Assembly (NCBI GenBank): GCA_017615275.1
Contig: JAGAAO010000075.1
Coordinates: 1 to 39,981, forward strand
Direction of reading: 5' to 3'
Origin: Butyrivibrio sp.
GTDB lineage: Bacteria > Bacillota > Clostridia > Lachnospirales > Lachnospiraceae
DNA: 39,981 nt
Shown: piece by piece, positions 1-39,981 of the stretch
How the letters are laid out: each line of letters opens with the position of its first letter
Numbering within the stretch: the first letter of the stretch is position 1
Translations under genes and position numbers: made by a program
The notes under the pieces: model-generated
Told to the model about the DNA's origin: nothing
What the model saw: the letters and a program-made list of their open reading frames with translations, nothing else
The model's database searches: none

Positions 1-42
1 CTTGATATCATTCTGAATAAACTGTAATATACTGTTGTACAT
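1..42 (-). CDS. Partial ORF at left edge, possible mobile-element gene
   Basis: A reading frame starts at ATG (position 42) and runs off the left edge, giving MYNSILQFIQNDIK with no stop. A purine-rich ribosome binding site (AAGGTGG) lies about 8 bases upstream, but it sits inside the long hairpin at 47-105. Genes whose start region is locked in a hairpin like this are often transposases, because the hairpin limits expression from outside transcription. Only 14 codons are visible, so the family cannot be named and the gene itself is an inference. Confidence 0.3.
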   Translation of the reverse strand, partial: MYNSILQFIQNDIK

Positions 43-46
43 AAAA

Positions 47-105
47 GCACCACCTTCACGTAGATTATTTTTTGCCAAAATCTAATCCTAACATGAAGAT
101 GGTGC
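47..105. repeat. Long imperfect inverted repeat (hairpin) in front of the edge ORF
   Basis: The arms at 47-67 and 83-105 pair over about 19 base pairs with two mismatches and two bulges, around a loop of about 15 bases. On the plus strand the 3' arm is followed by CTCTTTTTATTTTT, as in an intrinsic terminator. On the minus strand the hairpin covers the ribosome binding site of the edge ORF. It may be a terminator, a protective leader of an insertion sequence, or part of an element end; the sequence alone does not decide. Confidence 0.6.
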
Positions 106-206
106 CTCTTTTTATTTTTCCGAATCTTTCTTTACCCTACTTGCATTACTGTCTGTGTTAAGCATGGCACAACACGTTCAAACGTGCAAAATATAAATTT
201 TCAGCC

Positions 207-235
207 TTGTCAAAAGCTATTTGCGATTGTATAAT
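207..235 (+). promoter_or_regulatory. Sigma-A-type promoter of the tRNA-Thr gene
   Basis: TTGTCA at 207-212 and a perfect TATAAT at 230-235 are separated by 17 bases. The start of transcription would fall near 242, about 25 bases before the mature tRNA 5' end. Confidence 0.8.
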
Positions 236-266
236 CATTTTTGTGCGAAAATTATGAAGCACAAAT

Positions 267-339
267 GCTGGAATGGCGCAGTTGGTAGCGCAACTGATTC
301 GTAATCAGTAGGTCGAGGGTTCGAGTCCCTTTTCCAGCT
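267..339 (+). tRNA. tRNA-Thr (anticodon CGT)
   Basis: The sequence folds as a full cloverleaf. The acceptor arm GCTGGAA pairs with TTCCAGC, and the discriminator base is T339. The anticodon stem ACTGA/TCAGT encloses TTCGTAA with anticodon CGT, which reads ACG threonine codons. The T arm is GAGGG/CCCTT around TTCGAGT. The 3' CCA is not encoded. A good promoter lies upstream and a terminator starts 8 bases downstream, so this is probably a single-gene transcript. Confidence 0.95.
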
Positions 340-346
340 CTAATTC

Positions 347-398
347 AAAAAAGCAACCACGCGAGCGATTATCTCACCGCCGCATGGTTGCTTTTTTA
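347..398. terminator. Bidirectional intrinsic terminator between tRNA-Thr and the glgB-like gene
   Basis: AAAAAAGCAACCA at 347-359 pairs perfectly with TGGTTGCTTTTTT at 385-397. The A and T tracts give a U-run on either strand. It can end both the tRNA transcript and the converging minus-strand ser/glgB transcript. Confidence 0.85.
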
Positions 399-429
399 TC
401 CTATTTTGTGCACTGCCCACACTTCATAT

Positions 430-2868
430 TTATTTTGCGCTTTTTTTCGTCGATTTTCTGCGTCTCTTTGGCTTCCCTGAGATGCTCTTTATCGCTTCTT
501 TCGAGACGATATCAAAGATTCGCTCTTCTTCAATCTTCTCGTACTTCTCTTCTATAGCCTTTTCCTGTTCGGCAAGCTCTTTTTCATACTTGAGCTTAAG
601 CTCGCTGATAAGTCTCTGCTCCTCTTCGTTCTGCTTCTCTTTCAGAGCTTCGAGCTTCTCCTTGCGCTCTTCTTCCTTCTTTATCTCCTGTTCCTCTTTG
701 ATCGCTCGAATCTTTTTCTCCTGCTCAGAGTAAGGAACATAGCTGTAAATCGCAAGTGTAGCCGCAGCAAGATGTAGCTTAAGCGAATAATCCCTGCCGT
801 CAACCTCTTTTCTGACAGCTTCAAGTCTTCCTTCGTTTAGAAGTCCGCTTCCGCCATAACTTACTTCATCGCTGTTGAAGATCTCAGTATACCTTCCGTC
901 TGCAGGAACACCGACTTCGATCTCGCGCTCAATTCCCGCCATATTCACAACAACAATAAGCATCTCTTTTTCATCAGAACTCTTTCTGGCAAAAGAGATC
1001 ATGCACTCATCGGCTGCCATATTGTTGATCCATTCAAAACCATCATCGGAACTGTCTGCCTCATGAAGCGCAGCCTTGCTCTTATAAAGATCATTGAGCT
1101 TCTTAAGCAGATTTTCAACAAACACAGCCTGATCGACCGTGAGTGCGTCAGGTTCCATATAAATGTGCTTCCTTCCTGGATGAACCATCATATAGCTCAG
1201 AGCCAGGCGAAGGTTAGCCATCTTCTGGTATGAATCACCGGGCATCATATAATAGAGACCTTCCAGTCCCTTTTCAAGTTCCTCATGGGTATAAGCAAGA
1301 ACAAAGCGCTCCGTGTAACAATAGATCATGCTAAACGTAAGCTCATCGTGATGCCCCGATCTAAACAAAGGATCGTTCTTCATATAAGAAAGGAAATCTC
1401 TCGTCCAACCGTTATTCCACTTATAGTCAAATCCAAGCCCGCCGTTTTCAGCCGTATCGGTAACCTGTGGCCAGCAAGCCGTTTCCTTGGTTATCATAAG
1501 CACACCGGGATTATCCTTGTGCACATTCTCCGTAAGCTGTTTCAGGAACTCAAGTGCCTCAAGATTCTCGTTACCGCCGTAAATATTCGGCATCCACTCA
1601 CCGGGCTTTCTGTCATAGTCAAGATAAAGAATCCTTGAAATATCAGATGTCCTGAGTCCGTCCACATGATATCTCTCAATCCAGAAAAGCGCATTGGAAA
1701 TAAGGAAGTTCGTTACTTCCTTTCTTCCGTAATCAAAGATCAGGTCGCCCGACATAGGACGAATTCCGATCCTGGGATCTTCATACTCATACAGAGGCTT
1801 TCCGTCGAAATCGCTAAGTCCGCACGAAGCCTTTGGGAAAAATGTGGGAACCCAATCGAGAATAACCCTGATTCCCTCATTATGCATCGTATTTACAAAG
1901 TTCATGAAATCCTCAGCAGTTCCGTTTGATTCATCAAGAGCATAGAAATTCAGAATATGATAAAAATGCTCCGGAACGTGCTTCATTACAGGCATAAGCT
2001 CAACGGTATCAAAGCCGTGATTCTTGACATATTCAAGAATATCAGCCGTGATCTCTTTAAATCCCGTCTTGCCATTGTGTCTGTCTGCAAACGCCTCAAT
2101 AGAAATCTCACAGATAGAAAGAGCACTTGCATCCTTGTCGAACTTCTTGCGCTGAGTGATCCACTTCTGATCTGTCCAGACAATAGACTTCTGCTTATTT
2201 ATAACGGAAACAATTCCGTTCTCGCCTTTTGATTCGGTTGCATAGGGATCGGGCCTCTTGAATACAACGCCGCTTCTTGTCTTTATCTCAAACTGATAGC
2301 CGTCGTTTTCTTTTGCCCCGGGAATAAATATATCAAAGATACCGATAGGATCGAGTCTGCGCATCTGGCACAGACGACCGTCCCAATTATTGAAATCTCC
2401 AATAACACTCACCCTCGCCGCAGAAGGCGCCCAAACAGCAAACTGCGTGCCGCTTACACCTCCGCGTCTCATGGGATGAGCTCCGAGTTTCTCATAAATA
2501 TGGTAATGGATTCCGCTTCCAAACTTGATAAAATCTTCTCTCTCAAGAAGCGGATCGAATGAATAGGGATCGACGACCATTGTTTCTTTGCCGTCGGTTC
2601 CCTTAATGACAAATTTGTATTTCAGTTTATCAACATACGGAACAATCGCAGCGTAGAATCCCGCCTCATCAGCAAGCTCCATCTCATATGTCTTTTCCTG
2701 ATTCTCGACATATACGCTAACAGATACTGCATCCGGATAAAACGCCTGAACAAGATAATTGGAGCCAACCTTATGCGCTCCAAGTATTCTGTGGGGGTTA
2801 TCTCCGTCGGAATAAATAATTTCCTCAATTTCGGGCCAATTCATCATCTTGTACAATTTAGCGTTCAA
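430..2868 (-). CDS. GlgB-family (GH13) protein with degenerate active site and C-terminal coiled coil
   Basis: A homologue of 1,4-alpha-glucan branching enzyme of about 812 residues. Two CBM48-like beta domains (about 10-120 and 135-225) precede a GH13 barrel (about 245-600). Long blocks match GlgB, such as YGRKEVTNFLISNALFWIER and MPGDSYQKMANLR. The catalytic positions do not: the nucleophile Asp in the GLRVDAV block is Ser (GLRTSD, about residue 408), the first Glu of AEEST is Lys (TKET, about 461), and the Asp of SHDE is Glu (THEE, about 529). The WGYQ substrate region is also lost. Residues 714-784 are a charged coiled coil, followed by a Lys/Arg-rich tail. I place the start at TTG 2868, 9 bases after GGAGG; ATG 2847 is the alternative. 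It lies 52 bases downstream of the DUF1015 gene, last in the ser operon. A non-catalytic glucan-binding or scaffolding role is an inference. Confidence 0.85.
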   Translation of the reverse strand: MNAKLYKMMNWPEIEEIIYSDGDNPHRILGAHKVGSNYLVQAFYPDAVSVSVYVENQEKTYEMELADEAGFYAAIVPYVDKLKYKFVIKGTDGKETMVVDPYSFDPLLEREDFIKFGSGIHYHIYEKLGAHPMRRGGVSGTQFAVWAPSAARVSVIGDFNNWDGRLCQMRRLDPIGIFDIFIPGAKENDGYQFEIKTRSGVVFKRPDPYATESKGENGIVSVINKQKSIVWTDQKWITQRKKFDKDASALSICEISIEAFADRHNGKTGFKEITADILEYVKNHGFDTVELMPVMKHVPEHFYHILNFYALDESNGTAEDFMNFVNTMHNEGIRVILDWVPTFFPKASCGLSDFDGKPLYEYEDPRIGIRPMSGDLIFDYGRKEVTNFLISNALFWIERYHVDGLRTSDISRILYLDYDRKPGEWMPNIYGGNENLEALEFLKQLTENVHKDNPGVLMITKETACWPQVTDTAENGGLGFDYKWNNGWTRDFLSYMKNDPLFRSGHHDELTFSMIYCYTERFVLAYTHEELEKGLEGLYYMMPGDSYQKMANLRLALSYMMVHPGRKHIYMEPDALTVDQAVFVENLLKKLNDLYKSKAALHEADSSDDGFEWINNMAADECMISFARKSSDEKEMLIVVVNMAGIEREIEVGVPADGRYTEIFNSDEVSYGGSGLLNEGRLEAVRKEVDGRDYSLKLHLAAATLAIYSYVPYSEQEKKIRAIKEEQEIKKEEERKEKLEALKEKQNEEEQRLISELKLKYEKELAEQEKAIEEKYEKIEEERIFDIVSKEAIKSISGKPKRRRKSTKKSAK

Positions 2869-2920
2869 TGTTGATATCCTCCAAAATTCAATTTGAAATT
2901 TATCGTTATTCAGTATTCGC

Positions 2921-4174
2921 TTAGTTAATTGTACCATTAATACTATGTATAAATAAACCACTTAAAAGTTTGGGTTCAAACCAGGTTGACTTGGGAGGCA
3001 TGAGTCTGCCTGCATCCGCAACGTCAAAGAGCTCTGAAATCGAAGTCGGATACATGGAAAATGCCAGCTTCATATCCTTGTGACATCTATCCTCAAGTTC
3101 CTTCAGTCCCCTTATTCCTCCAACAAAATCAATTCTCTTATCTGTCCTCGGATCGCCGATTCCAAGTATAGGAGAAAGAACCTCATTCTGAAGAATAGAA
3201 ACATCAAGTCCCTCAACCGCGTCACTATTCTTAATATGCTCTTTTGCATTAAGTTTATACCAGTTATCTTCAAGGAAAAGACCAAACTCACCCTTGTGCG
3301 CCGGCTTAACTGCTGATGTAGCCTTCTCAACCTCAAACATCTCACCGAGCTTATCAATGAATTCTCCCGCCGTAAGACCGTTAAGATCCTTGACCACTCT
3401 GTTGTAGTCCATGATCATAAGCTCGCTGTCAGGGAAAAGAACTGAGAGAAAATAATCAGACTGAAGCTTTCCACGCACTTTTCCTGCAGCTTCTTCTCTC
3501 TTTTTAAGTCCAACCTTTACAGCCGAAGCGCATCTGTGATGACCGTCTGCGATATAGATATCACTAATTGTAGTAAATACTCTGCAAACAGTCTCCGTCT
3601 CTTCAAGATCGGAAATAATCCATATTCTGTTCTTAACGCCATCTTCCGAAGTAAAATCATAGACAGGCTCATCAACTTCCTTGATCTTGGCGATAAGGTC
3701 ACTAAGAAGTTTATTGTTTCTGTAGCACAAAAAGATAGGACCTGTCTGCGCCTCACATGTATATACATGCTTTATCCTGTCTTCTTCTTTCTCAGCCCTG
3801 GTATTCTCGTGCTTCTTGATGACATTATTAAGATAGTCATCAATTGATGCGCAGGCAACAATACCTGTCTGAGTTCTGCCATTCATTGTCTGCTCATAAA
3901 TGTAATAGCAATTTGTTTCATCCTGGTCGAAAACACCCTCTTCAATCTGTCCCCAGAGCATATCATGCGCCTTCTGATAAACTTCAGGTGCGTACATGTC
4001 ATAATCCTCAGGGAACTGAGTTTCGGGTCTGTCAATAGCAAGGAAAGACGCAGGATTCTCTTTTACCTTCTCATATGCCTCTTTTCTGCTAAAAACATCA
4101 TAGGGAAGAGCCGAAACTCTTCCCACATTACCCTTTGTTGGTCTGTATGCTTTAAAAGGTTTGATGTCTGCCAT
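2921..4174 (-). CDS. DUF1015 family protein
   Basis: A 417-residue protein matching the DUF1015 family: an N-terminal PYDVFSRKEA block (about 24-33), KKHENTRAEKEEDR (about 120-133) and the signature IADGHHRCASA (about 208-218), whose His-His-Arg could form an active site. The start ATG is 2 bases after the serA stop and is preceded by AAGGAAG, so it is translated with serA. DUF1015 genes often sit beside serA and serC in Clostridia, which suggests a role in serine or phosphoserine metabolism. The biochemical function is unknown to me. No phosphoserine phosphatase gene is visible in the window. Confidence 0.88.
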   Translation of the reverse strand: MADIKPFKAYRPTKGNVGRVSALPYDVFSRKEAYEKVKENPASFLAIDRPETQFPEDYDMYAPEVYQKAHDMLWGQIEEGVFDQDETNCYYIYEQTMNGRTQTGIVACASIDDYLNNVIKKHENTRAEKEEDRIKHVYTCEAQTGPIFLCYRNNKLLSDLIAKIKEVDEPVYDFTSEDGVKNRIWIISDLEETETVCRVFTTISDIYIADGHHRCASAVKVGLKKREEAAGKVRGKLQSDYFLSVLFPDSELMIMDYNRVVKDLNGLTAGEFIDKLGEMFEVEKATSAVKPAHKGEFGLFLEDNWYKLNAKEHIKNSDAVEGLDVSILQNEVLSPILGIGDPRTDKRIDFVGGIRGLKELEDRCHKDMKLAFSMYPTSISELFDVADAGRLMPPKSTWFEPKLLSGLFIHSINGTIN

Positions 4175-4176
4175 AA

Positions 4177-5346
4177 TTATGCTTCCTTCTTAACAACTCT
4201 GACTCTCATAACACCGTCAATCTTAGTAAGTTTCTTAACAAGATCATCTGAAATGTTGTCTTCAAGGTCAATAAGAGTATAAGCAAAATCACCCTTTGAC
4301 TTGTTTGTCATATCTGAAATATTATAACCAGCCTCGCCGAGTACTGTTGTAAATTGGCTGATCATATTAGCTACATTCTTATGGAAAATAGCAATTCTGG
4401 GACTTGTGGCAATTCCCATATCACATCCGGGATAATTCACGGAGTTGTTGATATTTCCGTTCTCAAGGTAATCCTTAAGTTCGAGAACAGCCTTAACTGC
4501 ACAGTTGTCTTCCGACTCCTCTGTTGATGCACCAAGGTGAGGAATTACGATACATCCGTCGTGACCTGCTGTTGTAGGGTTCGGGAAATCTGTCACATAC
4601 TTGCGGATCTTACCTGAGTTAATTCCTGCAAGTACATCAACTTCGTTGCAGAGGATATCTCTTGCAAGATTGATGATGATAACACCCTTCTTCATCTTAG
4701 CGATCGCATCAGCATTGATCATACCCTTTGTTGAATCAAGCGCAGGTACATGAACTGTGATGATGTCGCACTTTGAATATATATCATCAACATTTGTAAC
4801 ATGCTTAACGTCTGAAGAAAGTCTCCAAGCCGCATCGATTGAAAGATAAGGATCATATCCGTAAACATCCATACCGAGCTGTCTTGCTGCGTTTGCAACT
4901 CTGACACCGATAGCACCAAGTCCGATGATACCGAGCTTCTTACCGAAGATCTCAGTACCTGCGAACTTCTTCTTTGACTTCTCTGTGAGCTTAGCAATAT
5001 CAGGATCACCTGCATTTGCCTTAACCCACTCTGTTCCTCCGATGATATCTCTTGAAGCAATAAGCATTGCTGCAAGAACCATCTCTTTTACACCGTTTGC
5101 ATTAGCTCCGGGAGTGTTGAATACAACGATTCCCTGCTGTGCACACTTATCAAGAGGAATATTGTTGACTCCGGCACCTGCTCTTGCGATTGCAAGAAGG
5201 TTGTCAGAGAACTCCATCTCAAGCATGTTAGCACTTCTTACGAGGATGCCATCAGCATCATCAACGTTATCAACTGCCTGATATTCTTTAGTGAAATTAT
5301 TAAGACCGATCTTTGCAATCGGATTCATGCATTTATACTTGTACAT
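4177..5346 (-). CDS. serA: D-3-phosphoglycerate dehydrogenase
   Basis: The first enzyme of the phosphorylated serine pathway, oxidising 3-phosphoglycerate to 3-phosphohydroxypyruvate with NAD. The 389-residue chain has the dehydrogenase fold with GLGAIGVRVAN (NAD binding, about 142-152), the Arg-containing NLARDILCNEVD block and the His-containing PHLGASTEESEDN block, then a C-terminal ACT-like domain (about 325-389) that may sense serine. The Glu of the usual Arg/Glu/His triad is not at the expected place (VTDFPNPT here); I believe this occurs in related short SerA proteins, but I did not check. Its ATG overlaps the serC stop by one base (TAATG), with AAGGAG 8 bases upstream. Confidence 0.95.
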   Translation of the reverse strand: MYKYKCMNPIAKIGLNNFTKEYQAVDNVDDADGILVRSANMLEMEFSDNLLAIARAGAGVNNIPLDKCAQQGIVVFNTPGANANGVKEMVLAAMLIASRDIIGGTEWVKANAGDPDIAKLTEKSKKKFAGTEIFGKKLGIIGLGAIGVRVANAARQLGMDVYGYDPYLSIDAAWRLSSDVKHVTNVDDIYSKCDIITVHVPALDSTKGMINADAIAKMKKGVIIINLARDILCNEVDVLAGINSGKIRKYVTDFPNPTTAGHDGCIVIPHLGASTEESEDNCAVKAVLELKDYLENGNINNSVNYPGCDMGIATSPRIAIFHKNVANMISQFTTVLGEAGYNISDMTNKSKGDFAYTLIDLEDNISDDLVKKLTKIDGVMRVRVVKKEA

Positions 5347-6428
5347 TAAGCGTTCTCCTTCTCAAATTTTTCCATGAACTCAACGAGCTTCTTAACACCT
5401 TCGATAGGCATTGCGTTGTAAATACTTGCTCTCATACCGCCTACTGTTCTGTGTCCCTTAAGGCTTACGAAACCTGCAGCTGTTGCCTCTTTGATGAACT
5501 TGGCGTTGAGCTCTTCGCTGTCTGTTACGAAAGGTACATTCATAAGTGAACGATCCTCAGGTCTTACAGTACCCTTGAACATCTTGCTCTGATCGAGATA
5601 ATCGTAAAGAATCTTAGCCTTAGCTTCGTTTCTCTTCTTCATCTCTTCAAGTCCACCCTGCTCCTTGAGCCACTTGAATACGAGTCCGCACATGTAGATG
5701 CTCCAGCAGTTAGGTGTGTTGTAAAGAGATCCGTTATCAGCCTGAGTCTTCCACTTAAGCATTGTAGGTGTGTAAGCAGGAACATCATCAGTGATGAGAT
5801 CCTCTCTGATAATTGCGATAACAAGACCTGCAGGTCCAACGTTCTTCTGAACACCGCCGTAGATAACGCCGTACTTTGTTACATCAACAGGCTCTGAAAG
5901 GAAGCATGAAGATACATCAGATACAAGAATATGTCCCTTTGTGTTGGGAAGAGTCTTGAACTTTGTTCCGTAAATTGTATTATTCTCGCAGATATATACG
6001 TAATCTACATCATCGGGAATATCAAGATCCGAGCAATCAGGAATATAGGAGAAAGTCTTATCTGCACTTGAAGCTACTTCAATAGCCTCACCGTACTTCT
6101 GAGCTTCCTGATAAGCCTTCTTAGCCCACTGACCTGTTACGATATATGCAGCCTTGCCGTTCTTCATAAGGTTGAGAGGAACTGCAGCGAACTGCTGGCT
6201 TGCGCCACCCTGCAAAAAGAGAACCTTGTAATTGTCAGGGATGTTCATAAGATCCCTTATGTCCTGCTCAGCAGTCTGAATAACTTCGTCAAAAGTCTTA
6301 GATCTGTGGCTCATCTCGTTGATAGACATTCCACATCCGTTGTAATCAAGCATCTCAGCAGCTGCCTTCTTAAGTACTTCCTCGGGAAGAACCGCGGGAC
6401 CGGCAGAAAAATTATAAACTCTAGACAT
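5346..6428 (-). CDS. serC: Phosphoserine aminotransferase
   Basis: The second step of serine synthesis: PLP-dependent transamination of 3-phosphohydroxypyruvate with glutamate. The 360-residue protein begins with the family signature RVYNFSAGPAVLPEEVL and carries the PLP-lysine block YGGVQKNVGPAG. Length is normal. The ATG at 6428 has AGGAGG 9 bases upstream. It is the first gene of a serC-serA-DUF1015-glgB-like transcript driven by the promoter at 6486-6513. Confidence 0.97.
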   Translation of the reverse strand: MSRVYNFSAGPAVLPEEVLKKAAAEMLDYNGCGMSINEMSHRSKTFDEVIQTAEQDIRDLMNIPDNYKVLFLQGGASQQFAAVPLNLMKNGKAAYIVTGQWAKKAYQEAQKYGEAIEVASSADKTFSYIPDCSDLDIPDDVDYVYICENNTIYGTKFKTLPNTKGHILVSDVSSCFLSEPVDVTKYGVIYGGVQKNVGPAGLVIAIIREDLITDDVPAYTPTMLKWKTQADNGSLYNTPNCWSIYMCGLVFKWLKEQGGLEEMKKRNEAKAKILYDYLDQSKMFKGTVRPEDRSLMNVPFVTDSEELNAKFIKEATAAGFVSLKGHRTVGGMRASIYNAMPIEGVKKLVEFMEKFEKENA

Positions 6429-6485
6429 TTCTTTTGTCCTCCTATAGACATATAAACGTTTTAATGATTTAATACACTAAATTCA

Positions 6486-6513
6486 ATTGTATACCCAATA
6501 AAAAAAATGTCAA
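6486..6513 (-). promoter_or_regulatory. Promoter of the serC operon
   Basis: On the minus strand, a perfect TTGACA (6513-6508) and TACAAT (6491-6486) are 16 bases apart in AT-rich DNA. Transcription should start near 6478, about 50 bases before the serC ATG. The rest of the 320-base gap (6514-6666) is AT-rich, with no gene I can support. Confidence 0.75.
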
Positions 6514-6666
6514 TAACGCTATTCAATAATTAATGTTATTTTATTTTTTCTGAAGAATCAAATATAATCATTTTTATCATCTAAAATTGCATCAAAGTAT
6601 GATGATTACTGCATTCTTTGATAGATATTACGATAATAGTTCTCTGTTTTTACAAAAACGAGCAAT

Positions 6667-6719
6667 AAAAAAATCCGCAAAAAATCTTGGATTTTCTCCA
6701 GAATTTTTTGGGATTTTTT
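6667..6719 (-). terminator. Intrinsic terminator after the ilv/L,D-transpeptidase run
   Basis: A two-tier hairpin. The outer arms AAAAAATCC and GGATTTTTT flank an inner stem pairing CAAAAAAT and TGGA with TCCA and ATTTTTTG around a GAAAA loop. On the minus strand it is followed by T-rich sequence. It lies about 30 bases after the L,D-transpeptidase stop and separates this run from the serC promoter. Confidence 0.75.
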
Positions 6720-6748
6720 ATTTTTTTCGCAGGATTATTTTAAAATTT

Positions 6749-8317
6749 TTAATAATACATTATAACCGGTGTTCCGTTTGTAACTTTCTTCCACAGCTGA
6801 CTAACTTCATTGAGCGGGCTGTTAACGCATCCGTGTGATCCGTCTGTCTTATATATTTCTCCGCCAAAACTCGATCTCCACTTAGCGTCATGGATTCCGA
6901 CACCCTTATAAATTCTAAGCCAGTAATCAACAGGTGTTGAGTAATCTTCACCTTTCAGAACCTTAGGTGACATTCTCTCACATATCTTGAAGTATCCTGC
7001 TGGAGTAGCCCTGTCTGCTATACTCATGTTTCCGGTTACTACCGGAAACTGCATATCAAGCCTTCCGTCCACATAGTAGGACAACTGCTGTTCTGCAATA
7101 TTAACTTCAATATATGTTCCGCCAAGGTCTTTCTCGCCGTCAACAATCGCAACCGTTTCGGGATCTACAAGCTGTCTGACACCTTCTGATCCATTTGCGT
7201 TTGACATGAAGACTCCCTTTAAATACTGGAATTCGTCATTAACATTAAACAGATCTTCTCTGTAGAGCTTCTTACTTATGATGATCTGACAATTCTCTCC
7301 GTTCTTATATCTTTCAAGACAAGACGTAAGCTCGTGATCGTCTGCTATCTTCTTTATAAACGAATATAGCTTTGATTCACAGATAATAGGATTGCCGTTC
7401 TGATCAAGCACAAATCCGTCACTCGTGGTTGTATTGTTCAAACCACGGAACTCAACGCCGTTTGAAATATAAACGTCATCGCCCGGATTATACTCAGGCT
7501 CGTCATCGACGCAATCATACTCGTCATATTCATCATCGTAATAATCGTCCCTTGCAGGAGCCGGTTGCTGTTCCTCGTCCGTGGTAAGCAAGAATGAACA
7601 TGCCACCTTTCCGTCAATAGGAAACTTCTCATTTCCAAGTTCATATACCAAATTGCACTTGGAGATATCTTCAATCTTTGAATACAGGTCAACTGTCTTT
7701 TGCTGTTTCTCGTTGAGCGGCATCTGTTTATAGCAATATGCGTATTGCTCAGATCCGAGATCCACCTCGGTCTCAAGATTCAAAAGTGAATCGTGAACAG
7801 CCTTTATGACATCCTCTCTTTCGGGATAATCTGTAAGTTCGTTTACAAGTGTATAACCGTCTTCAGTTTTCTGTATGTAAACATCCAAAGCTTCGTTCAG
7901 ATCAAAAATTTCCCAATCAGAAATCTTAGCGTCAAGCTTTTCCGTGTCAACGCTGAGCTTAGGCTCAATCTTACGATTCATGTTTTCAAATGCATTAATC
8001 CCCCATGCAAAAACATTCTGATTGGCAATAAACTCATCAAGCGCATCTGTATAATCGGCTTTAAATCCGATTTCTCCGGCACTTATCGTGAGCGTCGCTC
8101 CGTCTTTGTCCTTAATTTTCAGTCCGTCATACATAAACTTATTGCTAAGCTCTGCATTAACTTCTGCCACACTTTTTCCCGTGCAGTACACACCATTGAT
8201 CCAGGTACAACAAGGAAATCCCCCCCTGTAATACAGCCCTATAATAATATACAATGCTGTAAGCGCTATCAAAAATGTTAGCAACATATGTATGATGTGT
8301 TTAGCTCTCTTATTCAT
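6749..8317 (-). CDS. Membrane-anchored L,D-transpeptidase (YkuD family)
   Basis: A 522-residue envelope enzyme expected to form 3-3 peptidoglycan cross-links or anchor proteins to the wall. There is a short cytoplasmic N-terminus, a membrane helix at about 10-28, an extracellular region resembling the peptidoglycan-binding domain common in this family (about 40-240), an Asp/Tyr/Glu-rich linker (about 255-280), a second all-residue region, and a C-terminal YkuD domain (about 400-522). The catalytic block SHGCVNSP carries His495 and Cys497, and GIHDA supplies an upstream His. The start has GGAG 6 bases upstream. It lies 37 bases after ilvB and is probably co-transcribed with it, although the function is unrelated. 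Confidence 0.93.
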   Translation of the reverse strand: MNKRAKHIIHMLLTFLIALTALYIIIGLYYRGGFPCCTWINGVYCTGKSVAEVNAELSNKFMYDGLKIKDKDGATLTISAGEIGFKADYTDALDEFIANQNVFAWGINAFENMNRKIEPKLSVDTEKLDAKISDWEIFDLNEALDVYIQKTEDGYTLVNELTDYPEREDVIKAVHDSLLNLETEVDLGSEQYAYCYKQMPLNEKQQKTVDLYSKIEDISKCNLVYELGNEKFPIDGKVACSFLLTTDEEQQPAPARDDYYDDEYDEYDCVDDEPEYNPGDDVYISNGVEFRGLNNTTTSDGFVLDQNGNPIICESKLYSFIKKIADDHELTSCLERYKNGENCQIIISKKLYREDLFNVNDEFQYLKGVFMSNANGSEGVRQLVDPETVAIVDGEKDLGGTYIEVNIAEQQLSYYVDGRLDMQFPVVTGNMSIADRATPAGYFKICERMSPKVLKGEDYSTPVDYWLRIYKGVGIHDAKWRSSFGGEIYKTDGSHGCVNSPLNEVSQLWKKVTNGTPVIMYY

Positions 8318-8354
8318 ATTCCTCCATTAAGTAAAACAAGAAAAAATAATTATT

Positions 8355-10046
8355 TTACTTTTTCTTTGCAAGATCCTTTGCATCAAAGGCCTCGCTAATG
8401 GATGCTCCTGCGGGAACCATCGGGAATACTTTATCATCTTCTTCAATGATACAGTCAAGAACAACAGGAACTTTTGAACTAAGAGCTTTTTTAAGAGCCG
8501 GTTCAACTTCCTCCTTCTTTGTAATCCTTATGGCTTCGCATCCAAGTGCTTTAGCCACCATGCAATAATCAACCTTGTCTTCGAATACAGTCTGAGAATA
8601 ATGTTTGTCGTAAAAAAGTGTCTGCCATTGCCTTACCATTCCCAAAACTCTATTATTTATAATAATTTCTATAATAGGAAGCCCATAGCCTGAAGCTGTT
8701 GCAAGCTCTTGCATGTTCATCCTAAAGCATCCGTCGCCGGTAACATTGACACACACTTTATCGGGATTGCCTACTTTAGCACCTATACAAGCGCCAAGTC
8801 CGTATCCCATGGTGCCAAGACCACCGGATGTAAGGAATGTTCTGGGCTTTCTAAACTTATAATACTGGGCAGTCCACATCTGATGCTGTCCGACATCAGT
8901 TGAAATAATGGCATCGCCCTTTGTGAGTTTGTAAAGTTCCTCAATGATATACGGGCATGTAAGTTTGTCCGTCTCATAATTAAGCGGGAACTTCTCCTTG
9001 TATTCATCAATTTTACTTTTCCATTCAGTATGATCCATCTGCTCAAGTTTTGCATTGATTTCTGTTAAGACAGCTTTCAGATCACCTACAATGGAATAGT
9101 TTGTCCTAATATTTTTATTTATCTCAGCCGCATCTATATCGATCTGAAGAATCTTTGCTTTTGAAGCGAAAGTCTTGGTATTACCGGTTACTCTGTCAGA
9201 GAATCTGGCACCCAATGTAACAAGAAGATCGCACTCACTTACGCCAAAGTTTGAAGCCTTTGTTCCGTGCATACCGATCATTCCCGTATAAAGAGGATCT
9301 GTTCCGTCAAAAGCGCCTTTACCCATAAGAGTATCACATACAGGACAGTCAAACTTCTTTGCAAATTCAAGAAGTTCTTTGGAAGCACCTGAAATAACGG
9401 CACCACCGCCCACATAGATGAAAGGTCTCTTTGACGCCTTGATCATCTTAAGCGCAGTAAGGATATTCTCCTCTGTATATGTCTTCTCTTCCTTCTTTTC
9501 CTCTTCGTTCTTTAAAGCCTTAAACTCGCAGCTCTTAGCTGTCACATCTTTGGTGATGTCTACGATAACAGGTCCGGGACGTCCGGTACTTGCGATCTTA
9601 AAAGCCTTCCTGATCGTGGGAGCAAGTTCTTTTACATCCTTAACAATATATCCGTGTTTTGTGATAGGCATTGTAATGCCGGCAATATCAGCCTCCTGGA
9701 AAGTATCTTTTCCCAAAAGAGGAAGATTTACATTACATGTGATGGCAACCATAGGAACCGAATCCATGTAAGCCGTAGCAATTCCCGTTACAAGGTTTGT
9801 TGCGCCGGGACCGCTGGTAGCAAAACAAACACCGACTTTTCCGGTAGATCTTGCATATCCGTCGGCTGCATGCGCCGCACCCTGCTCATGGGATGTTCTG
9901 ATATGAAGAAAGTCATTGCTCTGTTTGTAAAGTTCATCGTATATATTAAGAATACTTCCACCGGGATAACCGAATATGGTATCAACTCCCTGCTCTTTAA
10001 GACATTCCAAAACTATTTGCGAACCATTAAGCTGCATTTTATACAT
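8355..10046 (-). CDS. ilvB: Acetolactate synthase, large catalytic subunit
   Basis: The TPP- and FAD-dependent first common enzyme of valine and isoleucine synthesis. The 563-residue protein shows the TPP-binding PYR domain (GYPGGSILNIYDELY; catalytic Glu in HEQGAAHAADGYAR), the central domain, and the TPP/Mg motif GDGCFRMNMQEL with a downstream Asn pair. Length fits the family. It starts 20 bases after ilvD with AGGA close upstream; a second ATG three codons in is possible. No gene for the small regulatory subunit (ilvN) is seen in the window. Confidence 0.96.
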   Translation of the reverse strand: MYKMQLNGSQIVLECLKEQGVDTIFGYPGGSILNIYDELYKQSNDFLHIRTSHEQGAAHAADGYARSTGKVGVCFATSGPGATNLVTGIATAYMDSVPMVAITCNVNLPLLGKDTFQEADIAGITMPITKHGYIVKDVKELAPTIRKAFKIASTGRPGPVIVDITKDVTAKSCEFKALKNEEEKKEEKTYTEENILTALKMIKASKRPFIYVGGGAVISGASKELLEFAKKFDCPVCDTLMGKGAFDGTDPLYTGMIGMHGTKASNFGVSECDLLVTLGARFSDRVTGNTKTFASKAKILQIDIDAAEINKNIRTNYSIVGDLKAVLTEINAKLEQMDHTEWKSKIDEYKEKFPLNYETDKLTCPYIIEELYKLTKGDAIISTDVGQHQMWTAQYYKFRKPRTFLTSGGLGTMGYGLGACIGAKVGNPDKVCVNVTGDGCFRMNMQELATASGYGLPIIEIIINNRVLGMVRQWQTLFYDKHYSQTVFEDKVDYCMVAKALGCEAIRITKKEEVEPALKKALSSKVPVVLDCIIEEDDKVFPMVPAGASISEAFDAKDLAKKK

Positions 10047-10066
10047 ACCGTCCTATATTTAATCTA

Positions 10067-11749
10067 TTACTTCGAAGTACCGGGAATCTCAAGGATTGCT
10101 CCTCTGTTTCCACTGGTAACAAGTTCCCTGTATCTGGCAAGATAGCCTGTTGTAACCTTAGGCTCTCTGGGCTGCCATTTCTCTTTTCTCTTCTTGAGTT
10201 CTTCATCAGAAACTTTTACATTAAGAGAATTATTCGGGATATCTATGCTAATGATATCACCTTCTTCAATAAGCGCAATAGGTCCTCCGACAGCCGCCTC
10301 GGGTGAAACGTGTCCGATAGACGCTCCTCTGCTGGCTCCCGAGAATCTTCCGTCTGTTATAAGAGCTACGGAAGAACCAAGTCCCATTCCCGCAATAGCT
10401 GATGTGGGATTGAGCATCTCTCTCATTCCGGGGCCTCCCTTAGGTCCCTCATATCTGATAACAACTACGTCTCCTGCTACAATCTTGCCGCCAAGAATAG
10501 CTGAGATCGCATCTTCTTCGCAATCAAATACTCTTGCAGGTCCTTCATGTACCATCATCTCAGGCACAACAGCTGACTTCTTAACGATACCTGTATCGGG
10601 AGCGATATTTCCCTTAAGTACGGCAATACCGCCTGACTGCATGTAAGGATTTTCAATAGGTCTGATAACTTCGGGATTGAGATTTCTTACACCTTCAAGA
10701 TTCTCTTTAATTGTCTTACCTGTAACTGTTATGAGGTCTGTATTGATAAGCCCCTTCTTAACAAGCTCAGACATAACCGCGCGAACACCGCCCGCCTCAT
10801 TGAGGTCTTCCATATATGTGGGACCTGCAGGTGCAAGGTGACAAAGGTTAGGTGTTCTGCTTGATACTTCATTTGCGATCTCCATATCAAGTTCAACGCC
10901 TGCTTCATGTGCAATAGCAGGAAGATGAAGCATTGTATTTGTAGAGCATCCCAGAGCCATATCCATAGCCATGGCATTCATGAATGCTTCTTTTGTCATA
11001 ATATCCTTAGGTCTGATATTGTTCTTTATAAGGTTCATTACTGCGTAGCCCGCATGCTTTGCAAGGCGGATACGTGCAGAATATACGGCAGGAATTGTTC
11101 CGTTTCCGGGAAGCCCCATACCGATTGCCTCTGTAAGGCAGTTCATAGAGTTTGCTGTGTACATACCCGAGCATGAACCGCAGGTAGGACAAGCCTTCTC
11201 CTCATATTCACAGAGCTTCTCGTTTGTCATCTTGCCTGCTGATACACTTCCGACAGCCTCAAACATAGAAGAAAGTGAAGTCTTATGTCCGTCTACTCTT
11301 CCTGCCATCATCGGGCCACCTGATACGAACACTGTAGGAATGTTCACTCTTGCAGCCGCCATAAGAAGTCCGGGAACGTTCTTATCACAGTTGGGAATGC
11401 AAACCATTCCGTCAAAAGCATGTGCCTTAGCAAGACACTCTGTACTGTCGGCAATAAGGTCTCTTGTTACAAGAGAATACTTCATTCCGATATGTCCCAT
11501 AGCTATACCGTCGCAAACAGCAATGGCAGGAACAACGACAGGCATTCCGCCCGCTTCCGCAACCGCAAGCTTAACAGCTTCCGTAATCTTATCAAGGTTC
11601 ATATGACCGGGAACTATCTCATTAAATGAGCTGACAATTCCGATAAGCGGTCTTTTTCTTTCTTCCTCGGTGAAACCGAGCGCATTAAACAGGCTTCTGT
11701 GAGGTGCCTGCTGGATACCTTCCATAACTCTGTCACTGTTCATAGCCAT
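10067..11749 (-). CDS. ilvD: Dihydroxy-acid dehydratase
   Basis: An iron-sulfur dehydratase that makes 2-keto acids for valine and isoleucine. The 560-residue sequence is typical: [11 protein letters not shown] near the N-terminus, Fe-S cysteines in PNCDKNVPG (Cys121) and [15 protein letters not shown] (Cys192), and a C-terminal [17 protein letters not shown] block. Two in-frame ATG codons lie close together; the first (11749) has AGGAG 7 bases upstream. Gaps of 17 bases to the upstream membrane protein and 20 to ilvB imply one operon. Confidence 0.97.
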
Positions 11750-11766
11750 AATATTTCTCCTCTAAA

Positions 11767-13464
11767 TTATTTAATATACAAAACAAGATTATCGTTTTCA
11801 TACAGAACATGCATCGAATTGAGATAATTCCAATCAATCGTCTCGTACGTCTGGTAGAATTTCCAGAAATCCTCCCCGGTATACTCGGGAACAAACATGT
11901 TCTTATCAAGCAACACGCAATCCGCTCCTTCAATATCAGTCTTCTGGCAATCAATGTCCCAGCCGAACTTAAGAAGATACTGCTGATCACAATCAAGCAC
12001 TGCGATATTGTGTCGTTTTGTCACTTCAGCGATATAAAGCGTATTGAATATATCATTTTCCCTGGAAGCAATCTGATAACTGAATCCGGGATCAAAAAAT
12101 CTGAATCCAAAAAAGATAACAATGCATATGATGGGCAGATATGTGGCAAATCCCGCATACCACCTGTCATCCTTTGCCATAGTCTCAAATTCTTTACTGG
12201 TCTTTGAGACATTTATACCTTTATCGATCAGCTTTTTCTGATTATATAATCTAATGCACAGATTTATCAACCTCTCAAGAGCCGTACATACACACAGAAC
12301 TATAACAAACGCTCCGTGGGTAAAAACTCTGAGATAAGGGAGCTTGTGCTCCAAACATATCATTGCAACAAAGAAAAAAATGTTTACTATAACAACAAGA
12401 TTAACTACTGTTCTGCTGTATTCAAAATGCTTTACGCACTCATATACAAGGCATCCCAGACTTACAAGCATAATAACCAATAATAAAACACTGAATCCGG
12501 GAACATAATAGTTCAGAAGACTCATAAACCATGGGAATACTCTGTTCCAGAAATTTTCATGTGTCATTCCCTGGATATAAGGCATCGAAAGCATGTAATC
12601 TATTCCGGTCCACATAGACTTGAACGTAGCCTTGATTATCGTGCTCACATGAGAAGCTCCGAAAAACAGTGAGTTCTCATCTTTTACAAGTAAGTTTGAA
12701 CCGATGGCAAGCCAGATTATCATATACAAAAATACAACAATCCCGGCAGATATAACACCGGTATACAAAAGCTTTCGCAGCTTTTTGTAATATATGTTTT
12801 CATAAAAAGTCTCATATACATCCTTACTTCTCACAGCATTGATCAGTAAGAATATAACGCCCGAAGCGCCCACGGGAATAACCCAGTAAACGCTGCTGGG
12901 AACGATGTAAAGCCCCATCACAAAGGCAGCGCCGAGAAAATAATAATATGATTTCTTATCGGCTCCAAGCCTGCATATGCATCCGATATAATAAATAGCG
13001 CAAAGAAAACATGTAGTTGCGAGTGTATATCCTCTTCCCTGAACGCTGTAATCATTTACGATCTGCATAGATGCGTAAAGAACAACAGCTCCGAACGGAA
13101 TCGCATGCGAATAATATCTTTTACTTATCACATAGACAAGATAAAGATTCAATACTGCCGCAATGTACGATACACCTCTAAGTCCTATATATGAGTTTCC
13201 AAAGAGATTGAATATCGCGGATATTACAGAATATCCGACGTGATTGTTTGGAAGTGGCCAGTGAATGGCGGAATAAATAGGACCTCTGCTTATAAAATTA
13301 TAATAAGTATAGAGTTCGTCATAATGAGGCGTGATCGCAAACATTCTCCAAATGTAATATGCACCCATGGCAATGATAAAAAGCGTAACAGCCATTGTCT
13401 CGGGTCTGCTTGGAAGAAAGTCATATATTCTTTTTTCGTTTTTAACCCTTGATGATTCGCTCAC
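11767..13464 (-). CDS. Polytopic membrane protein, GT-C/GT39-like
   Basis: About 565 residues with roughly 10-12 hydrophobic helices. After the first helix (about 25-43) comes an extracytoplasmic loop with the acidic pair in [11 protein letters not shown] (Asp49, Glu50), the pattern of GT-C glycosyltransferases that use lipid-linked sugars. The C-terminal part after the last helix is soluble. I place the start at GTG 13464, 9 bases after GGGAG inside the end of leuB, which overlaps leuB by 23 bases; ATG 13395 is the alternative. An upstream extension would lie wholly inside leuB in another frame. Its place between leuB and ilvD is unusual; whether it acts on wall polymers or proteins is unknown. 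Confidence 0.75.
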
Positions 13465-14545
13465 CCAACAAGTCTCCCATCTTCTGACATCCGACAAGTG
13501 TAAACTTGTCCTCCTGTCCCTTGGGCATGAGATCGATCGTTCTGTAACCGTCCTCAAGCACCTTGCGAACAGCATTCTCGATAGCATCTGCTTCCTTATC
13601 AAGATTGAAAGAATATCTAAGCATCATTGCTGCAGAAAGAACCGTAGCAATGGGATTTGCAATATCTTTTCCGGCAATGTCCGGAGCACTTCCGTGACTC
13701 GGCTCATAGAGACCAAAGCTTGTATCATTAAGTGAAGCACTCGGAAGCATTCCGATCGATCCTGTGATCATACTTGCCTCGTCGGAAAGAATGTCTCCAA
13801 ACATGTTCTCTGTAAGAACAACATCAAACTGTGTAGGCTCTTTTACAAGCTGCATAGCACAGTTGTCTACAAGCATATGCTCAAGCGTAACATCGGGATA
13901 ATCCTTCTTTACTTCCTCAACGACCTTTCTCCAAAGTCTTGAAGAATCAAGAACATTTGCCTTATCTACACTTATAACGCTCTTTCTGCGCTTTCTTGCC
14001 ACATCAAATGCGCGGATCGCAATTCTTCTTATCTCACTCTCTTTGTAAACAAGAGTATCTGTGGCAACCTGCTCGCCGCCTTCTTCCTTCGTCCATCTGT
14101 CGCCGAAGTAAAGGCCGCCTGTGAGTTCTCTCATAATGAGCATATCAAAGCCCTTATCTGCAACAGCCTCTTTTAAAGGACATGCGTCCTTAAGCTGCGG
14201 ATATAGATATGCAGGTCTGAGATTTGCAAAAAGATTAAGAGCCTTTCTGAGTTTCAAAAGACCTGCTTCAGGTCTCAATGAAGGCTCAAGTTTATACCAA
14301 GGAGATGTTGATGTGTTTCCGCCGATTGATCCCATAAGTACGGCGTCGGCTGCCTTAGCATCCGCAATAGCTTCATCTGTAAGCGGAACGCCGTGAACGT
14401 CTATGGAGCAGCCTCCCATCAGGATGTCTTTGTACTCAATTGAATGTCCGAATTCGGATGCGACCTTATTAAGTACCTTCTTAGCTTCGGCGACAATCTC
14501 AGGTCCGATTCCGTCTCCGGGAATGCATGTAATATTAAGTTTCAT
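13442..14545 (-). CDS. leuB: 3-isopropylmalate dehydrogenase
   Basis: Oxidative decarboxylation of 3-isopropylmalate in leucine synthesis. The 367-residue protein has the beta-decarboxylating dehydrogenase signatures GDGIGPEIV (N-terminus), [29 protein letters not shown] and [19 protein letters not shown]. The ribosome binding site is weak (AGAGAG/GGGA). It is preceded on the minus strand by the hairpin at 14584-14610 and is the first branched-chain gene of the run. leuA and leuCD are not in the window. Confidence 0.97.
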
Positions 14546-14583
14546 TTCCCATTCTCTCTTTTCTGTAAAAATTTATACAACAA

Positions 14584-14610
14584 AGCCCGATTGGCTGGAC
14601 CAATCAGGCT
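14584..14610 (-). terminator. Intercistronic hairpin between yajC and leuB
   Basis: On the minus strand, AGCCTGATTGG pairs with CCAATCGGGCT (10 of 11 pairs) around a TCCAG loop, followed by TTTGTTGTATAAATTTTT. It could end the vanY-tgt-yajC transcript or attenuate read-through into leuB. The U-run is interrupted, so strength is uncertain. Confidence 0.6.
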
Positions 14611-14630
14611 AAACAATAATCAAACACTAA

Positions 14631-14999
14631 TTATTTTTTCTTCTTGGAATCCTTAGCGCTCTCAGATGTTGCTGAGCTAAGTGCATCCTCAGGTTTTTCA
14701 ACTTCAACGATAGCTTCCTTAACCATAGGAATACGACAATTCTTGTTATTACCAAACTCTACAATAACCATATCATCGTTGATATCGATAACAGTGCCGA
14801 TAAAGCCACTTGTAGTTCTAACGCTGTCACCTACAGCCAAAGCAGCCATAATCTGTGCTTTCTTCTTCTGTTCTTTTTTGTTGGGGTGAACAAGAAGAAA
14901 ATAAAGCAGAACAAAAAACGCTGCATAAATAATCATGGTTGTGGCAAATGCGGGACCTCCTGCTACAGTATCTGCTGTTTCAGTAAAAAATAATAACAT
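14631..14999 (-). CDS. yajC: Preprotein translocase subunit YajC
   Basis: A small single-span partner of SecDF. The 122-residue protein has a membrane helix at about 20-40 (MIIYAAFFVLLYFLLVHP), the conserved NKKEQKKKAQIMAAL segment, and the cytoplasmic core GDSVRTTSGFIGTVIDINDD, ending in a Lys-rich tail. I use ATG 14999, which has GGAGG 5 bases upstream. It follows tgt as in many bacteria, but secD and secF do not follow here. Confidence 0.93.
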   Translation of the reverse strand: MLLFFTETADTVAGGPAFATTMIIYAAFFVLLYFLLVHPNKKEQKKKAQIMAALAVGDSVRTTSGFIGTVIDINDDMVIVEFGNNKNCRIPMVKEAIVEVEKPEDALSSATSESAKDSKKKK

Positions 15000-15080
15000 A
15001 ACAACCTCCAAAAGTATTGTTTTTTAATTATCACCAAACAATAATACTAGAAAGAAACGTCAAATTCAAGTATTACGATT

Positions 15081-16262
15081 TTAACCTTTACGCCAATTTC
15101 GGGCAATATTATATGATGCGTTTGAGGCCGCCGAATCAAACTCTGCCATCCCTTCCAGAGTCTTCTTTTTATAAGCCTGATAATTGCCGTTTCTTATGGC
15201 TTCTCTGATTTCTTTTACCAGATTATTATAAAAATACAGATTATGAAGAACACACAGTCTCATTCCTAGCATCTCGCCTGCCTTGAGAAGGTGTCTTATA
15301 TACGCCTTGGAATAGCTCTTGCATGCAGGGCATCCGCACCCCTCTTCGATAGGCGTATCATCGAGCTCGTATCTGGCATTGAGAATATTGATGTGTCCTC
15401 TCTTTGTATAAAGATGTCCGTGTCTTCCGTTTCTGCTTGGATATACACAGTCAAAGAAGTCCACTCCCCTGTCTACCGCTTCGAGAATATTCGCAGGTGT
15501 TCCGACACCCATAAGATATGTCGGCTTATCTTCGGGAAGGAAAGGAACAACCTTTTCAAGAACATGGTACATCTCCTCGTGGCTCTCACCTACAGCAAGT
15601 CCGCCGACTGCATATCCGTCCAGGTCCATCTCACTTATTCTCTTCGCGTGTTCTATCCTGATGTCATCAAATATTGCACCCTGATTTATTCCAAAGAGCA
15701 TCTGATGAGGGTTCACGGTATACTGCAGGCCGTTCAGCCTATCCATCTCTTTTTTGCATCGCTCAAGCCATCTTGTCGTTCTGTCGACAGACATCTTTAC
15801 ATATTCATGCTCTGCCTTTGCGGAAGGACATTCATCAAATGCCATCGCAATCGTGGATCCCAAGTGTGACTGGATTCTCATACTCTCCTCAGGTCCCATA
15901 AAGAGCTTGTGTCCGTCTATATGAGAATGGAAGTACACACCTTCCTCTTTGATCTTCCTCGTCTTTGCAAGAGAAAAGACCTGGAATCCGCCTGAATCTG
16001 TAAGAATGGGCTTATTACATGACATGAATTTATGAAGCCCGCCCATTCGGTATATCAGATCATCTCCCGGTCTTAAATGCAGATGATAAGTGTTTGAAAG
16101 GACAACCTGAGTATCAATTTCCTCAAGATCCCTCGTGGAAACACCTCCCTTTATCGCTGCCACCGTCGCCACATTCATAAATACAGGAGTCTGTATCTCT
16201 CCGTGAACGGTGGAAAAAGTCGCACTCTTGGCGTTTCCGTCTTTTCTTATTATTTTGTACAT
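15081..16262 (-). CDS. tgt: tRNA-guanine transglycosylase
   Basis: Exchanges guanine 34 of GUN-anticodon tRNAs for the queuosine precursor. The 393-residue protein has the nucleophile and general-base regions TDSGGFQVFSL (Asp89) and FFDCVYPSRNGRHG (Asp271), and the zinc site Cys309, Cys311, Cys314 and His340 in GCGCPACKSYSKAYIRHL and LCVLHNLYFY. Length is normal. AGAGGA lies 5 bases before the ATG. It begins 9 bases after the vanY-type gene and is followed by yajC. Confidence 0.97.
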   Translation of the reverse strand: MYKIIRKDGNAKSATFSTVHGEIQTPVFMNVATVAAIKGGVSTRDLEEIDTQVVLSNTYHLHLRPGDDLIYRMGGLHKFMSCNKPILTDSGGFQVFSLAKTRKIKEEGVYFHSHIDGHKLFMGPEESMRIQSHLGSTIAMAFDECPSAKAEHEYVKMSVDRTTRWLERCKKEMDRLNGLQYTVNPHQMLFGINQGAIFDDIRIEHAKRISEMDLDGYAVGGLAVGESHEEMYHVLEKVVPFLPEDKPTYLMGVGTPANILEAVDRGVDFFDCVYPSRNGRHGHLYTKRGHINILNARYELDDTPIEEGCGCPACKSYSKAYIRHLLKAGEMLGMRLCVLHNLYFYNNLVKEIREAIRNGNYQAYKKKTLEGMAEFDSAASNASYNIARNWRKG

Positions 16263-16271
16263 AAACTTCCT

Positions 16272-17381
16272 CTAATTAACATAAGTATTCCAGAATTCTT
16301 CCAGACAGATACCATTTTCGTGTATAACGGTTGCCGCGTCAACCCCCACATATCTAAAATGCCAGGGTTCGTATTCGATACTTGTGATATTCTCTTTGCC
16401 GGCAGGGTATCTTAGGATAAATCCGTACTTATAACTGTTCTCGGCAAGCCATTTTCCGGCTGCGGTATTGCCAAATCCCTCGTCAAGACTAGAATATCCG
16501 TCAGTAATGATATCTATGGCAAGACCTATCTGATGTTCGGAAGATCCGGGAACCGTAACCGCCTGAGACGCCAGATTATACGCATCCATATAATTCATGC
16601 CGCCTGACATATATCTCTCGACCTTATTTTCAAAAAGCATTGTCTGCCTGTCTCTGTCCCTGTAAGGCGAACAGATAATAAGACCGACACCGTCTTTATT
16701 TGCAGCTCTCATCATTTCAAGAAGAGGCGCGATTATTCTCTCATCGCATCTCATAGTTCCGCTGATGGTTCCGAGAGGAAACTCGTACTCATCGGGAATG
16801 GGATGCTGCTTATTTATAAGTATTATCTTCCAATCATCACTGCCAAAAGTCGTTACCCCCTGCGCGGAAGGCTCATCTGTCTGTTCTTCCGAAACGCCTG
16901 CCACACCGCCTGTTGCCTCAAGAATCTGAGAAAGAGAAACCTGCTTCTCGGGATCCAAGTGCTCAGCCTCTGCAACATCCGGGTTCACGCTCTCCATCGC
17001 CTCTTCGATAATAGCCGTATCGACATCCTGACTTACCGCAAGCTCAGCATCAGACTCCGCAACCTCTTCACTTGAAAGAGCTTCTTCCGTATCGGATGAG
17101 TACCCCTCAATACTTACATCCGTTGCAAAGCTTATATTCAGTGACATTGCGGGATAAGAAAAGCTGCTGCTTGAAACAAAAAACAGCAATATACACAATA
17201 AACAAATAAACCTTTTTGAATTCCTGTAAAAATAAAAAAGCATATTGTAAAGTGTTATTGCCGCAAATGCATAAGCCATCCCCAAAAAGGCCAGCGATTT
17301 ATGTTTTCTGTTAAATTTTTTAACCCGATCGAAAATCTTACTTTTATAAGTAAGCTGTATTTGTAAGTTACCGGCGTTCAT
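16272..17381 (-). CDS. VanY-type D-alanyl-D-alanine carboxypeptidase (M15B)
   Basis: A membrane-anchored zinc peptidase that trims D-Ala from peptidoglycan stems. It has two hydrophobic segments (about 30-50 and 58-76), an acidic Ala/Glu/Ser-rich stalk (about 90-180), and a C-terminal VanY domain (about 190-360). Metal ligands are visible as His283 and Asp290 in SSEHQIGLAID and His341 in EPWHFRYVG. SPYRDRDRQ at about 238-246 is the family's substrate-side block. The ATG has GAGGGG 9 bases upstream. It heads the run that includes tgt and yajC. VanY similarity does not imply vancomycin resistance; no other van genes are present. Confidence 0.9.
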   Translation of the reverse strand: MNAGNLQIQLTYKSKIFDRVKKFNRKHKSLAFLGMAYAFAAITLYNMLFYFYRNSKRFICLLCILLFFVSSSSFSYPAMSLNISFATDVSIEGYSSDTEEALSSEEVAESDAELAVSQDVDTAIIEEAMESVNPDVAEAEHLDPEKQVSLSQILEATGGVAGVSEEQTDEPSAQGVTTFGSDDWKIILINKQHPIPDEYEFPLGTISGTMRCDERIIAPLLEMMRAANKDGVGLIICSPYRDRDRQTMLFENKVERYMSGGMNYMDAYNLASQAVTVPGSSEHQIGLAIDIITDGYSSLDEGFGNTAAGKWLAENSYKYGFILRYPAGKENITSIEYEPWHFRYVGVDAATVIHENGICLEEFWNTYVN

Positions 17382-17414
17382 ATCGGAAATCCCCTCTCAT
17401 TTCGGATACTTAGC

Positions 17415-17443
17415 TTGTAATCTAAAATTACATATATTATATT
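17415..17443 (+). promoter_or_regulatory. Candidate aroC promoter
   Basis: TTGTAA at 17415-17420 and TATATT at 17438-17443 are 17 bases apart in the divergent vanY/aroC gap, about 95 bases before the aroC ATG. The region is very AT-rich, so chance matches are likely. Confidence 0.4.
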
Positions 17444-17469
17444 ATATAACATATTTACTTATATTTCAC
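17441..17469 (-). promoter_or_regulatory. Candidate promoter of the vanY-tgt-yajC run
   Basis: On the minus strand, GTGAAA (17469-17464) and TATAAT (17446-17441) are 17 bases apart, overlapping the candidate aroC promoter on the other strand. Confidence 0.45.
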
Positions 17470-17538
17470 CTTTTAAACACAATATATAGTAAAAAAATCT
17501 TTGTAAAAATATTCTCATATATCAAAGAAAGGACACCT

Positions 17539-18639
17539 ATGTCAGGTTCAACACTCGGTAAAAATATAGTCATTTCAACATGGGGAGAATCCCACGGAAG
17601 CGCACTCGGAGTCGTTGTTGACGGATTTCCCGCAGGACTCGAGCTCTCGCAGGAAGATATCCAGAAATTCCTCGACAGAAGAAAGCCCGGCACATCTTCC
17701 GCTACAACATCAAGGAAGGAAGACGACGAAGTCCACATTCTTTCAGGTATCTTCGAAGGTAAGACCACAGGAACCCCAATATCTATGATGGTAAACAACA
17801 CTTCCCAGAGATCTGCAGACTACAGCGAGATTGCAAGCTACTACCGCCCCGGACACGCTGACTACTGCTTCGATGAGAAGTACGGCTTCAGAGATTACAG
17901 AGGCGGCGGACGTTCATCGGGAAGAGAGACAATCGGCAGAGTTGCCGCAGGCGCCCTTTGCCAGAAGATGCTGACTCAAATGGGAATCGACGTATTTGCT
18001 TATACACGTTCGATCGGTGATGTTGAGATAAACGATGACAACTTCGACAGAAACACGATCTATACGACTCCCACATCAATGCCTGACGCAGAGGCCGACA
18101 AAAAGGCAATGGATCTGATTATGAAGTGCCGCGAAAATACAGATTCAGTCGGCGGTGTAATTGAATGCAGAATAACAGGCGTCCCCGCAGGAATCGGCGA
18201 ACCTGTTTTTGATAAGCTTGACGCTCTCCTTGCAAGAGCCGTGATGAGCATAGGTGCCGTAAAGGCAGTCGAGATCGGATGCGGAACAAAGGCAGCACGC
18301 CTCTTTGGCTCAGAGAACAACGATGAATTCGTTTATACAAACGATGAACTTTCCAAAAAGACAAACAACGCAGGCGGAATCCTCGGCGGAATGTCTGACG
18401 GAAGCGAAATCGTGATCAGAGCCTTCGTAAAACCGACACCGAGCATTGCAAAAGATCAGTACACCGTAAACAAAAACGGTGAGAACATTAAGATAAACAT
18501 CAAAGGTCGCCACGACCCCGTTGTGGTTCCGAGAGCCGTCGTAGTCGTAGAGAGCATGTGCGCTCTTACCCTACTAGACCTCATGATCTCAAACATGTCA
18601 GCAAAAGCTGAGAACATCATAAACTTCTATAAATTATAA
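17539..18639 (+). CDS. aroC: Chorismate synthase
   Basis: The last shikimate-pathway step: reduced-FMN-dependent conversion of EPSP to chorismate. The 366-residue protein carries the three family signatures: GESHGSALGVVVDGFPAGLEL near the N-terminus, RPGHADYCFDEKYGFRDYRG with GGGRSSGRETIGRVAAGA, and RHDPVVVPRAVVVVESM near the C-terminus. AAAGGA lies 5 bases before the ATG. It is a single plus-strand gene flanked by opposite-strand genes; other aromatic genes are not in the window. It is richer in C- and G-ending codons than some neighbours, which may reflect high expression. Confidence 0.97.
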   Translation: MSGSTLGKNIVISTWGESHGSALGVVVDGFPAGLELSQEDIQKFLDRRKPGTSSATTSRKEDDEVHILSGIFEGKTTGTPISMMVNNTSQRSADYSEIASYYRPGHADYCFDEKYGFRDYRGGGRSSGRETIGRVAAGALCQKMLTQMGIDVFAYTRSIGDVEINDDNFDRNTIYTTPTSMPDAEADKKAMDLIMKCRENTDSVGGVIECRITGVPAGIGEPVFDKLDALLARAVMSIGAVKAVEIGCGTKAARLFGSENNDEFVYTNDELSKKTNNAGGILGGMSDGSEIVIRAFVKPTPSIAKDQYTVNKNGENIKINIKGRHDPVVVPRAVVVVESMCALTLLDLMISNMSAKAENIINFYKL

Positions 18640-18649
18640 CAAGCATGAA

Positions 18650-18682
18650 AAATGGACTGTTCGCAAAGCGTACAGTCCATTT
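18650..18682. terminator. Bidirectional terminator between aroC and the lactonase gene
   Basis: AAATGGACTGT at 18650-18660 pairs perfectly with ACAGTCCATTT at 18672-18682 around an 11-base loop. The U-tail is better on the minus strand (ATTTTTC) than on the plus strand. It serves two converging genes. Confidence 0.75.
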
Positions 18683-18690
18683 CTAATATC

Positions 18691-19755
18691 TTATCCTTCA
18701 ATCTTATGAAATACAATGCAGTTAGGTCTGTTTACAGGAATTTCCGGTCCGTTCATTACAAGTGTGCCCGCTTCAACATCAACCTTGAAGAATGTAAGTG
18801 AATCCGACTCATGATTGAGTGAAACAAGATGCTTGTTATCAGGGAAAAGAGCTGCATCCTTAGGATACTCTCCCGCGATCGGAAGCTGAATCTTCTTTGT
18901 AAGAAGACCTGTCTTCTTATCTGCCTTGTAGATGATAACGTTGTTCTCTCCCGCTGTTGAGCTAACAAGATAATTGTAATCCTCGGAGAATGTAAGCGCA
19001 CTGCTTGCAACACCGATTGAATCAGCCTCATCAGAATTAGACAAAGACTGGATCTTGTTGAAATCAGGATCTCCGTTATTATCTACATACTCATATACAT
19101 CAATTCCGCATTTCTGCTCAAGACATACATAAAGGAATCTTCCATCCTGAGAGAACTGCATATGTCTTGGTGACGATTCCTGATCGCAGTGGATCACGTC
19201 AACCTCTTTTATCTTACCCGATTCAATATCGAGTTTATATACGTTTACTCTGTCCATACCAAGATCGGCAGCAAGAAGATACTTGTTATCCTTGGAAACC
19301 TTAATGCACTGTACATGAGGTACATGGTTTCTTCCGGCTGCAGTACCGAGTCCCTTGTGGTATCTCTCATCAGTGATCTCACCGATGCTGCCATCCTTGT
19401 TAAGCTTTAATATTGTGACTTTTCCGTCATGATAACCGGCTGTAAGAAGATAATTATCCTCCTGGTCCATGTTAAGATAACATCCACGCATTCCGTTAAT
19501 TGATGCCTCGTTCAAAAATTCAAGATTTCCGTCGGGCAGAATGTGATATGCCTCAACTCCCGCGTCAGTTATGGAGTAAAGAGTCTTCTTGTTGTGAGAT
19601 ATTCCTATATAAGATGAATTGGTAATCTCAACCTCTTGTTTCTCCGTAAATCTGCCGTTCTTCATATCAACGTCATAAATTTTGATTCCGTATTTGGAAC
19701 CCAGTCCGGAAGTGTAGCTAGATACATACGCCACATACTTATCTTTTCCAGCCAT
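18691..19755 (-). CDS. YbhE-type lactonase (beta-propeller, 6-phosphogluconolactonase-like)
   Basis: A 354-residue soluble protein of the seven-bladed beta-propeller lactonase family. It starts with KYVAYVSSYTSG and contains HVPHVQCIKVSKDNKYLLAADLGMDRV, SPRHMQFSQDGRFLYVCLEQ and EYPKDAALFPDNKHLVSLNHESDSL, typical of the family's repeating blades. Some members hydrolyse 6-phosphogluconolactone; others have unknown substrates, so no symbol is given. AGGAGG lies 11 bases before the ATG. It has its own promoter and no pentose-phosphate neighbours. Confidence 0.88.
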   Translation of the reverse strand: MAGKDKYVAYVSSYTSGLGSKYGIKIYDVDMKNGRFTEKQEVEITNSSYIGISHNKKTLYSITDAGVEAYHILPDGNLEFLNEASINGMRGCYLNMDQEDNYLLTAGYHDGKVTILKLNKDGSIGEITDERYHKGLGTAAGRNHVPHVQCIKVSKDNKYLLAADLGMDRVNVYKLDIESGKIKEVDVIHCDQESSPRHMQFSQDGRFLYVCLEQKCGIDVYEYVDNNGDPDFNKIQSLSNSDEADSIGVASSALTFSEDYNYLVSSTAGENNVIIYKADKKTGLLTKKIQLPIAGEYPKDAALFPDNKHLVSLNHESDSLTFFKVDVEAGTLVMNGPEIPVNRPNCIVFHKIEG

Positions 19756-19802
19756 TTTGCAACATGCCTCCTGAATGATTTATAAAATCCTCTATCTGCC
19801 TC

Positions 19803-19831
19803 ATTCTATCACAATAAAAGTAAACTTTAAA
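19803..19831 (-). promoter_or_regulatory. Promoter of the lactonase gene
   Basis: On the minus strand, TTTAAA (19831-19826) and TAGAAT (19808-19803) are 17 bases apart. A TG one base before the -10 makes it an extended -10. It starts a transcript about 40 bases before the ATG, separate from the run that ends at 19839. Confidence 0.6.
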
Positions 19832-19838
19832 TAGAACA

Positions 19839-20525
19839 TCAAGGCCACTGTTTGAACTCACCGTTCACGCATACGCCCGCAAATCCGTTAGCTTTCATAA
19901 CAGCTTTGTCAGACTCTGAGATAACGGGAGCTGAATTTGTAGCGGAAACTACATCGAAATAATTAGAGCCGTCTTTGTTTGCAACGCCCTTAATCTCAAG
20001 GCTTGCCATCTGTCCGTTTCCGTTTGTAAGTGAGAAAGAAGCCATTGCAACATCCTTATCATTGTAAAGCATTGCAATGTTTCCTGTCTTTGTAATCTTA
20101 CCGATCTTCTTCTTTGCAAGCTGAACCTGCACAGAATTAGAAACAGATGCGGCGTTCTGAACATAAACCTCTACATTGTCATGAGTATCATCTGACTGAA
20201 CTTCCTCATCATCAACATAGAAATGGAACATAACATTTTTAACCTGCTCATCGGCACCGATGTGGAAGATAACATCCTGAGTTCCGCTCTTGAAAGAACA
20301 CTCAAGGTATGTTCCCTTACTTGTGTGCGGTCCGATGTGGTAAGTATAGTTGTAATTTGCTCTCATAGACATTTTCTTACTGCCGCCTGCGTCAATCGAC
20401 ATAACAGTATCCTGAAAGTCAAAGTACATAGGAAGATCACTGTGCGCATAAGACTTAACAGAAAAAGCTGTTGATGCTAATAATGCCGAAATGATTGTTG
20501 AAACAAAAAATCTTTTAATGCTCAT
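19839..20525 (-). CDS. Secreted protein of unknown function
   Basis: A 228-residue protein with a clear signal peptide: basic MSIKR, a hydrophobic core to about residue 22, and a likely cleavage after SYA at about 27. The mature part is rich in beta-type sequence with no cysteine pair and no motif I recognise; segments such as YTYHIGPHTSKGTYLEC and VMFHFYVDDEEV suggest a beta-sandwich. I use ATG 20525, which has GGAGG 8 bases upstream. It starts 14 bases after the S66 peptidase stop and is the last gene of the long central run. Confidence 0.75.
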   Translation of the reverse strand: MSIKRFFVSTIISALLASTAFSVKSYAHSDLPMYFDFQDTVMSIDAGGSKKMSMRANYNYTYHIGPHTSKGTYLECSFKSGTQDVIFHIGADEQVKNVMFHFYVDDEEVQSDDTHDNVEVYVQNAASVSNSVQVQLAKKKIGKITKTGNIAMLYNDKDVAMASFSLTNGNGQMASLEIKGVANKDGSNYFDVVSATNSAPVISESDKAVMKANGFAGVCVNGEFKQWP

Positions 20526-20539
20526 AAATAGTACCTCCA

Positions 20540-21592
20540 TTACATATATTCAATTTTTAAATTATTGGTATCAGCCGAAACCTTAGCCTCAGCCCCCATG
20601 ATAACAGGGAGCATGGGATCGATATGTCCTATATCCGCATCAAAGATCATGGGAACGCCAAGTTCCTGCAACAGATCCGTAACTGCGTTATACTTATCAA
20701 CTCCCATCAGGTCTCCGTCAAAACAGCCGTTGGATCTACCGATAATGAATCCACTCGCGTTTTCAAACCATCCCGATTCTTTAAGGTTCCAGATCGCTCT
20801 TCTGTAGCTCATGGGATTGAGCTCGCAATTCTCAAGCACCCAGATAATGCCTTCTTCATGAGTTTTTGCAAACTCAGAAACCTTATCAAACCTCGTACCC
20901 ACCATATTGGCAAGTACATCGATACAGCCTCCGAGTAAGATTCCCTGCATTTTGACCTCTCCATCTGTTTTTTCGGCTTTTTTCGATGAGCAGTCAAAAT
21001 TTGTAAGAATCTTTTTGGTATCGCATTTGTAAAAAAGAGGTTTTGAATAATCCATCTCCTCTTTCTCTTCTGTGGGTTTTACAAACTTCTCATATCCGCT
21101 GAATATCTTCTTGGTTCCTTCAAGAAGTGCAAAAGCATCATTTTCCGTACCTTCCCACTCCTTGCCATATCCCGATATACACGGACCGTATATCCCACAT
21201 GTGTTTGCGATCGTTACAAGAGGAAGCAAAAAACTTGTATTGTCGGAATAGCCCACAAACCACTTGGGCTCAGAATTTTTGATAACATCAAAATCCACAT
21301 TTGCAATGGTCTCAACCATGAGCTCACCGCCACCGGCAGAAATAATGGCATCAATATCATCTCTTTTGTAAAACTCGGTAAGCTCAGCGCCGGTAACCTT
21401 AGGATCGGTGCTTATTCCAAGTCCGTCACCCATTCTCGCGGTCTTACCCTCAATGATATTATAACCTCTGTCCTTTATCTTCTTCTCTGCTATATCAATA
21501 AGGATACTGTATGGTTCTATTGCCGCGCCGAATGCCGGAGCCGTAATACCTATAGTATCGCCTGATTTTATATTTTTCGGTTTTCTTATCAT
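20540..21592 (-). CDS. S66 family L,D-carboxypeptidase (LdcA/MccF-like)
   Basis: A 350-residue serine peptidase of the S66 family, whose members remove the terminal D-Ala from tetrapeptide stems or hydrolyse microcin C-type compounds. The Ser/Glu/His triad is visible as Ser116 in VGYSDNTSF, Glu254 in VLENCELNP and His323 in DADIGHIDP. N-terminal SGDTIGITAPA and GGGELMVE fit the family. I place the start at ATG 21592, one base after the aldolase stop (TAATATG). Recycling L,D-carboxypeptidase is the likelier role given the cell-wall genes in the window. Confidence 0.9.
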   Translation of the reverse strand: MIRKPKNIKSGDTIGITAPAFGAAIEPYSILIDIAEKKIKDRGYNIIEGKTARMGDGLGISTDPKVTGAELTEFYKRDDIDAIISAGGGELMVETIANVDFDVIKNSEPKWFVGYSDNTSFLLPLVTIANTCGIYGPCISGYGKEWEGTENDAFALLEGTKKIFSGYEKFVKPTEEKEEMDYSKPLFYKCDTKKILTNFDCSSKKAEKTDGEVKMQGILLGGCIDVLANMVGTRFDKVSEFAKTHEEGIIWVLENCELNPMSYRRAIWNLKESGWFENASGFIIGRSNGCFDGDLMGVDKYNAVTDLLQELGVPMIFDADIGHIDPMLPVIMGAEAKVSADTNNLKIEYM

Positions 21593-21593
21593 A

Positions 21594-22697
21594 TTAGTCC
21601 CAAACATCAGATGCCAACTTAGCATATGATTTTCTGTAATATCTGTTCATTTTCATACAATCCATAATCGAAAGCGGATGGCTTTCACCGTGACGAAGAG
21701 CCGCAAGATAAGCAATACATCCCTTATCCAGTACGATCGATGCGGCAACCGCATCCTCAAGAGTCTCTCCAACACAATAAGCGCCGTCATTCAATGAGAA
21801 AACAGCGTTTGAATTCTTATGGATATTATGATAGCTGTGACCGTCTTTTCCGTGTTCATTGGAAGGAATCTTAACATCATATCCGATGATCTCCGCAAAA
21901 TCAAACAAAAGAGGTCGTAGTTGTGTTGCGGTTCGTGACACCGTCATAACCGCTTCCGATTTATTATGTACAATATATCTTACGTCGGGTCTTCTCTCGT
22001 AAATCTCTCTGTGAATGTGTTTGACACGCTCGGGAGTATCGGGAATATCGTAGATTATCTGGTCGCCCTTTATGTGGCTTCCGTAACCCTCTTCCACTCC
22101 GTGATACATATCCGTTTTGCATACATCGACAAGGAAATTGTCGCATGCTATCTCTGTGGTCTCAATCTCATCCAAGACCACATCCGAATCTGCGCCAACA
22201 AATAAAGCACCGTGATTTGATAGTATAAAACTATTGTAATCCTTGTACTTCTTAATAGTAGCAAAAACATTACCCTCTAACTTGGTGCTACCGGGATAAG
22301 CATACGGTACACAAGGAATAACAATATCCTCGTCATCCACATATGTATAAATCTTCTTAAGTCCCAATACGCCTACGCATGAAGCAAAAACCTGATGTGT
22401 AAGAACAACGAAATTTACGTCTCTTCTGGCTCTGTAACAAGCCGCGTGTACACCTCTTTCAAATGATGGAGCATATCTTCCTTTGTAATGAAGATCGTCA
22501 ATTCTGACCTTAACTATCATATCCGGTGTGAGATCATCATATCTGATACCACTCGGTGTTATCAAAAATGTATCATCGTCGATTCTGCAGCTCACATTAC
22601 CCCATGTGCGCAAAAGGTATCCCTGTTCATGCAAATACCTTGCCACAGCAATTATATGTTTTTTAGCTCTAAGCAATCCAGAAGCGTTAGCTTTCAT
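21594..22697 (-). CDS. Tandem class II aldolase/adducin-domain protein
   Basis: A 367-residue protein with two class II aldolase-like domains (about 8-200 and 205-345). The first looks usable: TWGNVSCRIDDDTFLITPSG, a Glu in SFERGVHAACY, a His in VLTHQ (the first His of the usual HTH is Leu) and a His in SNHGALFVG. In the second, the matching zinc positions are mostly lost: VHNKS replaces VHTHS, LNDGAYCVG replaces the NHG block, and the Glu is not seen. Single-domain members cleave sugar phosphates such as fuculose-1-phosphate; the substrate here is unknown. It overlaps the proA stop by ATGA, so translation is coupled. Confidence 0.85.
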   Translation of the reverse strand: MKANASGLLRAKKHIIAVARYLHEQGYLLRTWGNVSCRIDDDTFLITPSGIRYDDLTPDMIVKVRIDDLHYKGRYAPSFERGVHAACYRARRDVNFVVLTHQVFASCVGVLGLKKIYTYVDDEDIVIPCVPYAYPGSTKLEGNVFATIKKYKDYNSFILSNHGALFVGADSDVVLDEIETTEIACDNFLVDVCKTDMYHGVEEGYGSHIKGDQIIYDIPDTPERVKHIHREIYERRPDVRYIVHNKSEAVMTVSRTATQLRPLLFDFAEIIGYDVKIPSNEHGKDGHSYHNIHKNSNAVFSLNDGAYCVGETLEDAVAASIVLDKGCIAYLAALRHGESHPLSIMDCMKMNRYYRKSYAKLASDVWD

Positions 22698-23938
22698 CCT
22701 CTGATCTGTCCCTCTCCGATAATCTGATACTTATATGATGTAAGTTCCTTAAGTCCCATTGGTCCTCTGGCATGGAGCTTTTGAGTACTTATACCAATTT
22801 CGGCACCAAAGCCGAATTCAAAACCATCGGTGAATCTTGTAGAAGCATTTACATATACACAAGCTGAATCAACCCTGTCAAGGAATCTCTCAGCAGTATC
22901 TTTATTCTCGGTAACAATCGCATCTGAATGACCGGTATTGTACTTATTGATGTGTTCAATAGCCTCGTCAACATCTTTGACTGTTTTAACAGAAATTATG
23001 TAATCAAGGTACTCTTTGCCAAAATCCTCTTCCGTAGCAGAAACAGCACTTGCCATGAGCTTTTTGCTCTCTTCGTCGCCTCTGATCTCGACATTGTGCT
23101 CTTTCATTGCTTTTTCAAAAAGAGGAAGGAAAGTGTCCTTGATGTCCTCATGAACAACTAACGACTCTGCAGCGTTACATACGCCGATTCTCTGAGTCTT
23201 TGCGTTAATAACAATGGGAACCGCCTTATTTACATCTGCGTCCTTGTCGACGTAAATATGACAGTTACCCGTTCCCGTCTCGATAACGGGAATTGTGGAA
23301 TTCTGAACTACGGCACTTATAAGTCTTGCACTTCCTCTGGGAATGAGAACATCGATGTACTCATTCATCTGCATGAACTTAGTAGTAACCGCTCTGTCTA
23401 TATCTTCTATGAGCTGGATGGCATCAGGATCGATGCCGCTCTCTTCGAGAGCTTTTCTCATAACATTTGCAATCTGAATATTGCTGTCGATCGCGTCGCT
23501 TCCGCCCTTTAATACAACAGCATTTCCCGATTTAAAAGTAAGTGCAAAAGCATCTGCGGTAACATTGGGTCTTGCCTCATAAATGATACCTATAACCCCC
23601 ATGGGTACTCGGACTTTTTTGATATTAAGCCCATTGGGTCTTGAAAATGTCTCGATAACCTCTCCGATAGGATCGGGAAGTGCCGCGACCTGTCTAAGTC
23701 CCTCAGCCATTGCTTCAATTCTCTTTTTATCAAGAAGAAGTCTGTCCAAAAGGCCCTGATGCATTCCGTTTGAAACGCCTCTCTCATAATCCCTGGCATT
23801 TGCCTCAATGATGCTTTCAGCTTCGGCAACGAGCTTGTCCGCTACCGCAATGAGAGCGTCATTTTTCTCTTTTGTAGTAAGGCACTGGATCTTGTACTTT
23901 ACTTTCTTTGCCTTCTTACAAATCTCAATAAGTTCCAT
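22694..23938 (-). CDS. proA: Glutamate-5-semialdehyde dehydrogenase (gamma-glutamyl phosphate reductase)
   Basis: Reduces glutamyl-5-phosphate with NADPH in proline synthesis. The 414-residue protein has the family signatures PMGVIGIIYEARPNVTADAF, LIPRGSARLI, the catalytic Cys254 in RIGVCNAAESLVVH, and GFGAEIGISTQKLHARGPMGL near the C-terminus. GGAG lies 8 bases before the ATG, 13 bases after the cyclo-ligase stop. proB, the usual partner, is not in the window. Confidence 0.97.
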   Translation of the reverse strand: MELIEICKKAKKVKYKIQCLTTKEKNDALIAVADKLVAEAESIIEANARDYERGVSNGMHQGLLDRLLLDKKRIEAMAEGLRQVAALPDPIGEVIETFSRPNGLNIKKVRVPMGVIGIIYEARPNVTADAFALTFKSGNAVVLKGGSDAIDSNIQIANVMRKALEESGIDPDAIQLIEDIDRAVTTKFMQMNEYIDVLIPRGSARLISAVVQNSTIPVIETGTGNCHIYVDKDADVNKAVPIVINAKTQRIGVCNAAESLVVHEDIKDTFLPLFEKAMKEHNVEIRGDEESKKLMASAVSATEEDFGKEYLDYIISVKTVKDVDEAIEHINKYNTGHSDAIVTENKDTAERFLDRVDSACVYVNASTRFTDGFEFGFGAEIGISTQKLHARGPMGLKELTSYKYQIIGEGQIRG

Positions 23939-23951
23939 ATATGTTTCTCCT

Positions 23952-24554
23952 TTATTTCTCGTGAATAATACTCTTTACGGGAATATCGTATTCACTTGAT
24001 TTTATTTCATCAACAATCTGAACCTTATAGCAAAGTGCCACAGTATCGGCATAACTTACTTTTGGAAGAAACCTGTCGTAATAGCCTCCCTTATATCCTA
24101 TTCTGTTACCTTTTTCATCAAAAGCAACTCCGGGAACAATAACGAGGGTCTTACCGACGTTCTCTCCGTCCGTTTGGCATACATTGGTCTCATTGGCATA
24201 AAAATCAGGATCGAAAATCTCGCTTTTTTCCGTAATCTCAGGTTCTCGGATGCCATAGTACCCGGGAACAAGATTCTCGGGTTCATATATCCTGACAAAC
24301 TTCATGATGCCGTTATTCTTATCTGTTACTTTGGGGCAAAAAACTCTTTTGCCCAGCGCAAGCGCATCAAGTATTATCTCATCCGTCTTAACTTCACTTC
24401 TAACAGATGCATAAATGAGAATATTAGAAGCCTCGGCATACTCAGGCGTTGCCACCAGCTCCTCAAATATCTCCCTGCTCTTTATCTCAATCTTATAAAC
24501 GCTCAAAGCGTCTCTTTTTTGCAAGACATCTTTTCTTAAAAAGTCTTTATCCAT
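23952..24554 (-). CDS. 5-formyltetrahydrofolate cyclo-ligase
   Basis: ATP-dependent conversion of 5-formyl-THF to 5,10-methenyl-THF. At 200 residues the length is normal. Seen are an N-terminal basic RKDVLQKRDALS segment, IYASVRSEVKTDEI, and the nucleotide/folate block VPGVAFDEKGNRIGYKGGYYDRFL at about 140-163. AAAGGA precedes the ATG. It lies between a flavoprotein gene (23 bases) and proA (13 bases) and is probably co-transcribed with both. Confidence 0.95.
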   Translation of the reverse strand: MDKDFLRKDVLQKRDALSVYKIEIKSREIFEELVATPEYAEASNILIYASVRSEVKTDEIILDALALGKRVFCPKVTDKNNGIMKFVRIYEPENLVPGYYGIREPEITEKSEIFDPDFYANETNVCQTDGENVGKTLVIVPGVAFDEKGNRIGYKGGYYDRFLPKVSYADTVALCYKVQIVDEIKSSEYDIPVKSIIHEK

Positions 24555-24577
24555 CGTTTCCTTTCATTGTATTGGAA

Positions 24578-26269
24578 TCAGCGCAAAGTTTCCACTAGTT
24601 TTTTTGCAATCAGTTCTGCAATTTTAATTCCGTCCATTGCGGCAGACATGATTCCGCCTGCGTACCCCGCTCCTTCACCACATGGATAAAGGCCTTTTAT
24701 ACTCTCGGATTCTCCCGTATCTGTGCGGTTTATCCGTACCGGAGACGATGTCCTGGTCTCCACACCGGCAATGATGGCATCCGGTGAATTGTATCCTTTT
24801 ATAATTTTTCCAAATTTCTCCATTCCTTCAACGAAAGATTCGTTAAGATCATCCGGTAATATCTCGTGAACGTTGGAGAAAGTATAAGCTCCCTTGGTAT
24901 TCGGCAGACAGATATCTCTGAATCTGACACTGCACGAATCAATATCGCTTTCTTTTTTCAAAACTCCTTTTTTAAAATCCTCGTAATACTCAACGGGAAT
25001 CTTGCCTTTTCCCAGCTCAAACGCCTTCTTTTCAAGCTTTCGCTGGAATTCCACTCCCGCCAAAACATCATCCGAACCAAAATCTTTTGGTTCTACTGTT
25101 ATTATTATAGCAGAATTCGCATTATCTGAGTCCCTCTTACTGTAACTCATTCCGTTTACGGCAAGCATCCCCTCCTCAGACGAAGCATTTACAACAAAAC
25201 CTCCGGGGCACATGCAAAAAGAATATACGCCGCGTCCCTCATCGGTATTGGTAACAAGTTTATATGATGCGACAGGAAGAGATTTCGGCTCCTCTATGCC
25301 ATATTGTGATAAATTTATAAGTTTTTGCGGATGCTCAACCCTGAAGCCGACAGCAAATGGCTTTTTCTGCATAGCCACGCTTCTGTCCTTAAGCATCGAA
25401 AAAGTATCTCGTGCGCTGTGTCCTATGGCAAGTACCGCCGCATCAAAAGAAATCTCTTTTCCGTTTGCGATCAGTGCTTTCAGCGTTCCGGTTTCATCCG
25501 TGACAATATCGGTCACCTGCGTTTCGAACCTGAAATCGCCGCCAAGTGAAATAATCCGCTGTCTCATCTTCTTTACGACTTCTCTGAGCACATCTGTTCC
25601 GATATGCGGCTTCGCGTCATACATTATCTTTTCATCGGCGCCGAACTGCGTAAATAAAGACAGGGCTTTTCTGCCTCTTCCGTCTTTATCCTTTACCATG
25701 GTATTTAGCTTACCGTCCGAGAACGTTCCGGCTCCGCCTTCTCCGAACTGCACGTTTGTGCGCGTATCAAGCTCTCCGGTCTCCCAGAATTTCTCTACGA
25801 TTTCCTGTCTCTTGTCGACGTCTGCTCCTCTTTCGAAAACCACAGGTTTAAAACCGTTCTCAGCAAGCATATATGCGCAAAAGAGACCTGCAGGTCCCGA
25901 TCCTATTACTGCGATCTTTTTATCCGAAGCCTCTTTCGGAATATCTCCGTCTATTCCCGCCTTTTTGCAAAAATCATATATAACGGGATCTACAACCGAA
26001 ACACTCTTATCTTTTGCCTTCGAAACGATTTTTTCCTCATAAGATCTGTCATGAGACTTAGTCAAATATAAGTCCGCCATGAAAACGTCATATATCTGAG
26101 GCTTTTTCCTCGCATCAACCGAGTGACGCATTATTACAAGTTCTTCAATATCTCTGTCTGCTATACGAAGGATCTTTGCAGCCTTTTTCTTCAAGATCCC
26201 GCACAGCTCATCATGGCTGTTTACTGTTTTTCCGTCATTTAAAAGTTTTATCTGATTGATTCTTATCAT
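24578..26269 (-). CDS. FAD-dependent dehydrogenase family protein (COG2509-like)
   Basis: A 563-residue flavoprotein. An N-terminal domain (about 1-100) precedes a Rossmann dinucleotide motif, AVIGSGPAGLFCAYMLAENG (about 120-139), then VQFGEGGAGTFSDGKLNT, AIGHSARDTF and a C-terminal GLYPCGEGAGYAGGIMSAAMDG FAD block. This is the widespread uncharacterised FAD-dependent oxidoreductase of Firmicutes. The substrate is not known. The ribosome binding site is weak (GGAA). It is 12 bases after the next flavoprotein gene, and the two may act together. Confidence 0.9.
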   Translation of the reverse strand: MIRINQIKLLNDGKTVNSHDELCGILKKKAAKILRIADRDIEELVIMRHSVDARKKPQIYDVFMADLYLTKSHDRSYEEKIVSKAKDKSVSVVDPVIYDFCKKAGIDGDIPKEASDKKIAVIGSGPAGLFCAYMLAENGFKPVVFERGADVDKRQEIVEKFWETGELDTRTNVQFGEGGAGTFSDGKLNTMVKDKDGRGRKALSLFTQFGADEKIMYDAKPHIGTDVLREVVKKMRQRIISLGGDFRFETQVTDIVTDETGTLKALIANGKEISFDAAVLAIGHSARDTFSMLKDRSVAMQKKPFAVGFRVEHPQKLINLSQYGIEEPKSLPVASYKLVTNTDEGRGVYSFCMCPGGFVVNASSEEGMLAVNGMSYSKRDSDNANSAIIITVEPKDFGSDDVLAGVEFQRKLEKKAFELGKGKIPVEYYEDFKKGVLKKESDIDSCSVRFRDICLPNTKGAYTFSNVHEILPDDLNESFVEGMEKFGKIIKGYNSPDAIIAGVETRTSSPVRINRTDTGESESIKGLYPCGEGAGYAGGIMSAAMDGIKIAELIAKKLVETLR

Positions 26270-26281
26270 AAATTTCCGTAA

Positions 26282-27523
26282 TTATTCTTTTATCTGTTCC
26301 GATGCCGCCGTTCCCGCTATACTTCCGCTGGTCCAGGCAAACTGAAGATTATATCCTCCGCATCGTCCGTCCACATCAAGAAGCTCGCCCGCGCAGTATA
26401 TTCCGGGGCACCTCTTTACCGACATATCATCACCGATATCTCCAAGACTCATTCCGCCTGTTGTGACCTGCGACTGAAGATATCCGTAACTGTCCGTAAG
26501 ATTGAATCGTATATCTCTATATTTCTCTAATATACATCTTACCATACTCTCGGAAATATTCTTCATATGCATGTAAGGAGAAAGTTTCATTCTCTTTATC
26601 ACCATCGAATTAATATTACTGTTGGCAAATCCGAGAAGGAACTCCTCAAGCGTCCTGTCATCGCGAAGTTTCAGCATATCCGAAACAAGAGCTTCAAAAT
26701 CTTTTTCATCAAATTTTGGGAAAAAATCTGCCGATGCGACCACAGGCTTTTTTTCGGTAATAAACTTAATTATATCCCTACTCGCCTGCATAACGGGAAT
26801 CCCCGATATTCCGTCCTTAGATATCTGAAGTTCGCCGACTTCAGAAGTAATAAGCTCCTCACCGAGCCAAAAAGAAATCGCAGTCTCCGCTCTTACGCCT
26901 GCTTCCGGCATTGTGCCGTCATTTTCACATTTAAACCCGACAAGCGCAGGATATGTATCCTTAAAATCCATTCCAAGCTGCTTGCATATATAATAACCGT
27001 CGCCCGTGGACATCGTACTCTTCGCACCGGAAAGAGCTCCCGTGGCTATAATTATACAGTCCGCCTCGTACTTATCGTTGTTTGTAACGAGTATATACGG
27101 AGCATTTCCCTTCTCCGCCTTTTTAACGGCTTTTATCTGACTCTGCGTTATTATATTGACTTTGAGCCTGTTAAGCTCATTTACCAGGGCATCAACAACC
27201 GTAGAAGCCTGCCCCGAGATAGGATAGATATATCCGTCTTCACTCTTTACGATGACGCCGAGGGATTTAAAAAACCTTATCGTCTCCTCGGGTCCGTACA
27301 GAGAGAGCCAATCTTTCATCCTTCCCTGCGCAGCCTTATTGTAGCACTCAGGGCGCATATCAAGATTGGTAAGATTACACCTTCCGTTTCCTGTTACGGA
27401 AAGCTTCTTACCAAGCCTTGTATTCTTTTCAATAACAGTCACATCCGCGCCGTTTCTGGCAGCATAAATTGCCGAACACATTCCCGCAGCACCGCCGCCT
27501 GCAACAAACACTTTTTTACTCAC
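26282..27523 (-). CDS. BaiN/YhiN (HI0933) family NAD(P)/FAD-dependent oxidoreductase
   Basis: A 413-residue flavoprotein with VAGGGAAGMCSAIYAARNG (about 7-25), the hallmark GKKLSVTGNGRCNLTN (about 38-53), TGDGYYICKQLGMDF and the C-terminal CAGELLDVDGRCGGYNLQFAW. It belongs to the family that includes YhiN and BaiN; a bile-acid role is not implied. The start is GTG at 27523, with GAGGA 6 bases upstream. An ATG one base earlier is followed at once by TGA and is out of frame. It lies 11 bases after the flippase stop. Confidence 0.93.
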   Translation of the reverse strand: MSKKVFVAGGGAAGMCSAIYAARNGADVTVIEKNTRLGKKLSVTGNGRCNLTNLDMRPECYNKAAQGRMKDWLSLYGPEETIRFFKSLGVIVKSEDGYIYPISGQASTVVDALVNELNRLKVNIITQSQIKAVKKAEKGNAPYILVTNNDKYEADCIIIATGALSGAKSTMSTGDGYYICKQLGMDFKDTYPALVGFKCENDGTMPEAGVRAETAISFWLGEELITSEVGELQISKDGISGIPVMQASRDIIKFITEKKPVVASADFFPKFDEKDFEALVSDMLKLRDDRTLEEFLLGFANSNINSMVIKRMKLSPYMHMKNISESMVRCILEKYRDIRFNLTDSYGYLQSQVTTGGMSLGDIGDDMSVKRCPGIYCAGELLDVDGRCGGYNLQFAWTSGSIAGTAASEQIKE

Positions 27524-27534
27524 ATTAAATCCTC

Positions 27535-29166
27535 TTAAGCCTCTTCACGACCGATAATAACCGGCAGTAAAGAAAAAACATTTCCCAAGGGAACCTTCTC
27601 AAGCTCCCCGCCGTCCAAACCTCCGACCATAACTAGAGAAGCCACATATCCCGCATAATAGAAAAGAATGCAGATAATAAATGTAAGAACTTCTCCTATG
27701 GAATTTACAAGAGCCTTATTTATCAAAAATACAACAAAGCCCGCAACAGCAGATGCAATAAGCGCTCTGCCGATATTGACCAAAAGGTTGAAATTAGTCT
27801 TAAGCATCTTCATAAATACAAAGAAGCAAAGAGCTATATATGCCAAAAGCGATATCATCGTAGGCAGCATGATACCATAAATTCCGATATTACCAAAGCT
27901 TCCGAACAGAACCATCACAAAAATATGAACAAGCCAGGCAACGCACAAAGCAACAACGATAATTATCGACTTGCCCATATGATTCAACAGCCATGAAAAG
28001 AATATCGCAAACGGGATCAGCACCACCAAAAAGCATGCCGCTCTTATAAGCTCAACGCTGAAATCCTCTCCGACTCTGAATACCGCTGTATCAATAGTTG
28101 ATGCAAGAGTAAGCAAAAACAGTGCCGCAGGAATCGTCATCTCTATAAAATGCTTTATGAATCTCTCGAATTTTTCTGTCGCAGCACGTGGTGTATCTTT
28201 TTCAATCCTTGCAACAATCTTGTTCCACTCCACAATAAAGGGAATGCAGCACAAAAGCGACAATATTACCACCAAAGGAATGGTTCTTCCCGAATAATAA
28301 CCGTACGTTACGATAGGATTGCTCCTGCTCTTTACTATTCTGTGATGTACGTTGTAATAGATCTGATCCACCAAAAGAAGAAGTCCCGGTGAAGCGTACA
28401 AAAACAAAACAGGTCTGATACTGTACAGAACATCATTCTTGGTATCAAGAAACTGCGGAGATCCGTTCTTTACAATCTCTTTAAGTTCCTCTCTCCTTAA
28501 ATAAAAGCTTATCAGTATCTGAATAAGTCCGATCACAGACGCAACAAAGATTCCTATCATCATTCCCGTAGATCCGTAAACAGCGCTCAGATCATTCAAA
28601 TGGAAAAGTGCATTGACCTTAAGTCCGTACTTATACAGAATAATCGAAGCTATCGTTCCTACAACGAACGCAGAAAGCGAAATAATAATATCGGACAGAA
28701 CAATAGGTCTTGTGTACCCTACTCCCTGAAGATATCCTCTGATAACGCCCTGAATGCACAAGAACAATACTGTAAAAGCAGCTAAAAGCCAGTGATAAAC
28801 ACCTCTGTTCGATCCAAAAAGTGTCGCAGAAAAATTAGTACCCGCCACAACAATGAGCAAAGTAATGATGACACCTGTAAGTCCGAATATCTTAAAACTT
28901 CTCTTGGCACTTGCCTCTGCATTTATAAATTGAGATTTTTTTGCCCTAACACGAGCCATCACATAGACTGCTTTCTGAACCGCAAGAACAAAAGATGCGT
29001 AAAAAACAAAGAAAAGAGTAAGCGGTCCCGCAGAATATCCGGCTCCTTTTTCTCCGTAGATCCTTACGGCAACGACTTCATACAACATTAGAATGATAAT
29101 GGAACAATAAACGGCGGCAGTTAGAATATCAGGCCTGATCCTTTTATCTTCATGATACTTTTTCAT
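27535..29166 (-). CDS. MATE/MOP superfamily lipid flippase (MurJ/SpoVB-like)
   Basis: A 543-residue polytopic protein with about 14 hydrophobic helices and a short charged N-terminus (MKKYHEDKRIR). The segment VIRGYLQGVGYTRPIVLSD matches the polysaccharide-biosynthesis/SpoVB type of MOP exporter, which move lipid-linked sugars such as lipid II or capsule units. The exact cargo is unknown. I use ATG 29166, which has GGAG 6 bases upstream, over a TTG 12 bases earlier. It is 21 bases after ybeY and belongs to the long central run. Confidence 0.85.
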   Translation of the reverse strand: MKKYHEDKRIRPDILTAAVYCSIIILMLYEVVAVRIYGEKGAGYSAGPLTLFFVFYASFVLAVQKAVYVMARVRAKKSQFINAEASAKRSFKIFGLTGVIITLLIVVAGTNFSATLFGSNRGVYHWLLAAFTVLFLCIQGVIRGYLQGVGYTRPIVLSDIIISLSAFVVGTIASIILYKYGLKVNALFHLNDLSAVYGSTGMMIGIFVASVIGLIQILISFYLRREELKEIVKNGSPQFLDTKNDVLYSIRPVLFLYASPGLLLLVDQIYYNVHHRIVKSRSNPIVTYGYYSGRTIPLVVILSLLCCIPFIVEWNKIVARIEKDTPRAATEKFERFIKHFIEMTIPAALFLLTLASTIDTAVFRVGEDFSVELIRAACFLVVLIPFAIFFSWLLNHMGKSIIIVVALCVAWLVHIFVMVLFGSFGNIGIYGIMLPTMISLLAYIALCFFVFMKMLKTNFNLLVNIGRALIASAVAGFVVFLINKALVNSIGEVLTFIICILFYYAGYVASLVMVGGLDGGELEKVPLGNVFSLLPVIIGREEA

Positions 29167-29187
29167 ACTCGTCTCCAACCAAAAAAA

Positions 29188-29691
29188 TTATTCTCTTGTG
29201 ATTCCCAATGAATTAAGGACATCACTCTGCTTCTTTTCCATCACTTCGGCTTCATCCGCCTCCATGTGATCATAACCGCACAGATGAAGCATGCTGTGCG
29301 CAATAAGAAATGCAAATTCTCTTTTGGTGCTGTGGCCGTACTCCTCAGCCTGGCTTCTGACCCTGTCTTCATTGACAACAATATCTCCGAAAACAATATT
29401 TCCCGTATCGGGATTCAATAGGTCAGGTGCCTGCTCTCCGTCCATGACGGAAAAATCCCCCGGCTCATCATATGAGACATTCGGAAAAGACAAAACATCG
29501 GTCGGCTTGTCTATCTCCCTAAACTCCCTGTTAAGCTCTTGTATTCCCTCATCGTTTGTAATAGTGAGACTGATCTCTACTTCTCTGTCGCACCCCTCGG
29601 ATCTTAAGACCTCTTCCGCGACTTTTTTGGCAACTTCCTCAGCGTCAAAATCAAAGAGAGCCCCCGTCTCATTCTCAACGTAAAAAGTCAT
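29188..29691 (-). CDS. ybeY: Endoribonuclease YbeY (16S rRNA maturation)
   Basis: A zinc-dependent RNase involved in 16S rRNA 3' processing and ribosome quality control. The 167-residue protein has the metal motif AHSMLHLCGYDHMEADEAEVM with His132, His136 and His142, and the conserved NREFREIDKPTDVLSFP block. An acidic insertion (about 74-96) follows the latter. Its ATG lies inside the 3' end of the PgpH-like gene (17-base overlap), with AAGGAG 10 bases upstream. Confidence 0.96.
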   Translation of the reverse strand: MTFYVENETGALFDFDAEEVAKKVAEEVLRSEGCDREVEISLTITNDEGIQELNREFREIDKPTDVLSFPNVSYDEPGDFSVMDGEQAPDLLNPDTGNIVFGDIVVNEDRVRSQAEEYGHSTKREFAFLIAHSMLHLCGYDHMEADEAEVMEKKQSDVLNSLGITRE

Positions 29692-30886
29692 AGTAAAGCT
29701 TCTCCTTCTTCATTATCTTCTTCATAACTTCAAGCTCTCTGAAAGTAACGTCGTAATCCTTAAGTTCTCCCTCAGATACCATCTTGTCTATGACAGAATC
29801 TATAAGATTATCGTAATCGATCTTGGCATTTTTGTCCTTTTTCAAAAGATACATGATCGATGCGATGAGAACCTCTCCGAGATGAACGGTAAGTGCCTCT
29901 TTGGACTTAGCTTCGTTCTTTTTGGGTTCCATGTAATCATGTAAAAAAGCCATTGCCTCAGTCGGAAAACGATTTTCTTCGTAAATATGTTTAACGTCGT
30001 CCCATGCGGTCTTACCCTCAAGCAGACCTATCCTGTTATAATACGAACAAGTCTTTACCGCCCTGACATTTATATTAAGTCCAATAGCCATCCGCTCTGC
30101 GATATAGGCCGTATGAATAGCTCTGAAATATTCGTCCTTATTCTTTTCCTTAAGCGCAACAAGAAGCGGGAAATCCGCATCATTGATGACCATGTACATA
30201 TCATTTGTCCTTCTTATTACGTAAACTCCGAAGATATTCAGAAAAATAAGAAGGATGATAAGATTAAGCATCAGATTGATTGCAGGTGATATCAGTATGT
30301 ACACCGACAGAGTTCTGTTTAAGAACAAAACATTGTATGCCACTAAAAATACAGCCTGCATCATAAGAGAGATAAAGGTCGGAATACCTATCTCCGTATT
30401 TTCTTCAAGATTTCTGAACATTGCAAGAGCCACCGCTCCCGCAAGAACATACATAAATAGTTCTCCGCATCCCCCATTTTCTTCAAGCATAACGGATATT
30501 ATCACAAGTCCTATGCCTGAGGTCATGCCGATCTCAATGTTTGAAAAAAGAGCCAGCATGACAAAAAGCGACATGTAAGGCCAGAAGACATTCGGCACCA
30601 GTCCGAATATGCACGCGAGTATAAGTCCTACAGCATATCCCGCGACAAATCTGCTCCTGACTTGAAGATTGTCGTATGTTAATCTGCATTTGCCTTCTGA
30701 CGCGGCATCAAGGAGCATAAATACAACTGTTCCCGCAAATGCAACGGATACGATCGTATTTCTGAGTATCGCCTCATAGCTCTTCCCCATGAAATATGAA
30801 AAAGCAAAGACGACAACTCCTGTATAAATAAGCATTGCTACGTATGATAATCTGACTTTAAGGTTCGAATTATTAGCGTTTGCCAT
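29675..30886 (-). CDS. Degenerate PgpH-like 7TM/HD membrane protein
   Basis: A 403-residue protein at the place where phoH-pgpH-ybeY clusters carry the c-di-AMP phosphodiesterase PgpH. It has about 8 hydrophobic helices (about 12-225) and a cytoplasmic domain (about 240-403) that aligns with the PgpH HD domain: IHTAYIAERMA keeps the first His (258), but the diagnostic YYHDIG reads SYYNRIG (284-285), so the HD dyad is Asn-Arg. The long extracellular domain normally N-terminal to the 7TM is missing. The end (GELKDYDVTFRELEVMKKI) still resembles the PgpH C-terminus. The start at ATG 30886 overlaps phoH by 14 bases. It is probably inactive as a phosphodiesterase; a binding or sensing role is inferred. 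Confidence 0.8.
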   Translation of the reverse strand: MANANNSNLKVRLSYVAMLIYTGVVVFAFSYFMGKSYEAILRNTIVSVAFAGTVVFMLLDAASEGKCRLTYDNLQVRSRFVAGYAVGLILACIFGLVPNVFWPYMSLFVMLALFSNIEIGMTSGIGLVIISVMLEENGGCGELFMYVLAGAVALAMFRNLEENTEIGIPTFISLMMQAVFLVAYNVLFLNRTLSVYILISPAINLMLNLIILLIFLNIFGVYVIRRTNDMYMVINDADFPLLVALKEKNKDEYFRAIHTAYIAERMAIGLNINVRAVKTCSYYNRIGLLEGKTAWDDVKHIYEENRFPTEAMAFLHDYMEPKKNEAKSKEALTVHLGEVLIASIMYLLKKDKNAKIDYDNLIDSVIDKMVSEGELKDYDVTFRELEVMKKIMKKEKLYYDFLR

Positions 30887-31922
30887 TGCCTGAACGTCTC
30901 TCCAATTTTTGTATAGACTTCTTGTTCTTCTTGTTTTCAGCCTTCTTCTCGTAGTCCTCATAAGCCTTAACAATCTTCTGAACAAGAGGATGTCTTACCA
31001 CGTCACTGCTGGTAAGGGTACAAAAAGCTATATCATCTATTCCCTTTAGGACATTTCCCGCAATCTCAAGCCCCGATTTAACATCAGCCGAAAGATCCTT
31101 CTGAGAAGCATCACCTGTGATGATGACCTTTGATCCGAAACCGATTCTGGTAAGGAACATCTTCATCTGTGCCGGTGTGGTATTCTGTGCCTCATCGAGA
31201 ATAATAAAAGCATTATCGAGCGTTCTTCCTCTCATGTATGCAAGAGGCGCGACTTCGATAAGCCCTTTTTCCATATTTTTGATAAAATTCTCCGTTCCCA
31301 TTATCTGGTAAAGAGCGTCATAGAGAGGTCTGAGATACGGATCGACCTTACTCTGAAGATCACCCGGAAGGAAACCGAGCTTTTCTCCGGCTTCAATGGC
31401 AGGTCTTGTCAAAATGATCCTGCTGACTTCTTCTCTCTGAAATGCGGTTATCGCCATTGCCATGGCAAGATAAGTCTTACCCGTTCCCGCAGGACCGAGC
31501 CCGAATACGATCATCTTGTTTCTGATCGCATCTATGTATTTCTTTTGACCGAGAGTCTTGGGCTTGATAGGTTTGCCCGAAACAGTATGACAGATAATAT
31601 CCCTGTCTATATCAACAAGGACATTATCATTTTGTACTTCGCCTTTATTTGCAGACGTATCCTCTTTTAAGGATATGGCGTAGTCTACGCTCTGCTCTTC
31701 GATATGAGAGCCTCGCCTTGATAGCTGAACAAGTTCTCTTATAATACTCGAAGCCTTGTTCGCTCCTTCTTTTTCACCTATTATGCGAAGCTCACCATTT
31801 CTGTCAATGATCTCCACATGAAGGCTTTTTTCGATCTTGCGGATATAACTGTCGTTTCCGCCAAAAATATTGCGCTCGTCTTCTGCAGTGAGCGCCAATC
31901 TAAGTTCTGTAATCTCACTCAT
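30873..31922 (-). CDS. phoH: PhoH-like ATPase
   Basis: A cytoplasmic P-loop ATPase of the PhoH family, often linked to RNA metabolism together with YbeY. The 349-residue protein has an N-terminal KH-like region (about 5-70), Walker A GPAGTGKT at 143-150, Walker B AFIILDEAQN at about 238-247, SKVIITGD and a Lys/Arg-rich tail (about 325-349) suited to RNA binding. Its ATG overlaps the rlmH stop (ATGA). Confidence 0.95.
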   Translation of the reverse strand: MSEITELRLALTAEDERNIFGGNDSYIRKIEKSLHVEIIDRNGELRIIGEKEGANKASSIIRELVQLSRRGSHIEEQSVDYAISLKEDTSANKGEVQNDNVLVDIDRDIICHTVSGKPIKPKTLGQKKYIDAIRNKMIVFGLGPAGTGKTYLAMAMAITAFQREEVSRIILTRPAIEAGEKLGFLPGDLQSKVDPYLRPLYDALYQIMGTENFIKNMEKGLIEVAPLAYMRGRTLDNAFIILDEAQNTTPAQMKMFLTRIGFGSKVIITGDASQKDLSADVKSGLEIAGNVLKGIDDIAFCTLTSSDVVRHPLVQKIVKAYEDYEKKAENKKNKKSIQKLERRSGNGKR

Positions 31923-32401
31923 TTATGATAGGGTTCTCCGCTAATGATTTTATAACCACGATAGATCTGTTCCAAAAGTATCACTCTCATCATCTGATGA
32001 GGAAATGTCATATCGGAAAAACTAATCGATGAATCAGCTCTCTTAAGCACGCTTTCATGGAGTCCCAGCGATCCGCCGATGACAAACTGTATATGACTTA
32101 CGCCGCTCACTCCAAGTGAACTTATATATTCGGAAAAAGCTTCCGACGTATGTCTCTTGCCTTTTATTGCAAGCACACATACATGCGCTCTTTCATCGAT
32201 ATTCTTTAGTATTCTTTCCGCTTCTTTTTTCTTGATCTGTTCCTCAACGGACAAAGGTGCATTGTCCGGAGTCTTCTCATCGGCAACCTCGATTATATTA
32301 AGCTTGCAATACCTCGATAATCTCTTGGAATATTCCGCAATAGCATCATTCCAGTATTTCTCCTTGATCTTGCCGACACATATGATACTGATATTACCCA
32401 A
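31919..32401 (-). CDS. rlmH: 23S rRNA (pseudouridine1915-N3)-methyltransferase
   Basis: A SPOUT-class methyltransferase that modifies pseudouridine 1915 in helix 69. The 160-residue protein has ISIICVGKIKEKYW at the start, the SAM-knot block FVIGGSLGLHESV, and the family ending MTFPHQMMRVILLEQIYRGY followed by KIISGEPYHK. The start is TTG at 32401, with GAGGA 6 bases upstream; no ATG fits. It lies 15 bases after the MORN gene. rlmH next to phoH is an uncommon pairing. Confidence 0.95.
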   Translation of the reverse strand: MGNISIICVGKIKEKYWNDAIAEYSKRLSRYCKLNIIEVADEKTPDNAPLSVEEQIKKKEAERILKNIDERAHVCVLAIKGKRHTSEAFSEYISSLGVSGVSHIQFVIGGSLGLHESVLKRADSSISFSDMTFPHQMMRVILLEQIYRGYKIISGEPYHK

Positions 32402-32416
32402 AATTTATCCTCTGAT

Positions 32417-33436
32417 CTATTTGTTGATCGGCTTGCCGCCGCTTACTATTCCGCTTATTCCGTTATCCGCAAGAGCTTCCTGTGACATATAGACATGAGT
32501 GTCCTCACTTTCAAGGAGACTCAGAACAGGAATATTCCCCTTCTTGTCCTTGGTTCCGTTAAGCACGCGTGCCCACTTTCCTTCCTTGCAGGTTCCTCTC
32601 CACTCGGTAGCATTTCCCTCGGCGTTAATGATGATTACATACATATCACCGTTATATTTGCCATCCTTAAAGCCGCCCATAGCATTCTGAAGATATACAT
32701 CTTCAGGATTCATGTATTCAGCGTTATAGTCATAATGCTCCTGACCTTTTCCTGTAGGAAGATCGTTCTCCCAATTTCCGCTGAAGGTATGTTCCGTAAC
32801 AACATAATGACTGTATGAGGGATAAAAATTGATCCATGATCCCTCTCCCTGTCTTACGCCGTTTACCCAATCGCCGTAGTAATAGCAACTGTTTCCGTAA
32901 ACAGCAAGTCCTTTTCCTTCGGGATTGCCCGAATCATTGGTTTCACCGTAATACAAAAAGTCATTTCCATCGCCAAGCTCGTACGACATGGCTTCATATC
33001 TTTCAAGATGCGCAAGGTCTCTTACGGCAGCCATATTATTCTCTGCCCAATAACCCTGCATTTCTTTTAACTGCTCTTCTTTGTCATATTCAACGTCTTT
33101 GTAGACATCCTTTAAAACAGCTGTCTTGGTCGCATAGAAGCTGTTACCCGACACAGAACCCGGTGCCGGATCCAGGTACTCGGAATACGAAAGAACAATC
33201 TCCTCGCTCGAAGCAGCCGAAGAACTGTCATCAGCGGCGCTCCCGTTCTGCTCGGACGCCCCTGCGCCTGCATCGCCGGAAACGGAACTGACTGCATGTT
33301 CCGCTGTGTCATTACTCTGCTTTTTGTTTTTCCCGCCCTTAGTATCCGTTACAACGAGAATTCCAACAAGTAACAACAAAATAACCGAAATAATACCTGA
33401 AGTTATAGCCAATTTGATCTTTTCATCTTTATCCAT
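32417..33436 (-). CDS. Membrane-anchored MORN-repeat protein
   Basis: A 339-residue protein with a short charged N-terminus, one membrane helix (about 10-30), a low-complexity Ser/Ala/Gly/Asp linker (about 40-80), and a beta-rich domain with MORN-type repeats: YYGETNDSGNPEGKGLAVYG and YYGDWVNGVRQGEGSW at about 162-201, FSGNWENDLPTGKGQEHY at about 218-235 and FKDGKYNGDMYV at about 256-267. MORN repeats often bind lipids or proteins; no enzymatic motif is visible. Orientation suggests the repeats are outside the cell. It is 27 bases after the small upstream gene. Confidence 0.85.
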   Translation of the reverse strand: MDKDEKIKLAITSGIISVILLLLVGILVVTDTKGGKNKKQSNDTAEHAVSSVSGDAGAGASEQNGSAADDSSSAASSEEIVLSYSEYLDPAPGSVSGNSFYATKTAVLKDVYKDVEYDKEEQLKEMQGYWAENNMAAVRDLAHLERYEAMSYELGDGNDFLYYGETNDSGNPEGKGLAVYGNSCYYYGDWVNGVRQGEGSWINFYPSYSHYVVTEHTFSGNWENDLPTGKGQEHYDYNAEYMNPEDVYLQNAMGGFKDGKYNGDMYVIIINAEGNATEWRGTCKEGKWARVLNGTKDKKGNIPVLSLLESEDTHVYMSQEALADNGISGIVSGGKPINK

Positions 33437-33463
33437 ATATCTTCTTAATATCCTTAATTTTCG

Positions 33464-33886
33464 TTAATCATTTCCAACCGGAACTCCCAAAATTCTGTTT
33501 TGGAATCCCGCCATCAAACTATCGTAATCTGTATAATTTATGTTGCATTTAAAACGGCTGTTCCAGACATTCTTAAGCGCGTCACAGATCGCCGTAGCCC
33601 TCTCTCCTTCATTCTTAAGAATCGCGGGAAAAATGTAATAAATGAGGAAATAGTTAAGGTTCATCAGATTACCCAAGCGAACCTTTCCAAACTTCTTAAA
33701 CTCCTCATGTACTCCGTCGCAAAATTCTTCAGAAGCAGCCGACACATCCGCTGCCCCTACCAAATCCTTAAGATAAACATATCTCTCTGATAAGAACGTA
33801 TTCATCCTGTTCTCATACTCTTTTTTGGTAGATATCTTGCTAAAAGGTTCTAACCCTTCAAAAATCTTGTTAATGTTAAATGCCAT
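33464..33886 (-). CDS. Small protein of unknown function
   Basis: A 140-residue, mostly helical, soluble protein starting MAFNINKIFEGLEPFSK and containing NLMNLNYFLIYYIFPAILKN, a strongly hydrophobic stretch at about 76-92 that may be a buried helix. I do not recognise the family. GGAG lies 11 bases before the ATG. It is the first gene of the long central run, just downstream of a probable promoter and repeated CGTAATC elements. Confidence 0.7.
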   Translation of the reverse strand: MAFNINKIFEGLEPFSKISTKKEYENRMNTFLSERYVYLKDLVGAADVSAASEEFCDGVHEEFKKFGKVRLGNLMNLNYFLIYYIFPAILKNEGERATAICDALKNVWNSRFKCNINYTDYDSLMAGFQNRILGVPVGND

Positions 33887-33904
33887 AGCAGTTTCATCTC
33901 CATA

Positions 33905-33930
33905 ACGTAATCGGTATCATACGTAATCGG
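33905..33930. repeat. Direct repeat ACGTAATCGG, two copies
   Basis: Identical 10-base copies at 33905-33914 and 33921-33930 have a 16-base period, between the -10 region and the start codon of the gene at 33886. A shorter related copy (CGTAATC) lies at 33984-33990. They may bind a regulator. Confidence 0.6.
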
Positions 33931-33934
33931 AAAC

Positions 33935-33950
33935 ATTATATCACATTATA
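33935..33950 (-). promoter_or_regulatory. Probable promoter of the long central run
   Basis: On the minus strand a perfect TATAAT (33940-33935) is preceded by TGA, forming an extended -10. A second TATAAT lies 10 bases upstream at 33950-33945. No good -35 is seen 16-18 bases away, which suits an extended -10 or an activated promoter. Confidence 0.5.
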
Positions 33951-34066
33951 TACGCTAAATGACAGTGTCTGTACATAAAGTGGCGTAATCACTTAGTTTG
34001 AAATGTTCTTTACTTTTATTACTACTGTGTGCTAAAGTGTGAAAAAGCTTTTGACACGGGAGGGAA

Positions 34067-34711
34067 ATGATGAAGTATAAAAATCTTTTATTCGATCTTG
34101 ACGGAACGCTGACTGATTCATCGGAAGGAATCACAAAATGTGCCATATATGCATTTGAAAAGATGCATATGACTCCACCGGATATCAATGAACTTTATAC
34201 ATTTATCGGGCCTCCGCTCGGTTACAGTTTCACAAAACACGGAGTTGATGAAAAAGACAAAGATAAGGCAGTGGCAATTTACAGAGAGCGCTATTCAACA
34301 ATCGGAAAGTTTGAAAACGCGCCTTATCCGGGAATGACAGAGCTCCTTAAAAAGCTTAAAGATGAAGGATACAAGCTGTATGTTGCGACATCGAAACTTG
34401 AGAAGCTTGCAGTGGAAGTGCTGGATCATTTCAATATGACGGAATACTTCGACGAGATTGCCGGATCAACCAAAGACGGCAGCAGGGAAAAGAAGGAAGA
34501 TGTCATCCAATACCTTCTTGATAAAATAGGTGCAACCAAAGACGGAACCGTTATGATCGGCGACACAAACTTCGATGTACTCGGAGCCGCAGAACTTGGA
34601 ATTCCCTGCATCGCGGTGACATGGGGATTCGGTGATAATGATGAAATGAAAAAAGCCGGCGCCGTTGCACTCGTCAGCAGTATGGACGAATTGTACAACG
34701 CCGTCAGCTGA
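34067..34711 (+). CDS. HAD-superfamily phosphatase (phosphoglycolate phosphatase-like)
   Basis: A 214-residue soluble HAD subfamily I hydrolase. Motif I is LLFDLDGTLTDS (Asp10, Asp12), the cap helix region follows (SEGITKCAIYAFEKM), motif II is YKLYVATSK (Ser/Thr region) and motif IV is VMIGDTNFDVLGAAELG. It resembles Gph/PpaX-type phosphatases, but the substrate cannot be told. Two adjacent ATG codons are present; GGAGG is 3 bases before the first and 6 before the second (34070), which may be the real start. It is a single gene divergent from the central run. Confidence 0.92.
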   Translation: MMKYKNLLFDLDGTLTDSSEGITKCAIYAFEKMHMTPPDINELYTFIGPPLGYSFTKHGVDEKDKDKAVAIYRERYSTIGKFENAPYPGMTELLKKLKDEGYKLYVATSKLEKLAVEVLDHFNMTEYFDEIAGSTKDGSREKKEDVIQYLLDKIGATKDGTVMIGDTNFDVLGAAELGIPCIAVTWGFGDNDEMKKAGAVALVSSMDELYNAVS

Positions 34712-34766
34712 TTATAACGACATCAAATATATGCAGAGGCTGTATTAAGCGAATAGCAAGGAAAGA

Positions 34767-34785
34767 AGGCTCTGTTTAAAAGCCT
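34767..34785 (-). terminator. Weak hairpin after the SGNH hydrolase gene
   Basis: AGGCT and AGCCT (five pairs) surround a 9-base loop overlapping the SGNH stop codon. On the minus strand TTCTTTCC follows. The stem is short, so termination is uncertain. Confidence 0.3.
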
Positions 34786-35729
34786 ATCTTTCTTATCTCC
34801 TCTGCCAGATTTCTTCCGTATATCTCGCATCCAAGGCAATTTGGATGAAGATTATCAAGGAAATATTCAGGAAAATGCGGAACCATTTTCATTCCGTCTA
34901 TAATCTTTACATTCTTATATTGCCCGGCTATTTTTCTTACTTTTTCGCAAAAAGACATAAGTACCGGAAATCCGTCGACAGAATCCCCTCTCCAAAGAGG
35001 TGTTATACAAAGGATCGGTATCTCTTCACCATAAATTCCTATCAAAGTTTCATAGTACTCTTCCACTTTGCTCATATCACCGTCGCCATATTGATTGGTT
35101 CCGAGTGCAACTATGATCTTATCGGGAGTATATCCCTCCATTTTCATGAGCGAATTCTTATCATAGATATATCCGCCGATTCCCTGATTAATAATGTCAT
35201 AATTGAGAATCCTGTTAGCGACACTCACATATGTATGGGATGATCTGAGCGGCCCGTAGCCCTGAGTGATCGAATCTCCTAGCCACAGAACTTTTTTGCC
35301 TTTAACGGCAGGCTCAACCTTGGCATCTATTGTAAAATTCCTGATCCAAACAGTGGCATCGGCAGGAAGATAGATAACCACATCCTTCTCGCCATCAGGA
35401 AGCTCCCATTCAATCGTTCCGACATCCATAATGTCTTTAATATATGTAATACCACTGATAAGCCCGTCAACCATGAGCTCAAAAGAGTCAGGTGAACCCT
35501 TCCATATAATCTTGTACTCAAACGACAGTTTATTCGCAGATGTTCTGAATTCAAGAGTCTTGGCAGTTGATGCAGTACACCTTTCATACCACATTTCAAA
35601 CGCGCCTTCAAAATAATCAACCTGCTTTTTTGAATACTGGAAAGCCTGAAGATATCCCTGCTCAGTCTCCTCAAACTCATATGCCCCAAAATAGATTTTC
35701 TTTAATTCTTCATTAGTCAAAACCATCAT
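34776..35729 (-). CDS. SGNH/GDSL-family hydrolase (two-domain esterase)
   Basis: A 317-residue protein with an N-terminal beta-sandwich (about 1-140) and a C-terminal SGNH hydrolase domain. Catalytic blocks: VLWLGDSITQGYG (Ser153), GIGGYIYD (Gly), VALGTNQYGDGD (Asn212) and DNLHPNCLG (Asp292, His295). No signal peptide is visible. The layout resembles carbohydrate esterases that deacetylate sugars, which is an inference. GGAGG lies 4 and 7 bases before two adjacent ATG codons (35729, 35726). Confidence 0.9.
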   Translation of the reverse strand: MMVLTNEELKKIYFGAYEFEETEQGYLQAFQYSKKQVDYFEGAFEMWYERCTASTAKTLEFRTSANKLSFEYKIIWKGSPDSFELMVDGLISGITYIKDIMDVGTIEWELPDGEKDVVIYLPADATVWIRNFTIDAKVEPAVKGKKVLWLGDSITQGYGPLRSSHTYVSVANRILNYDIINQGIGGYIYDKNSLMKMEGYTPDKIIVALGTNQYGDGDMSKVEEYYETLIGIYGEEIPILCITPLWRGDSVDGFPVLMSFCEKVRKIAGQYKNVKIIDGMKMVPHFPEYFLDNLHPNCLGCEIYGRNLAEEIRKIGF

Positions 35730-35765
35730 CGTACCTCCGTCATATCCCCAATACTTCTCTATTTT

Positions 35766-36371
35766 TTACTTAAGCCTGAGCTTGAAATCACACAGCTCAT
35801 CTCCATTTCCGATTGTCTTGGTTCTTATAAACTCAAGCCCCGGAATATTACCGTAGCTGTATATATCGTTATCACAGAACAGCTTATTTATCTCAGGACA
35901 TCCAAGTTCAGTGAGGTATGTGTGGTATGGACACTGTGTTATATCCATGCAAAACTCACCTTTCTTTTTAGGATAAAAGACATTTTTAAATCCTGACGCT
36001 TCTCCGAAACTCTTACGTGCCACAGGCCCCCACATAGCAAGAAAGAATCTTGTAAATCCGGGGAACTTTGCCGTCCTTGCCAAAGATGCTCCTGCCTGCT
36101 CGCTTCTGTTTTTCATCGCAACTCTCATTACTTCGAATGCTTTATCCGAATCTTTTTCCTTCATGGAAAGATAGATCGCAGCTGAAGGAAATATTGCTCT
36201 GTCAGTGTGCGCCGCTACTCCTTTTGGAAGATTCGCATGTTCAGCCATGATCTTCTCAAGTTTTTCTGTAGCGTTTCTCCAGATCTCATCCGCATCGCTC
36301 TGTGCGAATTCTTTGTAAACCTCGCCTTTAATGAAGTCCATGCCCTTCATAGCTTTCTCTGCTGTCATCAT
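35766..36371 (-). CDS. L-2-amino-thiazoline-4-carboxylic acid hydrolase family protein
   Basis: A protein of about 201 residues whose C-terminal half carries the ATC-hydrolase family pattern: DITQCPYHTYLTELGCPEIN, LFCDNDIYSYGNIPGLEFIR and TIGNGDELCDFKLR. Cys141, 147, 158, 166 and 194 could bind a metal. The founding enzyme opens a thiazoline ring on the way to L-cysteine, but most members are uncharacterised. I use ATG 36371; GGAG is 13 bases upstream, which is long, and a GTG at 36383 is too close to it. Confidence 0.8.
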   Translation of the reverse strand: MMTAEKAMKGMDFIKGEVYKEFAQSDADEIWRNATEKLEKIMAEHANLPKGVAAHTDRAIFPSAAIYLSMKEKDSDKAFEVMRVAMKNRSEQAGASLARTAKFPGFTRFFLAMWGPVARKSFGEASGFKNVFYPKKKGEFCMDITQCPYHTYLTELGCPEINKLFCDNDIYSYGNIPGLEFIRTKTIGNGDELCDFKLRLK

Positions 36372-36412
36372 ACTTTTAGTCACTCTCCTTGATGTTATGT
36401 TTAATGTTTAGT

Positions 36413-36545
36413 TTATTTATTCAACGCCGCACAAAAACTGTTTATCTGTTCGTCTTTCTCAGCGCTTGGTGATGCTTTGGGATCTACAAGAATTGTTGTT
36501 GCTTCAAAGACCCTCGCTTTCTTCAATTGCCAGTTCTGCTGTCAT
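36413..36545 (-). pseudogene. Small coupled ORF split by CTT TGA (possible +1 frameshift or remnant)
   Basis: ATG 36545 overlaps the nucleotidyltransferase stop (TGATG). The first frame reads MTAELAIEESEGL and stops at TGA (36506-36504). The next frame stays open for 30 further codons, EATTILVDPKASP onward to AALNK, ending at TAA 36413. The junction reads GAG GGT CTT TGA A, resembling the prfB recoding site. A single +1 shift gives 43 residues. No ribosome binding site is seen before the ATG and I recognise no family. It may equally be a decayed gene or chance. Confidence 0.3.
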
Positions 36546-37315
36546 CAAATTGATATTAACTTATTTCTTATGCTTTCGATCTGTTTCACCATATATCCGG
36601 CATAGTCTTTAGCAAGATCCCTAGCATATGATACATCTGCGCCATCAGCATATTCATTCATAGCATTGCTTATCAGGTTATGATACGTTTCAGGCAGGTT
36701 CTTAAGTGCCCATTCGCCGCCCTCTTTCTTTGACAAAACAACGCCGTCTTTCAAATACGCAAGAACTCTTGCGAGATTCAGTATCAAATACATCGGATTG
36801 TCTGCAATCTCTTCCTCAGCTTCAGAAATATCATTCCAAATTGAATCTATATAATCCTGCGCCGGAACATCTGCAAAAACTTCTTTGATCGGAGCGCCGT
36901 ACAAACACTTGCCTCTATGGTTTATGATTGTAAAATGTGCCGCCAGATCTTTATCTTCGCCCTTCATTTTGGAGATATAATCAACCGGCTCACTTCTGTA
37001 CCAATCAAGATGTGTAACGGAAAAATGCAGTTCAAACGGAGTCGGATAAACAAAAGGCCTGCAAACGCTTTGTTTGACAATGCTCATTTCAATTCCTTTT
37101 TCCGGTCCCTTACCGTTTAATTCCACAACCATATCCATATAGGCTCTTTTAGACGCATCCGATAGTGAATCCTTCACGACTACGATCAGATCAATATCAC
37201 TCTTTGCCGGATTATAGCACCCCATAACGGCGGATCCATGCAGATATACACCTACCAGATCATCCTGCAAAATTTCTTTTGATTTTTCTACAAAACCATT
37301 TAAGACTGTATCCAT
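36545..37315 (-). CDS. AadA-like nucleotidyltransferase (DUF4111-type C-terminus)
   Basis: A 256-residue protein of the aminoglycoside adenylyltransferase type. The N-terminal polymerase-beta core has GVYLHGSAVMGCYNPAKSD (Gly27-Ser28, then Asp40 and Asp42 as metal ligands). The helical C-terminal domain contains YLILNLARVLAYLKDG and GEWAL, as in AadA. Chromosomal homologues are common in Clostridia and need not confer resistance. The ribosome binding site before ATG 37315 is poor. Confidence 0.85.
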   Translation of the reverse strand: MDTVLNGFVEKSKEILQDDLVGVYLHGSAVMGCYNPAKSDIDLIVVVKDSLSDASKRAYMDMVVELNGKGPEKGIEMSIVKQSVCRPFVYPTPFELHFSVTHLDWYRSEPVDYISKMKGEDKDLAAHFTIINHRGKCLYGAPIKEVFADVPAQDYIDSIWNDISEAEEEIADNPMYLILNLARVLAYLKDGVVLSKKEGGEWALKNLPETYHNLISNAMNEYADGADVSYARDLAKDYAGYMVKQIESIRNKLISI

Positions 37316-37358
37316 TTTTCATCTACGCAGATTCGCTTCTGCTCTCCATTCATAACAC

Positions 37359-37625
37359 TCATTTCATTATAGCGGACAGCCCGCGGGTTGTCATGCCATT
37401 ATCTAAGTATAAGCCCCAGTCACCGCCAAAGTACACGTCTTGGGTAAATTGATGGTACTCTGTTTCTTCTTCATCAACAGACTTGATCACAAATGGAGGT
37501 TGAAATGGTAACTCTGATACACCAGCCTTTAACTCTCTCCATTTTGTAGCATTCATATAGGAGCACAATCCTTTATCTTGAATTATTTTGTTGATCTTTG
37601 CTTTGTATTCTTCACTTCCGGCCAT
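37359..37625 (-). CDS. Small DUF6678-like protein
   Basis: An 88-residue protein whose KGLCSYMNATKWRELKAGVSELPF and VYFGGDWGLYL segments resemble DUF6678 proteins as I remember them. The usual C-terminal aromatic/Arg-rich end (IEWIRVRPR-like) is missing; the protein ends GMTTRGLSAIMK, so the tail may have been altered by a frameshift. AGGA lies 8 bases before the ATG. Function unknown. Confidence 0.6.
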   Translation of the reverse strand: MAGSEEYKAKINKIIQDKGLCSYMNATKWRELKAGVSELPFQPPFVIKSVDEEETEYHQFTQDVYFGGDWGLYLDNGMTTRGLSAIMK

Positions 37626-37653
37626 TGCCCCAATCCTTTGAAAAAATCCGATT

Positions 37654-37682
37654 TTGCATTGCTAATATTTCTGTAATATAAT
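37654..37682 (+). promoter_or_regulatory. Promoter of the DUF4261 gene
   Basis: TTGCAT at 37654-37659 and a perfect TATAAT at 37677-37682 are 17 bases apart. Transcription would start near 37689, about 43 bases before the ATG. Confidence 0.65.
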
Positions 37683-37731
37683 ATGAACTCATTCTAACAT
37701 ATATTTGATCAAGGAAAGAGGAACTGAGTAT

Positions 37732-38625
37732 ATGGGATTTTTTAAGAAAGAAGAGAAAGTTTTGAAGCAGGATCTGAATCAACATGACAACCATCCGGGT
37801 ATGGTCTTCATGATCCATCTGCTTATGGAAGATAAGTGTGATATACCCGAAAAGGAATACATGACAAAAATCATGCAAAAACACCTTGGGGAAGTTGATT
37901 GTTTTTCACATAGCACTGAAATGGCAGGATTTGCACCCAAAAAGTATTCTGTGCATTTTGAAAAAGAAAATGTTACTCTTCCGCCTCATTTACTGATCAT
38001 GGGATGCATTGATATAAAACAACCGCTATTGGATGACATTGCAAAAAGCCAGTTGTGGAATTGCGAAGAATCCGAACAGATTTTGAATTCATGCAAATAT
38101 CAAGTTGTAACCAACGATATGCTTGCCGCAAGATTAGATTATAAAGATCGTGCCGAAATGCTCGTTGACTATGTAGAAGCCTTGGTTGAAATGTTTCCAA
38201 CATGCAAAGCTGTCCTTTTTGAAAATTCAAAGAAAATGTTTACGAGAGATGAAATTTTAAATTGCTCAATTTCAAAAGAATCAAGATTCATATATTATGC
38301 CGTAAATGTGAGATTCTTTAATATTCAAGGCACCGATGATATGCTTGTAGACACTTTGGGAATGAGTACGCTTTTTTTGCCGGATCTTCAATACCACTTT
38401 CACGACATGGATCCCAATTCAGTCGTAAATCACGCCTACAATATGCTTTCATATATTTACAACAATGAAAACCCGATAAAATCGGGCGATACTATCGATG
38501 GTATCAAGGATGGCAAAATGGATCAGAATACTCAATGGACTGTCCAATATGAAGAAGCCCTGATCCAGCCGATAAGAGAAGTTATAGATGTAAATATGGG
38601 AGAATACGCATCAGGTACTCGATGA
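37732..38625 (+). CDS. DUF4261 domain-containing protein
   Basis: A 297-residue soluble protein. The C-terminal half has the DUF4261 pattern: YAVNVRFFNIQGTDDMLVDT, FLPDLQYHFHDMDPNSVV, SYIYNNENPIKSGDTIDGI and YEEALIQPIREVIDVN. The N-terminal region (about 1-100) is less typical. Function unknown; the family often appears near suppressor- or immunity-like genes, but no toxin partner is visible here. I use ATG 37732, with GAGGA 9 bases upstream, instead of a TTG 27 bases earlier. Confidence 0.88.
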   Translation: MGFFKKEEKVLKQDLNQHDNHPGMVFMIHLLMEDKCDIPEKEYMTKIMQKHLGEVDCFSHSTEMAGFAPKKYSVHFEKENVTLPPHLLIMGCIDIKQPLLDDIAKSQLWNCEESEQILNSCKYQVVTNDMLAARLDYKDRAEMLVDYVEALVEMFPTCKAVLFENSKKMFTRDEILNCSISKESRFIYYAVNVRFFNIQGTDDMLVDTLGMSTLFLPDLQYHFHDMDPNSVVNHAYNMLSYIYNNENPIKSGDTIDGIKDGKMDQNTQWTVQYEEALIQPIREVIDVNMGEYASGTR

Positions 38626-38637
38626 TCCCCTATGCTA

Positions 38638-39285
38638 CTAATGTTCTTCTCGCACCATCAAAGTTGCAACTATCAAAAGTATTGCAACAGAAATCCAAAT
38701 AGTCCTTATTCCCAACATACCTGATATCACGCCGCCAAAGCCTGCACCGACAGCAAATATCAGTATGATGCCGAAGAAATGAAGCGACTTATATAGAGAT
38801 TCCTTGTTTTTGGTCCTCAAATATTGTGAAAGGCTCTCTGTTCCGCTTCTCAGATTGCCTATACACATCGTACTTGCATATCCGTATCCGTGAACTTTCT
38901 TGAATGTCTGCACCTGCATTGCACATGAAAATGAAACGATCATATTAGCTATCATATTCATATTTGAAGGAAGAAATCCTGCTGCAAAAAGAGCAATCAT
39001 TTCAATTATGACAATGATCTGTCTCCAATGTATCTTCTCTATGGTCTTGTATCCGTTTTCAATCCTTTCAGCAACAAATATTCCAAGTGCAAATGAAAGA
39101 AGCGGACACATATATTGAATTCCCTGAACCGGATTTCCCTGCATGAAGTTCTGACTCATCAAGACCACATTTCCGGTCTGCGCATTTGCAAAAACCTTAT
39201 CTCTCACATTATATGTATACGCATCCTGCAGCCCTCCCGAAAAAGAAAGCAGTGCACTTAATCGAAAACTCTCTGATGTCTGCAT
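38638..39285 (-). CDS. YoaK/DUF1275 family membrane protein
   Basis: A 215-residue membrane protein with about 6 hydrophobic helices. FSGGLQDAYTYNVRDKVFANAQTGNVVLMS near the N-terminus and MCIGNLRSGTESLSQYL are the family signatures. Transported substrate unknown. I use ATG 39285, just after AAGGAG; the gene starts 14 bases after the truncated methyltransferase ORF. It converges on the DUF4261 gene with 12 bases between stops and no clear terminator. Confidence 0.9.
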   Translation of the reverse strand: MQTSESFRLSALLSFSGGLQDAYTYNVRDKVFANAQTGNVVLMSQNFMQGNPVQGIQYMCPLLSFALGIFVAERIENGYKTIEKIHWRQIIVIIEMIALFAAGFLPSNMNMIANMIVSFSCAMQVQTFKKVHGYGYASTMCIGNLRSGTESLSQYLRTKNKESLYKSLHFFGIILIFAVGAGFGGVISGMLGIRTIWISVAILLIVATLMVREEH

Positions 39286-39299
39286 TTTTCTCCTTAAAT

Positions 39300-39443
39300 T
39301 CACTGCGACATACTAGCCGCAATCCGGTCGTAATCTTCTCCCAGAATCTTCTTTGCCATACTATCAGCAAAAATATGTACATTGTTATTTTCAAAGTGAT
39401 ACACTCTTGCAAAACAGCTCACTTTGGCAGTTGTATTGTCCAT
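39300..39443 (-). pseudogene. N-terminal fragment of an LCM-type SAM-dependent methyltransferase
   Basis: A 47-codon ORF starting MDNTTAKVSCFARVYH and continuing NNNVHIFADSMAKKILGEDY before TGA. From memory this matches the N-terminus of class I SAM-dependent methyltransferases of the leucine carboxyl methyltransferase type in Clostridia, normally about 270 residues. The rest of the gene is absent: YoaK begins 14 bases later. A good AGGAGG lies 10 bases before the ATG, so the fragment may still be translated, perhaps only as a coupling leader for YoaK. Confidence 0.7.
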
Positions 39444-39539
39444 AGCTCATTCACCTCCTGATTCACATATTGTAATTCGGGTGGTATGAACAAGCTACCT
39501 ACGGAAAGTAGAGTTGTCTGCAGATTGCAGTTCACCTAC

Positions 39540-39725
39540 TTACATATCATCAAGTTCATCTTCAAACTCCAGCCATCCAAGGAGTCGGTCTTCCTCGCGC
39601 TCACGGCGAAGTTCACCCTGCTTGCGATCAAACTCCATGCGCTCTTTCTTACTCATGCCGTCGACAAGTTTATTGTACTGATCATCTGAAAGCCTTACAT
39701 CCTTATCTCTTTTTCCAAAAAACAT
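39540..39725 (-). CDS. Small charged protein of unknown function
   Basis: A 61-residue protein, MFFGKRDKDVRLSDDQ at the start and an acidic end (WLEFEDELDDM). The middle (MSKKERMEFDRKQGELRRER) is probably a charged helix. I use ATG 39725, with GGAGG 8 bases upstream, over a TTG 30 bases earlier. No family recognised. The 96 bases between it and the methyltransferase fragment hold no gene I can support. Confidence 0.7.
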   Translation of the reverse strand: MFFGKRDKDVRLSDDQYNKLVDGMSKKERMEFDRKQGELRREREEDRLLGWLEFEDELDDM

Positions 39726-39784
39726 ATAGATTACCTCCACTTTCCAGGGCTGCAAAGACTCTCCCTTTGCTCTCGCGATCTACA

Positions 39785-39811
39785 TTTATAATACTGAGAA
39801 CATTTTATCAA
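39785..39811 (-). promoter_or_regulatory. Candidate promoter upstream of the small charged protein gene
   Basis: On the minus strand, TTGATA (39811-39806) and TATAAA (39790-39785) are 15 bases apart, shorter than usual. It lies about 30 bases downstream of the intron end. Confidence 0.4.
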
Positions 39812-39841
39812 TAATTCAACCATAAAAGAAGTTTATTTAGC

Positions 39842-39981
39842 AATCGAGTAGGAGGAATTTCTCTTAATTGAGAAATTCCGACCTCTCTCACCACCGTGCG
39901 TACCGTTCGGTACACGGCGGTTCAATCAACTTAACAAGTAACACACCTTTCGGTGTAGTAATCTAACATAGAGATTAGTCC
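39842..39981 (-). mobile_element. 3' end of a group II intron (domains V and VI), partial
   Basis: On the minus strand, a 32-base hairpin (39921-39890) has the form of domain V: ACCGCCGTG pairs with CACGGTGGT, including one G-T pair in a CGC triad, then a two-base CG bulge, and TACC/GGTA with a GAAC loop. Next comes a 10-pair stem GGAATTTCTC/GAGAAATTCC (39854-39879) fitting domain VI, then CTCCTACTCGAT, a typical intron 3' end. A GAAA-loop hairpin lies upstream (39943-39956). The CGC triad suggests a bacterial class C intron. The rest, including any reverse transcriptase, is beyond the right edge; the exact splice point is uncertain by a few bases. Confidence 0.7.

Follow-up and report, generated by a model that had tools for sequence, protein, structure and literature searches.

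Does the GlgB homologue encoded on this Butyrivibrio contig still branch glucan and, if it does not, for what is it kept? The window (the whole stretch of 39,981 nt analysed; contig C46 of a genome that is 84.8% complete and has Butyrivibrio as its nearest named relatives) carries the gene, referred to as glgB2, at 430..2868 on the minus strand. It starts with TTG (2868-2866) at a spacer of 9 nt behind GGAGG and encodes 812 amino acids without an internal stop; the long intact reading frame reported in the sequence-only reading thus stands, with correct coordinates and with the strand, which had not been given, now added. Pfam domains GlgB_N, CBM48, Alpha-amylase and Alpha-amylase_C occur in the order typical of GlgB, and the predicted fold agrees with the GlgB architecture (GlgB_N, CBM48, GH13 barrel, alpha-amylase C). 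The product also belongs to the branching enzymes by the family models TIGR01515 (NCBIfam; 597.5 bits, cut-off 463.95) and NF008967 (627.6, cut-off 577), and scores 649.8 with NF003811, under its cut-off of 741. A phmmer search matched many other GH13 enzymes as well, with weaker scores, and the nearest solved structures are those of bacterial GlgB. The features of the gene and its product are as follows.

430..2868, minus strand: glgB2, triad-less GlgB homologue, 812 aa, TTG start (ORF, Pfam, NCBIfam)
2563..2838, minus strand: GlgB_N domain, residues 11-102 (Pfam PF22019)
2239..2490, minus strand: CBM48 domain, residues 127-210 (Pfam PF02922)
2383..2385, minus strand: W162, equivalent to E. 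coli W159, glucan site IV in CBM48, retained (alignment)
1069..2145, minus strand: GH13 barrel, residues 242-600, approximate (by eye, predicted model; PF00128 matches part only)
1957..1968, minus strand: HFYH in place of E. coli WGYQ, two residues shorter (alignment)
1840..1842, minus strand: F343 in place of E. coli region I H340 (alignment)
1645..1647, minus strand: S408 in place of the E. coli nucleophile D405 (HMMER and MAFFT alignments)
1486..1488, minus strand: K461 in place of the E. coli acid/base E458 (HMMER and MAFFT alignments)
1282..1284, minus strand: E529 in place of E. coli D526 (HMMER and MAFFT alignments)
1147..1158, minus strand: point of a deletion of about 20 residues, HIY then MEPD, with the W586 equivalent (glucan site I) lost (alignment)
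742..1032, minus strand: alpha-amylase C-terminal domain, residues 613-709 (Pfam PF02806)
1030-1032, minus strand: W613, equivalent to E. coli W628, glucan site VI, retained (alignment)
487..726, minus strand: predicted single long charged helix, residues 715-794 (AlphaFold2 model)
433..486, minus strand: basic tail, residues 795-812, low model confidence (sequence and AlphaFold2 model)

In E. coli GlgB, D405, E458 and D526 form the catalytic triad and H340 is the region I residue; the GH13 numbering and the roles of these residues are established. It had been claimed from the letters alone that the three acids are replaced by Ser, Lys and Glu and that the WGYQ region is gone. Both claims were borne out: aligned by HMMER with M. 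tuberculosis GlgB (3k1d) and by MAFFT, in more than one alignment, with E. coli K-12 GlgB, the product consistently has S408, K461 and E529 at the triad positions, where GlgB has Asp, Glu and Asp, and the shorter block HFYH occupies the place of WGYQ. The region I histidine is replaced too (F343), and R403, D335 and H525 (E. coli numbering) are retained. The product also lacks about 20 residues (counted by eye) that stand behind the HPGKK/HAGKK block in GlgB1, the other GlgB of the same genome. Misalignment was ruled out, as the HMMER alignments to solved structures and two MAFFT runs are concordant and the flanking blocks align without a shift; sequencing or assembly error was ruled out by the triad-less state being common to isolate genomes. 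Judging from its sequence and predicted model, the product is a pseudo-branching-enzyme, very probably unable to break or form glucosidic bonds.

The replacements are shared by close relatives. Among 61 Butyrivibrio genomes searched, 60 gave a match, and the long-type glgB2 was present in 58 at 50-100% identity; all 58 also hold a second GlgB match at 37-43% identity (in two pieces in G010). Two incomplete genomes (G003, G007) have the second GlgB match only, and one (G023) has neither. Residues were read in 62 distinct Butyrivibrio-type sequences, some from isolates and two (L088, L089) labelled Lachnospiraceae; they come from the 30 long copies for which the genus search gave a locus and from a wider set of relatives, which may include some of the other 28. 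D405, E458 and D526 are absent from all 62. Position 405 is Ser in 46, Ala in 10, Pro in 3 and Thr in 3, and K458, E526, D406 and E459 are each found in 62/62; as 177 of 766 columns (about 23%) are invariant in this group, a single invariant column says little. Eight positions are fixed differently in Butyrivibrio-type sequences and triad-bearing orthologues (at least 97% and at least 98%, respectively), five of them in or beside the catalytic motifs (A339T, A406D, A457T, E458K, D526E). Nei-Gojobori dN/dS was 0.025-0.049 in 11 chosen pairs, most with saturated dS (>1); two pairs with dS of 0.23 and 0.62 gave 0.028 and 0.031. The earlier view of a maintained rather than decaying gene is upheld for Butyrivibrio by its presence in 58/61 genomes, these low ratios and the invariance of K458 and E526 (62/62), and a pseudogene was ruled out in this genus by the same distribution and ratios. 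From these residues the Butyrivibrio active site looks as if it had been changed and then frozen.

A frozen site could in principle still be catalytic, with an altered chemistry that uses the neighbouring acids D406, E459 and E526 (E. coli numbering). All three are invariant in the 62 sequences, and R403 and H525 are kept. We nevertheless consider such an enzyme highly unlikely: the acid/base position is Lys in 62/62; E459 also occurs in active GlgB (AEE in E. coli) and hence replaces nothing; D406 is not shared across the other triad-less lineages (16 of 36 sequences); and residues R406, S408 and D409 of the product lie on one predicted strand (404-409), so that D409, by strand alternation, should face away from the pocket.

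The genome does hold a second, complete glgB, the presence of which had been put forward as a check. GlgB1, on contig C63, scores 809 bits and has intact motifs (WGYQ, D335, H340, RVDA, AEE, SHDEV). As in the case of plant ISA2, catalytic residues are thus replaced in one protein and an active-looking paralogue is encoded in the same genome, here on a different contig. The Pfam-named neighbours of GlgB1 are flagellin, DUF6240, rRNA dimethylase, TatD and Suf genes; no glg genes were found among the Pfam-named genes near glgB1 or glgB2, and membership in a glg operon was ruled out on this ground for both copies. A glgD-type gene above cut-off is located on contig C99 next to a similar gene, which was taken for glgC. 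No glycogen synthase above cut-off was found in the genome of the window, probably owing to its incompleteness; the gene was present in 10/10 other Butyrivibrio genomes. Two canonical GlgB matches found in the searches lie inside very long frames (G054:C2:3260317-3262275, 1776 codons; L247, 1238 codons), which are possible fusions.

The genes around glgB2 in the window are the following.

267-340, plus strand: tRNA-Thr, anticodon CGT, just downstream of glgB2 on the opposite strand
2921..4174, minus strand: DUF1015 protein, conserved upstream neighbour (Pfam PF06245)
4177..5346, minus strand: serA-like 2-hydroxyacid dehydrogenase, conserved neighbour (Pfam; PGDH model below cut-off)
5346..6428, minus strand: serC, phosphoserine transaminase, conserved neighbour (Pfam, NCBIfam)

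A second glgB is widespread among Lachnospiraceae and mostly has serA/serC, DUF1015 or an MscS-like gene close by. Searches of the family matched 237/298 genomes with the glgB2 product (E <= 1e-140) and 288/299 with a relative from Konateibacter (E <= 1e-60), counting any GlgB, GlgB1 included; in other families of the order, relatives of glgB2 have 40-45% identity. From the matches listed for the glgB2 product, a list that ends short of the weakest ones, 120 orthologues were sampled, one per genome, with second matches and some other rows left out; the triad is present in 95 of them and absent from 25, in a sample that leans toward glgB2-like sequences and is no measure of prevalence. The full alignment comprises 201 rows: 101 with the triad, 62 of the Butyrivibrio type, 36 other triad-less ones, and one each for E. 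coli GlgB and the GlgB1 of this genome. A few genes are in it twice, once from each of two collections (e.g., L099/L141 and L112/L227, at zero distance). One triad position is changed in 14 of the 36 other triad-less rows, two in 16 and all three in 6; rows with a single change need not be inactive, and the long-branched L207 and L221 may be misaligned at a motif. Four further rows (L224, L228, L219, L220) keep the triad letters and have other motif residues that differ or long branches; they may be altered enzymes missed by the triad count.

The locus was tested for a DUF1015, serA, serC or MscS-like gene on the same strand, at most four genes upstream or three downstream, with neighbour sets taken from blastp clustering (the MscS name rests on one representative). 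Such a neighbour occurs in 62/62 Butyrivibrio-type, 92/101 triad-bearing and 33/36 other triad-less loci, and is absent beside the GlgB1 of this genome, both in a short locus and in a longer stretch. Since they share these neighbours, the triad-bearing and triad-less forms are largely positional orthologues.

Trees were built without the columns around the catalytic motifs, and the triad-less group was defined beforehand by residues outside the tree. Triad-less rows are scattered among triad-bearing ones both in FastTree (156 rows) and in a quick IQ-TREE search (91 rows, of which 52 have the triad and 39 lack it). Parsimony on the IQ-TREE tree gives 17 changes of the triad, at least nine of them forced by well-supported branches; 31 of 88 inner branches in this quick search are weak, so that the number of losses is approximate. 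A single clade of the 39 triad-less rows was rejected (p-AU 0.0003) in addition to the scatter in the two trees. We infer losses rather than regains, and from these alignments the catalytic residues of the second glgB seem to have been lost several times among relatives, with glgB2 looking like one case of repeated loss at a conserved locus.

Each of the 25 genomes that contributed a triad-less gene to the sample has another TIGR01515 match. In the 24 whose extra GlgB was read, that copy has every canonical motif; in the 25th (G068) the further copies are partial or in pieces. Among triad-bearing genomes, 10 of the 50 examined (out of 95) have that GlgB alone. The comparison (Fisher p 0.025, uncorrected for relatedness) is only suggestive of an association between loss of the triad and the presence of another GlgB. 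With GlgB1 doing the branching, glgB2 could also be redundant and slowly decaying, as the other GlgB in 25/25 sampled triad-less genomes would allow. Outside Butyrivibrio, dN/dS was 0.031-0.215 in 10 triad-less pairs and 0.029-0.057 in five triad-bearing pairs (dS mostly saturated), so that constraint is weaker in the former; with values of up to 0.215 in several pairs, decay may hold for some of these lineages, and individual triad-less genes there may be pseudogenes. Yet every ratio is far below 1, and in Butyrivibrio the gene's retention and low dN/dS are joined by fixed replacement residues; as a general account, slow decay is very improbable. A maintained role is thus best supported in Butyrivibrio, and less well in some of the other lineages.

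A gene without the triad but under purifying selection, together with what looks like repeated loss in relatives, suggests a second, non-enzymatic job. The sequence-only reading proposed that the protein binds glucan or regulates the true glycogen enzymes, which is plausible, as the tryptophans W159 (CBM48) and W628 (C domain) are kept. Of the positions with at least 97% conservation among triad-bearing orthologues, glgB2 keeps 9/9 in the N domain, 29/34 in CBM48, 68/104 in the barrel and 12/13 in the C domain. Among the glucan sites of E. coli GlgB, tabulated in PMC10254366, the Trp of site IV (W159) is present in 58/62 Butyrivibrio-type and 36/36 other triad-less rows, that of site VI (W628) in 62/62 and 36/36, and an aromatic residue at site VIII in 62/62 Butyrivibrio-type rows. 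Site I is deleted in 62/62 Butyrivibrio-type rows, and sites VII and XII are altered; at sites II, III, V, IX and X even the triad-bearing orthologues do not conserve the E. coli residue, and site XI is variable.

The predicted helix of residues 715-794, on the model a probable coiled coil, and the basic tail are additions of the Butyrivibrio form. Tails that reach at least 30 residues past the E. coli end occur in 61/62 Butyrivibrio-type, 46/95 triad-bearing and 8/25 triad-less rows of the sample, and in one of the 24 GlgB1 copies (L234-L257), the lengths being rough and dependent on where the alignment ends. As a family-wide mark the basic tail is therefore only partly valid, being absent in 49/95 triad-bearing and 17/25 triad-less sampled orthologues; a long tail that so many orthologues lack is no family-wide need. 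The C-terminal tails of four relatives (L148, L153, L186, L233) consist of short lysine- or alanine-rich repeats, which differ between lineages.

We propose that the glgB2 product is a pseudo-branching-enzyme that would bind glycogen by way of CBM48 and its C domain, acting on it as a scaffold or regulatory subunit, its charged helix and basic tail possibly holding a partner (GlgB1, GlgC/GlgD or another protein) or a second copy of itself. For this statement as a whole, role included, the chances appear evenly balanced. The pattern in the family suggests that the non-catalytic role of the second GlgB may predate the loss of catalysis, in which case catalysis could be dropped beside another GlgB, being dispensable wherever that GlgB does the branching. 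A broader version is tentative, although possible: the second GlgB of Lachnospiraceae would be dual-function, with a conserved structural or signalling role and catalysis shed independently in many lineages, and the Butyrivibrio site (K458, D406, E526) would have been rebuilt as a ligand sensor or partner site, making a recurrent bacterial pseudoenzyme parallel to ISA2 and MKIP1.

The loss or change of sites I, VII and XII in Butyrivibrio, and neighbours that are serine-pathway and DUF1015 genes rather than glg genes, speak against a glycogen scaffold. The main rival is a role outside glycogen, a path that a plant branching-enzyme paralogue took: the product may have left glycogen metabolism, with its GlgB domains reused as an interaction platform (e.g., for RNA, the nucleoid or the serine/DUF1015 genes). 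The precedent is AtBE1/MKIP1, a branching enzyme that is inactive, has gained a charged region, acts in intron splicing and is described as not needing its CBM48 tryptophans (PMC13172542). The helix and tail of the glgB2 product are likewise strongly charged, and serA/serC, DUF1015 and often an MscS-like gene are its neighbours, with no glg genes. Set against this are the glucan-site tryptophans of CBM48 and the C domain, kept across triad-less forms, and the full triad of many orthologues with the same neighbours; we rate this rival as rather unlikely.

Several known systems resemble glgB2 in part. With bacterial GlgB (GH13 subfamily 9; E. coli, M. tuberculosis 3k1d, Rhodothermus 8zqa) it has the domain order and the fold in common, at 36-40% identity across the aligned part. 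It differs in that the catalytic acids, the region I His and WGYQ are all replaced, about 20 residues are missing, and a C-terminal helix and tail are added. The plant protein AtBE1/MKIP1 (class III) is, like glgB2, a constrained branching-enzyme paralogue with a changed triad and an added charged region, and is reported to be inactive and to have become a chloroplast splicing factor (PMC13172542). In this chloroplast protein two triad Asp are changed and the Glu is kept, whereas all three residues are changed in glgB2; its charged region is internal, that of the glgB2 product C-terminal; and its splicing partner is known. Plant ISA2 is likewise a relative within GH13 that lacks a functional catalytic site; it binds the active paralogue ISA1 and has an effect on the glucan (PMC12510319). 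It is a relative of debranching enzymes that stayed in glucan metabolism, and its complex with an active partner has been shown. Finally, in some bacteria the paralogue GlgD, which works in the same pathway, serves GlgC as a regulatory subunit (PMC10395257), and a glgD-type gene is present in this genome. GlgD belongs to another enzyme family, and the glgD-type gene is directly adjacent to its neighbour on C99, whereas glgB2 and glgB1 are on different contigs.

A published table for B. hungatei MB2003 gives both glgB1 (663 aa) and glgB2 (bhn_I1458, 824 aa, CBM48) as branching enzymes (PMC5716241); from its length and the genus, bhn_I1458 is probably this gene. Some gut bacteria are reported to have several glgB homologues, some copies of which represent homologues from different species (PMC10395257). 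Our searches of the open-licence literature, outside which most subscription papers lie, found no paper on the loss of catalysis in a bacterial GlgB. As family models call glgB2 a branching enzyme and the MB2003 table probably counts it as one too, models of rumen and gut glycogen and counts of GlgB would include copies that are probably not branching. If the proposed role is true, the family offers a natural experiment, the same gene and locus with and without a catalytic site, which was apparently lost repeatedly beside another GlgB; a non-branching function of a branching enzyme would then be directly testable in bacteria, as a bacterial parallel to the plant non-catalytic GH13 proteins.

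Farther along the window, a gene for a PMT_2-type membrane glycosyltransferase-like protein (11767-13602, minus strand) is flanked by leuB and ilvD within a cluster of genes for branched-chain amino acids, and its listed start overlaps leuB.
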